Assembly: GCF_023913775.1 (NCBI RefSeq)
Contig: NZ_JAMXAX010000005.1
Coordinates: forward strand, 1-64,000
Source of the DNA: Acidovorax facilis
GTDB taxonomy: Bacteria > Pseudomonadota > Gammaproteobacteria > Burkholderiales > Burkholderiaceae_C
Length of the DNA stretch: 64,000 nt
Direction of reading: 5' to 3'
The notes beneath the pieces were generated by a model. That model ran no database searches and was not told the origin of the DNA. It saw only the letters and a program-made list of their open reading frames with translations. Made by a program: the position numbers and the translations under genes. Of the stretch, positions 1 to 64,000 are shown piece by piece; the first letter of the stretch is position 1, and the number at the start of each line of letters is the position of its first letter.

Positions 1-437
1 ATCTCGGATACCGCCAGCGCACCGAGCACCGGGGAGGCATAGGTGGCGAGCGTGTTGGTCCATTGTTCGGCATGCTTGGCGTTCTTCCAGCCCGCACGGT
101 GGCTGGCGATGTAGCGCGCAGCCGCCGTGTCGAACACCAGCACGTCTGCCCGGCTCTGGCGCGCCTGGGCGGCGTGTTTGATGTCCAGGGGGTCCTTGCC
201 ATCGGCCAACAGGCGCCTTTGCGCCAAGGCGCGTTCGCGCGCGTCGGCCAGACCGAAGGTGACCAGACTGCCAAGGCCCATCTCGCGTTCGCGCCCGGCA
301 AAGCGGTAGCGAAAGATCCAGCTCTTGGCACCGCTGGGCTTGACGCAGAGGTACAGACCTGCGCCGTCGGCGTGGTAGCCGGGCTGTTTGAGACGCTGCA
401 CTTTCAGTGCGGTGAGTCGATTGATGCCTAGACCCAT
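1..437 (-). CDS. Tyrosine site-specific integrase, N-terminal part
   Basis: The reverse strand encodes 145 residues from an ATG at 437 to the window edge, so the catalytic domain is outside. The start (MGLGINRLTALKVQ) and the following stretch with GLYLCV, SWIFRY and an REMGLG strand match the arm-binding (DUF4102) domain of P4-type integrases. The core-binding domain begins near residue 105. Such enzymes insert genomic islands at a short attachment core, usually next to the integrase 5' end. That 5' end lies only 157 bp from the broken 3' end of jetC. The family assignment is firm; target and activity cannot be judged from this fragment. Confidence 0.88.
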   Translation of the reverse strand, partial: MGLGINRLTALKVQRLKQPGYHADGAGLYLCVKPSGAKSWIFRYRFAGREREMGLGSLVTFGLADARERALAQRRLLADGKDPLDIKHAAQARQSRADVLVFDTAAARYIASHRAGWKNAKHAEQWTNTLATYASPVLGALAVSE

Positions 438-476
438 GGTGGAGCAACGTCAATAGATAGTTGCCTTAACTTTCAT

Positions 477-626
477 CTGCGGGGGACTGGCAATATTGTC
501 CCACGAGCTGTCCCCCGCAGTAAGTCCAAATTGACTGAAATTTCTTGAAATGACGTGGGACGGATAGAATCCTAAATATCTGTTTTTAAACAACTATTTA
601 GAAACGAACTGGGATGTTGTGGGACG
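477..626. repeat. Short repeats between integrase and jetC, possible integrase-binding or att region
   Basis: An 11-bp perfect inverted repeat (CTGCGGGGGAC at 477-487, its complement at 510-520) encloses GTCCCACG at 498-505. The same heptamer recurs inverted as CGTGGGAC at 554-561 and GTGGGACG at 619-626, the last inside the jetC tail. Spaced short repeats beside an integrase promoter are what arm-type binding sites look like. Function is inferred; the repeats themselves are read directly. Confidence 0.5.
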
Positions 627-3488
627 TTGAGTTAGGCGGACTCCGGCATCTCCAAACAGACTGCCGTCGGCGCCGAAGTCGGCGATGTTCTCGATGAACT
701 TCTTCAGTGGCATGAGGTCTGGGCGCACCTTGGCCTGGAACTGGTACCGCTCCCCATTGGTGAAGGCGGGGGAGGCTTTTAGCGCAGCATTCAAGCGCTT
801 GAAGGTCGTGGTCTGGTACTTGAGGTTGGCGTGGAGGGCCAATGCCACGTCCTGGCGGAAGGTGTTCTGCGAGGCAAGGTAAGCTTCCTGCGCCTGGGCC
901 TTGTACTGGGGTAGCTCCGTGTTCTGCAGCCTGCTGACTTGCTGCTCCATCCATTCCTTGGCTTTGCGCCAGTCGGACGTCACCTCATCGCTGATAGCTT
1001 CGCGGTGCTCCGTGAGGAAGGTCCCAAGCAGCGTTTGGGCCGGGCCCAGATGCCGCGTCATGGCGGTGTTACAGCGTCTGGACTGGGTTTCGCACTGGTT
1101 GGCCATGGCTTGGTAGTCGTCGCCATATTGCTCCAGCAGCGCGTCCCAGCGATCGGAAGCATATTCCGGGTCATAGTCGGCATGGCTGCGGCAGGTTTCG
1201 TGCACCGTGTGCTTGCCCTGGAGCTCCTGCAGCTTGGCTGCGCATTCCCTGGTCAATCTCTCCAGTTCTGTCTCGGCCCGCACAACGGCATCACGGGCTT
1301 TGCGGGAATCTGTGTCCAGCTGAGGCTTGCGCGCCTGCAGTTCCCGTAGTTTGGCGGACAGGGCCTGGTACTCGGCACTGGTGCTTCCAGCGATACGTTT
1401 CTCTGCGAGTTCTCTCTCGGTGAGCGCTTCGCCCAGCTGGCGGGCAGATCCAAGTAGGAGGCGCAGGGTCTCAGGGGACGACAAGCTTTGCACCGCCAGG
1501 CGGATCCGATCAATGTCGCCCTGGCGCCCTTGAAGGTCAGCAACCTGTTGGTTCAGTTTGCGGGATTCGGCCCTGAGTCCGTCGACCTGGCCTTTGGCGC
1601 CGGCGCCGATCTGCAGGTCCGCCTCTGGCACCAGGCGTAGCCGCTCAAAGTCTCCGGGCCCCACCAGCATGCCGTCCAGGGTCAGGGTTCGCTCGCCCCG
1701 CAGCGCCTCTTGGGCGGAATTCGCGCGTTTGAGGTTGCCCAGCTTGCCACGTAGGTAGGCCACGGCCACCTGGTTGCTGCCCTGTATCAGGCTGGCCGCC
1801 GTGTCGGCGGCCGGCTGGCCCTGCCCAGGCCGGGCTCGGTCGGAGCGCACGATCTTGACGCCGTAGATACTGCGTTTGCCCTGCAAGGACTGGTAGATGC
1901 CAAAGGCTCTTTCCTCCTCCTGCGAGTCCCGCAGCAGAATGGCCTCCACGTTCTTGGCCAGATAAGCTTCGATCGCTGGCTGCCATTTGGGATCGGTCAC
2001 CTTCACCAGGTCACAGACGGGGGTGGGGTGCAATCCGTGGTCCGCGAACTCATGCATCAGTAAAGCCGTCGGGGTACTGACCTGCGCGCGGTTGGTATTG
2101 GCGCGCTCCATGCCCAGGCCGATGGTATTGAGACGCTCTTTGGCGATCCGTAGCTGCTCCTTGATGACGTCGTGCTCCTCAGTCAGGTGTGCACCAGCGG
2201 CCTTTAGCGTTTCTCCAAGGTCCCGGATGATCTGGCCCAGCGCATCCTGGTCGACTTGGTTCTGCTCCCATGAGAACGCACCAAGCTGCTGTGCGGCCTG
2301 CGCAAGCGCGGGTTGCCACTGGGCCAGCAAGTCGTTGGAACTGGCGTTTTGGAGCAGCTGTCGGAAGCTACGCAGTTCCGCCTTCAGCTCTTGTTCCTGG
2401 CGGGCGGTTTTTATCTGCGCCTGCGCCAGATCCTGCTGAGCGCCCGCGTTCTCGGCATGGTCCGCATGGGCTTGCTGCAGGCCTGACAGTTGAGCCACTT
2501 CGCGGGTCCAGGCCTCCAGCACCTGATCGGCTTTAGTGCTGGCCTTGGTGCACTCTTCGAACACGCCCTCTTGGTCAAACTTTTGCCCCGTCAGCATTTC
2601 GTGGGCCGCGTTGCTGAGCTCGTACGCCGCGGAGGCCTGTAGTCCCGTCCACGTGGCGGATTTGCGCGCCTCGGCCAGTGCAGCTTCAAAGTTCTTACTG
2701 ACCTCCTGGCCTTGCTTGATTTTGATCTCGACGCCCTCGACCAATAGGTTGATCCGCTTGAAGGTCTCCACCAGCTGCTTGAATCGGGCGATATTGGTGG
2801 GGCGGTCCTCCAGCACATCATTGCGAACAATCTGATCCACCGACTTGGAGAAGCTCATGCGCAGTGCGAAGCGGAAGGCGCGCGCAAACGCGTCGTAGGA
2901 CGCAGGGCCCGCCTTGCCACGCAGCATAAACAGCACTTGCTTGACGTAGCTGGCGCCATCGTCAAACAGCGGTTCTTCACCAGTGACCTTGGATTGCTCC
3001 AGCAACCGATGGCGGAAACTGCTCCAGGGCAGGGGCATGGTGGCACCGTCCACCGTCTGCAGGTGCTCTGACATGCTGAGCTCTACGCCGCGAATGACAT
3101 AGCGGCCCAACACCTTCTCCGCCTCGTTGCTCAGCGAAGCCTCAATGCACACACCCATGGAGACCGGCTCATTGGTCTCGGTGTCCCGCCAGACCAGTGT
3201 GATGTAAGTGGTGGCCTGCGGCCGCGCGCACTGTTCAATGGTGTCTCCGTACTGGCCAAGGCAATAAGAACGCAGGGTGCGGCTTTGCTGGTGCGATTTG
3301 TTGTCGGCCTGTGCATTGAAGTGCATCTGATTCTTGTTGGCGCCCATCATGGCGATCTGCACCGCATCGAGCGCTGAGCTCTTGCCGCTGCCGTTGCGGC
3401 CAAATAGACCAGTGATTTCTTCCAGACGGAATTCCTGCTGCTCGTACAACAGGAACTGCACCAGTTTGACGCTCTCAAGCCGTTTCAT
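594..3488 (-). CDS. jetC: Wadjet SMC-like ATPase JetC, 3'-truncated
   Basis: This encodes a 964-residue SbcC/MukB-like ATPase. Wadjet JetC (MksB type) is the motor that extrudes plasmid DNA so that JetD can cut it. Walker A (GRNGSGKS) is at residues 30-37, followed by the long coiled-coil arms and a second globular region near 880-949. Family members normally continue with the C-terminal head carrying the ABC signature and Walker B. Here the sequence stops about 15 residues after GSLFGDAG, with a tail (VRLTQRPTTS...) that does not resemble the family. I infer truncation near position 642 by the adjacent integrase element. The start overlaps jetB by 14 bp, showing operon coupling. Probably non-functional unless its partner half is used elsewhere. 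Confidence 0.82.
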   Translation of the reverse strand: MKRLESVKLVQFLLYEQQEFRLEEITGLFGRNGSGKSSALDAVQIAMMGANKNQMHFNAQADNKSHQQSRTLRSYCLGQYGDTIEQCARPQATTYITLVWRDTETNEPVSMGVCIEASLSNEAEKVLGRYVIRGVELSMSEHLQTVDGATMPLPWSSFRHRLLEQSKVTGEEPLFDDGASYVKQVLFMLRGKAGPASYDAFARAFRFALRMSFSKSVDQIVRNDVLEDRPTNIARFKQLVETFKRINLLVEGVEIKIKQGQEVSKNFEAALAEARKSATWTGLQASAAYELSNAAHEMLTGQKFDQEGVFEECTKASTKADQVLEAWTREVAQLSGLQQAHADHAENAGAQQDLAQAQIKTARQEQELKAELRSFRQLLQNASSNDLLAQWQPALAQAAQQLGAFSWEQNQVDQDALGQIIRDLGETLKAAGAHLTEEHDVIKEQLRIAKERLNTIGLGMERANTNRAQVSTPTALLMHEFADHGLHPTPVCDLVKVTDPKWQPAIEAYLAKNVEAILLRDSQEEERAFGIYQSLQGKRSIYGVKIVRSDRARPGQGQPAADTAASLIQGSNQVAVAYLRGKLGNLKRANSAQEALRGERTLTLDGMLVGPGDFERLRLVPEADLQIGAGAKGQVDGLRAESRKLNQQVADLQGRQGDIDRIRLAVQSLSSPETLRLLLGSARQLGEALTERELAEKRIAGSTSAEYQALSAKLRELQARKPQLDTDSRKARDAVVRAETELERLTRECAAKLQELQGKHTVHETCRSHADYDPEYASDRWDALLEQYGDDYQAMANQCETQSRRCNTAMTRHLGPAQTLLGTFLTEHREAISDEVTSDWRKAKEWMEQQVSRLQNTELPQYKAQAQEAYLASQNTFRQDVALALHANLKYQTTTFKRLNAALKASPAFTNGERYQFQAKVRPDLMPLKKFIENIADFGADGSLFGDAGVRLTQRPTTSQFVSK

Positions 3489-4167
3489 TGTTCATTCCCT
3501 GGTTGTCTTCGATCGCCACTGGCTCGCCAGCTGCCCCCTCCACATGCGCCTCATCCTTGGCTACTCCCCACTGCGCCAGCCGAATCAAGGCCGTCTCACC
3601 CAGCACGTCGACGATGGCCGGGCGGATGGCCACACCGCCGGCTGACTGCTCCTGCAGGGGCGTCAGGTGGCCGCTGTCATCGTCTTCCAGACGCCGGGCG
3701 ATGCCCCAACGCTTGGCAGATCGCAGCAGGGTGTCGAGCTCGCCGCGGGTGGGCAGGTCACGCCCGGTCATAAGGTGGAACTTCTCTTGCAGCTCGATGT
3801 AGTCGCACAGGACCTCGCCGTCTTCGGTAAGTCCGCCGGCGCGCACGCCTTCGTCGTACAAGCCGCGCAGCACCAAGGCAAACAGTGTCTGAGCCACGGT
3901 CGCGGTACCGGCCTTGGCGTGCCGCGGGAGGGCGGTGACATAGCGCAGCTGCCGGTTGATCGACAGTGACACACCCAGCGGCGCCAGCACTTTGGAGAAC
4001 TCGCGCTCGTAGAGGTCCAGGATTCCATACGTCACCCGGCTGCTGCGGTCGGAGTGGTAGATCACCTGCTCAGCCACCAGTCGGTAGGCGGCGGTCTCGA
4101 AGTCTTCGACGGTATAGACACCATCTAGCCTGCTGGCCAGATCTTCCCAGTCCCGTGGGTTGCTCAT
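3475..4167 (-). CDS. jetB: Wadjet subunit JetB (DUF4194, MksE-like)
   Basis: This 230-residue protein matches the small winged-helix DUF4194 subunit of the Wadjet complex, which binds the kleisin JetA and bridges it to the SMC dimer. Typical segments are AYRLVAEQVIYHSD near the N-terminus, HFLMTGRDLPTR-type sequence at mid-protein (here FHLMTGRDLPTR) and a C-terminal LIRLAQWG region. The start overlaps the jetA stop (ATGA) and its end overlaps jetC by 14 bp, so the three genes are translationally coupled. The acidic C-terminal tail of about 25 residues is probably flexible. The gene seems intact. Confidence 0.85.
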   Translation of the reverse strand: MSNPRDWEDLASRLDGVYTVEDFETAAYRLVAEQVIYHSDRSSRVTYGILDLYEREFSKVLAPLGVSLSINRQLRYVTALPRHAKAGTATVAQTLFALVLRGLYDEGVRAGGLTEDGEVLCDYIELQEKFHLMTGRDLPTRGELDTLLRSAKRWGIARRLEDDDSGHLTPLQEQSAGGVAIRPAIVDVLGETALIRLAQWGVAKDEAHVEGAAGEPVAIEDNQGMNNETA

Positions 4168-5630
4168 TTGGTCTCCCTGTTCTTGGCCTGGCGCTTACGC
4201 CAACTCAGTGTGAATGGCTTGCCGCTCAAGTACGGGTGCTCGGCGGCTTCGTCGCTGGTGTAGCGAAGCTCCATGCCTGGGGCCGATGCCCGGCCTTCCA
4301 TCTCCAGCCTGGGGATCCGCGAGTTGGTGGCCATGGCCACGCTGGTCAAGACCTGAAAGGCTCGCAAGTCCTCAATGGACCCGCAAGGCAGGGCGTCGCT
4401 GCCGGCAGCGGCCGTTTCCTGCAGCACTTTTTCAGCATAGGCGCGCAGTTTCATGGGCGTGATGGATCGGCGCTCCTGGGCGCGGCGCACCAGGTTGCCG
4501 ATCGCGCGCGTGCGGTCGGAGATGATCACTTGGCGCAAAGGTGTGGGCGCCAGCCGCGGCACCTCCTTGCGTGGCTGGGCCAGACGGGCACCGCCCATCA
4601 GGGCATCCGGCGGGAACACGGGGGCGACATCGATGTCGGGATTGGCAATTAACCGGTCCATGGTCTGCCGCAGCAGGTTGTCGATGGGGCGGATCGCGCG
4701 CAGCTTGTATTCCAGGAAGGCCAGCGCGCGCCGGTTGGCGACCCGGATCTCTTCGTCCAGTCGCTCCAGGTACTCCTCGATCCGGTCCAGCTCGTACAGG
4801 CGCTGTAGGTCCCGCTGGAATGCGGCCTGGCCCTTCTTGTCATCCCCACTGGAGAGTCGGTTCACATACCAGTCCAGCAAGCGGCTGCGCTGCTCGGGCT
4901 GCGTGTCGATTTCGGTGACGGCGTCCAGGATCTGCTGGCGCTTGGACAAGGGGTGCTCCCGGGTACGCAGTTCCTGGTAGTCCCCAATGAAGACCTCCTG
5001 GACGTAGGAGGTGAAGAAGGACCGCACGTATTGGGCGGTGGTGGGCTCGGCGCCGATGGCGGCCATCAGGTCGCGCACATTGGTGCTGGTGTTGCGGATG
5101 TAGACCAATAGGTTGCGGCATTGCTCGGCCGCCTCGCGCAGCAGGTCGCCACTGGCTTCGCCCTTGTGCACCTGGGCCACGGCAGCATCTATCGCGCGGA
5201 TCTTGCCGGAAACGAACACCGGGCCCGTCTCCGCAAAGTTGATCAGCTGGGTCAGCAACTGGCCCACGGCCGGCGCCATGTTGACGGTCTTCTCAATGCC
5301 GTACCTCTCCAAGCGGAACCATCCTGCATCGACCAGGCGATTGAAGATGCCAATGGCCCGGATGTTCAGTGGCGTGTCGGGCTGATCGCCAGACTCGGGC
5401 TGCCATTCGTCTGCGTATTTGAGGTGGTCCTCGATTTCCTGGATGACATCGCGCTGCAGGAAACCGTAGCCGGGCGGCAGTGGCGCGTCGGGGCCGAAAC
5501 GCCGGCGGTGCAGGTGGCACAGAAGTGCCCAGTAGCCGTGGCGGTTTTGCGAGGCTAGGGGCCCGAAGAGGCGCTCCGGGATGCGCTGGAACAGCGCCAT
5601 GGAGGCGGGGGTTACGCTGGGAACAGCCAT
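4164..5630 (-). CDS. jetA: Wadjet subunit JetA (kleisin, MksF-like)
   Basis: This 488-residue protein resembles the JetA family. It has the N-terminal block MALFQRIPERLFGPLASQNR from residue 11, typical of JetA starts, then a mainly helical middle region and a long helix rich in Arg and Glu around 270-320. JetA acts as the kleisin that closes the SMC ring and recruits JetB. The ORF starts at 5630, overlapping the regulator gene upstream by 19 bp; an internal ATG at 5600 would start exactly at the conserved block and is equally possible. No break is seen in the frame. Confidence 0.83.
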   Translation of the reverse strand: MAVPSVTPASMALFQRIPERLFGPLASQNRHGYWALLCHLHRRRFGPDAPLPPGYGFLQRDVIQEIEDHLKYADEWQPESGDQPDTPLNIRAIGIFNRLVDAGWFRLERYGIEKTVNMAPAVGQLLTQLINFAETGPVFVSGKIRAIDAAVAQVHKGEASGDLLREAAEQCRNLLVYIRNTSTNVRDLMAAIGAEPTTAQYVRSFFTSYVQEVFIGDYQELRTREHPLSKRQQILDAVTEIDTQPEQRSRLLDWYVNRLSSGDDKKGQAAFQRDLQRLYELDRIEEYLERLDEEIRVANRRALAFLEYKLRAIRPIDNLLRQTMDRLIANPDIDVAPVFPPDALMGGARLAQPRKEVPRLAPTPLRQVIISDRTRAIGNLVRRAQERRSITPMKLRAYAEKVLQETAAAGSDALPCGSIEDLRAFQVLTSVAMATNSRIPRLEMEGRASAPGMELRYTSDEAAEHPYLSGKPFTLSWRKRQAKNRETK

Positions 5631-6469
5631 TTGCGCACCTCCGCGACGTTCTCCACCGCCAGTTGGTACTCAGGCGGCAATTCCTTGGCCACATCCAGGG
5701 CCAGCCGCAGTTCCTGGACCAGGTAGGGCAACAGGGCGCCGCGGCAGCTGTGCACGCGCGCCGCAGTCCCCTCGAAATACTCGCTGCGGACCAGGTCCTG
5801 CTGGCCAGGTGTCAGCTTGGGGTGCGCCTGGATGCGCACCTTCACCACAGCGTTCCACTTTGTGTCTTCTGCGACTGTGGATTCGGCCTTTTGGTCCAGC
5901 ATGGAAAGCTTCGCGATACGCCCCAGCACGAAGTCCCGGAAGTCACCGGTCTCCAGGCAGTAGCCACGCATGTGCCAGCGCCGGCCGGCCTGCACCAGGC
6001 TGTGCGGCTCTACGGTACGCGAGTGTGGCTCGGGTGTACGCATGGACCGGTAGTCCAGGCTCAGGCGCGTGCCCTGCTCGATTGCCAGGCGGATGCGGGA
6101 GAAGGTATTGGGGTTGACCTGGGAGAAGCCCCACGGAGCAACGGTGACGGGTCCAGCACCTGGGGCGAGGTCAGCATGGATGTCCGCTTCTGCAAGGTAG
6201 GCAGCCAGGGTGAGGTCTGATGTGCCAGCCTTGAGATCGGCCTGGGCCTTCTTGTAGGCACCAGGGGTGACAAAGTAGGATTTGCTTCTACTGTCCCACT
6301 CAAACCAGTCAGGGGTTTCTTCTCGAACTTCTCGAAGAAGCTGACTCACTCGAATGCCGCTCAGTCCGAGGATGTCCATGAGTCGACCTCGGCTCAGCCG
6401 CCCTTCCCATAGAGCCATGCGACGCATGACCTTGTAGCGGTTTTTCTCGAAAAGATTGGCTAGGCTCAT
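5612..6469 (-). CDS. WYL-domain transcriptional regulator, BrxR/CapW-like
   Basis: The 285-residue product has an N-terminal winged helix (residues about 10-80) and a WYL domain. The segment RWHMRGYCLETGDFRDFVLGRI, shown here as RWHMRGYC plus FRDFVLGRI, is the hallmark of the BrxR/CapW regulators that repress BREX, CBASS and other defence operons and are thought to release DNA on sensing a ligand. It is the first gene of the jet operon and overlaps jetA. A strong palindrome just upstream (6482-6520) fits autoregulation. Role as a defence-operon repressor is inferred from family and position. Confidence 0.8.
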   Translation of the reverse strand: MSLANLFEKNRYKVMRRMALWEGRLSRGRLMDILGLSGIRVSQLLREVREETPDWFEWDSRSKSYFVTPGAYKKAQADLKAGTSDLTLAAYLAEADIHADLAPGAGPVTVAPWGFSQVNPNTFSRIRLAIEQGTRLSLDYRSMRTPEPHSRTVEPHSLVQAGRRWHMRGYCLETGDFRDFVLGRIAKLSMLDQKAESTVAEDTKWNAVVKVRIQAHPKLTPGQQDLVRSEYFEGTAARVHSCRGALLPYLVQELRLALDVAKELPPEYQLAVENVAEVRKWLFPA

Positions 6470-6481
6470 CAGGTTGGTTTC

Positions 6482-6520
6482 ATGGTGTATAAATATATAT
6501 CATGTAGAAATATATACCAT
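6482..6520. promoter_or_regulatory. Palindromic operator and promoter of the WYL-jet operon
   Basis: ATGGTGTATA at 6482-6491 and TATATACCAT at 6511-6520 form an inverted repeat matching at 9 of 10 positions around an AT-rich centre. It starts 12 bp upstream of the regulator ATG. BrxR/CapW proteins bind inverted repeats of about this arm length, so autoregulation is likely; this is inference. Confidence 0.6.
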
Positions 6521-6957
6521 CTAAAGATGGTGCGCTACCGGGATGGCTTCCGCCACTCGCTCCGGGTAGAAGGGATACTTTTCGACGCGTGGCCAGGCTG
6601 GTCTATGTTGAGTGGACACCGAGGATGTGCTGCAGCCGTCAACCCTGTCATCCTCGAAAGACAGGTGAACGAGGCGGTTGATGCTCAGGGCCGTAAGGTC
6701 ACCGGGGGCACGCAGCCCGGACTCAACTTCGCAGTGATTGCAGTCCTTCATCCGCCACTGAATCGCCGGTCGATTCACCACCGAACTCACGCTGTCAATT
6801 GAACACCAGTCGTCAGCTTGTTTTTCCCTGCACGGATGGCCGATGCACATGGCCCAAGAGCAACACCCAGAGGCCCTGTACTAACCATTGCTGAACACGT
6901 TCAGTTGATGGTTTGCGCGGCCGTAATCGTGTTGAGACGGTGCGTGCATTGAACAAC
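6521..6957. other. Gene-free stretch between the jet operon and the AbiE-like pair
   Basis: Open frames of 106 and 109 codons exist on opposite strands here. Neither has a Shine-Dalgarno sequence, recognisable motifs or a good codon pattern. I see no RNA gene. It may be a degraded remnant of island DNA. Confidence 0.4.
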
Positions 6958-7770
6958 CTACGATCGCAACATGCGCTCGAAGGCGTAGCTGCACGTTGCC
7001 TGGATTTGTTCAGGGGGTAGGTCGCGATCAGCAGGAATACGTGCGGCGTCGCGGACCATGTCGTTGACTTCAGCGAATGTCTGCGTGCTGATCTTTCGCA
7101 CGTCATCGGCCAGACCACCAAGCGCCGGTGCAACTCGCGCCTTCCAGTGCACATTGAATTCGTCCAACAGCGCACCGAAGAGTTCGATCGTGTCGTAGAT
7201 GTACAGCACGTCCTGGGCTCGTTTGTTCGCCGGTCGATATTGCTGAATCAGGAACTTCTGGACCATGAAGCACAAGGGGTGGGCTACCTGGACATCAATT
7301 CGCTCCGGCAGCGGAACGCCCTCTTGCTGTCCCAGACTGATGATCCAGGGATCGACCAGAAGGACGTCCAGGTGGCGGATCTTCTGAGCCGAGATCCCAG
7401 CCTTCGTCATGGTTGCATCCGCTTCTCCGCTTCGTTTGCGGCCGCTTCCCGCCAAAGGTGTCAGGAACTCGGCATAGAAGCCGCCGGCCTCGTCGCCAAG
7501 CGTGTAGTGGGCCGCCGGTGGTCGATGGTCGCCGCTCAACTCTTCCTGGAAGCCATGCTGCAGAAGCGATTGCTTGATGTCTCCCTCAATGGGCTCCTTG
7601 TTTGCAAAGGCGAGGTCTGTGTCACGAGTGAAAACAGGCTGATAGTCAGGTCGGTTGGCCCTTGGATCCAGTCGATGGAGACGATGGCCCCAACCGCCGA
7701 TGAAGATCAGCTGCTGGCGCCAAGCTGCCAGGGCTTGAACCAGTTTCGCGAAAGCTTCTAGATCGTTCAT
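6958..7770 (-). CDS. Nucleotidyltransferase-like toxin (AbiEii-like)
   Basis: This 270-residue protein carries a nucleotidyltransferase signature: GGW at 25-27 followed by TRDTDLAF with candidate metal-binding Asp50 and Asp52. It lies 5 bp downstream of an AbiEi-like gene in the same operon. In type IV AbiE systems the AbiEii partner is a nucleotidyltransferase that blocks growth by modifying tRNA, and AbiEi represses the operon. The GGWGHR to TRDTD spacing contains about 20 residues, somewhat longer than usual. Toxin function is inferred from pairing; an uncharacterised housekeeping nucleotidyltransferase is less likely in this island. Confidence 0.65.
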   Translation of the reverse strand: MNDLEAFAKLVQALAAWRQQLIFIGGWGHRLHRLDPRANRPDYQPVFTRDTDLAFANKEPIEGDIKQSLLQHGFQEELSGDHRPPAAHYTLGDEAGGFYAEFLTPLAGSGRKRSGEADATMTKAGISAQKIRHLDVLLVDPWIISLGQQEGVPLPERIDVQVAHPLCFMVQKFLIQQYRPANKRAQDVLYIYDTIELFGALLDEFNVHWKARVAPALGGLADDVRKISTQTFAEVNDMVRDAARIPADRDLPPEQIQATCSYAFERMLRS

Positions 7771-7775
7771 CAGAC

Positions 7776-8912
7776 TCAGTTACCGACGAGTGGCAGGAGG
7801 TATTTCTTGTAGATCAGATCAGCTTGTTCAGATCCCCTTGTTGGGTGGTTCATCACGTCCAACCATACTTGGAGGATGTCCGTGACCAGGATTCCGTCGT
7901 GATTGACGGCTCCCCTGAATGTGGATTGTGGAAAAGATGCCTGCCGCAAGATCAAGTCTGGTCGATCAGATGGATACGCCATCAACCCTGGCCAGTCCGA
8001 TGCCCCCACTTTGGGCAGCTTGGGAACATAGATATACGGAGGCACACCGCTGACGTGCCCGATGCCCAGCTCATTGGCAGCGGAAAAAAGTCCCAGACAA
8101 GCGTTTTTGGAATGGTGGCTTAGCAAGCCTCGAATTTGCTGAGCAGCAGGGGCTCGTAGAAGAAAGCGGCATGGCATCTCCGGACACGCGCGCATCGCGG
8201 CGGCGCCCCAACGGCGGAAAAGCTCTTCGCGACGAACGAGCTTCAGATGAGGCGATGAGTCGCTCAGATATCCTTCGTTGCGCAGTTGCTGCAGGAATCG
8301 GGAAGCGCTCATGGCGGACACCTGCGCAGCTTCGGCCAGGTCGGAGCCGTTCTTGAACTGCCTTTTGGGGGCGTTCAACAAGCCGTTCGGCAATTCCCAC
8401 GCCAGGAGGAGTTTCAGCATCCACTGGTTGAGGTCCGAGAACAGGTTGATGGCTTGCGATGGGCGGCGGGCTGAGAGGCGGCTTGGCTCCTCTGGCAATC
8501 GGTTCAGCTGCTGGAATACCTCATCACTGAAATATTGTTCGCCGCGTCCCGAGATTATTCCGACAGACACATCTTTCGCGAACTTCTGCGCAAACACTTC
8601 CACATGCTTAGCCAAAGACAGAGATGCTTCCGGCACGAAGATGATTGCGAGGGGAAGAGCATTGCCGGACTGCTCGGCTGCAGCTTTGGCTTGGAGAATC
8701 GCCATAGAGAGAACCGGCAGCACGCGGTCTGGGCGACCTTCGGATAGTGCCTTGATTTCGACGATGAATCGGTGCTTTCCGTGCCGAATGAGCAAGTCGG
8801 CGCTGAGCGAGTCTTCATGCTGCATCTCCACAGACCAACCGTTGGACTGGAAGAAATTGGCAACGTACTGCTCGGCATGCACGTGCTTGTTGGGGGAAAG
8901 AGGTGCTCGCAT
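7776..8912 (-). CDS. AbiEi-like antitoxin/regulator with N-terminal nuclease-like domain
   Basis: The 378-residue product has three parts. Residues 10-130 look like a PD-(D/E)XK fold: E14, then D39 and E52-I-K54 (DLLIRHGKHRFIVEIKA). A winged helix follows near 185-225 (AEAAQVSAMSASRFLQQLRNEGYL). The C-terminus has the VTDILQVWLDV...GSEQADLIYKKYL block of AbiEi-type proteins. The start at 8912 follows almost directly on operator repeats with no clear Shine-Dalgarno, so it may be leaderless. As antitoxin it would repress the pair and neutralise the downstream nucleotidyltransferase. Whether the nuclease-like domain cuts DNA is unknown. Confidence 0.62.
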   Translation of the reverse strand: MRAPLSPNKHVHAEQYVANFFQSNGWSVEMQHEDSLSADLLIRHGKHRFIVEIKALSEGRPDRVLPVLSMAILQAKAAAEQSGNALPLAIIFVPEASLSLAKHVEVFAQKFAKDVSVGIISGRGEQYFSDEVFQQLNRLPEEPSRLSARRPSQAINLFSDLNQWMLKLLLAWELPNGLLNAPKRQFKNGSDLAEAAQVSAMSASRFLQQLRNEGYLSDSSPHLKLVRREELFRRWGAAAMRACPEMPCRFLLRAPAAQQIRGLLSHHSKNACLGLFSAANELGIGHVSGVPPYIYVPKLPKVGASDWPGLMAYPSDRPDLILRQASFPQSTFRGAVNHDGILVTDILQVWLDVMNHPTRGSEQADLIYKKYLLPLVGN

Positions 8913-8923
8913 ATGGTGGGTTT

Positions 8924-8975
8924 TAACATGGCCATTTTATTTAACATGTCCATGTTGTCAACCGTGGCCATGTTA
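8924..8975. promoter_or_regulatory. Palindromic operator array upstream of the AbiE-like pair
   Basis: TAACATGGCCA at 8924-8934 and TGGCCATGTTA at 8965-8975 are perfect inverted repeats of 11 bp. Between them AACATGTCCATGTT at 8943-8956 is itself palindromic with a 2-bp centre. The arrangement lies immediately upstream of the start codon, as expected for negative autoregulation by an AbiEi-type winged-helix protein. Confidence 0.65.
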
Positions 8976-9093
8976 TTCATCAGCTAATTGTGCTGATCAG
9001 CTCATCGGGGCTGGTTTTCTCGTCAGCGCAAAAAATGGACCGGGCAGTTCGCTGATCATTTTTGACCAAGCATGGCTTGGGCACCATCGAGTG

Positions 9094-9333
9094 ATGAGCA
9101 TCAACCGGCACTATGAGATGCAAGGTATCCAGCGAACGCACTTCAATAGCACTGTGCAGAAGGTCGGCTATGCCTCGACCGCCGAGCCGATCATCGAAGA
9201 AATCCTTGCCCGGACTGCGGCCATCGCCGAAGTGCAAGCCGAATTGCCACAGGACTTCTCACCGCGTGTTCTTGACGCCATCCTGGGCGGGCTTGAGCAG
9301 GCGGCACGAACACTCGGTTGGATGCCGCCGTAA
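9094..9333 (+). pseudogene. hipA 3' remnant
   Basis: The 79 codons from 9094 read MSINRHYEMQGIQRTHF, then EPIIEEILARTAAIAEV, ending in LDAILGGLEQAARTL. This matches the extreme C-terminus of HipA-type serine/threonine kinases (INRHFEIQGI..R.HF and the ILARTPAVI.EV block). The kinase core is missing and no hipB is nearby. The frame remains open upstream but the sequence there is not HipA-like. The fragment is best read as a scar of a lost HipBA module. Confidence 0.7.
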
Positions 9334-9580
9334 GCGGTAGAAGAGTGGGGCATGTCCGAGTGCGCTTGGATGTCGTGTCTCAATCGGTTGTGCATCCGAA
9401 CGGGTGTGGGAGGCTGGAGTTGCTCCGCTTCGGGATCACGGAGAAATCCAACCGGATGAACAGCCATAGGAGTATTTGCCCTGGTGCGCTGGGCTGCGCT
9501 TGAATGGATGGAATGTGTCGGATGTCCCTGGCACTCTACGGAGTCGGCGACGGGTGTCGCAGGATCGGAAAGGGAGCCAT

Positions 9581-9919
9581 ATGAGACCAGCCGCACAGAA
9601 TCGCACGGAGCGCGGGAGTCAACGGGAGGCTGTCGATAGAGAAATCACCGACCGCGCTGCCCAGTTGATGAGGCAGGCGTTGTCGCTGCTGGAGAATGGT
9701 GAGCCGATACGAAGGCTGCCTTTGGAAGATGGAGGCGACGAAGACCGCCTGTTGCGGTTGCCAGAGGTGCTGCGCTTGACGGGGATGTGCCGCTCGGCCC
9801 TTTACGACCAAATGGCGCGAGGGCAGTTTCCGGGGTCTATCAAGATCGGGGAGCGTGCGACCTCATGGTCAGCCAAGGCAGTACGAAACTGGATAGCGCA
9901 GCGTGTGGATGGTTTGTAG
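9581..9919 (+). CDS. AlpA-type phage/island regulatory protein
   Basis: A 112-residue protein starting at ATG 9581 behind the ribosome-binding sequence AAAGGGA. The C-terminal half (RLPEVLRLTGMCRSALYDQMARG, here LPEVLRLTGMCRSALY, then FPGSIKIGERATSW and AVRNWIAQR) is the MerR-like helix-turn-helix of the AlpA family. Such proteins activate integrase expression or act as excisionases for P4-like elements. The N-terminal 60 residues are an atypical charged extension. An in-frame earlier start at 9476 is possible but has no ribosome-binding site. It lies near the right border of the island. Confidence 0.85.
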   Translation: MRPAAQNRTERGSQREAVDREITDRAAQLMRQALSLLENGEPIRRLPLEDGGDEDRLLRLPEVLRLTGMCRSALYDQMARGQFPGSIKIGERATSWSAKAVRNWIAQRVDGL

Positions 9920-10042
9920 CCGATGGGGCAATGTAGAGCTCGCTGACGATGTGGTGAAGGCGTCTTGGGCTGCCCAAATTGATTGGTCATGAGGCCGCCT
10001 CTATCGAAAACTTTTCACGCGGCAGCTTATGGAGAACAAGGT

Positions 10043-10064
10043 GGGGGAACAAACGGGGGAACAA
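10043..10064 (+). repeat. Direct repeat GGGGGAACAA, candidate integrase arm sites (type A, left)
   Basis: Two copies of GGGGGAACAA lie at 10043-10052 and 10055-10064, spaced 12 bp. A third inverted copy is at 10561-10570. Regular short repeats flanking hairpins fit arm-type integrase sites left by an integrated element; this is inference. Confidence 0.5.
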
Positions 10065-10146
10065 GTCAAAAAATAAAAAAGTGAAATCCAGCATCTATGC
10101 GGGTTTCCAGATTTCATTCAATTGACGCCAGCCCATAACCCCATCC

Positions 10147-10182
10147 AAGGGCGTCCACACTAATCCAGTGGACGCCCTTTTT
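10147..10182 (+). terminator. Hairpin with T-tract (copy 1 of duplicated unit)
   Basis: GGGCGTCCAC (10149-10158) pairs perfectly with GTGGACGCCC (10168-10177) around a 9-base loop and is followed by five T. It can terminate alpA transcripts. It shares flanks (CCATAAC, TCCAAGGG, CCTTTTTC, TTGGT) with the hairpin at 10411-10445, so the unit may be a duplicated attachment site. Confidence 0.7.
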
Positions 10183-10250
10183 CTTTGGTGAATCAACGAC
10201 TTAACGTCCGTGGCCGTCCAGAGTCGGCCATGCCCAGCCAGGGTAAAGTG

Positions 10251-10388
10251 GGGGGTACAAATGGGGGTACAACCAGATAAATCTGGTGAAATCGGTGTTT
10301 TGTACCCCCACTTCCCTCTGTAGAAGGAGGTCGCCATAGGGGAATCTGTACCCCCACCGCTTACCTTCATCCACTGTTTTGTACCCCC
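10251..10388. repeat. Five copies of GGGGGTACA, candidate integrase arm sites (type B)
   Basis: Direct copies at 10251-10260 and 10263-10272 are followed by inverted copies at 10300-10309, 10347-10355 and 10379-10388. The direct pair has the same 12-bp spacing as the type A pair. All lie between the two hairpins. Such clusters are typical of attachment regions of P4-type integrases; no coding sequence is visible. Confidence 0.55.
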
Positions 10389-10410
10389 ATGCGCCACCAC
10401 CATAACGTCC

Positions 10411-10445
10411 AAGGGTGTTCGCTGACTTCCAGCGAACACCTTTTT
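10411..10445 (+). terminator. Hairpin with T-tract (copy 2 of duplicated unit)
   Basis: GGTGTTCGCTG (10414-10424) pairs perfectly with CAGCGAACACC (10430-10440) around a 5-base loop, followed by five T. The stem sequence differs from copy 1 but the flanks are alike, so the structure rather than the sequence is conserved. Confidence 0.65.
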
Positions 10446-10513
10446 CATTGGTAAAACAGGTACTTATGGTGCATGGACATGCGCTGTAATTTGCTGGTGG
10501 CCACAGCTAAACC

Positions 10514-10570
10514 GGGGAACGGATGGGGAAAAAACCTGAAAAGTCACCGACTGCGCCCAGTTGTTCCCCC
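10514..10570. repeat. GGGGAAC repeats, candidate integrase arm sites (type A, right)
   Basis: GGGGAAC at 10514-10520, a degenerate GGGGAAA at about 10525-10531 and the inverted TTGTTCCCCC at 10561-10570 repeat the motif seen at 10043-10064, on the other side of the type B cluster. This nesting suggests one element inserted inside the site of another. Confidence 0.4.
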
Positions 10571-10758
10571 GTTTCCTTCGGGGGCTATTGCATCCATGCA
10601 TTCCAAGACTCTTTCCAGAAACTGTTGCACCGAAAGATTCTTGTTTGCTTCCTCGGGGTTGGTGTGCTGACCGTCGATGCCCTGGGAAATATTGGCAATT
10701 GGGTGCGATAGATTGGTCGGCAGGTGCTGTTTGCCTGCGGCGAGAGCCGCGAGGTTCG

Positions 10759-10785
10759 AAAAAAATAACCCGCACGAGGCGGGCT
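10759..10785 (-). terminator. Rho-independent terminator on the reverse strand with no gene behind it
   Basis: Read on the reverse strand, AGCCCGC and GCGGGTT flank a CTCGT loop and are followed by seven T after one A. No convincing reverse-strand gene lies to the right, so the gene it served seems to have been lost or replaced. Confidence 0.6.
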
Positions 10786-10789
10786 AAAT

Positions 10790-11265
10790 CATTGCATCAC
10801 TCGCACAGGGGAGGGGCGAACCGCCAGATTTGACGGTAGGTGCATCCTAAGTCCGGTTCCGATTGGTGTGCGATGGGCCGGTCAGTAAATCGTGAAATAT
10901 GTCCGGTTTACACGGGCCTCCGACGTGTCAGCAGGGTTTGAAGGTTTTAGCGCGACGAACAAAACTCCCCTGGCGGCCGCCCGTCTTGTTGTACGGCTTG
11001 TTCTGCCAGCGAAGGAACGCCTAGCCCGGGCCGCTGCGCTAGGTTTTGTTCGCCGCTCTTGGCTGCAGTGCCGCTTGTTCCATACATCGCAATCGCAGCG
11101 TTGTGAAGATGGGTTTGGGGTCTACGGACCGTATCTCCAAGCGGCGTGGGTTGTCATTGGACGACGCAGCCTGACTAGATCGCGAGGTTGTAGCTTCGTG
11201 TATCAATTCTTGAGCCTCAGGGGCGCACGCCGCACAATGCACGCTCGTTCACGCCGGAGGCCACC
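10790..11265. other. Gene-free stretch with a long inverted repeat
   Basis: No supported gene. GCGACGAACAAAAC at 10952-10965 and GTTTTGTTCGCCGC at 11043-11056 are inverted repeats matching at 13 of 14 positions. Inside is a smaller hairpin (CCTAGC and GCTAGG). The 105-bp structure could be a folded recombination site or a relic of a mobile element. It lacks the GTTRRRY and RYYYAAC boxes of integron attC sites. Confidence 0.45.
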
Positions 11266-11526
11266 ATGCCAATGGAGTACTTGAGGGCGCTGGAGCGCGA
11301 CGCGCTTCCCCTGATTGAATCGGATGTCTTCAACATCGACAAACTGCGCATCCTGCGCGCGGCTGGAATGGTGGAGGTGCAGCTTCCGCCCGTCGATTCA
11401 CCCCATCAGAAAGCCCAGGTGCTGTATGTCACTGGCCTAGGTTGTGCGACCCTGCGAGCCTGTGGAGCCAGCGTCAAGACACACCACCGGGAATCGCATT
11501 GCGATCTGGAGTCTTCCTACGACTGA
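11266..11526 (+). CDS. Small uncharacterised protein
   Basis: An 86-residue frame starts at ATG 11266 with GGAGG ten bases upstream. The product (MEYLRALERDALPLIESD, then DKLRILRAAGMVEVQLPP) is acidic, has no signal peptide and no membrane segment. The segment IDKLRILRAAGMV followed by VTGLGCATLRAC loosely resembles a small winged-helix unit, but I do not recognise the family. It is the first of four small same-strand genes. The ribosome-binding site and codon pattern favour a real gene; a second ATG lies two codons downstream. Confidence 0.6.
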   Translation: MPMEYLRALERDALPLIESDVFNIDKLRILRAAGMVEVQLPPVDSPHQKAQVLYVTGLGCATLRACGASVKTHHRESHCDLESSYD

Positions 11527-11675
11527 GGGGCCTGGTGTGGGGATTCCCGGCAAAACTCCAGGCACCGGGAGAAATCGTCCTACAGAGTGTTGCGCTGCAC
11601 CAGAAGTGCCATAGTCGCAGGCCAAAAATACGATGAAGCATCTGTATTGCTGGCACGGCCAGACGAAAGGTGCAT

Positions 11676-11987
11676 ATGAGCAGTTGGTACAAATTGGCGC
11701 TTGGCAACGACGATGAGGCCTTTGAGCCTGCCTTGCGAATCCAGCAGATGTTCATGTCGAAGTTCTTGATGTGCCCTCCAGGTTCTGGCAGGGCACTTTT
11801 TTCTTGCTACGACAAGGCGAACGACAACCTCTGGCTGTACTTTTCCCCGGCAGCGCAGGACATCGCATTGCGTGTGTATGCACAGCCGTGTGATTCCCCG
11901 ACAGCACTGGATTGCATTGGTCTGCTGGCCGGTGAAGGCGATGCGCTCGGCATGGGGGAGTCTCCTTTGCTGAAAAAGGCGGCGTAG
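11676..11987 (+). CDS. Small uncharacterised protein
   Basis: A 103-residue frame begins at ATG 11676, six bases after GAAAGG. An in-frame GTG at 11670 is an alternative. The product (MSSWYKLALGNDDEAFEPALRIQQMFMS...) has no signal peptide. It contains NDNLWLYFSPAAQDIALR, a hydrophobic core suggesting a globular fold. I do not recognise the family. Position among small same-strand genes and the natural amino-acid composition support it as a real gene. Confidence 0.55.
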   Translation: MSSWYKLALGNDDEAFEPALRIQQMFMSKFLMCPPGSGRALFSCYDKANDNLWLYFSPAAQDIALRVYAQPCDSPTALDCIGLLAGEGDALGMGESPLLKKAA

Positions 11988-12152
11988 TCCTCTTCCGGAC
12001 AAGGGCACTTGCAAACCTGGCCCCTTGGTTTTACGCACTTGGCGTGTATGCGCTGTCCCACATTCATGTTCTTTGGGCTCTGACATGCGCTCGTGCACGG
12101 GCATGTGCCAATCTTTTTACCGGCCGTTATCGGACTGGCCTGAGGAGTAAAA

Positions 12153-12356
12153 ATGTTGTCCTACGATCCCACGCTTTCTCACCACCTGGAAGCTTGCCCG
12201 GAAGCTCCCTTTCTGCAGATGGGCCAGCCCGCAGACAGGCTCTTGCAACGCCAGCAAACCGACAACCTGCCTCTGGGCCGCAGCGATAGTCACGGCCTGG
12301 AGCGGGAGTTGCAGTTTGCCGATCTGGACTGTCAAGAGCCGCAGGCGATGGGCTGA
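12153..12356 (+). CDS. Possible small protein
   Basis: A 67-residue frame starts at ATG 12153, six bases after the strong ribosome-binding sequence GAGGAG. The product is rich in Gln, Leu and Asp (residues 20-60 repeat LQ and DL pairs) and has no recognisable domain. It ends 40 bp before the next gene. The ribosome-binding site is the main evidence; it could also be a leader region of the following gene. Confidence 0.4.
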   Translation: MLSYDPTLSHHLEACPEAPFLQMGQPADRLLQRQQTDNLPLGRSDSHGLERELQFADLDCQEPQAMG

Positions 12357-12396
12357 TGACTTTTCGCCTGCAAATGGGTGGTTGCGGAGCAAAGCG

Positions 12397-12672
12397 ATGT
12401 CGGTGCTGACACTGCACATCCGCCCGGAAGGTGCCCAGCAGTATCTGGCAAGGGTGTTCGACGGAAAAATTCTGGTCGGTGTTCCGACCTTGCACCCCGG
12501 CATCAAGGAGGCGATAGAGGCGTATGGCTTGGGCCAAGGCTTCGCGGGGGTGATTGCCTTCCATATCTGGTATGGCGGCTGGAGCGTCGGCACCATACCA
12601 CTCGACCGGATGCAGACTGAGGCTGCCGAGTTGGCAAATCGCCTTGTTGTGCTTTCCGCCGTGGTCCGTTAA
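12397..12672 (+). CDS. Small uncharacterised protein
   Basis: This 91-residue product starts at ATG 12397 behind GGAG. It reads MSVLTLHIRPEGAQQYLARVF, split as MSVLTLHIRPEGA and QQYLARVFDGKILVG, with alternating hydrophobic strands and a glycine-rich FHIWYGGWSVG segment. No signal peptide or membrane helix. The family is unknown to me. The frame is well preserved and composition is protein-like; earlier in-frame starts at 12316 lack a ribosome-binding site. Confidence 0.6.
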   Translation: MSVLTLHIRPEGAQQYLARVFDGKILVGVPTLHPGIKEAIEAYGLGQGFAGVIAFHIWYGGWSVGTIPLDRMQTEAAELANRLVVLSAVVR

Positions 12673-12729
12673 GTGCACTCGTAGCTATGTTGCAGGCCGC
12701 AGGCTGGTGGGTGGACTGGCAGGGTGGGT

Positions 12730-12754
12730 GAAACAAAATGAAATAAACCGAAAC
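12730..12754 (+). promoter_or_regulatory. Three 10-bp-spaced GAAAY repeats, candidate response-regulator site
   Basis: GAAAC, GAAAT and GAAAC start at 12730, 12740 and 12750, exactly one helical turn apart, 80-100 bp upstream of the Spy-like gene. OmpR-family regulators bind direct repeats of this spacing, and such a regulator is encoded in the same operon, so autoregulation is likely. Confidence 0.5.
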
Positions 12755-12831
12755 TGCGTCGAGACCCCATTGGCGGGGTCTGTCGGCACCATCAGGGTCA
12801 TGTTCAACACCGTCCATGAAAGGACTGCACC

Positions 12832-13299
12832 ATGAAACCCTGGATCAAGAAAACCCTGATGGGCATCTTCGGCGCCTCCATTGCCGTGGGCGGCTTGACG
12901 GCATGCTCCAGCAGCCACCATCACCGCGGCCCGATGAGCCCCGAGAAGATGACCGAGGTGCGTGGCAAAGTGGTGGAGCGCGTCAGTAGCAAGCTGGACC
13001 TGAACGAGGCGCAAAAGCTCAAGCTCAATGTGCTGGCCGACAAGATGGAAGCCCAGCGCGCAGCTTTCATCGGCAAGACTGCGGACCCGCGCACCGAAAT
13101 GCAGGCGATTGTGGCGGGCGCCAAGTTTGACCGCGCGCGGGCGCAGACCTTGCTGGATGAGAAAACCCGCGCGGTGCAGGCCAACAGCCCCGAAGTCATC
13201 AGCGCACTGGCCGATTTCTACGACAGCCTGAACCCCGACCAGCAGCAGAAAGTGCGCGAGATGATGCAGAGGCGCAAGGGCTGGATGGCGCGCGGCTGA
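12832..13299 (+). CDS. Spy/CpxP-like periplasmic lipoprotein
   Basis: This 155-residue protein has a lipoprotein signal with Cys25 (GGLTAC) and then a His-rich SSSHHHR start to the mature chain. Two LTxxQ-like motifs of the Spy/CpxP family appear as LNEAQ and LNPDQ in an all-helical protein. Such proteins are periplasmic chaperones or sensors that inhibit a CpxA-type kinase in unstressed cells. It is the first gene of an operon with a paralogue, a response regulator and a kinase. The His cluster may bind metal. The role is inferred from family and context. Confidence 0.82.
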   Translation: MKPWIKKTLMGIFGASIAVGGLTACSSSHHHRGPMSPEKMTEVRGKVVERVSSKLDLNEAQKLKLNVLADKMEAQRAAFIGKTADPRTEMQAIVAGAKFDRARAQTLLDEKTRAVQANSPEVISALADFYDSLNPDQQQKVREMMQRRKGWMARG

Positions 13300-13643
13300 T
13301 GGCAGGGGGCGTTCACATGTCTCCTACGCTGGAACCCATCCACCGCCTGGCACAGGGCGTGCGCAAACATGGGCCTGCGCTGCTGGCGGGCATGCCCGAC
13401 CCCCACGACGAGTTGATGTCGCTGGTCTGGGGGCCGCGTTTTGACCGCGAACATGCGCTGGGCTTGGTCGCTCGCCAGCCTGCAGCCGCAGCGCAGACCC
13501 TGCCGGCGCTGCTGGCCGCCGCCGACCACTTTGACACGCTGCATTCCGGCGCCCAGGGCCGCCTGCGCAAACTCATCGTGCGACACCGCGCATTGCGTGT
13601 GGTGGACAGCGCTCGGGGGCCCGCCCACGGAGCGGATGCCTGA
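13299..13643 (+). CDS. Leaderless Spy/CpxP-like paralogue
   Basis: The 114-residue frame starts at 13299, overlapping the previous stop by one base (TGATG); ATG 13317 is an alternative. Its middle aligns with the preceding Spy-like protein: DP..E, then G.RFDRE.A for G.KFDRA.A, then DTLHSGAQGRLRKL for DSLNPDQQQKVREM. It lacks a signal peptide and the first LTxxQ motif. It therefore seems to be a diverged tandem duplicate that would stay in the cytoplasm. Its function is unknown; contact with the kinase or regulator is one possibility. Confidence 0.68.
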   Translation: MAGGVHMSPTLEPIHRLAQGVRKHGPALLAGMPDPHDELMSLVWGPRFDREHALGLVARQPAAAAQTLPALLAAADHFDTLHSGAQGRLRKLIVRHRALRVVDSARGPAHGADA

Positions 13644-13660
13644 CGGTGTGAGAATTGCGC

Positions 13661-14389
13661 ATGCACCGCATCCTGCTTATTGACGACGACGCACAGCTGG
13701 GCCCGCCACTGGCCACCTACTTCCAACGGTTCGAGCTGGAGTTGATCCATGCCCTCAAACCGAGCGACGGGCTCGCCCAGCTGGCGACAGGCGGATTTGA
13801 TGCCGCCATCCTGGATGTAATGCTGCCCGAAATGGACGGGTTTGAGCTGTGCCGCACCATTCGCAAGCAGGGCGATCTGCCCATCGTGATGCTGACCGCC
13901 CGGGGCGAGGTGATGGACCGGGTGGTGGGGCTGGAGCTGGGAGCCGATGACTACCTGCCCAAGCCCTTTGAGCCGCGTGAATTGGTGGCTCGGCTGCAGA
14001 CCGTGCTGCGCCGCCGCCGGGCCAGCGCGCCCGGGAACGGGGCGGGTGCCACGTTGGAGTTTGAAGGCCTGAGCATTGATGCAGCCCGCCGCAGCGTGTT
14101 GCGCCAGGGGGTGGCGTTGGAGCTGACGGGCACCGAATTCGACCTGCTGCACCTGTTGGCCCGGGAGCCTGGCAAGGTGTTCAGCCGCGACGACATCCTC
14201 AACCAGCTGCGCGGGCATGAGGCCGAGCTGTATACGCGCGCGGTCGATATTGTGGTCAGCCGCCTGCGCAAGAAGCTGGAGCCGCTGGACTGCATCAAGA
14301 CGCTGCGCAACGCAGGCTATTCGCTGGCACTGCGCAGGGCGGCCAGTGCTCCGCCTGGCGCCCCTTCTTCGACATCGACCTGGCCATGA
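13661..14389 (+). CDS. OmpR-family response regulator, CpxR/RstA-like
   Basis: The 242-residue protein has a receiver domain with acidic pocket D8-D10, phosphoacceptor Asp52 (AILDVMLPEMDG), the conserved TA of VMLTARG and Lys of LPKPF. A winged-helix output domain follows from about residue 130, with LELTGTEFDLLHLLA and the recognition helix in AVDIVVSRLRKKLE. It overlaps the kinase gene by four bases (ATGA), which marks the pair as cognate. Start ATG 13661 was chosen because it begins the first beta strand of the receiver. Likely targets include its own operon. Confidence 0.93.
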   Translation: MHRILLIDDDAQLGPPLATYFQRFELELIHALKPSDGLAQLATGGFDAAILDVMLPEMDGFELCRTIRKQGDLPIVMLTARGEVMDRVVGLELGADDYLPKPFEPRELVARLQTVLRRRRASAPGNGAGATLEFEGLSIDAARRSVLRQGVALELTGTEFDLLHLLAREPGKVFSRDDILNQLRGHEAELYTRAVDIVVSRLRKKLEPLDCIKTLRNAGYSLALRRAASAPPGAPSSTSTWP

Positions 14390-15798
14390 AGCCCTCCGAT
14401 TCACAGCTCGGGCACGATCCCGCCTGCCCATGGCACCGACGTGCGCGCGATGCCGTCGGGTATTCGCTGCGCATCCGCCTGGTGCTGGTGTTCATGGCAC
14501 TGGCCGTGACCGTGGCCGTGGTCTTCATGGGTGGCATGCAGAAGGTGGTTGCCCTGGGCTGGAAGGAGGCCGCACGTCCGCTGCTGATGGACTATGTGGA
14601 CCGCCTCACGGCTGAGATTGGCAGCCCGCCCAGCATCGAGCGGGCTCAGGCCATTGCCGACCGGCTTCCGGTGACGCTGCGCATCGACGGGCCGCAGATC
14701 CACTGGGATTCGCACCCCGATCGGCCGCGCCCGGACTGGATGAGTGACAAGGTCCAGCGCCAGGACCACTGGAGCCGCGATGACACCGGCTACCGCCTTC
14801 TGCAGCGCACCACGGCCGATGGCCACCACATCGAATTCGGGCTGAACGCGCTATCGTGGGACAAGCGCCCGCGCATCGCCTGGGGCACGCTCACGGTGTT
14901 GCTGTTGCTCACAGCGCTGGCCTTTGTGTATGTGCGCCACCTGTTGCGGCCCCTGGACGACATCCGGCATGGTGCGCGGCGCTTTGGCAATGGCGACTTT
15001 GGCGAACCTATTCCGGTGCGCCACGCGCACCGGCCCGATGAGCTGGGACAGCTGGCGGGCACCATCAACACCATGGGCGAAGACATCCACCAGATGCTGG
15101 AGGCCAAGCGGGCGCTGCTGCTGGCCATGAGCCACGAGCTGCGCAGCCCGCTCACGAGGGCGCGCCTGAACACCGAGCTGTTGCCCGAATCGCCCGATGT
15201 GCTGGCCCAGCGCGCAGCCCTGATGCGCGACCTGGGTGAAATGGCACGGCTCATTACCGACTTGCTCGAAAGCGAGCGCCTGGCCGGGCGTCATGCGGCC
15301 CTGCACCGCGAGCCCACTGACCTGGCCGAGCTGGCGCGTGAGGTGGTGGCGGAACTGGAAGTGCGCCACCCTGGGGCAACAGCGATCACGCTGCTGGTGC
15401 CCGGCACTTTGCCCACCTGCATGCTCGACCGGTCCCGTGTGCGCCTGCTGATGCGCAATCTGCTGGACAACAGCCTGCGCCACAACGACCCCGCAGCCCA
15501 GCCGCCGCAGATCGAACTGCGAATGAACGAAGGCGTGGTGGAGATCGAAGTGCGGGACCACGGCCCCGGCGTGCCGCCTGCGCATCTGCCGCATCTGGCC
15601 CAGGCGTTCTACCGCCCCGACACGGCGCGCCAGCGCACCACAGGGGGGGTAGGGCTGGGGCTGTACCTGTGCCGCCTGGTCACGCATGCCCACGGCGGCA
15701 CCCTGCTGGTGCGCAATGCGGAACCGGGCCTGAGAGTCACGGCGCGCTTGCCGTGTCCTGACGGTGCGGCACAGGCAACTGCTGGCGCGCCAGGCTGA
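14386..15798 (+). CDS. Sensor histidine kinase, CpxA/RstB-like
   Basis: This 470-residue inner-membrane kinase has membrane helices at about 29-50 and 164-184 flanking a periplasmic sensor of about 115 residues. A HAMP linker follows, then the H-box with His250 (AMSHELRSPLTRAR), N-box RNLLDNSLRHND, G1 DHGPGVPP and G2 GGVGLGLYL. It overlaps the regulator gene by four bases. The sensor domain is rich in Asp and His (HWDSHPDRPRPDW). Envelope stress or metal is a plausible input given the Spy-like genes upstream. Confidence 0.93.
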   Translation: MKPSDSQLGHDPACPWHRRARDAVGYSLRIRLVLVFMALAVTVAVVFMGGMQKVVALGWKEAARPLLMDYVDRLTAEIGSPPSIERAQAIADRLPVTLRIDGPQIHWDSHPDRPRPDWMSDKVQRQDHWSRDDTGYRLLQRTTADGHHIEFGLNALSWDKRPRIAWGTLTVLLLLTALAFVYVRHLLRPLDDIRHGARRFGNGDFGEPIPVRHAHRPDELGQLAGTINTMGEDIHQMLEAKRALLLAMSHELRSPLTRARLNTELLPESPDVLAQRAALMRDLGEMARLITDLLESERLAGRHAALHREPTDLAELAREVVAELEVRHPGATAITLLVPGTLPTCMLDRSRVRLLMRNLLDNSLRHNDPAAQPPQIELRMNEGVVEIEVRDHGPGVPPAHLPHLAQAFYRPDTARQRTTGGVGLGLYLCRLVTHAHGGTLLVRNAEPGLRVTARLPCPDGAAQATAGAPG

Positions 15799-15919
15799 GC
15801 GCGGCGCAGTCCACGCCGATATCTGGCGCACACGGTTGGTGCGCTTGTGGCCTGCATCGAGATGGCGCAACGGGTGCTGCTCCAACCCGCCCTGGTAGCC
15901 CTGTGCTTTGCGGTAGGTG

Positions 15920-15989
15920 TCAAAATAATGCCTGAAATGGCTGCTAGCGCTTTATGGGTAAGCGCTAATAGCTATTATTTTAATAGTGA
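15920..15989. repeat. Palindromic AGCGCTT/AAGCGCT repeat, copy 1
   Basis: Intergenic copy with TAGCGCTT at 15945-15952 and AAGCGCTA at 15960-15967, plus outer arms with CAAAATAAT and ATTATTTT. Related copies lie at 27730, 34536 and 44811. The remaining sequence from 15799 to 16094 holds nothing else I can identify. Confidence 0.7.
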
Positions 15990-16094
15990 AATTGCCAGGC
16001 CCATGGAGACCCAAGCCGCCAAGCCAGATCAGCTGGCCCCGATCTTGCTCAACCCTGGCACTACCTCCGCACATGGTGAGGGCCTAGCGTTTAC

Positions 16095-16108
16095 CCTGTA
16101 TATACAGG
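16095..16108. promoter_or_regulatory. HutC-type operator upstream of the first hut ABC transporter gene
   Basis: CCTGTATATACAGG is a perfect 14-bp palindrome about 86 bp upstream of the binding-protein start. It matches the TGTATA-core operators bound by HutC repressors and the site at 19674-19687, 13 of 14 bases identical. hutC is the fourth gene downstream, so autoregulation with urocanate as inducer is likely. Confidence 0.82.
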
Positions 16109-16193
16109 TATGCTCCGGCTGTCATCATGGCAACCGGCACGCAGGCGTCCCGGCTGGGTGGGCCAACGAACTTTCTTCACACAGGAGCAGATG

Positions 16194-17159
16194 ATGACTC
16201 GATCGGTTGCGAAATGGACGTCGCTGGCAGCGGCAACGGCATGCGTGATGGCACTGGCCGCACCGGCCCGGGCGCAGGACACCAAGATTGTGCTGGGCAT
16301 GTCCGGCTGGACGGGCTTTGCGCCGCTCACCCTCGCCGACAAGGCCGGCATCTTCAAGAAGAACGGCCTTGATGTGGAGATCAAGATGATCCCGCAGAAG
16401 GACCGCCACCTGGCCCTGGCCTCCAAGTCCATCCAGTGCGCTGCCACTACGGTCGAGACGCATGTGGCCTGGAACGCCAACGGCGTGCCCATCGTGCAGA
16501 TCTTCCAGATGGACAAGTCCTACGGCGCCGACGGCATTGCGGTGCGTGGCGATATCAAGAGCTTTGCAGATCTCAAAGGCAAGACCATCGGCGTGGATGC
16601 GCCCGGCACCGCGCCTTACTTCGGCCTGGCCTGGATGCTGAGCAAGAACGGCATGAGCCTCAAGGACGTGAAGACCACCACGCTGTCGCCCCAGGCGGCC
16701 GCGCAGGCCTTCGTGGCGGGCCAGAACGACGCCGCCATGACTTATGAGCCCTACCTGTCCACCGTGCGCGACAACCCCGCCTCGGGCAAGATTTTGGCCA
16801 CCACGCTCGACTACCCCATGGTGATGGACACCGTGGGCTGCGACCCCACCTGGCTCAAAGCCAACGGCAAGGCCGCGCAGGCGCTCGCCAACTCGTACTT
16901 CCAGGCGCTCGACATGATCAAGGCCGACCCGACCAAGTCCAACGAGATCATGGGCGCTGCGGTCAAGCAGACGGGCGAGCAGTTCGCCAAGTCGTCGTCC
17001 TTCCTGCGCTGGCAGGACAAGGCTGCCAACCAGAAGTTCTTTGCGGGCGAGCTGCAGACCTTCATGAAGGACGCCACGGCCATCCTGCTGGAGGCCGGCA
17101 TCATCCGCAAGGCGAATGAAGACCTGGCGGTCACCTTCGACGCGAGCTTCATCAAGTAA
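16194..17159 (+). CDS. NitT/TauT-type ABC transporter substrate-binding protein
   Basis: This periplasmic binding protein has a signal peptide ending in ARAQ and an NMT1/THI5-like fold: GWTGFAPLTLADKAGIFKKNGL, read in parts GWTGFAPLTLA and GIFKKNGLDVEI, then DLKGKTIGVDAPG. About 321 residues, normal for the family. The start at 16194 sits six bases after AGGAG; ATG 16191 is also possible. It heads an operon of binding protein, permease, ATPase and hutC beneath a HutC operator. Histidine, urocanate or a related compound is the likely substrate, inferred only from context. Confidence 0.85.
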   Translation: MTRSVAKWTSLAAATACVMALAAPARAQDTKIVLGMSGWTGFAPLTLADKAGIFKKNGLDVEIKMIPQKDRHLALASKSIQCAATTVETHVAWNANGVPIVQIFQMDKSYGADGIAVRGDIKSFADLKGKTIGVDAPGTAPYFGLAWMLSKNGMSLKDVKTTTLSPQAAAQAFVAGQNDAAMTYEPYLSTVRDNPASGKILATTLDYPMVMDTVGCDPTWLKANGKAAQALANSYFQALDMIKADPTKSNEIMGAAVKQTGEQFAKSSSFLRWQDKAANQKFFAGELQTFMKDATAILLEAGIIRKANEDLAVTFDASFIK

Positions 17160-17181
17160 GAAACGGGAAGAAGAACGCGCC

Positions 17182-18018
17182 ATGTCTGCCGTGCAACCCC
17201 TGTCCGCCACCGAGCCGCACGCCCCTGTGCGCCGGCGTTCGCTCGCTCCGCTGGAACCTGTGAGTGCCCGCGCCCGCTGGATGCTGGGCTTCGGTTTTTT
17301 CGTGTTGTTCGTGCTGGTGTGGGCGTTCTTCACGCTGGGCGGCTACGTGTCGCCCACCTTCCTGGCCAGTCCCGTGACCATGGCCAAGGAAGGCTGGCTG
17401 CTGTTCAGCGAATACGGCTTTCACAAAGACATCGGCATGACGGTGTGGCGCGTGTTCGGCGGCTTCATCCTGGCAGCAGTGGTGGCCGTGCCGCTGGGCA
17501 TCGCGATGGGCGCGTACAAGGGCATTGAAGCCTTCTTCGAGCCCTTCGTCTCGTTCTGCCGCTACCTGCCTGCGTCGGCCTTCATTCCGCTGTTGATCCT
17601 GTGGGCCGGCATTGGCGAGACGCAGAAGATCCTCGTCATCTTCATCGGCTCGGTCTTCCAGATCACGCTGATGGTGGCCGTGACCGTGGGCGGCGCGCGG
17701 CGCGACCTGGTGGAGGCTGCCTACACCCTGGGTGCGGGCCACAAGGGCATCGTCACGCGGGTGCTCATCCCCGGTGCCGCCCCCGACATTGCGGAAACCC
17801 TGCGCCTGGTGCTGGGCTGGGCCTGGACGTATGTGATCGTGGCCGAGTTGATCGGATCGTCGAGCGGCATCGGCCACATGATCACCGACAGCCAGTCGCT
17901 GCTCAACACCGGCCAGATCATCTTCGGCATCATCGTCATCGGCCTTATCGGGCTGGTGTCCGACTTCGCCTTCAAGGCCCTCAACCACCGTCTGTTTGCC
18001 TGGAGTTTTGTGCGATGA
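17182..18018 (+). CDS. ABC transporter permease, NitT/TauT type
   Basis: The 278-residue protein has six predicted membrane helices and the inner-membrane coupling segment EAAYTLGAGHKGIVTRVLIPGAAP (parts EAAYTLGAG and RVLIPGAAPDI) typical of BPD_transp_1 permeases. The N-terminus is a 35-residue cytoplasmic stretch rich in Pro and Arg. The start at 17182 is 22 bp after the binding-protein stop. It overlaps the ATPase gene by four bases (ATGA). Part of the HutC-controlled importer. Confidence 0.9.
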   Translation: MSAVQPLSATEPHAPVRRRSLAPLEPVSARARWMLGFGFFVLFVLVWAFFTLGGYVSPTFLASPVTMAKEGWLLFSEYGFHKDIGMTVWRVFGGFILAAVVAVPLGIAMGAYKGIEAFFEPFVSFCRYLPASAFIPLLILWAGIGETQKILVIFIGSVFQITLMVAVTVGGARRDLVEAAYTLGAGHKGIVTRVLIPGAAPDIAETLRLVLGWAWTYVIVAELIGSSSGIGHMITDSQSLLNTGQIIFGIIVIGLIGLVSDFAFKALNHRLFAWSFVR

Positions 18019-18794
18019 GCCGCGTTTCCATACAAGCTGTTTCCCGCATCTTCGAGACCGCCAAGGGCCAGCGTACGCAGGCCCTGCTGCCGGTCGACTT
18101 TGAAGTGCAGGACAACGATTTCGTCACCATCCTCGGCCCCTCGGGCTGCGGCAAATCCACGCTGCTGCGCATCGTGGCAGGGCTGGACCACGCCACCAGC
18201 GGCCGCGTGCTGCTGGATGGCGCGCCCGTCGAAGGCCCCGGCGCCGAGCGCGGCATGGTCTTCCAGAGCTACACGCTGTTCCCCTGGCTCACCATCGAGC
18301 AGAACATCCGCTTCGGCCTGCGCGAGCGCGGCATGGCCGAGGCGCAGCAGAAAGAGCGTGCCGACTATTTTCTAGCCAAGGTCGGCCTGCGCGGCTTCGA
18401 GCAGCATTTTCCCAAGCAGTTGTCGGGCGGCATGCAGCAGCGCACCGCCATTGCCCGCGCGCTGGCCAACGACCCCAAGATTTTGCTGATGGACGAGCCC
18501 TTCGGCGCGCTGGACAACCAGACCCGCGTGCTCATGCAAGAGCTGCTGCTCGGCATCTGGGAGGCCGAACGCAAGACCGTGCTCTTCGTCACCCACGACA
18601 TCGACGAGGCCATCTTCATGGCCAACCGCGTTGCCGTGTTCAGTGCCCGGCCCGGCCGCATCAAGACCGAGCTGGCGGTGGACCTGCCCCACCCGCGCCA
18701 TTACACGATCAAGACCAGCCCCGAGTTCATGGACCTCAAGGCGCGCCTGACGGAGGAGATCCGCGCCGAATCCATGGCGGCGGATCTGCATTGA
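18015..18794 (+). CDS. ABC transporter ATP-binding protein, NitT/TauT type
   Basis: A 259-residue ATPase with Walker A GPSGCGKST, Q-loop in MVFQSYTLFPWLT, signature LSGGMQQR, Walker B ILLMDEPFGALD and switch His in VTHDIDEA. Sequence is closest to SsuB/TauB-like subunits. It overlaps the permease by four bases and ends 22 bp before hutC. It would energise uptake by the preceding permease and binding protein, probably of histidine-pathway substrates. Confidence 0.92.
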   Translation: MSRVSIQAVSRIFETAKGQRTQALLPVDFEVQDNDFVTILGPSGCGKSTLLRIVAGLDHATSGRVLLDGAPVEGPGAERGMVFQSYTLFPWLTIEQNIRFGLRERGMAEAQQKERADYFLAKVGLRGFEQHFPKQLSGGMQQRTAIARALANDPKILLMDEPFGALDNQTRVLMQELLLGIWEAERKTVLFVTHDIDEAIFMANRVAVFSARPGRIKTELAVDLPHPRHYTIKTSPEFMDLKARLTEEIRAESMAADLH

Positions 18795-18816
18795 GCCTGA
18801 CTGACTGCTTCCTACC

Positions 18817-19629
18817 ATGAGCGCCCGTCCTTCCCGCCGCACCGCCGCCACTGCACCCCGCAGTGCCACGCCCGCCAAGGCCGTGGCCGCCGTGGCTGCG
18901 CCCGCGCAGGCCATGGCGCTGTACGAGCAGGTCAAGGACCACATCTCGCGCAAGATCCAGGAAGGCATCTGGCGCGCGGGCGACCGCCTGCCGTCCGAGA
19001 ACGAGCTGGTCACCCAGTTCGGCATCTCGCGCATGACGGTGAACCGCGCGCTGCGTGAGCTGGTAGAGCAGGGCCGCATCGTGCGCGTGGCGGGCGTGGG
19101 CAGCTTTGTGGCCGAAGACAAGCCGCAGTCCACGCTGCTGCAGATCGCCAACCTGGCCAGTGAGATTCGCCAGCGTGGTCATGACTACCGCTGCGACGTG
19201 TTGGCGGTGGAGCGCATCTCGGCCACGCTGGAGGTGGCTGCGGCACTGGACCTGCGCACGGGCGAGTCGGTCTTCCACTCGCTGTGCGTCCACCGCGAGG
19301 ATGGCCTGCCTGTGCAGCTGGAAGACCGCCACGTGAACCCCCGCCAGGTGCCCCAGTTCGCCGCGCAGGACTTCACGCAACTGCAACCCTCCGAATACCT
19401 GGTGCGCAACGTGCCCTTCGACCAGATCGAGCACGTGGTCGACGCTGTCATGCCCACCGCAGAGCAGGCCACGCTGCTGGAAATGTCGCCGCAGGAGCCC
19501 TGCCTGCTGCTCACCCGCCGCACCTGGTCGCGCGGCGTGCCGATCACCGTGGTGCGCTGCCTGCACCCCGCCACCCGCTACCGTTTGGGCAGCCGCTTCC
19601 GAGCCGACGGCAACCCCGTCGCTGGTTGA
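18817..19629 (+). CDS. hutC: Histidine utilisation repressor HutC (GntR family)
   Basis: This 270-residue regulator has a GntR winged helix at about 35-100 (AGDRLPSENELVTQFGISRMTVNRAL, read in parts) and a UTRA effector domain from about 115. HutC represses hut genes and is released by urocanate. The first 33 residues are an Ala/Pro-rich extension. Location directly upstream of hutH and two matching palindromes in the cluster support the identification. The gene is co-transcribed with the ABC importer. Confidence 0.93.
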   Translation: MSARPSRRTAATAPRSATPAKAVAAVAAPAQAMALYEQVKDHISRKIQEGIWRAGDRLPSENELVTQFGISRMTVNRALRELVEQGRIVRVAGVGSFVAEDKPQSTLLQIANLASEIRQRGHDYRCDVLAVERISATLEVAAALDLRTGESVFHSLCVHREDGLPVQLEDRHVNPRQVPQFAAQDFTQLQPSEYLVRNVPFDQIEHVVDAVMPTAEQATLLEMSPQEPCLLLTRRTWSRGVPITVVRCLHPATRYRLGSRFRADGNPVAG

Positions 19630-19673
19630 TGGTTGTTCGTCAAAAGCCCCAGAATTTTTTCCGCTTGTACCTA

Positions 19674-19687
19674 CTTGTATATACAGG
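19674..19687. promoter_or_regulatory. HutC-type operator upstream of hutH
   Basis: CTTGTATATACAGG lies 9 bp before the hutH start and differs from the operator at 16095-16108 by one base. Being so close to the start codon, bound HutC would block promoter clearance or elongation. CTTGTACCTA just upstream (19664-19673) may be a half-site. Confidence 0.82.
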
Positions 19688-19696
19688 ATCAACGCC

Positions 19697-21238
19697 ATGA
19701 CAAAAACGACTGCCTCGTCCCTGTCCCTGCACCCCGGCCACGTGTCCCTGGCTCAGCTGCGCAGCATCTACGCCGCGCCCGTGCAACTGTCGCTGGACCC
19801 ATCCGCGCGTGCCCTCATGCAGGCGTCGCTGGCCACGGTGCAGCGCATCGTGGACGAAGACCAGGTGGTCTACGGCATCAACACCGGCTTTGGCAAGCTC
19901 GCCAGCACCAAGATCGCCCATGAACGCCTGGCCGAGTTGCAGCGCAACCTGGTGCTGTCGCACAGCGTGGGAACGGGCGATGCGGTGGCGGACAATGTGG
20001 TGCGCCTCATCCTTGCGACCAAGGCCATCAGCCTGGCGCGTGGTCATTCGGGCATCCGGCCTGAAATCGTGGACGCGTTGCTGGCCATGGCCAATGCCAA
20101 TGTGCTGCCTGTTATTCCGGCCAAGGGCTCGGTGGGTGCTTCGGGCGACCTGGCGCCGCTCGCCCACCTGGCCTGCGTGCTGATCGGCGAAGGGCAGGCC
20201 AAGGTGGATGGCAAGGTGGTGCCGGGTGCCGAGGCCATGCGTTCTATTGGTTTGCAGCCGTTTGTGCTGGGCCCCAAGGAAGGACTGGCGCTGCTCAACG
20301 GCACGCAGGTGTCCACATCGCTCGCGCTGGCGGGGCTGTTTGGCGCCGAGAGCGTTTTCGCTGCCGCGCTGGTCGCAGGCTGCCTGTCGCTCGAAGCCAT
20401 TAAGGGCTCGGTCAAACCCTTTGATGCGCGCATCCATGAAGCGCGCGGCCAGGCCGGGCAGATCGCCGTGGCCGCTGCCGTGCGCGCGCTGCTCGACGGC
20501 AGTGCCATCGACCCCTCGCACCCCCACTGTGGCCGCGTGCAGGACCCATACTCCATCCGCTGCGTGCCGCAGGTGATGGGCGCGTGCCTCGATAACCTGC
20601 ACCACGCTGCGCGCGTCCTGACCATCGAGGCCAATGCAGCGTCGGATAACCCCCTGGTCTTTGACAACGGGGATGTGATCTCTGGCGGCAACTTCCACGC
20701 CGAGCCCGTAGCCTTTGTGGCCGACATCATTGCGCTGGCCGTGGCCGAGATCGGGGCCATCTCCGAACGCCGCCTGTCGCTGCTGCTGGACCCGGGCCTC
20801 TCGGGCCTGCCTGCATTCCTGATCCGCGACAGCGGCGTGAACTCCGGCTTCATGATCGCCCAGGTCACCGCCGCAGCGCTGGCGGCCGAGAATCAGTGTC
20901 TGGCCAACCCCAGCAGCGTGACCAGTTTGCCCACCTCGGCCAACCAGGAGGACCATGTCTCCATGGCCACCTACGGCGCACGCCGACTGGGCGACATGGT
21001 GCGCAACGCGGCCGTGATGGTGGGCATCGAGGCCATGGCCGCTGCGCAGGGCATGGAGTTCGACCGCAGCTTGAAATCCTCCCCGCTCGTCGAAGCACAG
21101 TTCGCCGCCATCCGCGAGCGTGTGGCCTACCTGGAGCAAGACCGCTACCTTGCCACCGACATCGAAGCCATGCGCGCATGGGCCCAGCAATCTGCATGGC
21201 CTGAAGCGCTCACGCAGTGCCTGCCCAGCTTCGCCTGA
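19697..21238 (+). CDS. hutH: Histidine ammonia-lyase
   Basis: HutH converts L-histidine to urocanate and ammonia, the first step of the hut pathway. The 513-residue protein carries the Ala148-Ser149-Gly150 triad (GSVGASGDLAPLAHLA) that cyclises to the MIO prosthetic group. It also has the active-site loop YGINTGFG at 59-66 and the QEDHVS motif near the C-terminal third. Length is normal. Directly behind a HutC operator; hutU follows after 39 bp, so the two genes are likely co-transcribed. Confidence 0.97.
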   Translation: MTKTTASSLSLHPGHVSLAQLRSIYAAPVQLSLDPSARALMQASLATVQRIVDEDQVVYGINTGFGKLASTKIAHERLAELQRNLVLSHSVGTGDAVADNVVRLILATKAISLARGHSGIRPEIVDALLAMANANVLPVIPAKGSVGASGDLAPLAHLACVLIGEGQAKVDGKVVPGAEAMRSIGLQPFVLGPKEGLALLNGTQVSTSLALAGLFGAESVFAAALVAGCLSLEAIKGSVKPFDARIHEARGQAGQIAVAAAVRALLDGSAIDPSHPHCGRVQDPYSIRCVPQVMGACLDNLHHAARVLTIEANAASDNPLVFDNGDVISGGNFHAEPVAFVADIIALAVAEIGAISERRLSLLLDPGLSGLPAFLIRDSGVNSGFMIAQVTAAALAAENQCLANPSSVTSLPTSANQEDHVSMATYGARRLGDMVRNAAVMVGIEAMAAAQGMEFDRSLKSSPLVEAQFAAIRERVAYLEQDRYLATDIEAMRAWAQQSAWPEALTQCLPSFA

Positions 21239-21277
21239 TTTTTTCCACGCACACCCACTGATTCACAGGAGCACACC

Positions 21278-23002
21278 ATGAACGCCAACGACGCCATCAT
21301 CGCCGCCGCCTCCAACACCGACCCCCGCCACGACGCCAGCCGCGTGATCCGCGCGCCGCGCGGCACAGAACTCACGTGCAAGAGCTGGCTCACCGAAGCG
21401 GCCTACCGCATGATCCAGAACAACCTGGACGCCGAAGTGGCCGAGCGCCCGCAGGACCTGGTGGTGTACGGCGGCATTGGCCGTGCTGCACGCAACTGGG
21501 AGTGTTATGACCAGATCCTCGCTTCGCTCAAGGACCTGAACGACGACGAGACCCTGCTCATCCAGTCCGGCAAGCCCGTGGGCGTGTTCAAGACCCACGC
21601 CAACGCGCCGCGTGTGCTGCTGGCCAACTCCAACCTCGTGCCCAAGTGGGCTAACTGGGAGCACTTCAGCGAACTGGACCAGAAGGGCCTGTTCATGTAC
21701 GGCCAGATGACCGCCGGCAGCTGGATCTACATCGGCACGCAAGGCATCGTGCAGGGCACGTACGAGACCTTTGCCGAGGCGGGCCGCAAGCACTACGGCG
21801 GCTCGCTCGAAGGCAAGTGGATCCTGACCGCAGGCCTGGGCGGCATGGGTGGTGCACAGCCGCTGGCCGCCACCTTTGCGGGCGCGGTGTCGCTCAACAT
21901 TGAATGCCAGCAAAGCAGCATCGACTTCCGCCTGCGCACGCGCTACGTGGACAAGCAGGCGCGCGACATCGACCATGCGTTTGAGCTGATCCAGCAGCAC
22001 ACCGCAGCCAAAGAGGCCGTGTCGATTGCGCTGCTGGGCAATGCCGCAGAAATTCTGCCCGAGCTGGTGCGCCGCGCCAAGGCCGGTGGCTTGAAGCCCG
22101 ACCTGGTGACCGATCAAACGTCGGCCCACGACCTCGTCAACGGCTACCTGCCCGCAGGCTGGACGGTGGCCCAGTGGCGCGCCGCGCAGCAGGACGTGAC
22201 ACAGCACGAGGTGCTGAAGAAGGCCGCTGCCAAGTCCTGCGCCGTGCACGTGCAGGCCATGCTCGACTTCCAGTCGATGGGCATCCCCACGGTGGACTAC
22301 GGCAACAACATCCGCCAGGTGGCATTCGACGAAGGCGTGGCCAACGCGTTCGACTTCCCCGGCTTCGTCCCCGCGTACATCCGCCCGCTGTTCTGCGAAG
22401 GCAAGGGCCCGTTCCGTTGGGTGGCCCTGTCGGGTGACCCGGAAGACATCCGCAAAACCGACGCCAAGATCAAGGAGCTGTTCCCCGAGAACAAGCACGT
22501 GCACCGCTGGCTCGACATGGCGGGCGAGCGCATCGCCTTCCAGGGCCTGCCCGCTCGCATCTGCTGGCTGGGCCTGGGCGAGCGCCACATCGCAGGCCTG
22601 GCCTTCAACGAGATGGTGAAGAACGGTGAGCTGAAGGCGCCCATCGTCATCGGCCGCGACCACTTGGACACTGGCAGCGTGGCCAGCCCCAACCGTGAGA
22701 CCGAAGGAATGAAGGACGGCACCGACGCCGTGAGCGACTGGCCGTTGCTCAATGCGCTGCTCAACACCGCAGGTGGCGCCACCTGGGTCAGCCTGCACCA
22801 CGGCGGTGGTGTGGGCATGGGCTACTCGCAGCACTCGGGCATGGTCATCGTGGCCGATGGCACTGATGACGCAGCCGAGCGCCTGGCGCGTGTGCTGGTC
22901 AACGACTGCGGCAGCGGCGTGATGCGCCATGCCGACGCGGGCTACGAGCTGGCCGTGGAAACCGCCAAGAAGCAGGGGCTGAAGCTGCCCATGGTGAAGT
23001 GA
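21278..23002 (+). CDS. hutU: Urocanate hydratase
   Basis: HutU hydrates urocanate to imidazolonepropionate using tightly bound NAD. The 574-residue protein has the family's [12 protein letters not shown] block at 64-75 and the NAD-binding [10 protein letters not shown] at 196-205, and the late [11 protein letters not shown] segment. Length is slightly above the common 555 residues because of an N-terminal extension. A ribosome-binding AGGAG precedes the start. Functions directly after HutH. Confidence 0.97.
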
Positions 23003-23046
23003 AGGGGCGAGGGAGGGAATGACAGGAATGTGAAAAAAGGGAACTG

Positions 23047-23067
23047 CATTCCCATTCGTTGGGAATG
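23047..23067. promoter_or_regulatory. Inverted repeat upstream of the IclR-type gene
   Basis: CATTCCCA and TGGGAATG are perfect 8-bp arms separated by TTCGT. It lies 40 bp upstream of the regulator start at 23108 (10 bp from the alternative start at 23078). It is a likely operator for the IclR-family protein. Confidence 0.6.
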
Positions 23068-23107
23068 TCGGGTTTGAATGCCGCTGCAATCCTTTGATAC
23101 TGAGTCC

Positions 23108-23854
23108 ATGCCCACCCGTGGACCAACCTCCGTTGCCGCCGCCGACCGTGTTCTGCACGTGCTGGCGGTGCTGGCGCAACATGGGCAGCCCATGTCGGCG
23201 GCCGAGTTGATGGAGGCCACGGGCCTGGCGCGCAGCACGCTGTACCGCCAGTTGGCGCGGCTCAAGCAGTGGGGCTTTGTGCTGGAGAGCAGCGGGCACT
23301 ACGCGCCCGGGCCGCTGAGCCTGCAACTGGCCCTGGGCTTTGACATGGCGTCGCACTTGGTGCACCACGCGCGGCCGGACATGCAGGCCCTGGCCCGGCA
23401 GTCCCATGAAAGCGTGGGGCTGGTGGTGGCCGTGAATGACAGCGTGGTGTGCCTGGACATGGTGGACAGCACGCAGGCCCTGCGCTGCTCGTTTGAAAAA
23501 GGGCGCAGCGTGCCGCTACGCGCAGGCGCGTCTGCCAAGTGCCTGCTCGCCCATGTGGCCCCGGCCACGCGCAATGCCATTCTGGATCTGCACTACGGCG
23601 CAGACACCCCTGAGCGCAAGGCTGCGCAGACGGAGCTGGAAGGTATTGCCAAGGCAGGTTACGCCGTCAGCTCCGGCGAAGTGGATGCCGGTGTCTGGGG
23701 CGTCAGCGTGCCCGTGTTCGGTTCTCCCCGGCAAGCGGCAGGGGCCATCACCCTGATGGCCCCCATCTTGCGGGCGCAAGGGCAGGAGGCCGCGCTTACC
23801 GGCATGGCCGTCGTCGCCGCAGCGCGCATCTCCCGCCAGCTCACTTCTCCCTGA
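23108..23854 (+). CDS. IclR-family transcriptional regulator
   Basis: The product, 248 residues from ATG 23108 (258 from 23078), has an N-terminal winged helix (MSAAELMEATGLARSTLYRQLARL, read in parts SAAELMEATGL and STLYRQLARLKQWGF) and a C-terminal IclR effector domain. The 23108 start was preferred because the helix-turn-helix then begins near residue 10 as in relatives. It precedes an amino-acid ABC importer and a dioxygenase gene on the same strand, which it probably controls. It is unusual inside a hut cluster. Confidence 0.88.
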   Translation: MPTRGPTSVAAADRVLHVLAVLAQHGQPMSAAELMEATGLARSTLYRQLARLKQWGFVLESSGHYAPGPLSLQLALGFDMASHLVHHARPDMQALARQSHESVGLVVAVNDSVVCLDMVDSTQALRCSFEKGRSVPLRAGASAKCLLAHVAPATRNAILDLHYGADTPERKAAQTELEGIAKAGYAVSSGEVDAGVWGVSVPVFGSPRQAAGAITLMAPILRAQGQEAALTGMAVVAAARISRQLTSP

Positions 23855-23886
23855 TTTCCCCCACCCCTCCCCAAGGAGCTTTCCCC

Positions 23887-24636
23887 ATGAACCTTCGTCG
23901 CAACCTTCTTCTGGCCAGCCTGGCCGCCGCAGCCTTCTGCACCACGGGTGCACAGGCCCAGGACAACGTCCTGCGTGTGGGCACCGATGCCACGTTCCCA
24001 CCCATGGAGTTTGTCGAGAACGGCAAACGCACGGGCTTCGACATCGAGCTGGTGGAGGCCATTGCCAAGACCATGGGCAAGCAGGTCGAGTGGGTGGACA
24101 TCGACTTCAAGGGCCTGATTCCGGGCCTGATCTCCAAGCGTTTTGATATGGCGGTCTCGGCCATCTACATCACCGACGAGCGCAAGAAGGTGGTGGACTT
24201 CACCGATTCCTACTACGCCGGCGGCCTGGTGGTGATGGTGAAGGCCGACAACAAGGCCATCAACAAGCTGGCCGATCTGGATGGCAAGAAGGTCAGCGTG
24301 CAGGTGGGCACCAAGTCGGTGTCGTACCTGACCGAAAAATTCCCCAAGGTGCAGCGCGTTGAAGTCGAGAAGAACCAGGAGATGTTCAACCTGGTGGATA
24401 TCGGCCGCGCCGACGCTGCTGTGACCGGCAAGCCCGCCGCGTTCCAGTATGTGCGCACCCGTCCTGGCCTGCGTGTGCTCGACGAGCAGCTCACCACCGA
24501 AGAGTACGGTATGGCCCTGCGCAAGGACACGCCCGAGCTGACGAAGGCCGTCAACGGCGCCATCGCCAAGCTCAAGGCCGATGGCACCTATGCGGCCATC
24601 GTCAAGAAGTGGTTCAGCAACAGCGCTGCCAAGTAA
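23887..24636 (+). CDS. Polar amino-acid ABC transporter substrate-binding protein
   Basis: A 249-residue periplasmic protein with signal peptide (cleavage after GAQAQ) and the SBP_bac_3 fold: VGTDATFPPMEF, FDIELVEAIAK, DFKGLIPGL and AVSAIYIT. This is the HisJ/GlnH/FliY family that binds single amino acids. It follows the IclR gene by 32 bp and heads a complete importer (permease at 24666, ATPase at 25331). The substrate is probably histidine or a derivative, judged from location. Confidence 0.92.
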   Translation: MNLRRNLLLASLAAAAFCTTGAQAQDNVLRVGTDATFPPMEFVENGKRTGFDIELVEAIAKTMGKQVEWVDIDFKGLIPGLISKRFDMAVSAIYITDERKKVVDFTDSYYAGGLVVMVKADNKAINKLADLDGKKVSVQVGTKSVSYLTEKFPKVQRVEVEKNQEMFNLVDIGRADAAVTGKPAAFQYVRTRPGLRVLDEQLTTEEYGMALRKDTPELTKAVNGAIAKLKADGTYAAIVKKWFSNSAAK

Positions 24637-24665
24637 ACAGCAGCCTAACGTTGCCGAACTGAGCC

Positions 24666-25334
24666 ATGGAACTCGATTTTTCTCCTGTCTGGGCCGGGTT
24701 GCCCCAGTTGCTGGCGGGTGCGCTGGTCACTGTGGAAATCACGGCCGCCTCGCTGCTGCTGGGCTGCGTCATGGGCCTGCTGGTGGGCATTGGCCGCCTG
24801 AACCCCAAGCGCCGCGTGGTCTACGCCCTGTGCACCGCCTACGTGGCCGCGATACGCGGCACGCCGCTGCTGGTGCAGCTGTTCATCCTGTTCTTTGGCC
24901 TGCCTCAGTTTGGCATCCTCCTGCCTGCCTTCGTGTGTGGCGTGATCGGCCTGGGCATCTACTCGGGCGCCTATGTGTCCGAGGTGGTGCGCGGCGCCAT
25001 CCAGTCCATCGACAAGGGGCAGATGGAGGCGGCGCGCTCCATCGGCATGTCCTCGGGCCTGGCCATGCGCACGGTGGTTCTGCCGCAGGCCGTTGTACGC
25101 ATGATTCCGCCGCTTGGCAATGAGTTCATCGCGCTGATCAAGAACTCGGCGCTGGTGTCGCTGCTCACTATCCACGACCTGATGCACGAAGGGCAGAAGA
25201 TCATCAGTGTGTCGTACCGCTCGCTGGAGGTGTACCTGGCGATTGCGGTGGTGTATTTCATCCTCACGGGTGTCACTTCGTTGGTGCTGCGCCGCATGGA
25301 GCTGCGCCTGCGTGCCGGGGGGATGGTGCAATGA
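24666..25334 (+). CDS. Amino-acid ABC transporter permease, HisM/GlnP type
   Basis: The 222-residue protein has about five membrane helices and the [22 protein letters not shown] segment (read EAARSIGMS and [13 protein letters not shown]), the conserved EAA loop of polar amino-acid permeases. A single permease gene suggests a homodimeric channel. The ATPase gene overlaps by four bases. Works with the preceding binding protein. Confidence 0.92.
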
Positions 25335-26125
25335 AGAATAATTCTGTGACGACTGGAGCAAGCCAATCCGCCGAGCCCATCGTGCGCATTCGCGGACTGC
25401 GCAAGTCGTTTGGCAACCACGTGGTGCTGAACGGCATCGACTTTGACGTGCTGCCGTCGCAGGTGGTGGTGGTCATCGGGCCCAGCGGCTCGGGCAAGAG
25501 CACCTTTTTGCGCTGCTGCAACGGGCTGGAGCAGCCCGAAGGCGGAACGGTCGAGATTTGTGGCCGCACACTGGTGCAAGACGGGCGCATGCTGCCCGAC
25601 CATGACCTGAACGCCCTGCGCGAAGAGGTGGGCATGGTGTTCCAGTCGTTCAACCTGTTTCCGCATCTGTCGGTGCTCGACAACGTCACGCTGGGCCCGC
25701 GCAAGCTGCGTGGCCTCTCGCGCAAGGACGCCGAGGAACGTGCCCAGGCCCTGCTGGCCAAAGTGGGCCTGGCGCACAAAGCCACGGCCATGCCCGCCAG
25801 CCTGTCGGGCGGACAGAAGCAGCGTGTGGCCATTGCCCGCGCGCTGGCCATGGAGCCGCGCGTGATGCTGTTCGACGAGCCCACCTCAGCGCTGGACCCC
25901 GAGCTGGTGGGCGAGGTGCTGCAGGTCATGAAGCTGCTGGCCAGCGAAGGCATGACCATGATGGTGGTCACGCACGAAATGGACTTTGCACGCGAGGTGG
26001 GCGATGTGGTGGTGGTGATGGACGGCGGCGGCATCATCGAGGCCGGTGAACCTGCCACCATCTTCACCAACCCGACGCAGGAGCGCACGCGCTCTTTCCT
26101 GCAAGCCGTGCTCACGCGCGCCTGA
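25331..26125 (+). CDS. Amino-acid ABC transporter ATP-binding protein, GlnQ/HisP type
   Basis: A 264-residue ATPase with Walker [11 protein letters not shown]-loop in [11 protein letters not shown], signature LSGGQKQR, Walker [13 protein letters not shown] and switch His in VTHEMDFA, all canonical. It starts within the permease stop. The first 20 residues are a variable extension. Energises uptake of a polar amino acid; substrate specificity cannot be read from this subunit. Confidence 0.94.
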
Positions 26126-26193
26126 GGCCTGAGGCCTGAGGCTGGGAGCGGCGTGGTGCACCATGGTCAATAACAATCAAGGAGACAACCCCG

Positions 26194-27084
26194 ATGCCCC
26201 AGCCTTCATCTGCCTTGGACACACCCTTGCCAGCACGCTTTCAGCAGCGCTTGCAGGAGCGCCTGACCGCAGACGACATTGCGCGTTTTGACCGCGACGG
26301 CGCCATCTGCATCAAGCAGTTGCTCACGCGCGATGAGGTGGCACTGCTGCGCGATGGCATCGATGCCAACCTGGCCGCGCCCAGCCCGCGCGCCAAAGTG
26401 GCCAGCCGGCCGGATGACCCGGGCCGCTTCTTCGAGGACTTCTGCAACTGGCAGGACATCCCGCAGTTTGGCCGCTTTGTGCGCGAGACACCGCTGGCGC
26501 TGGCTGCGCAGCGCCTGATGCAGTCGCGCACCGTGCGGCTGTACCACGACCATGTGCTGGTGAAGGAGCCGGGAACCCGCCAGCGCACGCCCTGGCACCA
26601 GGACCAGCCTTACTACAACATCGACGGCACGCAGAACATCAGCATGTGGATACCGGTGGACCCGGTGTCGCGTGCGGCCACGCTGGAGTTTGTGGCGGGT
26701 TCACACAAGGGCCCATGGCTCATGCCGCGCACCTTCATGGACAACCAGGCGAAGTGGTTCCCCGAAGGCAGCCTGCAGGACCTGCCCAACGTTGAGGCCG
26801 ACCGCGATTCCTTCCCTATCGTGGGCTGGGAAATCGAGCCCGGTGACGTGGTGTGTTTCCACATGCTCACGCTGCATGCCGCCGGTGGGGTGGAGGGCAG
26901 CAACCGCCGCCGTGTGTTCTCGGTGCGCTTTCTGGGCGACGACACGCGCCATGCGCCCCGGCCGTGGAAGACCTCGCCCGAGTTTCCGGGCCTGGCCGAC
27001 GAGTTGCCCGCTGGCGCGGAGATGGACCATCCGCTGTTCCCGCTGCTGGTGACGGGCGCGGGGCAGACTGCCGCATCATCCTGA
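26194..27084 (+). CDS. Phytanoyl-CoA dioxygenase (PhyH) family protein
   Basis: This 296-residue protein has the iron ligands of Fe(II)/2-oxoglutarate oxygenases: His135 and Asp137 in PWHQDQPY, distal His228 in LTLHAAGG, and Arg239/240 for 2-oxoglutarate. PhyH proteins hydroxylate or demethylate small molecules. It lies between an amino-acid importer and hutD with tight spacing, so the substrate may be a modified histidine. Substrate is inference; the enzyme class is clear. A 3-bp gap joins it to hutD. Confidence 0.86.
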   Translation: MPQPSSALDTPLPARFQQRLQERLTADDIARFDRDGAICIKQLLTRDEVALLRDGIDANLAAPSPRAKVASRPDDPGRFFEDFCNWQDIPQFGRFVRETPLALAAQRLMQSRTVRLYHDHVLVKEPGTRQRTPWHQDQPYYNIDGTQNISMWIPVDPVSRAATLEFVAGSHKGPWLMPRTFMDNQAKWFPEGSLQDLPNVEADRDSFPIVGWEIEPGDVVCFHMLTLHAAGGVEGSNRRRVFSVRFLGDDTRHAPRPWKTSPEFPGLADELPAGAEMDHPLFPLLVTGAGQTAASS

Positions 27085-27087
27085 TTG

Positions 27088-27732
27088 ATGAACACGACGA
27101 CAACGACAACAACACCGATGGCAATGCATTTTTTTGACCTGGCCACCACGCCCAGCATGCCCTGGAAAAACGGCGGCGGCAGCACGCAGGAGCTGGCCTG
27201 CTGGCCCCCCGGCGCGGACATGAACAGCTTTGAGTGGCGCGTGAGCCTGGCCACGGTGGACCGGCCCGGTCCGTTCTCGGTCTTCCCGGCCATCGACCGG
27301 CAGATCATGCTGCTGGGCGGCGATGGCCTGCACCTGCGCAGCACTGGCTGGGAGCACCTGCTGGAGCAGCGCTGGCAGCCGTTTGCGTTTTCGGGTGACG
27401 ACGCAGTGGATGGCGCCATGCTGGGCGGCACGTCCAAGGACTTCAACCTCATGCAGCGGCGGGGCCTGTGGCAGGGCCCGCTGCAGGTGGTGAGCGATGC
27501 GCAGTCTCCCGACAGCACGCCTGCGGGCCTGTGCCTGGTGCTGCAGGGCGATTGGCAGTGGGTGGCGCCGGGCGCCGGGCCGCGTGCGCTGGCTACAGGA
27601 CAGGGCTTTTGGTGGGCAGGCGAGGGCGGTGCAACGCCGGGCCGACTGGAGCCGCTGCATGCGGGGGCCGACGCCGATGCGCCCGCACTGGTCTGGATCG
27701 CCTTGCAGCGCGGTGCAGTCCCAAAAATTTGA
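27088..27732 (+). CDS. hutD: HutD/Ves family protein
   Basis: HutD is a cupin-like protein of hut operons thought to limit pathway flux. The 214-residue product has the signature TPSMPWKNGGGSTQELACWP (split TPSMPWKNGGGST and QELACWP), the VSLATVDRPGPFS strand and the FPAIDRQIMLLGGDG loop. Starts at 27088, 27118 and 27124 are all possible; a stretch of seven Thr residues follows the first. It follows the dioxygenase gene directly. Confidence 0.9.
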   Translation: MNTTTTTTTPMAMHFFDLATTPSMPWKNGGGSTQELACWPPGADMNSFEWRVSLATVDRPGPFSVFPAIDRQIMLLGGDGLHLRSTGWEHLLEQRWQPFAFSGDDAVDGAMLGGTSKDFNLMQRRGLWQGPLQVVSDAQSPDSTPAGLCLVLQGDWQWVAPGAGPRALATGQGFWWAGEGGATPGRLEPLHAGADADAPALVWIALQRGAVPKI

Positions 27733-27791
27733 ATAAAAATGGCCGCCACCGCATGATAGATAAGCGCTGGTAGCTATTATTTGTATAGCAT
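27730..27791. repeat. Palindromic AGCGCTT/AAGCGCT repeat, copy 2
   Basis: AAGCGCT at 27762-27768 followed by GGTAGCTATTATTTGTATAG matches the right half of copy 1; the left half is degraded. It occupies the gap between the hutD stop and hutI start. Confidence 0.55.
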
Positions 27792-27821
27792 ACAACACGG
27801 AGCCCACGGGTGGGCAGGCAG

Positions 27822-29105
27822 ATGCAAAACAAGGACAACCCCAGTCACCCCAATGGATGGGCCGCCAGCCAGAACGCCGATGGCGTGTGGCAGAACCTGA
27901 AACCCGCGCCCGGCCTGTGGGTGGCCGATGTGCCCGTGCCCGAGGGCCAGCCCGCCTGCGTGGTGGTGCAGCAAGGCCAGATGGCCTGGGTGGGGCCCGA
28001 GGCGCAGTTGCCTGCCTCCTACCAGGCATTGCCGCGCCATAATGCGCGGGGCGCGCTCGCCACCCCCGGGCTGGTGGACTGCCACACGCACCTGGTCTAT
28101 GGTGGCCAGCGTGCCAACGAGTTCGCCATGCGCCTGGCCGGTGCCACCTATGAAGAAGTGGCCAAGGCGGGTGGTGGCATTGTGTCGTCGGTGAAGGCCA
28201 CGCGCGTTGCCACCGAAGACGAACTCTTTGACCAGGCTGCGCCGCGCCTGCAGGCCCTGATGGCCGAAGGCGTATGCGCCGTCGAGATCAAGTCCGGCTA
28301 CGGCCTGGCCTTGGAGCACGAACGCAAGCAATTGCGCGTGGCCCGCCGTCTGGGCGAGGCGTTTGGCGTGACGGTGCGCACCACCTTTTTGGGCGCACAC
28401 GCGCTGCCGCCCGAGTACGCAGGCCGTAGCCAAGCCTATGTCGATCTAGTCTGCAAGGAGATGCTGCCCGCGCTGGCCGCCGAGGGCCTGGTGGATGCGG
28501 TGGATGTGTTCTGCGAACGCATCGCCTTCACGCTGGCCGAGACAAGCCAAGTCTTCCAGGCTGCGCAAAAGCTGGGCATCCCCGTCAAACTGCACGCCGA
28601 GCAGCTGTCGGACATGGGCGGAGCGGCGCTGGCCGCGCGTTACGGTGCACTGTCGTGCGACCACATCGAGCACCTGTCGGCCGATGGCATCGCCGCCATG
28701 AAGGCCGCTGGCACCGTGGCCGTGCTGCTGCCCGGTGCCTACTACACGCTGCGTGACACGCATTTACCGCCCATCGCGCAGCTGCGCGCAGCGGGCGTGC
28801 CCATGGCCGTCTCCACCGACCACAACCCGGGCACCTCGCCCGCGCTGAGCCTGCTGCTGATGGTCAACATGGCCTGCACCTTGTTCCGTCTGACGGTGCC
28901 CGAGGCGCTGGCAGGCATCACCACCCACGCCGCACACGCGCTGGGCTTGCAAGATTCCCACGGCCTCATCGCATCTGGCAGGCCCGCCAATTTTGTGCTG
29001 TGGCCTGTGGGCGAGGCGGCCGAGCTGGCCTACTGGCTGGGCCAAAAGCCCGACTGCACCATCGTGCGACAAGGGCGTATTGCAAGGGCAAGGAGTGAGG
29101 CATGA
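27822..29105 (+). CDS. hutI: Imidazolonepropionase
   Basis: HutI opens the imidazolone ring of imidazolonepropionate to give formiminoglutamate. The 427-residue amidohydrolase has the metal-binding [10 protein letters not shown], the KSGYGL loop, [11 protein letters not shown] and the late [10 protein letters not shown]. It is about 15-20 residues longer than usual at the N-terminus. ATG 27822 was chosen over a GTG at 27810. It overlaps the following hydrolase gene by four bases. Confidence 0.95.
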
Positions 29106-29941
29106 GCATGGCTGTGTCGGAACTGCGCTTGGGCCCCATGCCCGGGCGCCAGCAAGGGCAGGGGGCGCCCGTGCTGCTGGTGCACGGTGCGTTGGCCGAT
29201 GCGCGGATGTGGTCGGCCCACCAGATCCATCTGGCTGCGCGCTGGAACACACTGGCCGTCACGCTGCGCTACTTTGGTACGGAGGCTTGGCCCGACGATG
29301 GCCCGCCCTTTGGGCTGGCCACGCATCTGGACGACCTCGTGCAGGCCATCGACGCATGGGGCCAGGGCCCGGTGCATCTGGTGGCCTGGTCGTATTCAGC
29401 ACATGCCGCTTTGTACATGGCGCGGCACCACGCCACGCGGCTGCGCAGCGTGTTCGTGTACGAGCCAGGCTTTCCTACCTATCTGCAGGAGCCGGAAGCG
29501 CTGGCACGCTTTCAGGCCGATGCACAGCTCATGTACGGCCCGTTGGCCGAGGCCGTGTTGCGGAGTGATTTGGCCGCTGCTACCCGCATCCTCATGGATG
29601 CCTCGGGCCAGTCGCCGGGGTACTTTGACCGCCAGCCTGCAGAGCGGCGCGCCGTGCAACTGGACAACGCGCACACGCTGCCGCGCATCATGTCGCAGAC
29701 GCCGCCGCTGCCGCTGTCTGCCACCGACCTGGCGGCCATCACGCTGCCTGTGTGTATTGCCCAGGGCGGTGACACACGCCCCGTCTTTGGCGAAGTCGCC
29801 AGCGCTGCGGCGCGTGCCGTGCCGCAGGCGCGCCATCTGGTGGTGCCTCAGGCCACCCATATGTGGCCTGACGAGGCGCCGCAGGCTTTTTGCGAAGCAC
29901 TGGAAGCCTTCTGGCGCAGCGCCTACCCTTCTGGAGCGTGA
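29102..29941 (+). CDS. Alpha/beta hydrolase embedded in the hut operon
   Basis: The 279-residue protein has an alpha/beta-hydrolase fold: oxyanion motif HG at 28-29 ([13 protein letters not shown]), a nucleophile elbow AWSYSAHAA with Ser97 (W-S-Y-S rather than canonical GxSxG), and a C-terminal catalytic His in [12 protein letters not shown]. It is translationally coupled to hutI (ATGA) and followed by hutF after 3 bp. No classical hut step needs it. It may hydrolyse an ester or amide such as a histidine derivative; this is a guess from position. Confidence 0.85.
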
Positions 29942-29944
29942 TCA

Positions 29945-31327
29945 ATGAATGAGCTGTTTGCCCCGAACGCCCTGCTGCCCACCGGCTGGGCGCGCAATGT
30001 ACTGCTGCAATGGGATGAGGCTGGGCGCCTTTGCACCGTCGCACCGGATGCCGTTGTGCCACAGGGCACTCCCGTGGCCCCAGGGCCTGTGCTGCCTGGT
30101 ATGCCCAACCTGCATTCGCACGCCTTCCAGCGCGCGTTTGCGGGCCTCACCGAGTACAGGGGGGAAAGTCAGGACAGCTTCTGGAGCTGGCGCAACCTGA
30201 TGTACCGCTTTGCCGCACGCATCACGCCCGAGTCTCTGGAGGCCATCGCCACCTGGCTGTATGTGGAGATGCTGGAGGCAGGCTACACGTCGGTGTGCGA
30301 GTTCCATTACGTGCACCACGACCAGGATGGCACACCGTATGCCGACGATGCCACGCTGTCGCAGGCATTGCTGCGCGCAGCGCGCAACGCGGGCATGGGC
30401 ATCACGCTGCTGCCGGTGCTGTACCAGACCAGCGGGTTTGGCGCCAAGCCGCCGCGTGCAGACCAGGCCCGGTTCATCCGCAGCACGGATAACATGCTCT
30501 CATTATTGGAGCGGATCACGCCCGCTGCACAGGCGCAAGGGGCTGTTTTGGGTCTTGCACCGCACTCGCTGCGTGCGGTGCCGCCCGACAGCCTGGCCGC
30601 TGCTGTGCAGGGCCTCACGGCGCTCAGCCCCGAGGCCCCTATCCACATCCACATTGCTGAGCAGACGCAGGAGGTGGATGACTGCATTGCCTGGAGCGGC
30701 CAGCGCCCTGTGCAGTGGCTGCTGGAGCACGCGCCGGTGGATGAGCGCTGGTGCCTGGTGCATGCCACGCACATGACGCCGCAGGAATACGCCGATGCTG
30801 CCCGCACGGGTGCTGTGGCTGGCATCTGCCCCACCACGGAAGCCAACCTGGGCGACGGCATCTTCGACATGCCGCTGTGGCTGCAGCACGGCGGCCGTTG
30901 GGGCGTGGGCTCTGACAGCCATGCCTGCGTGAACGCGGCCGAGGAACTGCTGATGCTCGAATACGGCCAGCGCCTGTCGCTGCGCCAGCGCAATGTGCTG
31001 GCCAATGCAGCGCAGCCCGAGGTTGCGACGGCCATGACCTTGCAGGCCGTTGCAGGCGGGTCGCAGGCCGCAGGGCGCGCCATTGGCGGCATCGCGGTGG
31101 GGCAGCAGGCCGACCTGGTGGCGCTCGATGCGCAGCATGTGGCGCTGCGCGATCTGCCCGCGCACAGCATGCTGTCGGCCCATGTGTTTGGCAGCCACCG
31201 CACCTCCGCCATTGACAGTGTGTGGGTGGCGGGCCAGCGGCGCATCGCTGCTGGACGGCACGCACTGCACGGTGATGCTGCCCATGCGTTTGTGACCGCG
31301 CGTTCCGCCACCATCGCGCCAGATTGA
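29945..31327 (+). CDS. hutF: Formimidoylglutamate deiminase
   Basis: HutF deiminates N-formimidoyl-L-glutamate to N-formyl-L-glutamate, the fourth step of the five-step hut route. The 460-residue amidohydrolase has MPNLHSHAFQRAFAGL as metal site, the EFHYVHH segment, HIHIAEQTQEV and the late GSDSHACVN. Length is normal. Together with hutG it shows that the pathway avoids direct formamide release. Starts at ATG 29945. Confidence 0.96.
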   Translation: MNELFAPNALLPTGWARNVLLQWDEAGRLCTVAPDAVVPQGTPVAPGPVLPGMPNLHSHAFQRAFAGLTEYRGESQDSFWSWRNLMYRFAARITPESLEAIATWLYVEMLEAGYTSVCEFHYVHHDQDGTPYADDATLSQALLRAARNAGMGITLLPVLYQTSGFGAKPPRADQARFIRSTDNMLSLLERITPAAQAQGAVLGLAPHSLRAVPPDSLAAAVQGLTALSPEAPIHIHIAEQTQEVDDCIAWSGQRPVQWLLEHAPVDERWCLVHATHMTPQEYADAARTGAVAGICPTTEANLGDGIFDMPLWLQHGGRWGVGSDSHACVNAAEELLMLEYGQRLSLRQRNVLANAAQPEVATAMTLQAVAGGSQAAGRAIGGIAVGQQADLVALDAQHVALRDLPAHSMLSAHVFGSHRTSAIDSVWVAGQRRIAAGRHALHGDAAHAFVTARSATIAPD

Positions 31328-31348
31328 ACCCATACCTTTGGATTTGTG

Positions 31349-32167
31349 ATGACTGATACCTCTCCACCACCTTATGTTCTCTACCCCGGTACCGCACCGC
31401 TGCTGGTGTCCATGCCCCACGCGGGCACCTATGTGCCCCCGGCGCTGGCGGCCCGCTTTACCGACGAGGCCCGCCAGGTGCCCGATACCGACTGGCACAT
31501 GGAGCGGCTGTATGGCTTTGCCAAAGACTTGGGTGCCTCTGTTCTTGTGGCCACGCATTCGCGGTATGTGGTCGATCTGAACCGCCCGCCCGACGGCACC
31601 AGCCTGTACCCCGGCCAGAGCGTCACCGGCCTGTGCCCGGTCGATACCTTTGATGACACGCCCATCTACGCCCAAGGGGGTGTGCCGGATGATGCTGAGG
31701 TGGCGGCGCGGCGCGATGCGGTGTGGGTGCCATACCATGCACAACTGCGTGCCGAGCTGGACCGCATCAGGGCCCGGCATGGCGTGGCGGTGCTGTGGGA
31801 TGCGCATTCCATCCGCTCTGTGCTGCCGCGCTTTTTTGAGGGCAAGCTGCCCGACCTGAACCTGGGCACGGCCAATGGCGAAAGCTGCAACCCCGCCCTG
31901 GCGCAAGAACTGCTGTCGATTGCACAACAAGCCACTGGCTACACCGCCGTACTCAACGGCCGTTTCAAGGGCGGGCACATCACACGCCACTACGGCCAGC
32001 CAGAGCAAGGCGTGCATGCCATCCAGCTGGAAATGACACAGTGCAGCTACATGCAGGAGGCCTTGCCATTTGACTATCTGCCGGAGGTTGCGGCGCGCGT
32101 CCAGCCCCATCTGCAGCGCATGTTGACTGCGGCGCTGGCCTTCGCCACGTCAGCATCAAAGGCTTGA
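31349..32167 (+). CDS. hutG: N-formylglutamate deformylase
   Basis: HutG hydrolyses N-formylglutamate to glutamate and formate, the last step. The 272-residue FGase-family protein has SMPHAGTYVPP near the start, TDWHMERLYGFA, and the zinc-site segment WDAHSIRS. ATG 31349 was preferred to GTG 31346. It ends at a hairpin, which probably marks the end of the hut transcript. Confidence 0.95.
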   Translation: MTDTSPPPYVLYPGTAPLLVSMPHAGTYVPPALAARFTDEARQVPDTDWHMERLYGFAKDLGASVLVATHSRYVVDLNRPPDGTSLYPGQSVTGLCPVDTFDDTPIYAQGGVPDDAEVAARRDAVWVPYHAQLRAELDRIRARHGVAVLWDAHSIRSVLPRFFEGKLPDLNLGTANGESCNPALAQELLSIAQQATGYTAVLNGRFKGGHITRHYGQPEQGVHAIQLEMTQCSYMQEALPFDYLPEVAARVQPHLQRMLTAALAFATSASKA

Positions 32168-32179
32168 GCTTGCTCAAGC
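32162..32179 (+). terminator. Hairpin at the end of hutG
   Basis: GCTTGAGC and GCTCAAGC form a perfect 8-bp stem with a TT loop that overlaps the hutG stop codon. No long T-tract follows, so it may act as an mRNA end or processing structure rather than a strong terminator. Confidence 0.45.
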
Positions 32180-32297
32180 TTGTGAGCTAACCCTCTCACT
32201 GTTGATGGGGGTTCGGTGCTACCATGGTTCAGCGGTCGGCACCAGGCCGCTGAGGGGGTTCCCTGTTGACCCACTCAAGCGGAAGGAGCCGCACCCC

Positions 32298-32507
32298 ATG
32301 GATCCAACCGCCTATTACTACATGCCCCATTTCAAGCCTGGCGCTTCCGTCCAGTGGAAGCAGCAGCGCGAAACGGTCAGCCATGTGGTCATCCGCCGCA
32401 ATGCGCTGATGATCTACTTGGTGGGCAATGACACTGCGGTGCACCCCGACACCCTGCAACTGGCCCCCACCGCGTTTCAGCTGACGCGTGTCCCGGACCG
32501 GATCTGA
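32298..32507 (+). CDS. Small uncharacterised protein
   Basis: A 69-residue protein starts at ATG 32298 after AAGGAG. It reads MDPTAYYYMPHFKPGASVQW..., then SHVVIRRNALMIYLVGND and HPDTLQLAPTAFQL, consistent with a small beta-rich domain. No signal or membrane helix. An in-frame start at 32202 exists but lacks the ribosome-binding site. I do not recognise the family. It faces psd, whose gene runs the other way. Confidence 0.65.
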   Translation: MDPTAYYYMPHFKPGASVQWKQQRETVSHVVIRRNALMIYLVGNDTAVHPDTLQLAPTAFQLTRVPDRI

Positions 32508-32567
32508 CGGGCTGGTGCACAGGGCAGGGTGCTTACCACCCTTTGCCTGTCGCAAGGCTGCGGTCGC

Positions 32568-33419
32568 TCAGACCGCCCCGCGCTGTGCCATGGCCTCGCC
32601 CAGCTGAATCGCCCGCATCGGAGCCCACTGCGGGTTGAATTGCAATGGCCCCTGGGGAAACAACATCACCACCGTGGAGCCGAGCAGGAAGCGGCCCATT
32701 TCTTCACCCTGCTGCAGGCTGACCTGGCCTTTGGCGTAGTCCCACTGCCGCAGCGTGCCCGTGCGTGGCGGGTTGACCTGCCCGTGCCACACGGTGGCCA
32801 TGCTGCCCACGATGGTGGCGCCCACCAGCACCAGCACAAAGGGCCCCTGGGCCGACTCAAAAAAGCACACCACGCGTTCATTGCGCGCGAACAGGCCGGG
32901 CACACCTCGTGCCGTGGTCGGGTTCACCGAAAACAGATCGCCCGGCACATGCACCATGCGCGTCAGCTCGCCCGCGCAGGGCATGTGGATGCGGTGGTAG
33001 TCGCGCGGGCTCAGGTACAGCGTGGCGAAGTGGCCGTTGTCAAAACGGGCTGCTGCTTCCGCATCGCCGCCCACCAAGGCGGTTGTGGAGTAGGTGTGCC
33101 CCTTGGCCTGGAAAATCTGGTCCTTCGCGATGGGGCCAAACTGGCTGATGGCGCCATCCACGGGGCAGATCAGGTCTGCCGCCGCCAGCGGGCGGGCCCC
33201 GGGTTTCAACGCACGCGTGAAGAAGTCGTTGAACGATGCGTAGCTGGTGATGTCGGGGTTGGCGGCCTCGGCCATGTTGACGTTGTAGCGGGCCACAAAG
33301 CGGCGGATCACCGAGGTGGTCAGTCCGCCCAACTGGGCCGACGCAAATTTGCCAGCCAGGGTGGTCAGTGCCTGCTTGGGCAGGAGGTATTGCGGCAGAA
33401 CTGCCAGGCGATCGGACAC
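32568..33419 (-). CDS. psd: Phosphatidylserine decarboxylase proenzyme
   Basis: Psd makes phosphatidylethanolamine from phosphatidylserine at the inner membrane. The 283-residue proenzyme has the autocleavage motif LGST with Ser248 that becomes the pyruvoyl group, the ICPVDGAISQ block and the YHRIHMP block. The length fits the short bacterial type. It lies 63 bp downstream of livF on the same strand and may be co-transcribed, but is functionally unrelated. Confidence 0.96.
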   Translation of the reverse strand: MSDRLAVLPQYLLPKQALTTLAGKFASAQLGGLTTSVIRRFVARYNVNMAEAANPDITSYASFNDFFTRALKPGARPLAAADLICPVDGAISQFGPIAKDQIFQAKGHTYSTTALVGGDAEAAARFDNGHFATLYLSPRDYHRIHMPCAGELTRMVHVPGDLFSVNPTTARGVPGLFARNERVVCFFESAQGPFVLVLVGATIVGSMATVWHGQVNPPRTGTLRQWDYAKGQVSLQQGEEMGRFLLGSTVVMLFPQGPLQFNPQWAPMRAIQLGEAMAQRGAV

Positions 33420-33481
33420 GGGCGAACCCCTCGAAGACGAAAGCGGACGATTCTATCGGCGGGGCGCCATCGGCCGCATTC

Positions 33482-34195
33482 TCATACCCCGAGGTACTGG
33501 TCCAGCAGTTGCGGCTGCGCGTGCAATGCGTCGGAGCTGCCCTCGAACACCACCTGGCCCTTGACCAGGATGATGTTGCGGTCGGTGATCTGCGTGACGT
33601 GTTTCCAGTTTTTGTCCACGATGACGCTGCTGATGCCGCTGTCCTTGATCAGGCTGCAGATGCGCCAGATCTCGCGGGCGATCAGCGGGGCCAGGCCTTC
33701 GGTGGCCTCGTCGAGGATGAGCACATCCGGGTTGGTCATCAGCGCGCGGCCAATGGTCAGCATCTGCTGCTCGCCCCCGCTGAGCTGCTGGCCGCCGTGG
33801 CCGAGGCGCTCCTTCAGGCGCGGGAAGGTCTCCAGCACACGCTCGTAGGTCCAGTCGCGCTGGCCGCGTGTGCCGGCGCGCGCGGCCATCTGCAGGTTCT
33901 CGACCACGCTCAGGTTGCCAAAGATGCCACGGCCTTCCGGCACGTACGCGATGCCCAGGCGCGCCACCTCATAGGGTGGCTTGCCCGTCATATCGCGGCC
34001 CGCCACGGCCACGCTGCCAGAGCGGGGCTTGATCAGGCCCATCAGGGACTTGAGCAGGGTGCTCTTGCCCATGCCGTTGCGGCCCATGAGGCCGATGGTT
34101 TCGCCCTGGCCCACGGTGAAATCAATGCCGTGCAGGATGTGGCTGCTGCCGTAGAAGGTGTGGATGCCCTTGGCATCGATCCATGGAGTGGTCAT
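33482..34195 (-). CDS. livF: Branched-chain amino-acid ABC transporter ATPase LivF
   Basis: The 237-residue ATPase has Walker A GRNGMGKST, Q-loop region YVPEGRGIFGNLSVVENL, signature LSGGEQQML and Walker B VLILDEATEGLAP, as in LivF. Note Asp-Glu-Ala in place of the commoner Asp-Glu-Pro. The start at 34195 lies one base after the livG stop. With livG it energises the LivHM channel. A frame upstream of 34195 is spurious. Confidence 0.94.
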   Translation of the reverse strand: MTTPWIDAKGIHTFYGSSHILHGIDFTVGQGETIGLMGRNGMGKSTLLKSLMGLIKPRSGSVAVAGRDMTGKPPYEVARLGIAYVPEGRGIFGNLSVVENLQMAARAGTRGQRDWTYERVLETFPRLKERLGHGGQQLSGGEQQMLTIGRALMTNPDVLILDEATEGLAPLIAREIWRICSLIKDSGISSVIVDKNWKHVTQITDRNIILVKGQVVFEGSSDALHAQPQLLDQYLGV

Positions 34196-34196
34196 C

Positions 34197-34970
34197 TCAG
34201 TGGTCCTCTCCGAGGTAGGCCGCCTGCACGGTGGCATCGGCGCGCACCTCGGGCGGTGTGCCATGCGCAATCACCTCGCCGTTGACCATCACCGTGAGAC
34301 GGTCAGCCAGCGCAAACACGGCATCCATATCGTGCTCCACCAGCATGATGGCGTGGGCGGGTTTGAGGCGCTGCAGCAGCTCGACCATGCGTTCCGCTTC
34401 GGCCACGCCCATGCCCGCCAGGGGCTCGTCGAGCAGCAGCACCTGGGGCTCCGTGGCCAAGGTCATGGCGATCTCCAACTGGCGCTGCTCGCCGTGGCTC
34501 ATGGCGCCGGCAATCGCCATGCGCCGGTCTTTCAAGCCAGAAAGCTCAATAGCGCTTTCCAGGCGGGCGTTGGTAGCGCTGTTTTTGATAGTGTTTGCAC
34601 GTGTGTCCTGCCACCAGCGCAGCGGGTTCCAGGGCTGCTGCGCATCGCGCGACTGCGCGGCCAGGCGCACGTTTTCATGCACTGTGAGCGGCAAAAAGAT
34701 GTTGGTTTTTTGGTAGCTGCGCCCCAGGCCCTGGCGCGAGATGCGTTCGGGCGCCCAGCCGGTCACATCGGTGCTGCCAAGTTGCACTTGGCCCGCGCTC
34801 GGTGGAAGGTCGCCCGAGAGCAGGTTGGTCAGTGTGGACTTGCCCGCGCCGTTGGGGCCGATCACGGCATGGATCTGACCACGCCACAGGTCCAACGATA
34901 CGCCGTTGACAGCGGCCAGGCCTCCGAAGCGTTTGGTGAGCTGGCGGGCCGAGAGCAGAGCATCAGCCAT
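34197..34970 (-). CDS. livG: Branched-chain amino-acid ABC transporter ATPase LivG
   Basis: This 257-residue ATPase has Walker A GPNGAGKST, the LivG-type GLGRSYQKTNIF block, signature MSHGEQRQLEIAM and Walker B VLLLDEPLAGMG. Residues about 127-146 (TIKNSATNARLESAIELS) are encoded by a palindromic repeat that occurs elsewhere as non-coding DNA. The insertion lies in a variable surface region before the signature. Overlaps livM by eight bases. Confidence 0.94.
   Translation of the reverse strand: MADALLSARQLTKRFGGLAAVNGVSLDLWRGQIHAVIGPNGAGKSTLTNLLSGDLPPSAGQVQLGSTDVTGWAPERISRQGLGRSYQKTNIFLPLTVHENVRLAAQSRDAQQPWNPLRWWQDTRANTIKNSATNARLESAIELSGLKDRRMAIAGAMSHGEQRQLEIAMTLATEPQVLLLDEPLAGMGVAEAERMVELLQRLKPAHAIMLVEHDMDAVFALADRLTVMVNGEVIAHGTPPEVRADATVQAAYLGEDH
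34536..34592. repeat. Palindromic AGCGCTT/AAGCGCT repeat, copy 3, inside livG
   Basis: On the plus strand TAGCGCTT at 34550-34557 and AGCGCT at 34575-34580 are followed by GTTTTTGATAGTG, similar to copy 1. It is read in frame within livG without a stop. Confidence 0.55.
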
Positions 34971-35961
34971 GGTGAGAATCCTCCTGCGCCTTGGCGGCCC
35001 GGCGCTGCCCCAGCATGCCCAGCAGCCCACGCGGCGCTGCCACCACCACCAGCACGATAAAACCGCCCATCAGCAGCTGCCAGTGTTTGGTGATGTCCTT
35101 GAACACATGCAGGAGATACTCAAAGGCAAAGGCGCCCACGATGGCCCCGGCAAAATTGCCCATGCCACCCAGGATGATCATCATGATGGCGTGGGCGCTC
35201 ATGTGAAAGCCCATCAGCTCCGGGTTCACATAGCCTGTCTGCGCGCCCCACAGGTAGCCTGCCAGCCCGGCAAGCGCACCTGCCACGGTGAACGCGGTGA
35301 GTTTGTAGCCGCGCGTGCCAAAACCCATGGCGCGCATGCGATGTTCGTTGATGCGAATGCCCGACAGGGCTCGGCCCAGCGGGCTCCAGAGCAGGCGGCG
35401 CAGCAGCACGTAAACCAAGATCACCAGCGCCAGCGTGAAGTAGTAGAAGGTCTTTCGGCCTTCAAGGTCGAACGGCAGCCAGCCAAAGATGGAGGCGTCG
35501 GGCCGGAAATTGATGTACAGCCCGTCCGATCCGCCCAGCACCTTGTTGTCGAAGAACAGATAGAACACCATCTGTGCGAACGCCATGGTGACCATGATGA
35601 AGTAGATGCCGTGCGTGCGCACCACGAAGAAGCCGATGACCAGCGCCACCAGCCCGGCACCCGCCACCGCCAGGGGCAGCGACCACCAGAGGCTCACCGG
35701 CGTATCGGCGGGTGTGAGAAAGGCGAGGGCATAGCCCGCCACCCCAAAGTAGGCGGCGTGGCCCAGCGACACCAGGCCAGTCACGCCCTGCAGCAGATCC
35801 AGGCTCATTGCGAAGATGGCCATGATCATCATGCGTGTGACCATCTGCACGTAGAAATCACTGCCGACGACCGGGAACAGCAGCAGCGCAGCCAGCCCCA
35901 GTGCCAGCGCGAATTGCACGCTGCGCGGCAACACTTCGATATGGGCGCGGGGGGTGCTCAT
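34963..35961 (-). CDS. livM: Branched-chain amino-acid ABC transporter permease LivM
   Basis: A 332-residue permease with about nine hydrophobic helices. Typical features are GYVNPELMGFHMSAHAIMMIILGGMG (read as GFHMSAHAIMMIILGGMG), the ISLGHAAYFGVAGYA-like stretch VSLGHAAYFGVAGYALA, and GRALSGIRINEHRMRAMG, the coupling loop. It overlaps livG by eight bases and lies 73 bp after livH. Forms the heterodimeric channel with LivH. Confidence 0.93.
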   Translation of the reverse strand: MSTPRAHIEVLPRSVQFALALGLAALLLFPVVGSDFYVQMVTRMMIMAIFAMSLDLLQGVTGLVSLGHAAYFGVAGYALAFLTPADTPVSLWWSLPLAVAGAGLVALVIGFFVVRTHGIYFIMVTMAFAQMVFYLFFDNKVLGGSDGLYINFRPDASIFGWLPFDLEGRKTFYYFTLALVILVYVLLRRLLWSPLGRALSGIRINEHRMRAMGFGTRGYKLTAFTVAGALAGLAGYLWGAQTGYVNPELMGFHMSAHAIMMIILGGMGNFAGAIVGAFAFEYLLHVFKDITKHWQLLMGGFIVLVVVAAPRGLLGMLGQRRAAKAQEDSHHG

Positions 35962-36034
35962 AGGGGGGCGCCGGGCTGTGAAGCTTGTATGGCGTGGGAA
36001 GAGCGCGAAGTGACAGTGGCAAGCATCGGGGTCA

Positions 36035-36898
36035 TCATTGTTTGAACAGGCCTTCGGGTTTCCACAGCAGCACGGCCGCCATCAGCATGTAGACCAGCAT
36101 TCCGGCCATCGATGGCAGCAACACCTTGCCAAAGGTGTCCACCAGCCCCACAAGCAGGGCCGAGATCAGGGCGCCACGCACGGAACCTATGCCGCCGATC
36201 ACCACCACCACAAAACACATGATGAGAACGGACGAGCCCATGTTGGGATAGACGCTGGATACCGGCGCGGCCACCATGCCCGCGACGGCCGCCAGGCCCA
36301 CGCCCAGCGCAAAGACGATGGCGTGGATCAGCTTGATGTTCACCCCCAGCGATTCGGCCATGTCGCGGTTGAAGGCGCCTGCGCGGATCTTCATGCCCAG
36401 CCGCGTTTTGGAGATCAGCAGGTACAGGCCCAGCGCCAGCGCCATGCAGACGCCGGAGATGAACAGCCGGTAGACCGGGTAGGAAAGGGTGTCGGTGAGC
36501 GGAATGGACCAGTCCAGCATCGCTGGAATCGGGACGCCGTGCACGTCGTCCCCCCAGAGGATGGAGCGCAGTTCCTCAAAGATGTAGATGAGGCCGAAGG
36601 TCAGCAGCACCTGGTCCAGGTGGTCGCGGTGGTAGAAGTGGCGAAACAGCAGCCACTCCAGCGCCAGGCCAAACAACACGGCCAGCCCGGCGCCCCCCAG
36701 GATGGCCAGCGTGAGGCTGCCAAAGTGGCCCGACAGCGAATAGCCCAGGTAAGCCCCCAGCATGTAAAAGCTGCCGTGCGCCAGATTCACCACCCCCATG
36801 ATTCCGAAAATCAGCGTGAGGCCGGCGGCCAGCATGAACAGCAGCAGCCCGTACTGCACGCTGTTGAGCAACTGGATCAGGAAAGTGGCGAAGTCCAT
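36035..36898 (-). CDS. livH: Branched-chain amino-acid ABC transporter permease LivH
   Basis: The 287-residue permease has eight hydrophobic segments and the family blocks NSVQYGLLLFMLAAGLTLIFG (split NSVQYGLLL and GLTLIFGIMG), VVNLAHGSFYMLGAY and IRAGAFNRDMAESLGVNI. ATG 36898 was chosen over a TTG at 36907. It is followed by livM, livG and livF and preceded by a lysE-type gene. Confidence 0.93.
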   Translation of the reverse strand: MDFATFLIQLLNSVQYGLLLFMLAAGLTLIFGIMGVVNLAHGSFYMLGAYLGYSLSGHFGSLTLAILGGAGLAVLFGLALEWLLFRHFYHRDHLDQVLLTFGLIYIFEELRSILWGDDVHGVPIPAMLDWSIPLTDTLSYPVYRLFISGVCMALALGLYLLISKTRLGMKIRAGAFNRDMAESLGVNIKLIHAIVFALGVGLAAVAGMVAAPVSSVYPNMGSSVLIMCFVVVVIGGIGSVRGALISALLVGLVDTFGKVLLPSMAGMLVYMLMAAVLLWKPEGLFKQ

Positions 36899-36919
36899 GG
36901 TGGGCAAACAGACAGGGGA

Positions 36920-37561
36920 TCAGGTAGCGCGGCGTGTCGCCAGCAAAAGGGTGCCCATCAACGTGAACAGGCCGCCCGAAATGCGGTTGAACCAGCGCAT
37001 GCGTGCGCCAGAGCGCAAAACGGGTGCCAGCCGTGCTACACCCAGTGCACACAGCGTGAGAACCGTGAATTCAAAAGCCACAAAGGTGCTTGCCAGCACG
37101 GCAAACTGCGGTGCCCATGCGGCGGTCGGGTCCAGAAACTGGGGGAAGAACGCCGTGAAGAACAGCAGGGCCTTGGGGTTGCTGCCGCCCACGATCAGAC
37201 CCTGGATGTAGAGCTTGCGCGCAGGCACCACGGCCTTGGTCTGCGTGCTGTTTGCGGGCATCTCGTCGAACACCGTTGTCTGGCTGCGAAACGTCTTGAT
37301 GCCAAGCCAGATCAGATACGCCGCGCCGGCAGCCTTGAGCACCCAGAAGGCGGTTTCCGATGCCGCCAGCAATGCGCCAAGGCCCAGGGCCGAAAGCAAC
37401 ATGGTGCCCAGCACTGCCGTCACGCTGCCTGCAGCAGCGGCGAGGGCCTTGCGCGGGCCGTGCTGCAGAGAATTGGTCATGCACATGAGCATCGTCGGGC
37501 CGGGCGAAAGAACCAGCAGGGCCACTGCGGCAAGGTAGAGCAGGTAGGTACTGAGCGACAT
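36920..37561 (-). CDS. LysE/RhtB-family amino-acid exporter
   Basis: The 213-residue membrane protein has five to six helices and the family signature LVLSPGPTMLMCMTNSLQHG near residue 17, then GSNPKALLFFTAFFPQF. These carriers export amino acids such as threonine, homoserine or lysine. It lies between livK and livH in the same orientation, so one transcript may carry both an importer and an exporter. This could relieve amino-acid overload; the substrate is not known. Confidence 0.92.
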   Translation of the reverse strand: MSLSTYLLYLAAVALLVLSPGPTMLMCMTNSLQHGPRKALAAAAGSVTAVLGTMLLSALGLGALLAASETAFWVLKAAGAAYLIWLGIKTFRSQTTVFDEMPANSTQTKAVVPARKLYIQGLIVGGSNPKALLFFTAFFPQFLDPTAAWAPQFAVLASTFVAFEFTVLTLCALGVARLAPVLRSGARMRWFNRISGGLFTLMGTLLLATRRAT

Positions 37562-37716
37562 AGGATTGGGTGGAAGGCAAGGTGGCCGCAAAGTCCGGGC
37601 GCACAGCAGACAGGCCTGCCATGGCGGCAGTCCATCAATGTATTGTGTCAAAGCTGCGGGGCGGACCGGACCCGAAGTCCAGCACGCGCCGTGCCCCGGG
37701 CAGTGGGGTGAGCGCG

Positions 37717-38904
37717 TCAGCCCATGCGGCAGCCGGCACCGCTGTCGGCCAGGGCCTTGGCGGCAATGCCAATCACCTTGTTTTCCTTGTTCTCGACGCG
37801 GCGCAGGTAGATGTCCTGCACGGGGTTGTGTGCCTTGCTCATCGTCCACTTGCCGCGCGGGCTGTCGATGGTGGCGCTTTCCATCGCCTTGATGATGGCA
37901 GCCTTGGCGGACAGGTCGCCCTTGACGGCGTTGGCGCCCTGCACCAGCAGAAGGCCGGTGTCGTAGCCCTGTACCGCGTACACATCGGGCTGGCTGCGGA
38001 AGGCCTTGGCGTATTCCAGGCGGAATTGCTTGTTGCGCGGTGTGTCCAGCGAGTCGCTGTAGTGCATGGTCGTGATGATGCCTTCGGCAGCGGGGCCGGC
38101 AGCGTCCAGCACGCCTTCGGTGAGGAAGCCCGAGCCGTACAGCGGAATCTTGTCCTTGAGGCCTGCGGCCGCATAGTCCTTGATGAACTTGGCAGCACCG
38201 CCGCCCGCGAAGAAGCAGGCCACGGCGTCGGGCTTGAGAGCGGCGATTTCGGTCAGCAGCGCCTGGAATTCCACGTTGGGGAAGGGCAGACCCAGTTCCT
38301 TCACGATGGTGCCGCCGGCTGCAGTGTAGCTTTGCTTGAAGCCTTCGAAGGCTTCGTCCCCTGCCGCGTATTTCCAGGTGATCCACACAGCCTTCTTGTG
38401 GCCCTTTTCGACCATGGCTTTGCCCAGGGCCAGCGTGGGCTGGGAATTGCTGAACGAAGTACGGAAAACGTTGGGGGCACACAGTGCGCGCGTGGCGGCA
38501 TGCACGCCGGCGTTGGGAATCAGGTTGAGAACCCCCGTATCGCGCGCCACCTTCTGAATGCCCATCTGCACACCTGAATGCACGGTGCCAATCAGCACAT
38601 CCACCTTGTCGCGCTGCACCAGCTTGCTCGCGTTCTCGACACCCTTGCTGGGCTCGGACTCGTCGTCCACCTTGAACCATTCGATCTCGCGACCGCCGAG
38701 CTTGCCACCCTGCTGGTCTATGGCCAGGCGCACGCCGTTTTCGATGGCGACCCCCAGTTGTGCAAAGGTACCGGTGTAGGGCAGCATGAAGCCCACGCGC
38801 ACCTTGCCGCTTTGCGCACGCACGATGGAGGGCAGCAACAGCCCTGTAGATGCGGCGCCCACGAGGGCGGCGCTACGGCTGATGACGAGGCGGCGGGTGG
38901 TCAT
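37717..38904 (-). CDS. Branched-chain amino-acid ABC transporter substrate-binding protein, LivK-like
   Basis: The 395-residue periplasmic protein has a signal peptide ending IVRAQ and a type-1 binding-protein fold: VGFMLPYTGTFAQLG, then GGRE.EWFKVDDESEPSKGVE and the DVLIGTVHSG loop. It has an Arg-rich n-region (TTRRLVISR). It heads the livH-M-G-F genes, separated by lysE. Amino acid versus other carboxylates cannot be decided from sequence. Confidence 0.92.
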   Translation of the reverse strand: MTTRRLVISRSAALVGAASTGLLLPSIVRAQSGKVRVGFMLPYTGTFAQLGVAIENGVRLAIDQQGGKLGGREIEWFKVDDESEPSKGVENASKLVQRDKVDVLIGTVHSGVQMGIQKVARDTGVLNLIPNAGVHAATRALCAPNVFRTSFSNSQPTLALGKAMVEKGHKKAVWITWKYAAGDEAFEGFKQSYTAAGGTIVKELGLPFPNVEFQALLTEIAALKPDAVACFFAGGGAAKFIKDYAAAGLKDKIPLYGSGFLTEGVLDAAGPAAEGIITTMHYSDSLDTPRNKQFRLEYAKAFRSQPDVYAVQGYDTGLLLVQGANAVKGDLSAKAAIIKAMESATIDSPRGKWTMSKAHNPVQDIYLRRVENKENKVIGIAAKALADSGAGCRMG

Positions 38905-39386
38905 TGGACTTGTCTCCTTTGTTTAGGCTTAAAGTAATTTACTGCAAGCATTCGGTGGTGAATACCTATGGGTTACCCGTACCGTTGGGCAAGGGGCTCC
39001 CGCATTGCGAGGTGCCCGAGGACTGCAACCGGGCCCGGCGGCAGAGGCTCGCCGATGATGGGTTTACCAAGGGCTGCTTGACGGACATAGAACCAAGTTC
39101 ATGAATTAAAGTGCAGTTTTGTGCTTTTTGTGCAGTATAGATCGTGTGATTTTTGCTGTGGGCAGCTATTTGAGCCTCCGGTATCAGTAGTTTCGAGCAT
39201 AGGCACGGTTCTGAAAGCCCTGACGGGTTGTTTGGCCGCGAGTGTGGGGGCTCTCTGGATGGGAGTGCTTCAATGCCCTGCAAAATGGAGGCATGGGTAA
39301 CTCTGGAGGCCGGTGTTGCCTGCTCTTGAAGGGGCTGCGCCCCGTCTCGCCGGAAGGCGGGCAAACCGCATGTTTCCGATTGCTTC
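38905..39386. other. Gene-free region between divergent livK-like and HPP genes
   Basis: No gene supported. The direct repeat GTGCAGT at 39111-39117 and 39130-39136, 19 bp apart, sits in an AT-rich patch and could be a regulator site. Two small GC hairpins (GGGGC/GCCCC and CGCC/GGCG) lie near 39330-39360, just before the HPP gene. Confidence 0.4.
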
Positions 39387-40619
39387 ATGCCCCTTTCATC
39401 AGCCCCATCTTCATCGTCCACTTCCCAATCCATGCGGGTGCGTCTAGCCCGGTGGTTGCGCCATTTCTGGCCCGCACCGTTAGGTATCGACGGACGCGAA
39501 AGGCTTCGCTTCATTGTGGGCGCCGTGATCGGTGTACTGCTGACGGGATTACTCAGCCGCTGGTGGGCAGGGGGAAGCAGCGCAGGTCCCTGGATGGTGG
39601 CATCGCTGGGGGCGAGTGCGGTCCTGGTGTTTGGCATGCCGTCCAGTCCACTGGCCCAGCCCTGGCCGGTCCTGGGAGGAAGTACTTTGTCTGCGCTGGT
39701 GGGCGCAGTTTGCTCCGCGTTCATCCCAGACCCGGCACTTGCAGGGGCGGTTGCGGTGGGGTTGGCTATTGCGCTGATGGTGCCCCTGCGTTGCCTGCAT
39801 CCACCGGGCGGAGCAATGGCGCTGTATGTCGTGCTGACCGCGGGGGGCGGGTGGCATCTGGCCGCATTTCCCATCCTGTTCAATGTGATCGTTCTCTTGG
39901 TCTCGGCCGTGGTCTACAACGGCCTGACAGGGCGCCGGTACCCCCATCCTCAGTGGATGGCGGCCCGAACCGATATTGCTCAGGGCGCTTTTACCGCCTC
40001 GGATGTGGATGCAGCGTTGGCACACTACAACCAGGTGCTGGACGTGAGCCGTGCCGATCTGGAAGGGCTGTTGCACTTGGCGGGCCGTGCAGCCTTCCAG
40101 CGGACGCTGGGGGAGGTTCGCTGTTCGGACATCATGTCAAGGCCACCGTTTGCGGTGGAGGCGGGGATTTCCCTTAAAGACGCCTGGGCGTTGATGCGTG
40201 CCCAGCAGATCAAGGCGCTGCCCGTGGTGGATGCTCAACGCCTGGTGGTAGGTATCGTGACGGTGGCGGACTTCATGCGGCTGGCCAACCTGGATATGCA
40301 TGAAGGTTTGGGGCAGCGTTTACGGATGCTGGTCATGGGGCGTACGGGGCAGCCCCAGAATGTGGGCGAAATCATGTCGCACCCGGTCCAGGTGGCCCAC
40401 GTGGGGCAGCACGCCATGGATCTCGTCCTTCTGTTTTCCCAGGGCGGGCACCACCATATTCCCATTGTGGAGAGCGAGGGCCGTCTGGTAGGGGTGATCA
40501 CACAGACGGACCTTGTGCGGACGTTGGCAGCAGCTGTGCAAGGGCGCGACGAGGGAGGCTCTGCGGGTGCCACCTCGGTGCGCGGGCGTGCGCCGACCGA
40601 AGAGCAAGCTGCCCCATAG
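39387..40619 (+). CDS. HPP-family membrane protein with two CBS domains
   Basis: The 410-residue product has an N-terminal HPP domain with four to five membrane helices and the eponymous LHPPGGAMAL motif. Two CBS domains follow: DIMSRPPFAVEAGISLKDAWALM (read DIMSRPPFAVEAG) and EIMSHPVQVAHVGQHAMDL. HPP proteins are linked to nitrite transport in photosynthetic organisms; CBS pairs bind adenine nucleotides and gate membrane partners. The bacterial role is unclear. No ribosome-binding site is obvious at 39387; a start near 39432 (MRVRLARW) is possible. Confidence 0.88.
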   Translation: MPLSSAPSSSSTSQSMRVRLARWLRHFWPAPLGIDGRERLRFIVGAVIGVLLTGLLSRWWAGGSSAGPWMVASLGASAVLVFGMPSSPLAQPWPVLGGSTLSALVGAVCSAFIPDPALAGAVAVGLAIALMVPLRCLHPPGGAMALYVVLTAGGGWHLAAFPILFNVIVLLVSAVVYNGLTGRRYPHPQWMAARTDIAQGAFTASDVDAALAHYNQVLDVSRADLEGLLHLAGRAAFQRTLGEVRCSDIMSRPPFAVEAGISLKDAWALMRAQQIKALPVVDAQRLVVGIVTVADFMRLANLDMHEGLGQRLRMLVMGRTGQPQNVGEIMSHPVQVAHVGQHAMDLVLLFSQGGHHHIPIVESEGRLVGVITQTDLVRTLAAAVQGRDEGGSAGATSVRGRAPTEEQAAP

Positions 40620-40645
40620 GCAAGACGCGGTACATCGCGGTACAA

Positions 40646-40673
40646 TTGACAGGCTTTGCACAGTGCTTATGCC
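40646..40673 (+). promoter_or_regulatory. Sigma-70-like promoter upstream of infA
   Basis: TTGACA at 40646-40651 is followed 16 bp later by TATGCC (40668-40673), a weak -10. It is the best promoter candidate in the 226-bp gap and would give a leader of about 165 bases. Confidence 0.4.
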
Positions 40674-40845
40674 TGTCCATTGAAGCCGTCTCCCCCGGCC
40701 CTCTGCCTGATCTGCGCCCCGGGTGCAGCGACTCCCACCGCCCGCAATGCACCGTGTGTCGAGCACCGACCACGCCGTAGCTGCCGTGGTGGATGCACAA
40801 GCGTCAGGTGCCGATCACAGAATATTTGTTTTGAAAAGATAGAAC

Positions 40846-41097
40846 ATGGCCAAAGAAGAACTCATTGAAATGCAAGGCTCCGTGACGGAAGTCCTTCCCG
40901 ACTCGCGCTTTCGCGTGACGCTGGACAACGGTCACCAACTGATCGCCTACACGGGCGGCAAGATGCGCAAGCACCACATCCGCATTCTGGCGGGTGACAA
41001 GGTGTCGTTGGAAATGTCGCCCTACGATTTGTCCAAAGGACGCATCACGTTCCGCCATCTGGCCGGTCGCGGTCCCGGCCCTTCGGGCAATCGTTGA
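40846..41097 (+). CDS. infA: Translation initiation factor IF-1
   Basis: IF-1 binds the ribosomal A site during initiation. The 83-residue S1-like OB-fold protein reads [20 protein letters not shown], then [25 protein letters not shown] and [16 protein letters not shown] (given in parts). A C-terminal tail of about 12 residues ([10 protein letters not shown]) extends beyond the usual 72. It is monocistronic, not in a ribosomal-protein operon. Beta-proteobacteria often carry such an additional infA. Confidence 0.96.
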
Positions 41098-41303
41098 TAT
41101 TCGGCCCCGGGGAGACACGGACTGGCGCTTGCTTGTTCCGGCTCTTGGGGCAAACGGTTTCTTGTGTTCCTTCATCTGCGCACTGTTTCTCCCAGAGGCG
41201 GTGCTTTCCCGGTTCAGGTCTTCGCACCGTGCTTTTAAAAAAATCACAAAAAGCACGCGTTGAACCAAAAACAGGGAAATTGCCGGGTTAGAATACGAGC
41301 TGT

Positions 41304-41380
41304 CGGAGCGTAGCGCAGCCTGGTAGCGCATCTGCTTTGGGAGCAGAGGGTCGCGAGTTCGAATCCCGCCGCTCCGACCA
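41304..41380 (+). tRNA. tRNA-Pro (anticodon TGG)
   Basis: The 77-base cloverleaf has acceptor CGGAGCG paired with CGCTCCG, anticodon stem CTGCT/AGCAG with loop TTTGGGA, T-arm GTTCGAATC and an encoded CCA end. A TAGAAT -10-like box lies 10 bp upstream. Confidence 0.97.
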
Positions 41381-41387
41381 ATGTTTG

Positions 41388-41421
41388 AAGGCCTTGCAGC
41401 ACATGCTGCAAGGCCTTTTTT
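41388..41421 (+). terminator. Terminator of tRNA-Pro
   Basis: AAGGCCTTGCAGC (41388-41400) and GCTGCAAGGCCTT (41405-41417) form a perfect 13-bp stem with an ACAT loop, followed by six T in total. Confidence 0.92.
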
Positions 41422-41551
41422 CTTGCCCGCATTCTTTTTGCTTGTTGGAATGTATGGTTCGACCCGCGTGGCAAGACGGAGTTGGATTTGCGTACCATCT
41501 GGCCCATAGGGCGGGCAAGTGTCCGCACCGACACCTTCCGCTGGTATTGCC

Positions 41552-42346
41552 ATGAACCGTGCGCTTCCCTTGCCGCCTGCCCCGTTCTCCTCGCTCCAGC
41601 CGTCACCACGTTATGACAGCGTAGATGCATTGCGCGGCCTGGCAATGGTGTGGATGACGGTCTTCCACTTTTGCTTTGACCTGAGCCATCTGGGCTTCTG
41701 GCCGCAGAATTTCCGCGCCGACCCATTCTGGACCTCGCAGCGGACGGTGATCGTGAGCTTGTTCCTGTTCTGCGCCGGGCTGGGGCAGGCCATTGCGCTG
41801 CACCAGGGGCAGGGGTGGGCTCGGTTTGGTCGGCGGTGGTTGCAGATCGCTGGCTGCGCGCTGCTGGTGTCTGCGGGGTCGTTCGTGATGTTTCCCCACA
41901 GCTTCATCCATTTTGGCGTGCTGCACGGTATGGCTGTGATGCTGCTCATTGCCCGGTGTACCGCAGGGTGGGATAGGTGGCTGTGGTTTGCCGGGTTGGT
42001 GGCTGTGGCGTTGCCATCGGTAGCGCACCAGCTTTTGGTGGGTGCATGGGCTGAAGCTGCGCCCTGGTTCAATGGGCGCGCGCTCAACTGGCTGGGTCTG
42101 GTGTCGCGCAAGCCTTTTACCGAAGACTACGTACCCGTGCTGCCGTGGTTGGGGGTGTTTTGGTGGGGGCTGGCTGCCGGCCAATGGGCCATGGCTGCGG
42201 GTCGGGGCCACTGGCTGGGGTGGCGGGTTCCCCAAGGCTTGCAGCCGCTGGCACTGCTGGGGCGGTGGAGCCTGAGCTATTACATGGTGCACCAGCCGGT
42301 CATGATTGGGCTGCTGATGGCGGTAGCCTGGATAACGAGGGGTTAG
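41552..42346 (+). CDS. DUF1624 / heparan-alpha-glucosaminide N-acetyltransferase-like membrane protein
   Basis: The 264-residue protein has about eight membrane helices. The N-terminal block SVDALRGLAMVWMTVFHFCFDL and the later FIHFGVLHGMAVMLLI fit the DUF1624 family related to acyltransferase-3 proteins. The MRGLAIV-like Arg-Gly-Leu segment is typical. Starts at ATG 41552; a GTG at 41519 is possible. It converges on ppiC with a shared terminator. Substrate unknown. Confidence 0.85.
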   Translation: MNRALPLPPAPFSSLQPSPRYDSVDALRGLAMVWMTVFHFCFDLSHLGFWPQNFRADPFWTSQRTVIVSLFLFCAGLGQAIALHQGQGWARFGRRWLQIAGCALLVSAGSFVMFPHSFIHFGVLHGMAVMLLIARCTAGWDRWLWFAGLVAVALPSVAHQLLVGAWAEAAPWFNGRALNWLGLVSRKPFTEDYVPVLPWLGVFWWGLAAGQWAMAAGRGHWLGWRVPQGLQPLALLGRWSLSYYMVHQPVMIGLLMAVAWITRG

Positions 42347-42429
42347 TGGGCCGGGGACCGCTCTGGGGTCTGCACCCATAGGCCCCGCTGCCGCTCCGGT
42401 CACCGTGGGGCGGTTTTCCACCCGCCCAT

Positions 42430-42458
42430 AAAAAAACGCGGCCTGGGCCGCGTTTTTT
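42430..42458. terminator. Bidirectional terminator between DUF1624 gene and ppiC-type gene
   Basis: ACGCGGCC and GGCCGCGT form a perfect stem with a TG loop, flanked by six or more A on the left and six T on the right, so it can stop both converging genes. Confidence 0.88.
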
Positions 42459-42497
42459 GAGTGCATTGCCAAAGCAGATGCGCAGTTGCCTTGCCAG

Positions 42498-43283
42498 TTA
42501 CTCGACCTTGGCCTTGGCGCGCAGGTCTTCCTGGAACTTGGCCAGCTTTTGCTGTTGCAGCTGCTGGGCCACCTGGGGCTTCACTTCTTCCAGCTTGGGC
42601 AGTTCTGCTTGGCGCACGTCGTCCAGGCGGATAACGTGCCAGCCGAACTGGCTCTTCACGGGAGCGTCGGTCATCTTGCCCTTTTGGAGCTTGACCAGTG
42701 CTTCCGTGAATTCGCTCACGTAGCTCGAAGGATTGGCCCAATCCAGGTCGCCACCCTTGGCGCCAGAACCTGGGTCCTTGGACTGCTTCTTGGCGATGTC
42801 TTCAAACTTGGCGCCCTTCTTGATGGAGGCGATGATGGCCTTGGCATCCGCTTCCTTTTCCACCAGGATGTGGCTGGCCTTGTATTCCTTGCCGCTGTTG
42901 GCTGCCACGAACTTGTCGTACTCAGCCTGGATCTCGGCGTCGGTCACCGGGTTCTTTTTCTGGTAGTCGGCGAACAGTTCGCGGATCAGAATGGTCTGGC
43001 GGGCCAGATCCATTTGTGCCTTGTAGTCTGCCGAGCCTTCCAGGCCGCGCTTTTGCGCTTCCTGCATGAAGATTTCGCGGGTGATGACTTCTTCCTTGAT
43101 CTGGCCTTCGATGTCAGGCGTTACAGGACGGCCCGAGCGTTCCACCTGCTGCTTGAGGGCTTCAACGCGCTCTTTTGGCACGGCCTTGCCATTGACGATG
43201 GCGACATTCTGGGCGGAAACGGGCAGGGCCAACGTGCCCAGCACGGCAGCGGCCACGAGGCCGGACAGGAGCTGTTTCTTCAT
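42498..43283 (-). CDS. PpiC-type peptidyl-prolyl isomerase, periplasmic
   Basis: This 261-residue protein has a signal peptide (cleavage after PVSAQ), an N-terminal SurA-like helical region and a parvulin domain at about 130-225 with ASHILVEKEADAKAI, GGDLDWANP and FGWHVIRLDDVR. It assists folding of exported proteins. The C-terminus is a charged helix rich in Gln and Lys. Start ATG 43283; upstream in-frame extension is spurious. It lies downstream of a bolA-family gene. Confidence 0.93.
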   Translation of the reverse strand: MKKQLLSGLVAAAVLGTLALPVSAQNVAIVNGKAVPKERVEALKQQVERSGRPVTPDIEGQIKEEVITREIFMQEAQKRGLEGSADYKAQMDLARQTILIRELFADYQKKNPVTDAEIQAEYDKFVAANSGKEYKASHILVEKEADAKAIIASIKKGAKFEDIAKKQSKDPGSGAKGGDLDWANPSSYVSEFTEALVKLQKGKMTDAPVKSQFGWHVIRLDDVRQAELPKLEEVKPQVAQQLQQQKLAKFQEDLRAKAKVE

Positions 43284-43350
43284 GCGGAATCCAAAAAATG
43301 AGAGGTTGTTTGCCAGCTGAGTTCCGGCAACAGAGGATATGGGGGCCGGT

Positions 43351-43611
43351 TCAGAGAACTTCAATGGCGAGGGCGTGAACGCCTTGGTCAATAAATTCTT
43401 GCAGCGCATCATACACAAGGCGATGCTGCGCAACGCGGGGCTTGCCTGTAAACAAAGGTGACGAAATGCGCACCCGAAAATGGGTGCCAAAGCCGGTGCC
43501 GTTGGCGCCCGCGTGCCCTGCATGGGCGGCACTTTCATCAAGCACTTCCAGGGCGGTGGGTGTAAGACGGTCCGCCAGGGTCTGGTGCATTTGCTGAGCG
43601 AGGGAGGTCAT
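43351..43611 (-). CDS. BolA-family protein
   Basis: The 86-residue protein has the BolA/IbaG fold: FRVRISSPLFTGKPRVAQHRLVYDAL (read as SPLFTGKPRVAQHRLVYDAL) with His in RVAQHR as the candidate iron-sulfur or glutaredoxin ligand. BolA proteins act with monothiol glutaredoxins in iron handling and morphology. Located between yciB and the ppiC-type gene in one orientation. The start overlaps no gene and has GGGAGG upstream. Confidence 0.92.
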   Translation of the reverse strand: MTSLAQQMHQTLADRLTPTALEVLDESAAHAGHAGANGTGFGTHFRVRISSPLFTGKPRVAQHRLVYDALQEFIDQGVHALAIEVL

Positions 43612-43624
43612 GGCAGGTTGTCCT

Positions 43625-44173
43625 TCAGGCAGCAGGCTCGTCGCCTTCGTCGCCCTTGATGTGGGGCGCCACATAGATGCCCTGGCCCACCAGGAAGACC
43701 AGAGGGAAGGCGTAGCCCCAGAGCTTGAAATCCACCCAGGCCTCGGTGCTGAAGTTGACCACGACATACGCGTTGATGGCCGACATGAAGGCGCAGTACA
43801 CGATCCAGGCAACGTTCAGCCGGTGCCACACGCTCTCTGGCAGCGTCAGCTGGCTGCCCAGCAGCATCTTGAGGAAGTTCTTCTTCATGGCCCACACCGC
43901 TACCGCGAGGGCGATGGACATGGCGCCGTACAGCACCGTGGGCTTCCACTTGATGAAGCGGTCGTCCTGCAGCACCAGCGTGAGCGTGCCGAACAGCAGG
44001 ATCAGCACCAGGGTGACCTTGTGCATGGTCTGCAGGCGCCGGTCGATGGCGTAGATCAGCGCCATTTGAGCGACCGTGGCACCCATCAGCACCGCAGTGC
44101 CCACATAGATGCCATAGAACTTGTAGGCCCCGAAGAACAGCAGGATGGGGAAGAAGTCGATCAGAATTTTCAT
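43625..44173 (-). CDS. yciB: Inner-membrane-spanning protein YciB (septation protein A)
   Basis: The 182-residue protein has five to six membrane helices. It begins [20 protein letters not shown] and contains the family's [13 protein letters not shown] and [20 protein letters not shown] (read in parts). YciB supports cell-envelope synthesis and division. It lies 13 bp before the bolA-family gene and 25 bp after msrB on the same strand. Confidence 0.95.
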
Positions 44174-44198
44174 GGGGTCAGGGGGCGGGTCTCGGGGC

Positions 44199-44612
44199 TC
44201 AGTCCTTGCCGGATTCGAAATCCAGCGAGGCCGAGTTCATGCAGTAGCGCAGGCCGGTGGGGGTGGGGCCATCTTCAAAGACATGGCCCAGGTGGGCCCC
44301 GCATTGTGCACACACGGTCTCCGTGCGGACCATGCCATGGCTGCGGTCCACGATCTCGGTGATGGCGCCGGGGATGGCTTGCGAGAAGCTGGGCCAGCCG
44401 CAGCCTGCGTCGAACTTGGTGACGGAATCGAACAGTTTCGCACCGCAGCAGATGCAGTGGTAGCTGCCATCGGCCCAATGGGCTTCGTATTTGCCGGTGA
44501 ATGGCCGCTCGGTGGCGGCGTGGCGCGTCACCTGCAACGCGACGGGCTCGGCGCCCTTGTCCTTGAGGATGGCTTGCCATTCGGCATCGGATTTCTGAAC
44601 GGGGTAGGTCAT
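44199..44612 (-). CDS. msrB: Peptide-methionine (R)-S-oxide reductase MsrB
   Basis: MsrB repairs methionine R-sulfoxide in proteins. The 137-residue protein has zinc-binding Cys53/Cys56 and Cys101/Cys104, the resolving-region Cys71 in GCGWPSF and catalytic Cys124 in [11 protein letters not shown]. All key residues are present. It overlaps the selO stop by four bases (ATGA-type), so both are co-expressed; both protect against oxidative damage, which makes the pairing sensible. Confidence 0.97.
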
Positions 44613-46093
44613 GATGAACAGCTGATCTCGATGGAAGAGGCCCAGTCGGGCGGGAAGGCTGCGTAGGCGTCGTGCCCGGGGTGCTCGTCAAAGGGGTGCT
44701 CCAGCAGCCGCTGCAGGGTTTGGAGTTCGCTGAAGTCGCCAAGTTTCGCGGCACGTATGGCCTGCTCGCCCAGGTGGTTGCGCAAAACGAACTTGGGATT
44801 GGTTTTTAGCATCAAATTAGCCGCTAGCGCTTTATTATCAAGCGCCAATAGCTCTGAATATGATAGCAACCAGTTGTTAAAGGCGGTACGGTCGGCGAAC
44901 AGGTCGCGCACCGGCTCAAAATCGTCCTGTTGCACCGCGTGCGACAGGCGGCGCCAGAAGATGGTGTGGTCCACGGCGTTCTGGGCCAGCAGTACCAAGA
45001 TGCCGTCGATCAGTTCTGCATCTTTCTCGCGTGCCTGGGCCAGCCCCAGTTTGCTGCGCATGCGGGCCATGAACGCTTCCGGGAACACGGTCTTGTAGGA
45101 CTCCAGGGCCCCCTTCGCCAGTTCCTGGTCGCCGATCAGTGGCAGCAAGGCCTGCGCCAGGCAGAACAGGTTCCAGTACGCCACATTGGGCTGGCGGTTG
45201 TAGGCATAGCGGCCCTGGTTGTCGCTGTGGTTGCACACATGGCCGGGCACAAAGGCGTCCAGAAACTGGAAAGGACCGTAGTCAATGGTCAGCCCCAGGA
45301 TGCTCATGTTGTCGGTGTTCATCACCCCATGGCAAAAGCCCACTGCCTGCCACTGTGCCATCAGGTGTGCGGTGCGTTCGCTCACGTCCTGCAGCAGGGC
45401 GGCATACGCGTTGCCGCCGAAGTCGCGGGTGTCCCGGCATTCGGGGTAGTAGCGGGCGATAACGTAGTCGGCCAGGGTCTTGAGCTGTGCTTGCAGGTCG
45501 TTGGCTGCAAAGTGCTCGAAATGGCCAAAACGCACAAAGCTGGGGGCCACCCGCGTCACTACGGAGGCCGTCTCAACCTCTTCACGGCGCACGGGTGCGG
45601 GCGAACCGGTGATGCACAGTGCGCGCGATGTCGGAATGCCCAGGCCATGCATGGCCTCGCTGCACAGGAATTCACGGATGCTGGAGCGCAGCACAGCGCG
45701 CCCGTCGCCCATGCGGGAGTAGGGGGTGCGGCCAGCGCCCTTGAGCTGGATTTCGAGGCCCGCCGCAGTTTCTCCCAGCAAGATGGCGCGGCCATCACCC
45801 AGTTGGCCGGCCCACACGCCGAACTGGTGGCCGCTGTAGACGCTGGCCAGGGGCCGAGAGCCTGCAAGCAGCGTATTGCCGGTGAAGGCTTGCAGGGCTT
45901 CGTCCCGCTGCAGCCAGTCAGCGTCAAGGCCGATCAGCTGTGCAACGGCAGTGCTGGTGCCCACCCAGTGGGGGGCGGGCAGCGGAGTGGGGCGCAGTTC
46001 GGTGAAAAAGTCCGGTCCCAGGGCGGCAAATCCGTGCTTCCAGGCCAGGCCGATATCGGCGGTGGGGGTCACGCTTTCGGCGGGCAGGTTCAT
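44609..46093 (-). CDS. selO: Protein adenylyltransferase SelO
   Basis: SelO is a pseudokinase-fold enzyme that AMPylates proteins in redox stress. The 494-residue protein has [18 protein letters not shown], the Lys-containing [19 protein letters not shown] (shown in part), NTDNMS and [11 protein letters not shown]. Residues about 410-428 are encoded by an inserted palindromic repeat just before the conserved [10 protein letters not shown] block. The start at 46093 matches family N-termini; earlier in-frame codons are spurious. Confidence 0.95.
44811..44867. repeat. Palindromic AGCGCTT/AAGCGCT repeat, copy 4, inside selO
   Basis: TAGCGCTT at 44825-44832 and AAGCGCCA at 44840-44847 with outer AATAGCTCTGAATATGATAG match intergenic copy 1. 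It is read in frame, giving the [17 protein letters not shown] segment of SelO. Confidence 0.65.
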
Positions 46094-46155
46094 GGGTGGA
46101 TTGTCTCGCACCCCGGATGCCCCGGCGCTTGCAGGGCCTTGGACCACGGCCCGGC

Positions 46156-47205
46156 CTATGCGGCCTGGGTAGAGCCTTGGCCTTCGGCCTCGGGGTACAG
46201 CACCTGCGCGCGGTACTGGCCCGGCGGGAGGCCAAACCAGCGCTTGCAGGCCCGAAACAGGTTGCTCTGGTCGGCAAAGCCCAGCAGGTCGGCCACCTCG
46301 GCCAGGCTTCGGCGCTCGTCGCTGAGGTACTGGCGTGCCAGTTCACAGCGGGTGTCGTCCAGCAACTGCTGGTAACTGACGGATTCGGCCTGCAGGCGCC
46401 GCTGCAGCGTGCGGTCCGTCAGGTGCAGGCGCGCGGCCACGTCTTCGCGGCGGGGCTCGCCCCGGTGCAGGATGCGGGCTACCTCGGTGCGCACGCGTGT
46501 GCTGGTGAGAGACTGGCCCAGGTGGTCCAGTTCGGTCTCTACCAGCCGCTCGTGCAGGGCCCACAGGCTGGGGTTGTGTGTGGGGATGTCGGCCCGCAGA
46601 TCGGCCTCGGCCAGCAAAAACCGGTTGGCTGCCTGCCCGAAGCGGGGCAGCATGCCAAACGCCACATGGTAGGGCGCCTCACCGGTAGCGGCGGGTTGTG
46701 GCGTGGTCAGCTCCACAGCCAGAGGGCGAAGCTCCCGGCGTGTGAGCCAGCAGCACAGCGTGAACAGTGTGAGCAGGGCGTATTCGACACGCTGGCGCGG
46801 AATGGGGCGGGTGGCGCCGATGTGCGCGATGGAGATCCAGTAGCCGCGTGCATCGTGGTCCAGCGCGAAGGTGGTGCAGTCCGAGATCACCGCCATGTGG
46901 CGCGTGAGGTGCTGAAAACCCACCAGCAGGTTGGGGCCGGACGCCAGCGCGTAGCCCACCACATCCACATTGCCGTAGCGCGCCGTGAGCTGCGGGCACA
47001 GCCCCAGCGCCACCTTGCCCGAACGTGCCACCGCCAGCTCCCACAGGCGGCTGATCTTGTCCACATCAACACGGGTTTGTGGCAGTTGCAGCGCCGCCAG
47101 ATCGATGCCCGCTTCGGCGCATAACTCGGCAGCAGGCAAGCCTTCGGCGGCCATCATGTCGGTGATGCCGCGCACCCAGGCGGCAGAGCTTGTGCGGGGA
47201 GTCAT
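46156..47205 (-). CDS. AraC-family transcriptional regulator
   Basis: The 349-residue regulator has an N-terminal Arabinose_bd (OruR-type) domain of about 230 residues and a C-terminal AraC helix-turn-helix pair with [19 protein letters not shown] and [21 protein letters not shown] (read in parts). It is divergent from a carboxylesterase gene (47400) with a 194-bp intergenic region, so it probably activates that gene. The inducer is unknown. Confidence 0.92.
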
Positions 47206-47399
47206 GGGGTGGCGAGTAGAAGAAATGGCGGATCAGGGTTTACGCGCGGTGGTGGCCTGAAGTCAGTGTTTTGGCAAGGTTGCGATAGTAGCCAAACGCC
47301 ACCCGGTTCCCACAATCGCCTCCGAGGTTGTGCCCTGCCCGTAGTGTGACTGCAGACAGAGGCCCGACCCATTCCTGAAAACCCCCAAGGAGACAAGAC

Positions 47400-49106
47400 A
47401 TGGTCGATTCGCGCTGGCGTTTGCAATGGTTGGGAGCGGTGTTTTCGGCCGCAGCAATGGTGGGCTGCGGCGGTGGTTCCGGCTCTGCGCCCGAGGTGCG
47501 CGAGACGGTGTACGGCACCTTGCGCGGTGTGGACGACAGTGCGGTGACCGGCACCTACGCGTGGAAAGGTGTTCCTTTTGCCAAGCCACCCGTGGGCGAG
47601 CTGCGCTGGCAACCGCCCGCAGCCCCAGCCGCCTGGTCCGGAGAGCGTGACGCCACACGTTTTGGCAGTGCCTGCCTGCAAATGGGCCGCATCTACGGCC
47701 CCGGTGCCAACAACCGGTTTGACAACACGATTGGCGAGACTCTGGGCACGCCGGTAGGCAGCGAGGACTGCCTGACCCTCAATATCTGGCGCCCAGCCAC
47801 CTCGCAAGACAAGCTGCCTGTGCTGCTGTTCCTGCATGGCGGGAGTGCCATCTCGGGCTACACGGCCGATCCCGTCTACGACGGCGCTTCGCTGGCACGG
47901 TCTGCCAACGCCGTGGTGGTCACGGCCAACTACCGGCTCGACGTTCTGGGCTACTTCCAGATGCCGCCACTGCACGCCGGTACGCAGCCCTACACCGGCA
48001 ACTACGCGCTGCTCGACAACGTGCAGGCACTTCGCTTCATCCAGAACAATATTGCCAGCTTTGGCGGCAATGCTGGCAATGTCACGCTGATGGGGCAGTC
48101 CGCGGGCGCCATCAACGCGCTGGCGCTGCTGGTCGCGCCCCAGGCCGCGGGGTTGTTCCACAAGCTCGTACCGGTCAGTGGCGGAATTTCGCTGGCGACG
48201 AACCTGCCGCCCGGTTCGATTCCCACGCTCAACCCGGCCTCCCGGTACACCGCGCAGGCGGGCATGCTGCTGGCGCATCTGGCGCTGGCTGATGGCCTGG
48301 CGCCTGCGCTTGCTGATGCACAGGCGCTCGTTGCGGGATGGCCCCCTGCGCAGGTAGCCAGCTACCTGCGTGGCAAGGACGCGCGGGTAGTGCTGCAGAC
48401 GGTGCTCAAGAACGGTCTCACGGGCTCGGGCCCCATCCCTGATGGCGTGGTGGTGCCCGCAGATCCGATCGCCGAAATGGGCGCTAGCCGCTATCACAAG
48501 GTGCCCGTGCTGTCTGGCTACACGGGCGAGGAGGGCAAGCTGTTTGCGCCTTTCCTGGCGCTGCTGGGCGGCAAGCCGGGCATGAAGATCTCCGACGCCG
48601 AGCGCTTTGTGATGATGCAGAACTTCAACCCCGATGCTCCCACCACGCTCACGGCTGGCGACATCCTGGATGCCTCTTACCTGCCGGTCACGGCGCCCGG
48701 CACGGGCTACAACGCGCGCACCCGCCTGCTGGGCAGCGTGTTCATCGATCCGAGCCGCGACAACCTGCTCAATACCCTGCGCAGTCAGCAATCCACGGTA
48801 TGGAGCTACCAGTTCAACTGGGCCCAGCAGCCCGCGCCCTGGAACGATGTGTACGGCGCGGCGCATGCGTTTGACCTGCCGTTCCTGTTCGGCAACTTTG
48901 GACCTTCGGTCTTTGCCAAGGCCACCAACAGCACGGCCAATCAGCCCGGCCGACTGGCGCTGTCGCGCGCGATGATGGACACCATGCGTGCCTTTGTGCA
49001 CACGGGCAACCCGAACAACGCAACGGTCAACCAAAACTGGACGCCATGGCCCAGTCGGCTCGTGTTCGACGCCGACCAGAAGGCCATGCGCCTGAGCGTG
49101 CAGTGA
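47400..49106 (+). CDS. Type-B carboxylesterase, putative lipoprotein
   Basis: The 568-residue enzyme has an N-terminal signal with a lipobox-like AMVGCGGG and the alpha/beta-hydrolase type-B features: GVPFAKPPVGELRW, EDCLTLNIWRP, oxyanion FLHGGS and nucleophile Ser234 in MGQSAGAINAL. Catalytic His is likely in the AHAFDLPFLFGNF region. It would cleave carboxyl esters at the periplasmic face or cell surface. Under probable control of the divergent AraC protein. Confidence 0.92.
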   Translation: MVDSRWRLQWLGAVFSAAAMVGCGGGSGSAPEVRETVYGTLRGVDDSAVTGTYAWKGVPFAKPPVGELRWQPPAAPAAWSGERDATRFGSACLQMGRIYGPGANNRFDNTIGETLGTPVGSEDCLTLNIWRPATSQDKLPVLLFLHGGSAISGYTADPVYDGASLARSANAVVVTANYRLDVLGYFQMPPLHAGTQPYTGNYALLDNVQALRFIQNNIASFGGNAGNVTLMGQSAGAINALALLVAPQAAGLFHKLVPVSGGISLATNLPPGSIPTLNPASRYTAQAGMLLAHLALADGLAPALADAQALVAGWPPAQVASYLRGKDARVVLQTVLKNGLTGSGPIPDGVVVPADPIAEMGASRYHKVPVLSGYTGEEGKLFAPFLALLGGKPGMKISDAERFVMMQNFNPDAPTTLTAGDILDASYLPVTAPGTGYNARTRLLGSVFIDPSRDNLLNTLRSQQSTVWSYQFNWAQQPAPWNDVYGAAHAFDLPFLFGNFGPSVFAKATNSTANQPGRLALSRAMMDTMRAFVHTGNPNNATVNQNWTPWPSRLVFDADQKAMRLSVQ

Positions 49107-49137
49107 GTGTGAACGTGCTTATGCACTCTGCAGTGCG

Positions 49138-49824
49138 TCAGCGTGCCGCAGTGGCGGCGAGGTATGCGTTCAGCGCCTCGTCGTCCACGATAGCCACACG
49201 GCCGAAGTCCAGCGACACGATGCCCCGGCCTTCCAGCACACGCAGTACCTTGTTCACCGTCTGGCGTGACAGGCCCACCAGTTGGCCGAGCTCTTCCTGC
49301 GTGAGGTTCAACCGCCGTGTGCTGCGCCAGAACAGGCGGCTCAGGTACAGCGCTACGCGGTGTTCGGGGGATTGCGTGCGCCCGGCCTCGATGATCGTCA
49401 TGGCCTGGCCCAGGCGCATGTTTAGGTGCTGCACCAGAAACTGGTTGAAGCCCAGGCTGGTCTCGCGCAGCGTGGCAAACAGTGGCAGAGGCAGGCACAG
49501 CAGCGTGGTGGGCCGCAAGGCCACAACGTGGTACCGGCGGGGCTCGGGTTTCATGGCTGAGCCTTCGCCAAACCACTCGCCGTCAGGTACCCCGATGAAC
49601 GCCGAGGCGCGGCCCTGGCTGGCGGGGCTTTGCAGCATCACCAAGCCTGACAACACTGCATGCCAGCCTTGTACCGCGCTGCCGGCCGGCATCATGACTG
49701 TTCCCTTGTCGGCGTGCTGCACGGACACCTCGTCGCGCAGCCTCTCCTGCAGGGCCACGGGGACACCTGCAAACCAGGGCTGGGCTTCGATGAATCGCTG
49801 TGCGGACGGCGCGGAGCTGAGCAT
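49138..49824 (-). CDS. Crp/Fnr-family transcriptional regulator
   Basis: The 228-residue protein has a cyclic-nucleotide-binding-like beta domain at about 20-130 and a C-terminal Crp helix-turn-helix, LTQEELGQLVGLSRQTVNKVLRVLEGRG (read LTQEELGQLVGLSRQTVNKV). There is no N-terminal cysteine cluster, so it is not an iron-sulfur Fnr. It is divergent from an acyl-CoA synthetase gene; the 216-bp gap holds a 7-bp inverted repeat GGTGTCG/CGACACC near 49939-49976. It may control the acyl-CoA cluster. Confidence 0.9.
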   Translation of the reverse strand: MLSSAPSAQRFIEAQPWFAGVPVALQERLRDEVSVQHADKGTVMMPAGSAVQGWHAVLSGLVMLQSPASQGRASAFIGVPDGEWFGEGSAMKPEPRRYHVVALRPTTLLCLPLPLFATLRETSLGFNQFLVQHLNMRLGQAMTIIEAGRTQSPEHRVALYLSRLFWRSTRRLNLTQEELGQLVGLSRQTVNKVLRVLEGRGIVSLDFGRVAIVDDEALNAYLAATAAR

Positions 49825-50040
49825 GGGCGTGATTGTCGTTGTTCGGGGACCGTACGTTCAGGGTATTCCCTTGCCCTTTGTCAACGGGACGACAGGTGTT
49901 GGCAGGCACGCTGGACACGCGCACACTGAACCCCTGTTGGGGGTGTCGGTCTGGCGGGGCCGCTTGCCTGGGCGACACCGCCATGAGAACCCCCGCGCTA
50001 CGATGATCGTTCCCTTCACTACAACATCCAAGGAGCACAC

Positions 50041-51684
50041 ATGCTGGGCCTGATGCAGAGCCAACCGTTGCTGATTTCGTCGCTGATCGAGTTCGCCGAG
50101 CGCCACCATGGCGACGCCGAAATCGTGTCCCGCCGGGTCGAGGGCGACATCCATCGCTACACCTACCGCGATCTGGCTGTCCGCGCACGCCGCCTGGCCA
50201 ATGCGCTGGATGAAATGAAACTGCAGTTCAGCGACCGCGTAGCCACGCTGGCCTGGAACGGCTACCGCCACATGGAGATGTACTTTGGTGTGAGCGGCTC
50301 GGGCCGTGTGCTGCACACCGTGAACCCGCGCCTGCACCCCGACCAGATTGCGTGGATCATGAACCATGCCGAAGATCAGGTGCTGTGTTTTGATGTGACC
50401 TTTCTGCCCCTCGTGCAGGCCGTGCATGCCAGGTGCCCCACGGTGAAGAAGTGGGTGGCGCTGTGTGATGCCGACAAGCTGCCTGCGGATTCAGGCATCC
50501 CTGGCCTCACCAGTTACGAAGCCTGGCTCGGTGCGCAGTCGCCCGACTACGCCTGGCCCGAGTTTGACGAGAACTCCGCGTCGAGCATGTGCTACACGAG
50601 CGGCACCACGGGCAACCCCAAGGCCGCGCTGTACAGCCACCGTTCGACCACGCTGCATGCCTATGCGGCAGCGCTGCCTGATGTGATGTGCCTTTCCGCA
50701 CGCGACTCCGTGCTGCCGGTGGTGCCCATGTTCCACGTCAATGCCTGGGGCATTCCTTACTCAGCGGCCCTCACGGGTTGCAAGCTGGTGTTCCCTGGTC
50801 CCGCCATGGATGGAAAGTCGATTTACGAACTGATCGAAGGCGAAAAGGTTACCTACGCAGCTGGCGTGCCCACCGTGTGGCAGATGATGCTCGGCCACAT
50901 GAAGCCTGCGGGTCTGAAGTTCTCCACGCTGCGCCGCACTGTCATCGGTGGCTCGGCCTGCCCGCCCGCCATGATCCATGCCTTCAAGGAAGACTACGGC
51001 GTGGAGGTGCTGCACGCCTGGGGCACGACCGAGATGAGCCCGCTGGGCACGCTGTGCACCTTGAAGAACAAGCACCTGGCCATGTCCAAGGATGACCAGA
51101 TGAAGATCCTGCAAAAGCAGGGCCGCGCGATCTACGGTGTGGACATGAAGATCGTAGGGGGCGATGGCAGCGAGTTGCCTTGGGATGGCAAGACCTATGG
51201 GGATTTGCTGGTCAAGGGGCCGTGGATCGTCGGCAGCTATTTCAAGGGCGAGGGCGGCAATCCGCTCGTCAAAGACGCGCAGGGCCGGGGCTGGTTCCCC
51301 ACGGGCGATGTGGCCACCATCGACGCTGACGGCTTCATGCAGATCACCGACCGCAGCAAGGATGTGATCAAGTCCGGTGGCGAGTGGATCAGTTCCATCG
51401 ACATCGAGAACATTGCGATGGCCCACCCCGCAATTGCCATGGCGGCCTGTGTGGGTATGCCCCACCCCAAGTGGGACGAGCGCCCCATCGTGGCCGTGGT
51501 CAAGCGGCCGGGCACCGAGGTGACGCGCGAAGAGCTGCTGGCCTTCTACGAAGGCAAGACGGCCAAGTGGCAGATCCCCGATGACGTGGTGTTCGTTGAT
51601 GCCATTCCATTGGGCGCCACCGGCAAGATGCTCAAGACCAAGCTGCGTGAGCAGCTCAAGGATTACAAGCTTCCAGGCCTGTGA
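50041..51684 (+). CDS. Acyl-CoA synthetase (AMP-forming)
   Basis: This 547-residue enzyme activates a carboxylic acid to its CoA thioester with ATP. It has the P-loop motif [11 protein letters not shown], the [11 protein letters not shown] block, [24 protein letters not shown] and the C-terminal Lys in [13 protein letters not shown]. Closest in style to medium- or long-chain fatty-acid ligases of FadD3/AlkK type. It precedes a Liv-type ABC importer by 187 bp, suggesting uptake and activation of the same substrate. Confidence 0.93.
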
Positions 51685-51871
51685 TCAGGGTGGGGCAGTG
51701 CACATGCGCGCATCGCTTGCGAACGCCATTTTTTGCATTGCCCCAGGCTGGTGCGCGCTCGGGGGAGTGCTGCGCCAGTCACGTGTGCGACGCTGGTAGG
51801 GGCAATCCCTGAGCATCGCTTTGTTGCAACGCGGTACGCTGCGTTGTGTCGATTTACAAGGAGACAAAAGC

Positions 51872-53104
51872 ATGAAGTTCGCTATTAAGGCTGTAGCAGC
51901 CTCGGTAATCTTGGCAAGCGCTGGCGGGGCCTTCGCTCAAAAGGGCGAGACGGTGAAAATCGCCTGGCTCGACCCCCTGTCTGGCCTGATGGCGGCAGTG
52001 GGAACGAACCAGCTCAAGAGCTTCCAGTTCATCGCAGAAGAGTTCAACAAGAAGAACCCTGCAGGCGTCAAATTCGAAATCATCGGCATCGACAACAAAC
52101 TCAGTCCCCAGGAAACCACCAGCGCCCTGCGCTCGGCCATGGACCAGGGTGCGCGCTACGTGGTGCAGGGCAACGGCTCCGGCCCCGCACTGGCGATCAT
52201 GGATGCGCTGGAAAAGCACAACGCGCGCAACCCTGGCAAGGAAGTCCTGTTCCTGAACTACGCTGCCGTGGACCCAGACCTCACCAACAGCAAGTGCAGC
52301 TACTGGCACTTCCGCTTGGACGCTGACACCTCCATGAAGATGGAAGCCCTGACCACGTACATGAAGGACATGCCCGAGGTCAAGAAGGTCTACCTGATCA
52401 ACCAGAACTACTCGCACGGCCACCAGGTCTCCAAGTTCGCCAAGGAAATGATGCAGCGCAAGCGCCCTGACGTGCAGTTCGTCGGCGACGATCTGCACCC
52501 GCTGGCTCAGGTGCGTGATTTCTCTCCCTACATTGCCAAGATCAAGCAATCGGGCGCCGACAGCGTGATCACCGGCAACTGGGGTTCTGATCTGGCGCTG
52601 CTGATCAAGGCCGCCAACGACGCGGGCCTGAACAACGTCAACTTCTACACCTACTACGGCTCGGTCACTGGCAGCCCCACCGCTATGGGCTCGGCCGCAG
52701 CAGGGCGCGTCTACATGGTGGCCTATGCCCACATGAACCTGCCCGGGCCGCTGAACCAGATCGTGGTGGACTACAAGAAGAAGTTCAACGACGACATGTA
52801 CACGGGCGCGGTTTACCACGCATTCACGATGCTGTCCGAAGGTTTTACCAAGGCCAAGTCGACCGATCCGGTCAAGGTGGCTGCTGCGTTCGAGGGCATG
52901 AAGTTCAAGAGCTTCAATGGCGAAGTCGAGATGCGCAAGACCGATCACCAACTGCAGCAGGGCCTGTTCATCTCCAAGTGGGAGAAGGCTGGCGGCAAGT
53001 TCCCGATCGACTCTGAAAACACGGGTTACACCTTTGTGCCTGTGAAGTACTACGAGCCCTATGTGGCGAGCACGCCCACGTCGTGCCAGATGAAGCGCCC
53101 GTAA
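51872..53104 (+). CDS. Type-1 ABC transporter substrate-binding protein, Liv-type
   Basis: The 410-residue periplasmic protein has a signal peptide (cleavage after GAFAQ) and the Peripla_BP_6 fold: VKIAWLDPLSGLMAAVG, DNKLSPQETTSALRSAMDQGA (in parts) and NSKCSYWHFRLDADTSMK. GGAGACAAAAGC precedes the start. It is followed by a terminator hairpin and then the permeases, an arrangement that gives more binding protein than channel. Neighbouring acyl-CoA genes suggest a carboxylic-acid ligand. Confidence 0.92.
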   Translation: MKFAIKAVAASVILASAGGAFAQKGETVKIAWLDPLSGLMAAVGTNQLKSFQFIAEEFNKKNPAGVKFEIIGIDNKLSPQETTSALRSAMDQGARYVVQGNGSGPALAIMDALEKHNARNPGKEVLFLNYAAVDPDLTNSKCSYWHFRLDADTSMKMEALTTYMKDMPEVKKVYLINQNYSHGHQVSKFAKEMMQRKRPDVQFVGDDLHPLAQVRDFSPYIAKIKQSGADSVITGNWGSDLALLIKAANDAGLNNVNFYTYYGSVTGSPTAMGSAAAGRVYMVAYAHMNLPGPLNQIVVDYKKKFNDDMYTGAVYHAFTMLSEGFTKAKSTDPVKVAAAFEGMKFKSFNGEVEMRKTDHQLQQGLFISKWEKAGGKFPIDSENTGYTFVPVKYYEPYVASTPTSCQMKRP

Positions 53105-53123
53105 GCCTTGCGCAATCGCTTCG

Positions 53124-53150
53124 AGGCCCGACCACTCGGGCCTTTTTTTT
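53124..53150 (+). terminator. Attenuating terminator after the binding-protein gene
   Basis: AGGCCCGA (53124-53131) and TCGGGCCT (53136-53143) form a perfect stem with a CCAC loop followed by eight T. It lies 23 bp before the permease start, so partial read-through is needed for the rest of the operon. Confidence 0.9.
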
Positions 53151-53172
53151 ACCCCTGCAGTGAAAAATTCCA

Positions 53173-54126
53173 ATGAATCCTGAGTTTTTCGTGATCTCTT
53201 TGCTGAACGGCGTGAGCTACGGGCTCCTGCTGTTCATGCTGAGTTCCGGCCTCACGCTGATCTTCAGCATGATGGGCGTGCTCAACTTTGCACACACCAG
53301 CTTCTACATGCTGGGTGCCTACTTCGCGTTCACCATCTCTGGGGTGGTGGGCTTCTGGCCAGCGCTGGTGCTGGCACCCCTCGTCGTGTTTGCGCTGGGG
53401 GCCGCGTTCGAGCGCTATTGCCTGCGCCGGGTGCACAAGTTCGGCCACGTGCCCGAACTGCTGGTCACGTTCGGCCTGTCCTACCTCATTCTGGAAGTGG
53501 TGCAACTGGTCTGGGGCCGTTCCACGGTGCCTTATGGCCTGCCCGAGCAATTGCAGGGTCCGCTGTTTTCGCTCTATGGCACGCAATTTCCCAAGTCGCG
53601 CTCGTTTGTGATGCTCGTGGCCCTGCTGATGCTGGTGTCGGTGTGGCTGCTGCTCACACGCACGCGCATCGGTCTCGTCATCCAGGCCGCCCTCAAGTAC
53701 CCCGAGATGGTCGAGGCGTTGGGCCACAACGTGCCGCGCGTCTTCATGCTGGTGTTTGGCGGTGGTGCCGCGCTGGCCGGCCTGGCGGGGGTGATCGGTG
53801 GCAACACCTATGTCACCGAGCCTGCGATGGCGGCCTCAGTGGGTTCCATCATCTTTGTCGTGGTGGTGGTGGGTGGCATGGGCTCGCTGGCAGGTGCCTT
53901 CCTGGCATCGCTGCTCATCGGTCTGGTGCAGACCTTTGCCGTGGCGCTGGACTACTCTCTGATCCATGTCTTCAAGGCCGTGGGCGTGGCGGTGACTGAC
54001 CAAACCTTCGGCTACCCCTTGCTCAAGCTCACGATTTCCCAGGTCGCGCCCATCCTGCCCTACCTGTTCCTCGTGCTGATCCTGATCTTCCGCCCCAAGG
54101 GCTTGCTGGGCACGCGGGAGGACTGA
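53173..54126 (+). CDS. Liv-type ABC transporter permease (LivH-like)
   Basis: A 317-residue permease with eight to nine membrane helices and the family blocks NGVSYGLLLFMLSSGLTLIFS (parts), GVLNFAHTSFYMLGAYFAF and LKYPEMVEALGHNVPRVFML, the coupling loop. It follows a terminator hairpin after the binding-protein gene and is followed 4 bp later by the second permease. Probably transports a branched or aromatic carboxylate. Confidence 0.93.
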   Translation: MNPEFFVISLLNGVSYGLLLFMLSSGLTLIFSMMGVLNFAHTSFYMLGAYFAFTISGVVGFWPALVLAPLVVFALGAAFERYCLRRVHKFGHVPELLVTFGLSYLILEVVQLVWGRSTVPYGLPEQLQGPLFSLYGTQFPKSRSFVMLVALLMLVSVWLLLTRTRIGLVIQAALKYPEMVEALGHNVPRVFMLVFGGGAALAGLAGVIGGNTYVTEPAMAASVGSIIFVVVVVGGMGSLAGAFLASLLIGLVQTFAVALDYSLIHVFKAVGVAVTDQTFGYPLLKLTISQVAPILPYLFLVLILIFRPKGLLGTRED

Positions 54127-54130
54127 TGCC

Positions 54131-55459
54131 ATGAATTCCACTACAACCACTACTGTCGCTTCCAGCGCCACGTCGCACTACCGGTTCAAGCCCTGGAACG
54201 TCGGGCGCCTCATCATCTGGACGTTGTTCGCGGTCATGCTCATCGTGGCGCCCATGCTGTTTCGCAGCAGCCTGGCGCTGACCATGCTCTCGCAGATCGG
54301 CTACCTGATCATCATCTGCCTGTCCTACAACATCCTGCTGGGGCAGGGCGGCATGCTGAGCTTTGGCCATGCGGTCTACACCGGCCTGGGTTCGTTCATC
54401 GCCATTCATGCAATGAACATGGCCACCAAGGGCTCTGTGCACATTCCGCTGGTTTTCATTCCACTGGTGGGCGGCCTGGCAGGGGCATTTTTTGCCATCC
54501 TGCTCGGTTTTGTCACTACCAAGAAGTCGGGCACCACCTTCGCAATGATCACGCTGGGTATTGGCGAACTGGTGGCCTCCATGGCGCTGATGTTCCCCGA
54601 GTTCTTCGGCGGAGAAGGCGGCATCACCACGGACCGGGTGTATGGCAAAGCCTTCTTTGGCATCACTTTCGGGCCTGCGATTCAGGTGTACTACCTGATT
54701 GCAGCGTACTGTTTTGTCTGCACTGCCGCCATGTTTGCATTCACCGGCACGCCGCTGGGCCGCATCCTGAACGCTGTGCGCGACAACCCCGAGCGCGTCG
54801 AGTTCATCGGCTACAACACTCAGCGTGTGCGCTACTTCGCATTCATCATCGCGGGCTTTTTTGCCGGTATCGGAGGTGGGCTGGCCACAATCAACTTCGA
54901 GATCATCACGGGAGCTGACAGCCTGAGCGTGATTCGCTCCGGCGGCTACCTGCTGTTCACATTCCTCGGGGGGGCAACGTTCTTCTTCGGCCCCATCATC
55001 GGCGCGGTGCTGTTGGTGCTGGCATCGGTGTTGCTGTCCGAACTGTCCAAGGCATGGTTGTTGTACCTGGGCCTGGTGTTCCTGTTCATGGTGATGTATG
55101 CGCCCGGAGGCATTGCCAGCCTGATCATGATGAACCTGCGGCTGGCCAAGTACGGCAAGCTGCGTCAGCTCTGGAGTTCTTACCTGGCGCTGGGCGGCAC
55201 GGCGCTGGTGGGGGTGATGGGCGCAGCCTGCATGATCGAGATGACCTACCACCTGCAGCTCAACGCGGCCCTGGGGCCAGAACTGACGTTCCTAGGGGCC
55301 ACGCTCAATGCCGCGGGCTTTACGAGCTGGTTTGGCGCCATTTTCGTGATGGTCACGGGCTTTGGACTTTTTGAACTCTGCCGCCGCCAGTTCCTGCGGC
55401 AGTGGAGCACGATCCAGGAAGAGATCGAACATGAAATCAAGCGTGGGGAGGCGCTGTAA
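54131..55459 (+). CDS. Liv-type ABC transporter permease (LivM-like), with C-terminal extension
   Basis: The 442-residue protein is about 100 residues longer than typical LivM. The canonical part ends near residue 335 after the VMYAPGGIASLIMM block. An extra segment then carries two more hydrophobic helices (SYLALGGTALVGVMGAACM and SWFGAIFVMVTGFGLFEL) and a charged tail. The core has LSFGHAVYTGLGSF and AVRDNPERVEFIGYN. The function of the extension is unknown. It precedes the ATPase genes. Confidence 0.92.
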   Translation: MNSTTTTTVASSATSHYRFKPWNVGRLIIWTLFAVMLIVAPMLFRSSLALTMLSQIGYLIIICLSYNILLGQGGMLSFGHAVYTGLGSFIAIHAMNMATKGSVHIPLVFIPLVGGLAGAFFAILLGFVTTKKSGTTFAMITLGIGELVASMALMFPEFFGGEGGITTDRVYGKAFFGITFGPAIQVYYLIAAYCFVCTAAMFAFTGTPLGRILNAVRDNPERVEFIGYNTQRVRYFAFIIAGFFAGIGGGLATINFEIITGADSLSVIRSGGYLLFTFLGGATFFFGPIIGAVLLVLASVLLSELSKAWLLYLGLVFLFMVMYAPGGIASLIMMNLRLAKYGKLRQLWSSYLALGGTALVGVMGAACMIEMTYHLQLNAALGPELTFLGATLNAAGFTSWFGAIFVMVTGFGLFELCRRQFLRQWSTIQEEIEHEIKRGEAL

Positions 55460-55461
55460 AC

Positions 55462-56256
55462 ATGGCAGCTGACAACCCAACCAACACCACCTATGCCCTG
55501 GAACTGCGCGACCTGCGCAAGAGCTTTGGCAAGACGGAAATTATCCGTGGCGTTAACCTGTCCGTGGCCTCGGGCGAACGCGTGGCCATCATCGGCCCCA
55601 ATGGCGCGGGCAAGTCCACGCTGTTCAATCTCATCAGTGGGCGTTTTGCGCCCACAAGCGGGGATGTGATCCTCAATGGCCAGCGCATCAACGGGCTGGC
55701 GCCGTACGAGATCAACCGCAAGGGGCTGTCGCGCAGCTTCCAGATCACGAACATCTTTCCCAAGCTCTCGGTGTTCGAGAACCTGCGCTGCGGTGTGCTC
55801 TGGAGCATGGGCTACAAGTACACGTTCCTGCGTTTCCTGTCGAACCTGCACGATGCCAATGAGCGCGCCAAGCAGCTCATGGAAATGATCAAGCTCGACA
55901 AGAAGCGCGACACGCTGGCGATGAACCTCACCTATGCCGAGCAGCGCGCGCTGGAGATCGGCATCACCATCGCGGGTGGTGCCAACGTGATCCTGCTCGA
56001 CGAGCCCACGGCCGGCATGAGCAAGACCGAGACCACGCGCTTCATCCACCTCATCAAGGAAGTGACCGAAGGCCGCACGCTGCTGACGGTGGAGCATGAC
56101 ATGGGCGTGGTCTTTGGCCTGGCGGACAAGATTGCTGTGGTGGTCTATGGCGAGGTCATTGCCTATGACACGCCCGACAAGGTGCGCGCCAACCAGCGCG
56201 TGCAGGAGGCCTATCTGGGCTCTGTCGTTGCGGACGAGCAAGGGGCGGGACATTGA
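55462..56256 (+). CDS. Liv-type ABC transporter ATPase (LivG-like)
   Basis: The 264-residue ATPase has Walker A GPNGAGKST, the GLSRSFQITNIFPKL block typical of LivG, signature-type LTYAEQRALEIGI (no LSGG, as usual for this subfamily), Walker B VILLDEPTAGMS and switch His in VEHDMGVV. The start is two bases after the permease stop; the LivF-like gene begins one base after its stop. Confidence 0.93.
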   Translation: MAADNPTNTTYALELRDLRKSFGKTEIIRGVNLSVASGERVAIIGPNGAGKSTLFNLISGRFAPTSGDVILNGQRINGLAPYEINRKGLSRSFQITNIFPKLSVFENLRCGVLWSMGYKYTFLRFLSNLHDANERAKQLMEMIKLDKKRDTLAMNLTYAEQRALEIGITIAGGANVILLDEPTAGMSKTETTRFIHLIKEVTEGRTLLTVEHDMGVVFGLADKIAVVVYGEVIAYDTPDKVRANQRVQEAYLGSVVADEQGAGH

Positions 56257-56257
56257 C

Positions 56258-56953
56258 ATGCTGAAAATCGAAAATCTCCACGCCTATTACGGCAAGAGCC
56301 ATGTGCTGCATGGCGTGACCTTCGACGTACAACCCGGTGAAATCGTGGCCCTGCTGGGGCGTAACGGCTCGGGCCGTTCCACCACCGCCAAGGCCATCAT
56401 GGGCCTGGTGGACTGGGAGGGCACGCTGAACTGGAAGGGGCAGGACCTCAACGGCAAGAAGGCTTACGAGATCGCCCACCTGGGGGTGGGCTACGTGCCC
56501 GAAAGCCGCGATGTGTTCCCCAACCTCACCGTGCACCAGAACTTGCTGCTGGGCCAGAAAGGCAAAGGCAAGAGTAGCCGCTGGTCGTTTGACGACATGT
56601 ACGAGATGTTCCCGCGCCTCAAGGAGCGCCAGCACACCGAGGCGGGCGTGATGTCGGGCGGCGAGCAGCAGATGCTTACGCTGTGCCGCACCCTGATGGG
56701 CGACCCCGACCTGATCATCATCGACGAGCCCACCGAAGGCCTGGCCCCAAAGATTGTCGAGCTGGTGGGGCAGTACCTGCAGACCATCAAGGCGCGGGGT
56801 ATCTCGGTGCTGCTGATCGAGCAGAAGCTGACCATTGCCATGAAGATCTCGGACCGCGCGCTGGTCATGGGGCACGGCTCGATCGTGTTCCAGGGCACAC
56901 CGGACAGCCTGCGGGCCGACAACTACATCCGCAAGGAATGGCTGGAGGTATGA
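56258..56953 (+). CDS. Liv-type ABC transporter ATPase (LivF-like) with Arg in Walker A
   Basis: The 231-residue ATPase has signature MSGGEQQML, Walker B LIIIDEPTEGLAP and Q-loop region YVPESRDVFPNLT. Its Walker A reads GRNGSGRST: the invariant Lys is Arg (codon CGT). In most ATPases this change reduces hydrolysis, so the partner LivG-like subunit may carry the catalytic site. The frame is otherwise intact. It ends the transporter operon. Confidence 0.93.
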   Translation: MLKIENLHAYYGKSHVLHGVTFDVQPGEIVALLGRNGSGRSTTAKAIMGLVDWEGTLNWKGQDLNGKKAYEIAHLGVGYVPESRDVFPNLTVHQNLLLGQKGKGKSSRWSFDDMYEMFPRLKERQHTEAGVMSGGEQQMLTLCRTLMGDPDLIIIDEPTEGLAPKIVELVGQYLQTIKARGISVLLIEQKLTIAMKISDRALVMGHGSIVFQGTPDSLRADNYIRKEWLEV

Positions 56954-57060
56954 AAGCCCCCCTGAGTCGCTTCGCGCCTTCCCCCCAAAGGGGGGACGCC
57001 CCCAGCGCGGCGGGGCGGCCCTTGCGCGGGGGCACTGGCCTTGGCCGCGCCGGTCTCACC
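56954..57060. repeat. GC-rich intergenic repeat after the LivF-like gene
   Basis: A GC-rich block with the hairpin TCCCCCC/GGGGGGA (56980-56996, AAA loop) and a GCCCCC/GGGGGC pair at its ends. It resembles GC-rich intergenic repeats often seen in Comamonadaceae. No gene. A weaker hairpin AGGCGCC/GGCGCCT lies downstream at about 57098-57124 and may end the upstream operon. Confidence 0.55.
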
Positions 57061-57180
57061 GGCTGCGGGCCGTGCCCCAGCCTGTGATTGGCCAATAGAG
57101 GCGCCTGGAATCCCCATGGCGCCTTCTTTATGTCCGGTGGAGCCGTTTGGCGGCGACAGCCTTGTCCCGCCCGGGACAAA

Positions 57181-57193
57181 TTGACACTGTCAA
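57181..57193. promoter_or_regulatory. Inverted repeat TTGACA/TGTCAA upstream of the acyl-CoA operon
   Basis: TTGACACTGTCAA is a 6-bp inverted repeat with one central base. A TACAAT -10-like box is at 57210-57215, but spacing from TTGACA (23 bp) is too long, so the repeat is better read as an operator than as a -35 box. Confidence 0.4.
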
Positions 57194-57268
57194 TGTCACG
57201 CGAAGTCTCTACAATAAAAACGCACGACCGTTCTTTTTCACTTTTCCAAGCAAGCAAGGAACACCAGC

Positions 57269-59368
57269 ATGACCGCTGAATACAAAGTCCACGGCTCCGT
57301 TGCCGTGATCACCATGGCCAACCCTCCCGTCAACGGACTGGGCCTGGCGACCCGCCAAGGCATCGTGGACGGCCTTGGCCGTGCCAATGCCGATGCAGCG
57401 GTCACGTCCATCGTGATCACCGGTGCCGGTGGTGCGTTCTCTGGCGGCGCCGACATCAAGGAGTTCGGCACCGACAAGTCGCTGCAAGAACCCAACCTGC
57501 TGTCGGTGATTGCCGCCATTGAAAACTCGGCCAAGCCTGTCGTGGCCGCCATGCACAGCGTGGCCATGGGCGGCGGGCTGGAGCTGGCCCTGGGTTGCCA
57601 CTACCGCATTGCGGCGCCTGGCTGCTCGATTGCACTGCCCGAAGTCAAGCTGGGCCTGATCCCCGGCGCGGGCGGCACGCAGCGCCTGCCCCGCGTGATT
57701 GGTGTTGAAGCCGCGCTCAACCTCATCGTGAGCGGCGAGCCCGTGAAGAGCGAAATGATTGGCGCCGTGCCCGGCCAGAAGCTGTTTGACAAGATGGCAG
57801 CGTCGGCCGAATCGCTGGCCGCAGAAGCCCTGGCATTCGCGCAGAGCGTGGCCGATGCCCGCCCGCTGCCCCTGGTGCGCAACTTCCCCTGCAAGCACCC
57901 CGAAGGCGACGCGTACTTCCAGTTCGCGCGCAACATGGTCAAGGGCATGGCCAAGAACTTCCCCGCACCCGCCAAGTGCGTGGACGCTGTTGAAGCCGCC
58001 ACCAAGAAGAAGTTTGCCGAAGGCATGCTGGTCGAGCGCGAGATCTTTATCAACCTGATGTGGACGCCGGAGTCGCGTGCATTGCGCCACCTGTTCATGG
58101 CCGAGCGTGCGGCGAGCAAGATCCCTGATGTCGCATCCGACACCCCCAAGCGCGACATCAAGCTGGTGGGCGTGATTGGCGCGGGCACCATGGGCGGCGG
58201 CATTTCCATGAACTTCCTGAACGCAGGCATCCCCGTCAAGATCCTGGAAATGAAGCAGGAAGCCCTGGACCGTGGCGTGGCCACGATCAAGAAGAACTAC
58301 GAAGCCCAGGTCAAGAAGGGAAAGCTCAAGCAGGACAAGTACGAGCAGCGCATGGCCCTGCTGAGCACCACGCTGAGCTACGACGATCTCAAGGACTGCG
58401 ACCTCATCATCGAAGCCGTGTTCGAAGAGATGGGCGTCAAGGAAGCCGTGTTCAAGCAACTCGACGCTGTGGCCAAGCCTGGCGCCATTCTGGCTTCCAA
58501 CACCTCCACGCTCGACGTGGACAAGATCGCAGCGTTTACCAAGCGTCCGCAGGACGTGGTGGGCATGCACTTCTTCAGCCCTGCCAACGTGATGAAGCTG
58601 CTGGAAGTGGTGCGTGGCAAGGAGACCGCCAAGGACGTGCTGGCCACGGTGATGGCCATCGGCAAGAAGATCAAGAAGACTTCAGTGGTCTCGGGCGTGT
58701 GCGATGGTTTCATCGGCAACCGCATGATCGAGCAGTACAGCCGCCAGGCTGGCTTCCTGCTGGACGAAGGCTGCACGCCCCAGCAGGTGGACAAGGCCAT
58801 CGAAAAGTTTGGCTTTGCCATGGGTCCGTTCCGCATGGGCGACCTGGCGGGCAACGACATTGGCTGGGCCATCCGCAAGCGCCGCTCCGTCGAACGTGCC
58901 GACATGAAGTACAGCCGCACGGCCGACAAGCTGTGTGAACTGGGCCGCTTCGGCCAGAAGACCGGCGCAGGCTGGTACGACTACCAGGCCGGCAAGCGTG
59001 ACGCGATCCCGAGCGACCTGGTCAACAAGATGATCGAAGACCATCGCAAGGAACTGGGCATCACGCCGCGCAAGATTTCGGACGAAGAAATCGTGCAGCG
59101 CCTGGTGTTCGCCCTGGTCAACGAAGGCGCGCACATCCTGGAAGACGGCATCGCCAGCAAGTCCGGCGACATCGACATGGTGTACTTGACCGGCTACGGT
59201 TTCCCCATCCACCGTGGCGGCCCCATGCACTACGCCAGCGAAGTGGGTCTGTTCAACGTGGTGCAGGCCATGGACCGTTTTGCCAAGAACCCGCTGGATG
59301 ACGCAGCGTTCTGGAAGCCCGCTCCGCTGCTGGCCAAGCTGGCCGCCGAAGGCAAGGCCTTCCAGTAA
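57269..59368 (+). CDS. Bifunctional enoyl-CoA hydratase / 3-hydroxyacyl-CoA dehydrogenase
   Basis: The 699-residue protein performs two beta-oxidation steps. The N-terminal crotonase domain has GAGGAFSGGADIKEFG and the catalytic-loop GLIPGAGGTQRLPRV with its Glu upstream in PEVKLG. The C-terminal dehydrogenase has the NAD fold GVIGAGTMGGGI near residue 306 and the HFFSPANVMKLLEV block with catalytic His. Architecture matches FadJ/FadB-like monocistronic enzymes. The thiolase gene follows after 40 bp. Confidence 0.95.
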   Translation: MTAEYKVHGSVAVITMANPPVNGLGLATRQGIVDGLGRANADAAVTSIVITGAGGAFSGGADIKEFGTDKSLQEPNLLSVIAAIENSAKPVVAAMHSVAMGGGLELALGCHYRIAAPGCSIALPEVKLGLIPGAGGTQRLPRVIGVEAALNLIVSGEPVKSEMIGAVPGQKLFDKMAASAESLAAEALAFAQSVADARPLPLVRNFPCKHPEGDAYFQFARNMVKGMAKNFPAPAKCVDAVEAATKKKFAEGMLVEREIFINLMWTPESRALRHLFMAERAASKIPDVASDTPKRDIKLVGVIGAGTMGGGISMNFLNAGIPVKILEMKQEALDRGVATIKKNYEAQVKKGKLKQDKYEQRMALLSTTLSYDDLKDCDLIIEAVFEEMGVKEAVFKQLDAVAKPGAILASNTSTLDVDKIAAFTKRPQDVVGMHFFSPANVMKLLEVVRGKETAKDVLATVMAIGKKIKKTSVVSGVCDGFIGNRMIEQYSRQAGFLLDEGCTPQQVDKAIEKFGFAMGPFRMGDLAGNDIGWAIRKRRSVERADMKYSRTADKLCELGRFGQKTGAGWYDYQAGKRDAIPSDLVNKMIEDHRKELGITPRKISDEEIVQRLVFALVNEGAHILEDGIASKSGDIDMVYLTGYGFPIHRGGPMHYASEVGLFNVVQAMDRFAKNPLDDAAFWKPAPLLAKLAAEGKAFQ

Positions 59369-59408
59369 ATAGCCGCGTGCACCCATCCACAGAATCAAAG
59401 GAATTCAC

Positions 59409-60584
59409 ATGACCTCCGCAGTGATTGTTTCTACCGCCCGCACGCCGCTCGCCAAGAGCTGGAAGGGTTCTTTCAACATGACGCATGGCGCCACCCTGGG
59501 CGGCCATGCCGTGCAGCACGCCGTGTTGCGCGCCGGCATTGATGGCGCTGACGTGGACGACGTCATCATGGGTTGCGCGACACCCGAAGGTGCCACAGGC
59601 AGCAACATCGCGCGCCAGATCGCCCTGAAGGCCGGCCTGCCCATCACCGCCTCCGGTGTCACCGTCAACCGCTTCTGCTCGTCGGGCCTGCAGACCATTG
59701 CCATGGCCGCCCAGCGCATCATCGCTGGCGAAGCCGATGTGTTCGTGGCCGGTGGTGTCGAAAGCATCTCCTGCGTGCAGCAGGAGATGAACCTGCACAT
59801 GATCCAGGACCTGGCCTTGGCCAAGCAAAAGCCCGAGATCTACTGGAGCATGCTGCAGACCGCCGAGCAAGTGGCCAAGCGCTACAACATCGGCCGCGAA
59901 GCCATGGACGAATACGGTGCCGCCAGCCAGCAGAAGGCTTGCGCAGCGCAGGCCGCTGGCTTGTTCGACGCAGAAATCGCCCCCATCACGGTGACGGCCG
60001 GTGTGGCCGACAAAACGCTGGGCCTGATCACCAAGCAGGTCACCGTGAGCAAGGATGAAGGCACACGCGAAGGCACCACGGTAGAAGCCATCAGCGGCCT
60101 GCGCTCGGCGCTGCCTGGCGGTTTGATCTCTGCCGGCAACGCCAGCCAGTTCTCCGACGGCGCCGGCGCCTGCGTGGTGACCAGCGAAGAGTACGCCAGC
60201 AAGAAGGGCCTCAAGCCCCTGGGCCGCTTCCTCGGCTTTGCGGTGGCAGGTTGCGAGCCCGACGAAATGGGCATCGGCCCCGTGTTTGCCGTGCCCAAGG
60301 TGCTGAAAAAGCTGGGCCTCACGGTGCAGGACATCGACCTGTGGGAGCTGAACGAAGCCTTTGCCGTGCAGGTGCTGTACTGCCGCGACAAGCTGGGCAT
60401 TCCGGCCGACCGCCTGAACGTCAACGGCGGCGCGATTGCCGTGGGCCACCCCTACGGTGTGTCGGGCCAGCGCCTCACGGGCCACGCGCTTATCGAAGGC
60501 AAGCGCCGTGGTGCGAAGAAGGTGTGCGTGACGATGTGCATTGGTGGCGGCATGGGCGCTGCGGGCATTTTCGAAGTGCTGTAA
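59409..60584 (+). CDS. Acetyl-CoA acyltransferase (thiolase)
   Basis: The 391-residue thiolase completes beta-oxidation by cleaving 3-ketoacyl-CoA. Nucleophilic Cys90 is in NRFCSSGLQ; His is in [16 protein letters not shown], and the second Cys is in [14 protein letters not shown]. The long C-terminal block [10 protein letters not shown] is intact. It is in an operon with the preceding hydratase/dehydrogenase. Fatty-acid chain preference cannot be assigned. Confidence 0.95.
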
Positions 60585-60936
60585 AACTTGGCTTGGGGCG
60601 GCGCAACAGGCGGCACCTACACGTGTTTCCTGTGCGCTTGCCCCTTTGTGGGTGGCGCAAGCAGCAGTGGTGGGGCCCATGGGCGGACCGCATGTGTTGG
60701 CTCTCCGCACAGCAAATTTCAGATGGATGCCTGAACTACCGGTAGAAGGGGATGAGAGGAAGACACCAGGGCCCAGCAGTGCCGGGGGGGTGAAGAGGCG
60801 CTGGCTACAAATTGTTGCTTTGCCGGGGCATGATGCGCCCCTCGGCGCGGTTGGCGCGGGCAGAATCCGCGCGACCACCGGCTTGCCTGTGGCCCTGAAC
60901 CACTCTCCTTTCTCCATCCCGAACCCGGTACCTCCC
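60585..60936. other. Gene-free stretch after the thiolase gene
   Basis: No gene supported; an open frame continues but lacks a start with ribosome-binding site. A GC hairpin, GGGGC and GCCCC around 60825-60841, is the only structure seen. A promoter for the downstream secreted protein probably lies here. Confidence 0.4.
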
Positions 60937-61419
60937 ATGCGTTGTCTGCTTCCTTCCTTTCGCCACTGTGTCGCCCTCTCGGCCCTTGCCGTTGCATGCG
61001 GTGCCCATGCCCAGAGCCAGACTTACAAGCTCCAGCTGCCGCTGGAGTCGGACTCCGACGTGGTTTTGCAGGACATCGTGGTGGACGCCAAACAGACGCG
61101 GGTGACGCTTGCCGTCAAGAACACCACCGATGAATCGTTCGAGGCCTGTGCACAACCCACCGGCTCGCCCGATGCGTTCACGCTCAAGGACCTGGGCACC
61201 GGCACCGTGCTGCAGCAGTTGTCGATTGGAGGCCTGTCTTTCTGCAACGTGAAGATGGATGTGGTCAAGCCCGGCCGCAACAAGCTCGTCAAGATCACGT
61301 TCCCGCCACTGCCTGCAGGTGCCACACGCCTGCAGCTCGGAGAAGCCAATTGCCAGCCCAAGCCCGATTCGGACATGGACTACTGGTGTTTCAAGAACAT
61401 CGTGCTGCCTGCACGCTGA
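60937..61419 (+). CDS. Secreted protein of unknown function
   Basis: The 160-residue product has a signal peptide (cleavage after GAHAQ) and a mature chain of alternating beta strands with six cysteines, e.g. CAQPTGS, SFCNVKMDV, ANCQPK and WCFKN. It has no recognised domain. The strand pattern (TLAVKNTTDESFEACAQP and LVKITFPPLPAGATRLQL, in parts) suggests an immunoglobulin-like fold. The short spacing (56 bp) to the acyl-CoA dehydrogenase may indicate co-transcription, but no functional link is evident. Confidence 0.78.
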   Translation: MRCLLPSFRHCVALSALAVACGAHAQSQTYKLQLPLESDSDVVLQDIVVDAKQTRVTLAVKNTTDESFEACAQPTGSPDAFTLKDLGTGTVLQQLSIGGLSFCNVKMDVVKPGRNKLVKITFPPLPAGATRLQLGEANCQPKPDSDMDYWCFKNIVLPAR

Positions 61420-61475
61420 GGCCCTATCAGGCCATTGGAGATCGGGCATGCACGCAGCCACAAGGAGACCTTCTG

Positions 61476-63329
61476 ATGACCCTGCGTTCCACGCTCGACT
61501 TTCTGCTGTATGACTGGCTCGATGCCCAGTCCCTCACGGCCCGCACGCGTTTTGCAGACCACTCGCGCGAAACCTTCGATGCGGTGCTCGACACCTGCGA
61601 GCGCATCGCTCGCGAGAAGTACGCGCCCTTCAACCGCACCGTAGACATCGAGGAGCCACACTTCGACGGTGAAAAGGTCATCCTGCCCCAGGCGACTTAC
61701 GAGGCGCGCAAGGCCTACGCGGAATCCGGCCTGTTGTCGGCCGCGCAGGACTACGAGGTCGGCGGCATGCAGCTGCCCTATGCCGTCGAGGCGGCCGCCA
61801 ACAGCTTCTTTGCGGTGGCATCCATCAGCATCGGCTCGAACCTGCTGACTTCGGGCAACGCCAACCTGCTCATGGTGCATGGCACCGAGGCGCAAAAGCA
61901 GGTGTTTGCACTCAATGAATTCAACGGGCGTTGGTCGGGCACCATGTGTCTGTCCGAGCCGCAGGCGGGCTCCTCGCTGTCGGATGTGGCCACGCGCGCA
62001 GTGCCTGATGGCGATGGCTTCGAGGCCGACCCATTGGGTGCAAGGTATCGCCTCACGGGCAACAAGATGTGGATCAGCTCGGGCGACCATGAGCTGACCG
62101 AAAACATCGTGCACCTGGTGCTGGCCAAGATCCCGGGGCCGGACGGCAAGCTGGTGCCGGGCACCAAGGGCATCTCGTTGTTCATCGTGCCCAAGAAACT
62201 GGTGGACACCGAAGGCAAGCTCACCGGCGTGCGCAACGACGTGGCGCTGGCGGGCCTCAACCACAAGCTGGGCTGGCGCGGTACCACCAACACGCTGCTT
62301 AATTTCGGTGAAGGCAGGTTCCCGGTTGAGGGCAAGGCCGGGGCCGTGGGCTACCTGGTGGGCCAGCCCGGCAAGGGCCTGCACTGCATGTTCCACATGA
62401 TGAACGAGGCGCGCATTGGCATCGGCATGGCCGCCACCATGCTGGGGCTGGCGGGCTACTACGCCAGCCTGGACTACGCCAGGAACCGGCCCCAGGGGCG
62501 CCCGGTGCAGGGCCCCAAGGATGGCGCTGCTGCCGTGGTCAAGGACGCCGCCCAGCCCCAGGTGCGCATCATCGAACACGCCGACGTCAAGCGCATGCTG
62601 CTGGCCCAGAAGTCGTATGGCGAAGGGGCGCTCGCGCTCAACCTGTTTTGCGCCAAGCTGGTGGACGAGCAGCACACGGGCGACGCGGCGACGGCCGACG
62701 AAGCCCGCCTGCTGCTGGAGGTGCTCACCCCCATTGCCAAGAGCTGGCCCAGCGAGTTCTGCCTGGAGGCCAACTCATTGGCCATCCAGATCCATGGTGG
62801 CTATGGCTACACCCGCGACTTCCCGGTGGAGCAGTACTGGCGCGACAACCGCCTGAACATGATCCACGAAGGCACCCACGGCATCCAGGCCATGGACCTG
62901 CTCGGCCGCAAGGTGCTGATGGAAGGCGGCCGCGGCCTGCAACTGCTGGCCGGGCGCATCAACGCCACCATCGAACGTGCGATCCAGGTGCCCGCACTGG
63001 CGGCCCATGCCAACGCGCTGGGCAAGGCGCTGCAGGACGTGGGCGCCGCCACCAAGGCCGCCTGGGCCACGGGCCAGCCTGCCGATGCGCTGGCCAATGC
63101 CGTGCCCTACATGCAGGCCTTTGGCCACACGGTGCTCGCCTGGGTTTGGCTGGACGTGGCCCTGGCCACGCTGGCCCGGGATGCCGATCTGGCCCAGCCC
63201 GCGAGCGTGGGACGCATGGGCGGCATGCGCTTTTTCTTCCACTACGAGCTGCCCAAGATCGGTGCCTGGCTGCAGGTGGTGAGCACGCGCGATGCCACCT
63301 GCGCGGCCTTCCCTGAAGAGGCATTTTGA
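61476..63329 (+). CDS. Acyl-CoA dehydrogenase with C-terminal extension
   Basis: The 617-residue flavoprotein catalyses the first step of beta-oxidation. It has the FAD-binding TMCLSEPQAGSSLSDV, the NKMWISSGDHEL block, and the RDNRLNMIHEGTHGIQAMDLLGRK block that includes the usual catalytic Glu region. The C-terminal 120 residues form the extra helical domain of DmdC/FadE-like enzymes. Start ATG 61476 follows AAGGAG; the small membrane-protein gene begins at its stop codon. Confidence 0.93.
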   Translation: MTLRSTLDFLLYDWLDAQSLTARTRFADHSRETFDAVLDTCERIAREKYAPFNRTVDIEEPHFDGEKVILPQATYEARKAYAESGLLSAAQDYEVGGMQLPYAVEAAANSFFAVASISIGSNLLTSGNANLLMVHGTEAQKQVFALNEFNGRWSGTMCLSEPQAGSSLSDVATRAVPDGDGFEADPLGARYRLTGNKMWISSGDHELTENIVHLVLAKIPGPDGKLVPGTKGISLFIVPKKLVDTEGKLTGVRNDVALAGLNHKLGWRGTTNTLLNFGEGRFPVEGKAGAVGYLVGQPGKGLHCMFHMMNEARIGIGMAATMLGLAGYYASLDYARNRPQGRPVQGPKDGAAAVVKDAAQPQVRIIEHADVKRMLLAQKSYGEGALALNLFCAKLVDEQHTGDAATADEARLLLEVLTPIAKSWPSEFCLEANSLAIQIHGGYGYTRDFPVEQYWRDNRLNMIHEGTHGIQAMDLLGRKVLMEGGRGLQLLAGRINATIERAIQVPALAAHANALGKALQDVGAATKAAWATGQPADALANAVPYMQAFGHTVLAWVWLDVALATLARDADLAQPASVGRMGGMRFFFHYELPKIGAWLQVVSTRDATCAAFPEEAF

Positions 63330-63538
63330 TGGCGGCGCAACTCACCCTGCAACGCCTGCACAAGCTCATCTGGCTGCTGATTTACGGCGGGTTGCTCACG
63401 CTGATACTGGGCATCGCCACCGCCCGCACCGATCAGGCTCTGGGCTGGAGCCTCATCGTGGGCGGCGGGGTGCTGGCCGTGGTGGGTGTGGTGCTGATCG
63501 CGGTGCGGGCCCGGTTGCACACCGACCCCGGCCCTTAG
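63329..63538 (+). CDS. Small two-helix membrane protein
   Basis: A 69-residue protein starts at ATG 63329, overlapping the dehydrogenase stop by one base. Two hydrophobic segments (LIWLLIYGGLLTLILGIA and WSLIVGGGVLAVVGVVLIAV) are separated by ATARTDQALG. The stop codon is formed at the junction with a MITE-like insertion (63538). Probably a membrane partner or helper of unknown function, translationally coupled to the dehydrogenase. Confidence 0.75.
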   Translation: MAAQLTLQRLHKLIWLLIYGGLLTLILGIATARTDQALGWSLIVGGGVLAVVGVVLIAVRARLHTDPGP

Positions 63539-63805
63539 AGCCTGTTCAAAGTCTTTTTGGAGACCGCATTGGAGTGCAATCGGGATGAGTGGATGCTTCG
63601 GATGCGCCGCATGGGCTCATGCCCATGCAAGCAGCCGGGGCGTCCAATCGCCCGATTTCACTCCAACCCTTCGGGCAAGTGCCTTGCCGGGCTGTCTGCG
63701 GCGTTGCGGCGCTTGCCAATAGCCGCGCTATTGGCTGCCCACCGCGCCTTGCATCCCATCCCGGCAAGGCACTTGTGCGGCTCCAGAAAAATTTTGAACA
63801 GGCTC
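63538..63805. mobile_element. MITE-like element, 268 bp, with terminal inverted repeats and TTA target duplication
   Basis: GAGCCTGTTCAAA at 63538-63550 and its complement at 63793-63805 are perfect 13-bp inverted repeats, with imperfect extension to about 29 bp. Flanking TTA (63535-63537 and 63806-63808) looks like a 3-bp target duplication as made by IS5-family elements. No transposase frame fits inside. A large internal palindrome with CAAGTGCCTTGCCGGG and its complement forms a stem. Confidence 0.78.
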
Positions 63806-63924
63806 TTAGCTGAACGCCCGACACCCCCGCGACACAAAGCGCCCGCATTGCATCGCACAATCCTCGGGCGCGTGGGGCAAACACCCAACGACAGATCCAT
63901 CCAAAACCGAAGGAGACTTTCAGC

Positions 63925-64000
63925 ATGACCCGTACCATCCAACAACTGTTTGACCTCACCGGCAAGACCGCACTGGTCACCGGCGGCTCGCGCGGCCTGG
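63925..64000 (+). CDS. Short-chain dehydrogenase/reductase, N-terminal part
   Basis: The frame begins at ATG 63925 after AAGGAG and runs off the window after 25 residues. It reads MTRTIQQLFDLTGKTALVTG then GSRGL, the Rossmann TGxxxGxG nucleotide-binding start of SDR enzymes such as gluconate 5-dehydrogenase. Only the family can be stated. It lies 117 bp after the MITE-like element. Confidence 0.9.
   Translation, partial: MTRTIQQLFDLTGKTALVTGGSRGL

Follow-up and report, generated by a model that had tools for sequence, protein, structure and literature searches.

The DNA around positions 10043–10570 of the window (the whole stretch that was analysed, 64,000 nucleotides of the Acidovorax facilis contig NZ_JAMXAX010000005.1) very probably represents the distal end of a tandem island array at ssrA that has since decayed. 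The islands would have carried P4-type integrases of one clade, and each left end would have brought arm sites together with a terminator of its own, replacing the displaced host terminator. In the proposed arrangement, the right (P) end of an island would bear a pair of arm sites, and the left (P′) end would bear a pair followed by mostly inverted copies reaching the ATG of the integrase gene. Each left end would also hold a terminator whose position hardly varies, with the att core on one side and an IHF-like site on the other. Insertion into the 3′ end of ssrA or of a tRNA gene would push the host terminator to the far side of the island; the island terminator would then take over, ending the tmRNA or tRNA transcript and shielding int from that promoter. 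Judged from the sequence, the hairpins would terminate transcription in vivo and insulate int, the arm sites would be bound by the integrase and the site 55 bases after the CCA would be bound by IHF.

Repeats, hairpins and order of the elements in the window

The motif GGGGGWACA was found eight times in the 64-kb window when both strands were counted, and every copy lay within the 528 bp from 10043 to 10570. Type A (GGGGGAACA) was present at 10043–10051 and 10055–10063, with an inverted copy at 10562–10570; type B (GGGGGTACA) was present at 10251–10259 and 10263–10271, with inverted copies at 10301–10309, 10347–10355 and 10380–10388. The first two copies were spaced by 12 bp in type A and type B alike. 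Both hairpins, H1 (stem 10147–10158/10168–10179) and H2 (stem 10411–10424/10430–10443), had the flanks CCATAAC, TCCAAGGG and TTGGT in common. Their folding z-scores were -5.5 and -6.0, respectively, and none of 200 dinucleotide shuffles was equally stable. Its GC-rich stem, with a T tract behind it in the orientation of the upstream RNA gene, makes the hairpin a predicted intrinsic terminator. A simple terminator scan (loops of 3–8; T counted after the longest stem) did not return H1 or H2, and did pick up their homologue at ssrA of the own genome. An Rfam search of 9900–11300 gave three matches, each under the gathering score. The features are collected in Table 1; for the IHF sites, the consensus was taken to be WATCAANNNNTTR.

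Table 1. Features at the putative array end and at the contig edge (positions in the window)
Feature	Position	Strand	Basis or remark
Truncated P4-type integrase at contig edge	1..437	-	PF13356 + PF22022
AlpA-family small regulator	9581..9919	+	PF05930, E 5e-15
Type A arm pair (GGGGGAACA twice, 12 bp apart), putative right-end (P) arm of left island	10043..10063	+	83 bp from pair to core
Putative attR half-core TTCATTCAATTGACGCCAGCCCA	10113..10135	+	Similar stretches at other right ends
H1, predicted intrinsic terminator with T-rich tail, in putative element 2 left end	10147..10189	+	Folding; family covariation
IHF-consensus site AATCAACGACTTA, between terminator and arms	10191..10203	+	Same place in 36/71 homologues
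Putative type B P′ arm: pair 10251–10271 and three inverted sites	10251..10388	.	Hairpin-to-arm spacing as in homologues
ATG adjoining last type B site	10389..10391	+	Counterpart in G085 C23 starts a P4-type integrase
CGCCACCACCA, putative core remnant separating elements 2 and 3	10392..10402	+	Homologues compared by eye
H2, predicted intrinsic terminator with T-rich tail, in putative element 3 left end	10411..10452	+	Folding
Degenerate IHF-like site AAACAGGTACTTA, two mismatches	10454..10466	+	Consensus comparison
Putative degenerate type A P′ arm, integrase lost	10514..10570	.	GGGGAAC 10514–10520; GGGGAAAA 10525–10532; inverted TGTTCCCCC 10562–10570

Read in tandem, the array appears to consist of the right end of island 1, after which come two left ends, first that of element 2 and then that of element 3. 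The first type A pair is read as a right end because its distance to the half-core compares with 81–84 bp at the right ends of seven other islands. The half-core itself is a degenerate copy of a tmRNA or tRNA 3′ end, its left half being non-tmRNA; when the last 60 bases of the genome's own ssrA were compared with window 1–13000 in a short-word search, 16 nt at 10117–10132 matched with 87.5% identity, amid many chance matches. Element 2 would comprise H1 and the type B arms, and element 3 would comprise H2 and the degenerate type A arms, both left ends lacking an integrase. The H1/type B unit retained its ATG and then passed directly into the core of the next unit, no integrase match being found downstream of this ATG at E 1e-4. 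In element 3, the step from GGGGAAC to GGGGAAAA was 11 bp, and the arm weakly matched the arm region of an ssrA island in genome G018 (72%, E 0.006). Homologues of 10455–10770, sought in the own genome and eight others, amounted to nothing beyond weak matches outside the window. For 10575–10757, the eight other genomes held no convincing homologue (the best, for 10585–10757, had E 0.17), and the final attR of the array was unrecognisable within this interval.

The initial annotation had described the repeats and hairpins correctly, all eight motifs of the window and both hairpins being present, and its view that elements had stacked at one site agrees with the scars of several elements seen here, one right end and two left ends. 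It had further placed type A outside and type B inside as nested sites. The motif positions are as it gave them, and the nesting was dropped, since the left type A pair is assigned to the right end of one island and the right-hand type A site to the separate left-end unit of another.

The sequences GGGGGAACA and GGGGGTACA are probably lineage-specific arm sites of integrases of one clade. The truncated integrase at the contig edge, which the initial annotation had proposed to compare with the arm motifs, is probably the owner of neither the type A nor the type B sites: it reads away from the type A sites, and its flanking motif differs (GGGGGAC, by eye). Inverted GGGGGAC motifs at about 478–524 (by eye) lie beside this leftward integrase remnant, and window 1–524 appears to be the end of another element lineage. 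The left island seems to carry as cargo Wadjet-type JetC, JetB and JetA with a WYL-domain protein (window 597–6469, minus strand). At window 6961–8912 (minus strand), a nucleotidyltransferase (NTP_transf_8) stands beside a 378-aa protein, possibly as a toxin–antitoxin-like pair. From its family and place, the AlpA-family protein is a candidate recombination directionality factor of the island ending at about 10135, directionality factor being the role that we take this family to have.

Left ends in related genomes and proposed attachment to ssrA

Stretches related to 10030–10600 were found in 49 of 299 genomes of the family, the own genome included, and 18 homologous places were inspected. Nine of these were complete in their order. 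In them, the 3′ end of ssrA, or a copy of this end (..GCCAGCTCCACCA), was followed after about 11 bp by the hairpin; then came GGGGGAACA or GGGGGTACA as a pair spaced by 12 bp, more arm copies in inverted orientation and the start of an integrase beginning MLTD. The arm pair was degenerate in G099, and the further copies were direct instead of inverted in G292 and G225. In an intact left end, the 3′ end of ssrA or of a tRNA gene precedes the hairpin and an IHF-like site; the motif pair with its 12-bp spacing comes next, and more motifs lead up to the ATG of a P4-type integrase. The first arm lay at +114/115 after the CCA in 55 of 73 loci and at +124/125 in seven. Both full homologue integrases tested (n=2) contained the domains Arm-DNA-bind_3, Phage_int_M and Phage_integrase, and the 12 integrases aligned had 63–84% identity to the first homologue. 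Among the remaining inspected places, three had arms without an integrase (G085 C16 and G122 twice), four consisted of an RNA-gene end and the hairpin only (G169, G268, G295 and G003) and two were right ends bearing other hairpins (G130 and G274). The hairpins behind ssrA of G268 (locus L049) and G169 (L048) were of the island type, with neither arms nor an integrase of the clade within 3 kb, and are possibly terminators remaining from lost islands.

Another terminator-like hairpin stood right behind the CCA at ssrA of G085 and G187 (L072 and L070; GACACCGCCACAC..GTGTGGCGG in G085), followed by integrase-like sequence (by eye) on the opposite strand, perhaps of another island lineage. At G000 C199:35860 (L147), a pair of GGGGTACA lay beside another P4-type integrase domain match of the same genome, with a hairpin on its right.

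The type of arm was identical at the left and right ends of six islands. The 15.4-kb island of G280 had GGGGTACA at both ends (TAC/TAC), and those of G292, G225, G207, G130 and G099 had GGGGAACA at both ends (AAC/AAC), the ends of the G099 island being matched across the start of a one-contig record. Of 16 genomes searched, 15 contained the pair pattern, at 27 places in total, and the reversed control gave none. Two of the 27 places (G000 C372 and G085 C19) were set aside as coding-like and unlike island ends.

One composite recurred outside the window. At 930 kb of G085 C16, the arrangement of the window was found again, with H1 and type B arms behind a right end of type A and the integrase lost at the start codon. 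Such a recurrence would suit a live, integrase-less mini-island of 260 bp, formed by H1 and the type B arms and mobilised in trans, in place of a deletion scar. No right-end (P) pair stood before the next core, however, and the two copies are homologous and come from one genus, so that a single old deletion explains both; we regard such a mini-island as quite improbable. Behind the G085 composite (L034 9701–10420, minus strand) came a different element, and a hairpin of another kind was seen there.

The genome's own ssrA was located at C393:101088–101474. Behind it come the hairpin, then type A sites and an integrase whose frame is intact. Contig C393 stops 2.3 kb past ssrA and the window is the start of C371, with contig gaps in between; the left end at the own ssrA is likely to be the partner of the island right end in the window. 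In the one-contig genome G262 of the same genus, the match to window 12730 onward starts about 264 bp downstream of ssrA, which likely makes this genome an empty site. The corresponding distance is about 1.8 kb in G187, where the match covers window 11183 onward. The right flank is present in G085 as well, but lies there behind an apparent acyl-CoA ligase gene (by eye) instead of ssrA, and a rearrangement is therefore possible. The array of the window seems to fill the ssrA site, and we infer that this very array is attached to ssrA.

Pairing, position and direction of the hairpin

A covariance model (A1) was built from 15 units that had been picked by a perfect-stem finder, so that its pairing is biased; both sides changed in 8 of 13 pairs. 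H1 and H2 matched it with E 1.2e-13 and 1.1e-13, respectively, both being members of the model by construction. The model matched in 68 of 299 family genomes, and 61 places were examined, namely the first 62 of 94 listed, minus one partial match on the reverse strand. At 42 of the 61, a complete gene predicted by ARAGORN (26 tmRNA, 16 tRNA) ended exactly at the unit; as the model includes ACCA, the evidence lies in the complete genes and not in the CCA by itself. The initial annotation would count as refuted if hairpin units occurred widely with no integrase or island nearby, and in part this is the case: 36 of the 61 places had no integrase of the clade within 3 kb, and 25 had one (20 of the 42 adjacent to a gene and 5 of the 19 others).

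A second set was assembled from the integrase side, with the hairpin ignored in the choice, and comprised 80 loci from species genomes, the best 80 of at least 572 relatives. Within this best 80 of at least 572, a complete tmRNA or tRNA gene was found no more than 450 bp upstream in 64 loci; 52 of these 64 passed a strict terminator test and 12 failed it. Seven of nine loci bearing an att-like end alone, again among the best 80 of at least 572 relatives, also had a strict terminator. Shuffles keeping base composition only passed the test in 10 of 3650 cases, and positional controls passed in 4/64 for the last 110 bp before int and in 0/64 for the 110 bp before the tRNA gene. The hairpin lay about 11–45 bp beyond the CCA on the island side, and the stem started 11 bases after the CCA in 58 of the 59 passing loci and 16 bases after it in one.

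From the 80 loci, 71 units were aligned (set A3) after seven loci without a tRNA or att-like end (three of them with less than 500 bp upstream), L177 (where the tmRNA found was that of the upstream att) and L251 (att-like, without a unit) had been omitted. The 71 units, which come from the best 80 of at least 572 loci, aligned free of gaps; 767 of 781 pair cells formed, and 37 distinct 5′ stems were present. When the 3′ halves were re-dealt in the same register over 500 rounds, 664.9 of the 781 cells were paired on average, and never more than 682. Eleven of the 12 loci failing the strict test were among the aligned units, and each of these units paired in at least 9 of 11 positions. Conserved pairing with a freely changing stem sequence fits an RNA hairpin and not a DNA-binding site. 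The IHF consensus stood exactly 55 bases after the CCA in 36 of the 71 units, as against 15 of 7100 shuffles keeping base composition only; at this place it was present at H1 and, with two mismatches, at H2.

These results bear on the central claim of the initial annotation, that integrases recognise the terminator-like hairpin itself and that the insertion sites are intrinsic terminators. The hairpins of the window, with different stems and common flanks, do lie one at each att site, as such targeting would have it. The freedom of the stem (37 distinct stems in 71 units) speaks against it, as does the conserved sequence on the target side, which is the 3′ end of tmRNA or tRNA. After the attR core, a different terminator-like hairpin was found at five of seven right ends and none at the other two (G225 and G099), which indicates that the hairpin is not a shared integration target; the ssrA at the empty site of G262 likewise bears an unrelated hairpin. 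The integrases sit behind the tmRNA or tRNA 3′ end with the hairpin inside the island, and we consider recognition of the hairpin extremely unlikely.

Another explanation is that the hairpin is a folded DNA or RNA regulator of int, either an attenuator or a single-strand site resembling integron attC, and not, or not only, a terminator. The attC site, a hairpin-type recombination target, was used as a comparison, and this form of the explanation was dropped because the two ends of an island bear different hairpins, as seen at five of seven right ends. The nearly constant position between att core and int would suit a regulator, and for ICEKp1, ICEEc1 and ICEclc, stem-loops ahead of int have been proposed as attenuators of a tRNA–int transcript in the accessible part of one report (PMC13023037). 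Against this, the stem of about 12–14 bp with its T-rich tail followed the direction of the tmRNA or tRNA in the 52 of 64 loci, and in 0/64 on the opposite strand; attenuation and termination are, moreover, compatible with each other. A regulatory role, in place of termination or besides it, is unlikely in our judgement, and a replacement terminator is the preferred reading. A promoter between terminator and int was sought in one island, and none was found there.

The terminator was also sought across the phylum, where PF13356 was found in at least 123 of 160 genomes. Among the matches listed, 70 integrase places from 64 genomes were taken, 30 of them given (one from the own genome) and 40 chosen by hand outside the own family. 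A tRNA or tmRNA gene on the same strand lay no more than 600 bp away at 58 of these 70 places among the matches listed. In 39 of the 58, also among the matches listed, a terminator stem started no more than 60 bp after the tRNA or tmRNA, and 19 failed. The controls gave 4/2900 for shuffles (composition kept only), 6/58 for the opposite strand, 4/57 before int and 1/58 before the tRNA.

Comparison with known islands and implications

Going by its sequence, the array would belong, in decayed form, to a type of island array already described, and its one general feature would be the replacement terminator built into the island. Islander tDNA/tmRNA islands restore the gene, leave the displaced fragment at the far end and form tandem arrays (PMC4383910). 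They resemble the islands described here in their tyrosine integrases, in integration at the 3′ end of ssrA or tRNA genes and in one fragment per island in tandem; the accessible part of that text covers restoration of the gene and not of its terminator, the word 'terminator' occurring 0 times (PMC4383910). In Dehalococcoides, too, islands stand in tandem behind ssrA, and each carries a repeat of the 3′ end preceded by a non-ssrA motif. These islands use a serine recombinase, and neither 'terminator' nor 'hairpin' appears (0 times each) in the available portion of the article (PMC3146451). The clc-like islands of Bordetella petrii are similar in standing in tandem at tRNA-Gly; next to the tRNA end that is duplicated there, an inverted repeat was noted, which the part of the paper at hand does not term a terminator ('terminator' 0 times; PMC2717098).

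Regulation at the left end has its own parallels. In KplE1, arm sites lie beside the tRNA gene at attL/intS, overlapping the int promoter region, and int is regulated there (PMC2951348). The arm motif of KplE1 is another one, and 'terminator' was found in a reference title only in the portion of the paper available (PMC2951348). The attP of HE-PICI has a close direct pair of a short motif (tgTGTATTGCantgTGTATTGCa), as here, but motif and targets differ; the identity block of fis islands can reach the host terminator, according to the available portion of the study (PMC10111431), whereas the attL and attR hairpins differ here. The closest likeness is with ICEKp1 at tRNA-asn, where int lies directly behind the tRNA, the host terminator is displaced to the far end and, in the part of the report seen, stem-loops before int are proposed as a potential terminator (PMC13023037). 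ICEKp1 differs in that the tRNA promoter drives int (PMC13023037), which the strong covarying hairpin here, with its almost constant position, should largely block. A statement that islands bring a replacement terminator as a rule was not found in the accessible parts of the open-access literature, older subscription papers being outside this scope.

More broadly, selection may have made the replacement terminator an integral component of attP in the majority of P4-type islands, an idea that we hold tentatively. Integration displaces the terminator of a strongly transcribed gene, so that an island without one would expose int and cargo to the promoter of the RNA gene. Under such selection, islands would swap the terminators of essential RNA genes, decayed islands would leave theirs permanently and mobile elements would drive terminator turnover. 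The anatomy of the left end, which runs from the core through the terminator and the IHF-like site to the arm pair, the additional arms and the int ATG, lets integrase-less scars be recognised. The 2026 proposal of integrated ICEs using the tRNA promoter for int would also be bounded, as a terminator that should limit such use appears to be present in many P4-type islands, and whether islands must repair termination besides the RNA gene itself becomes testable.
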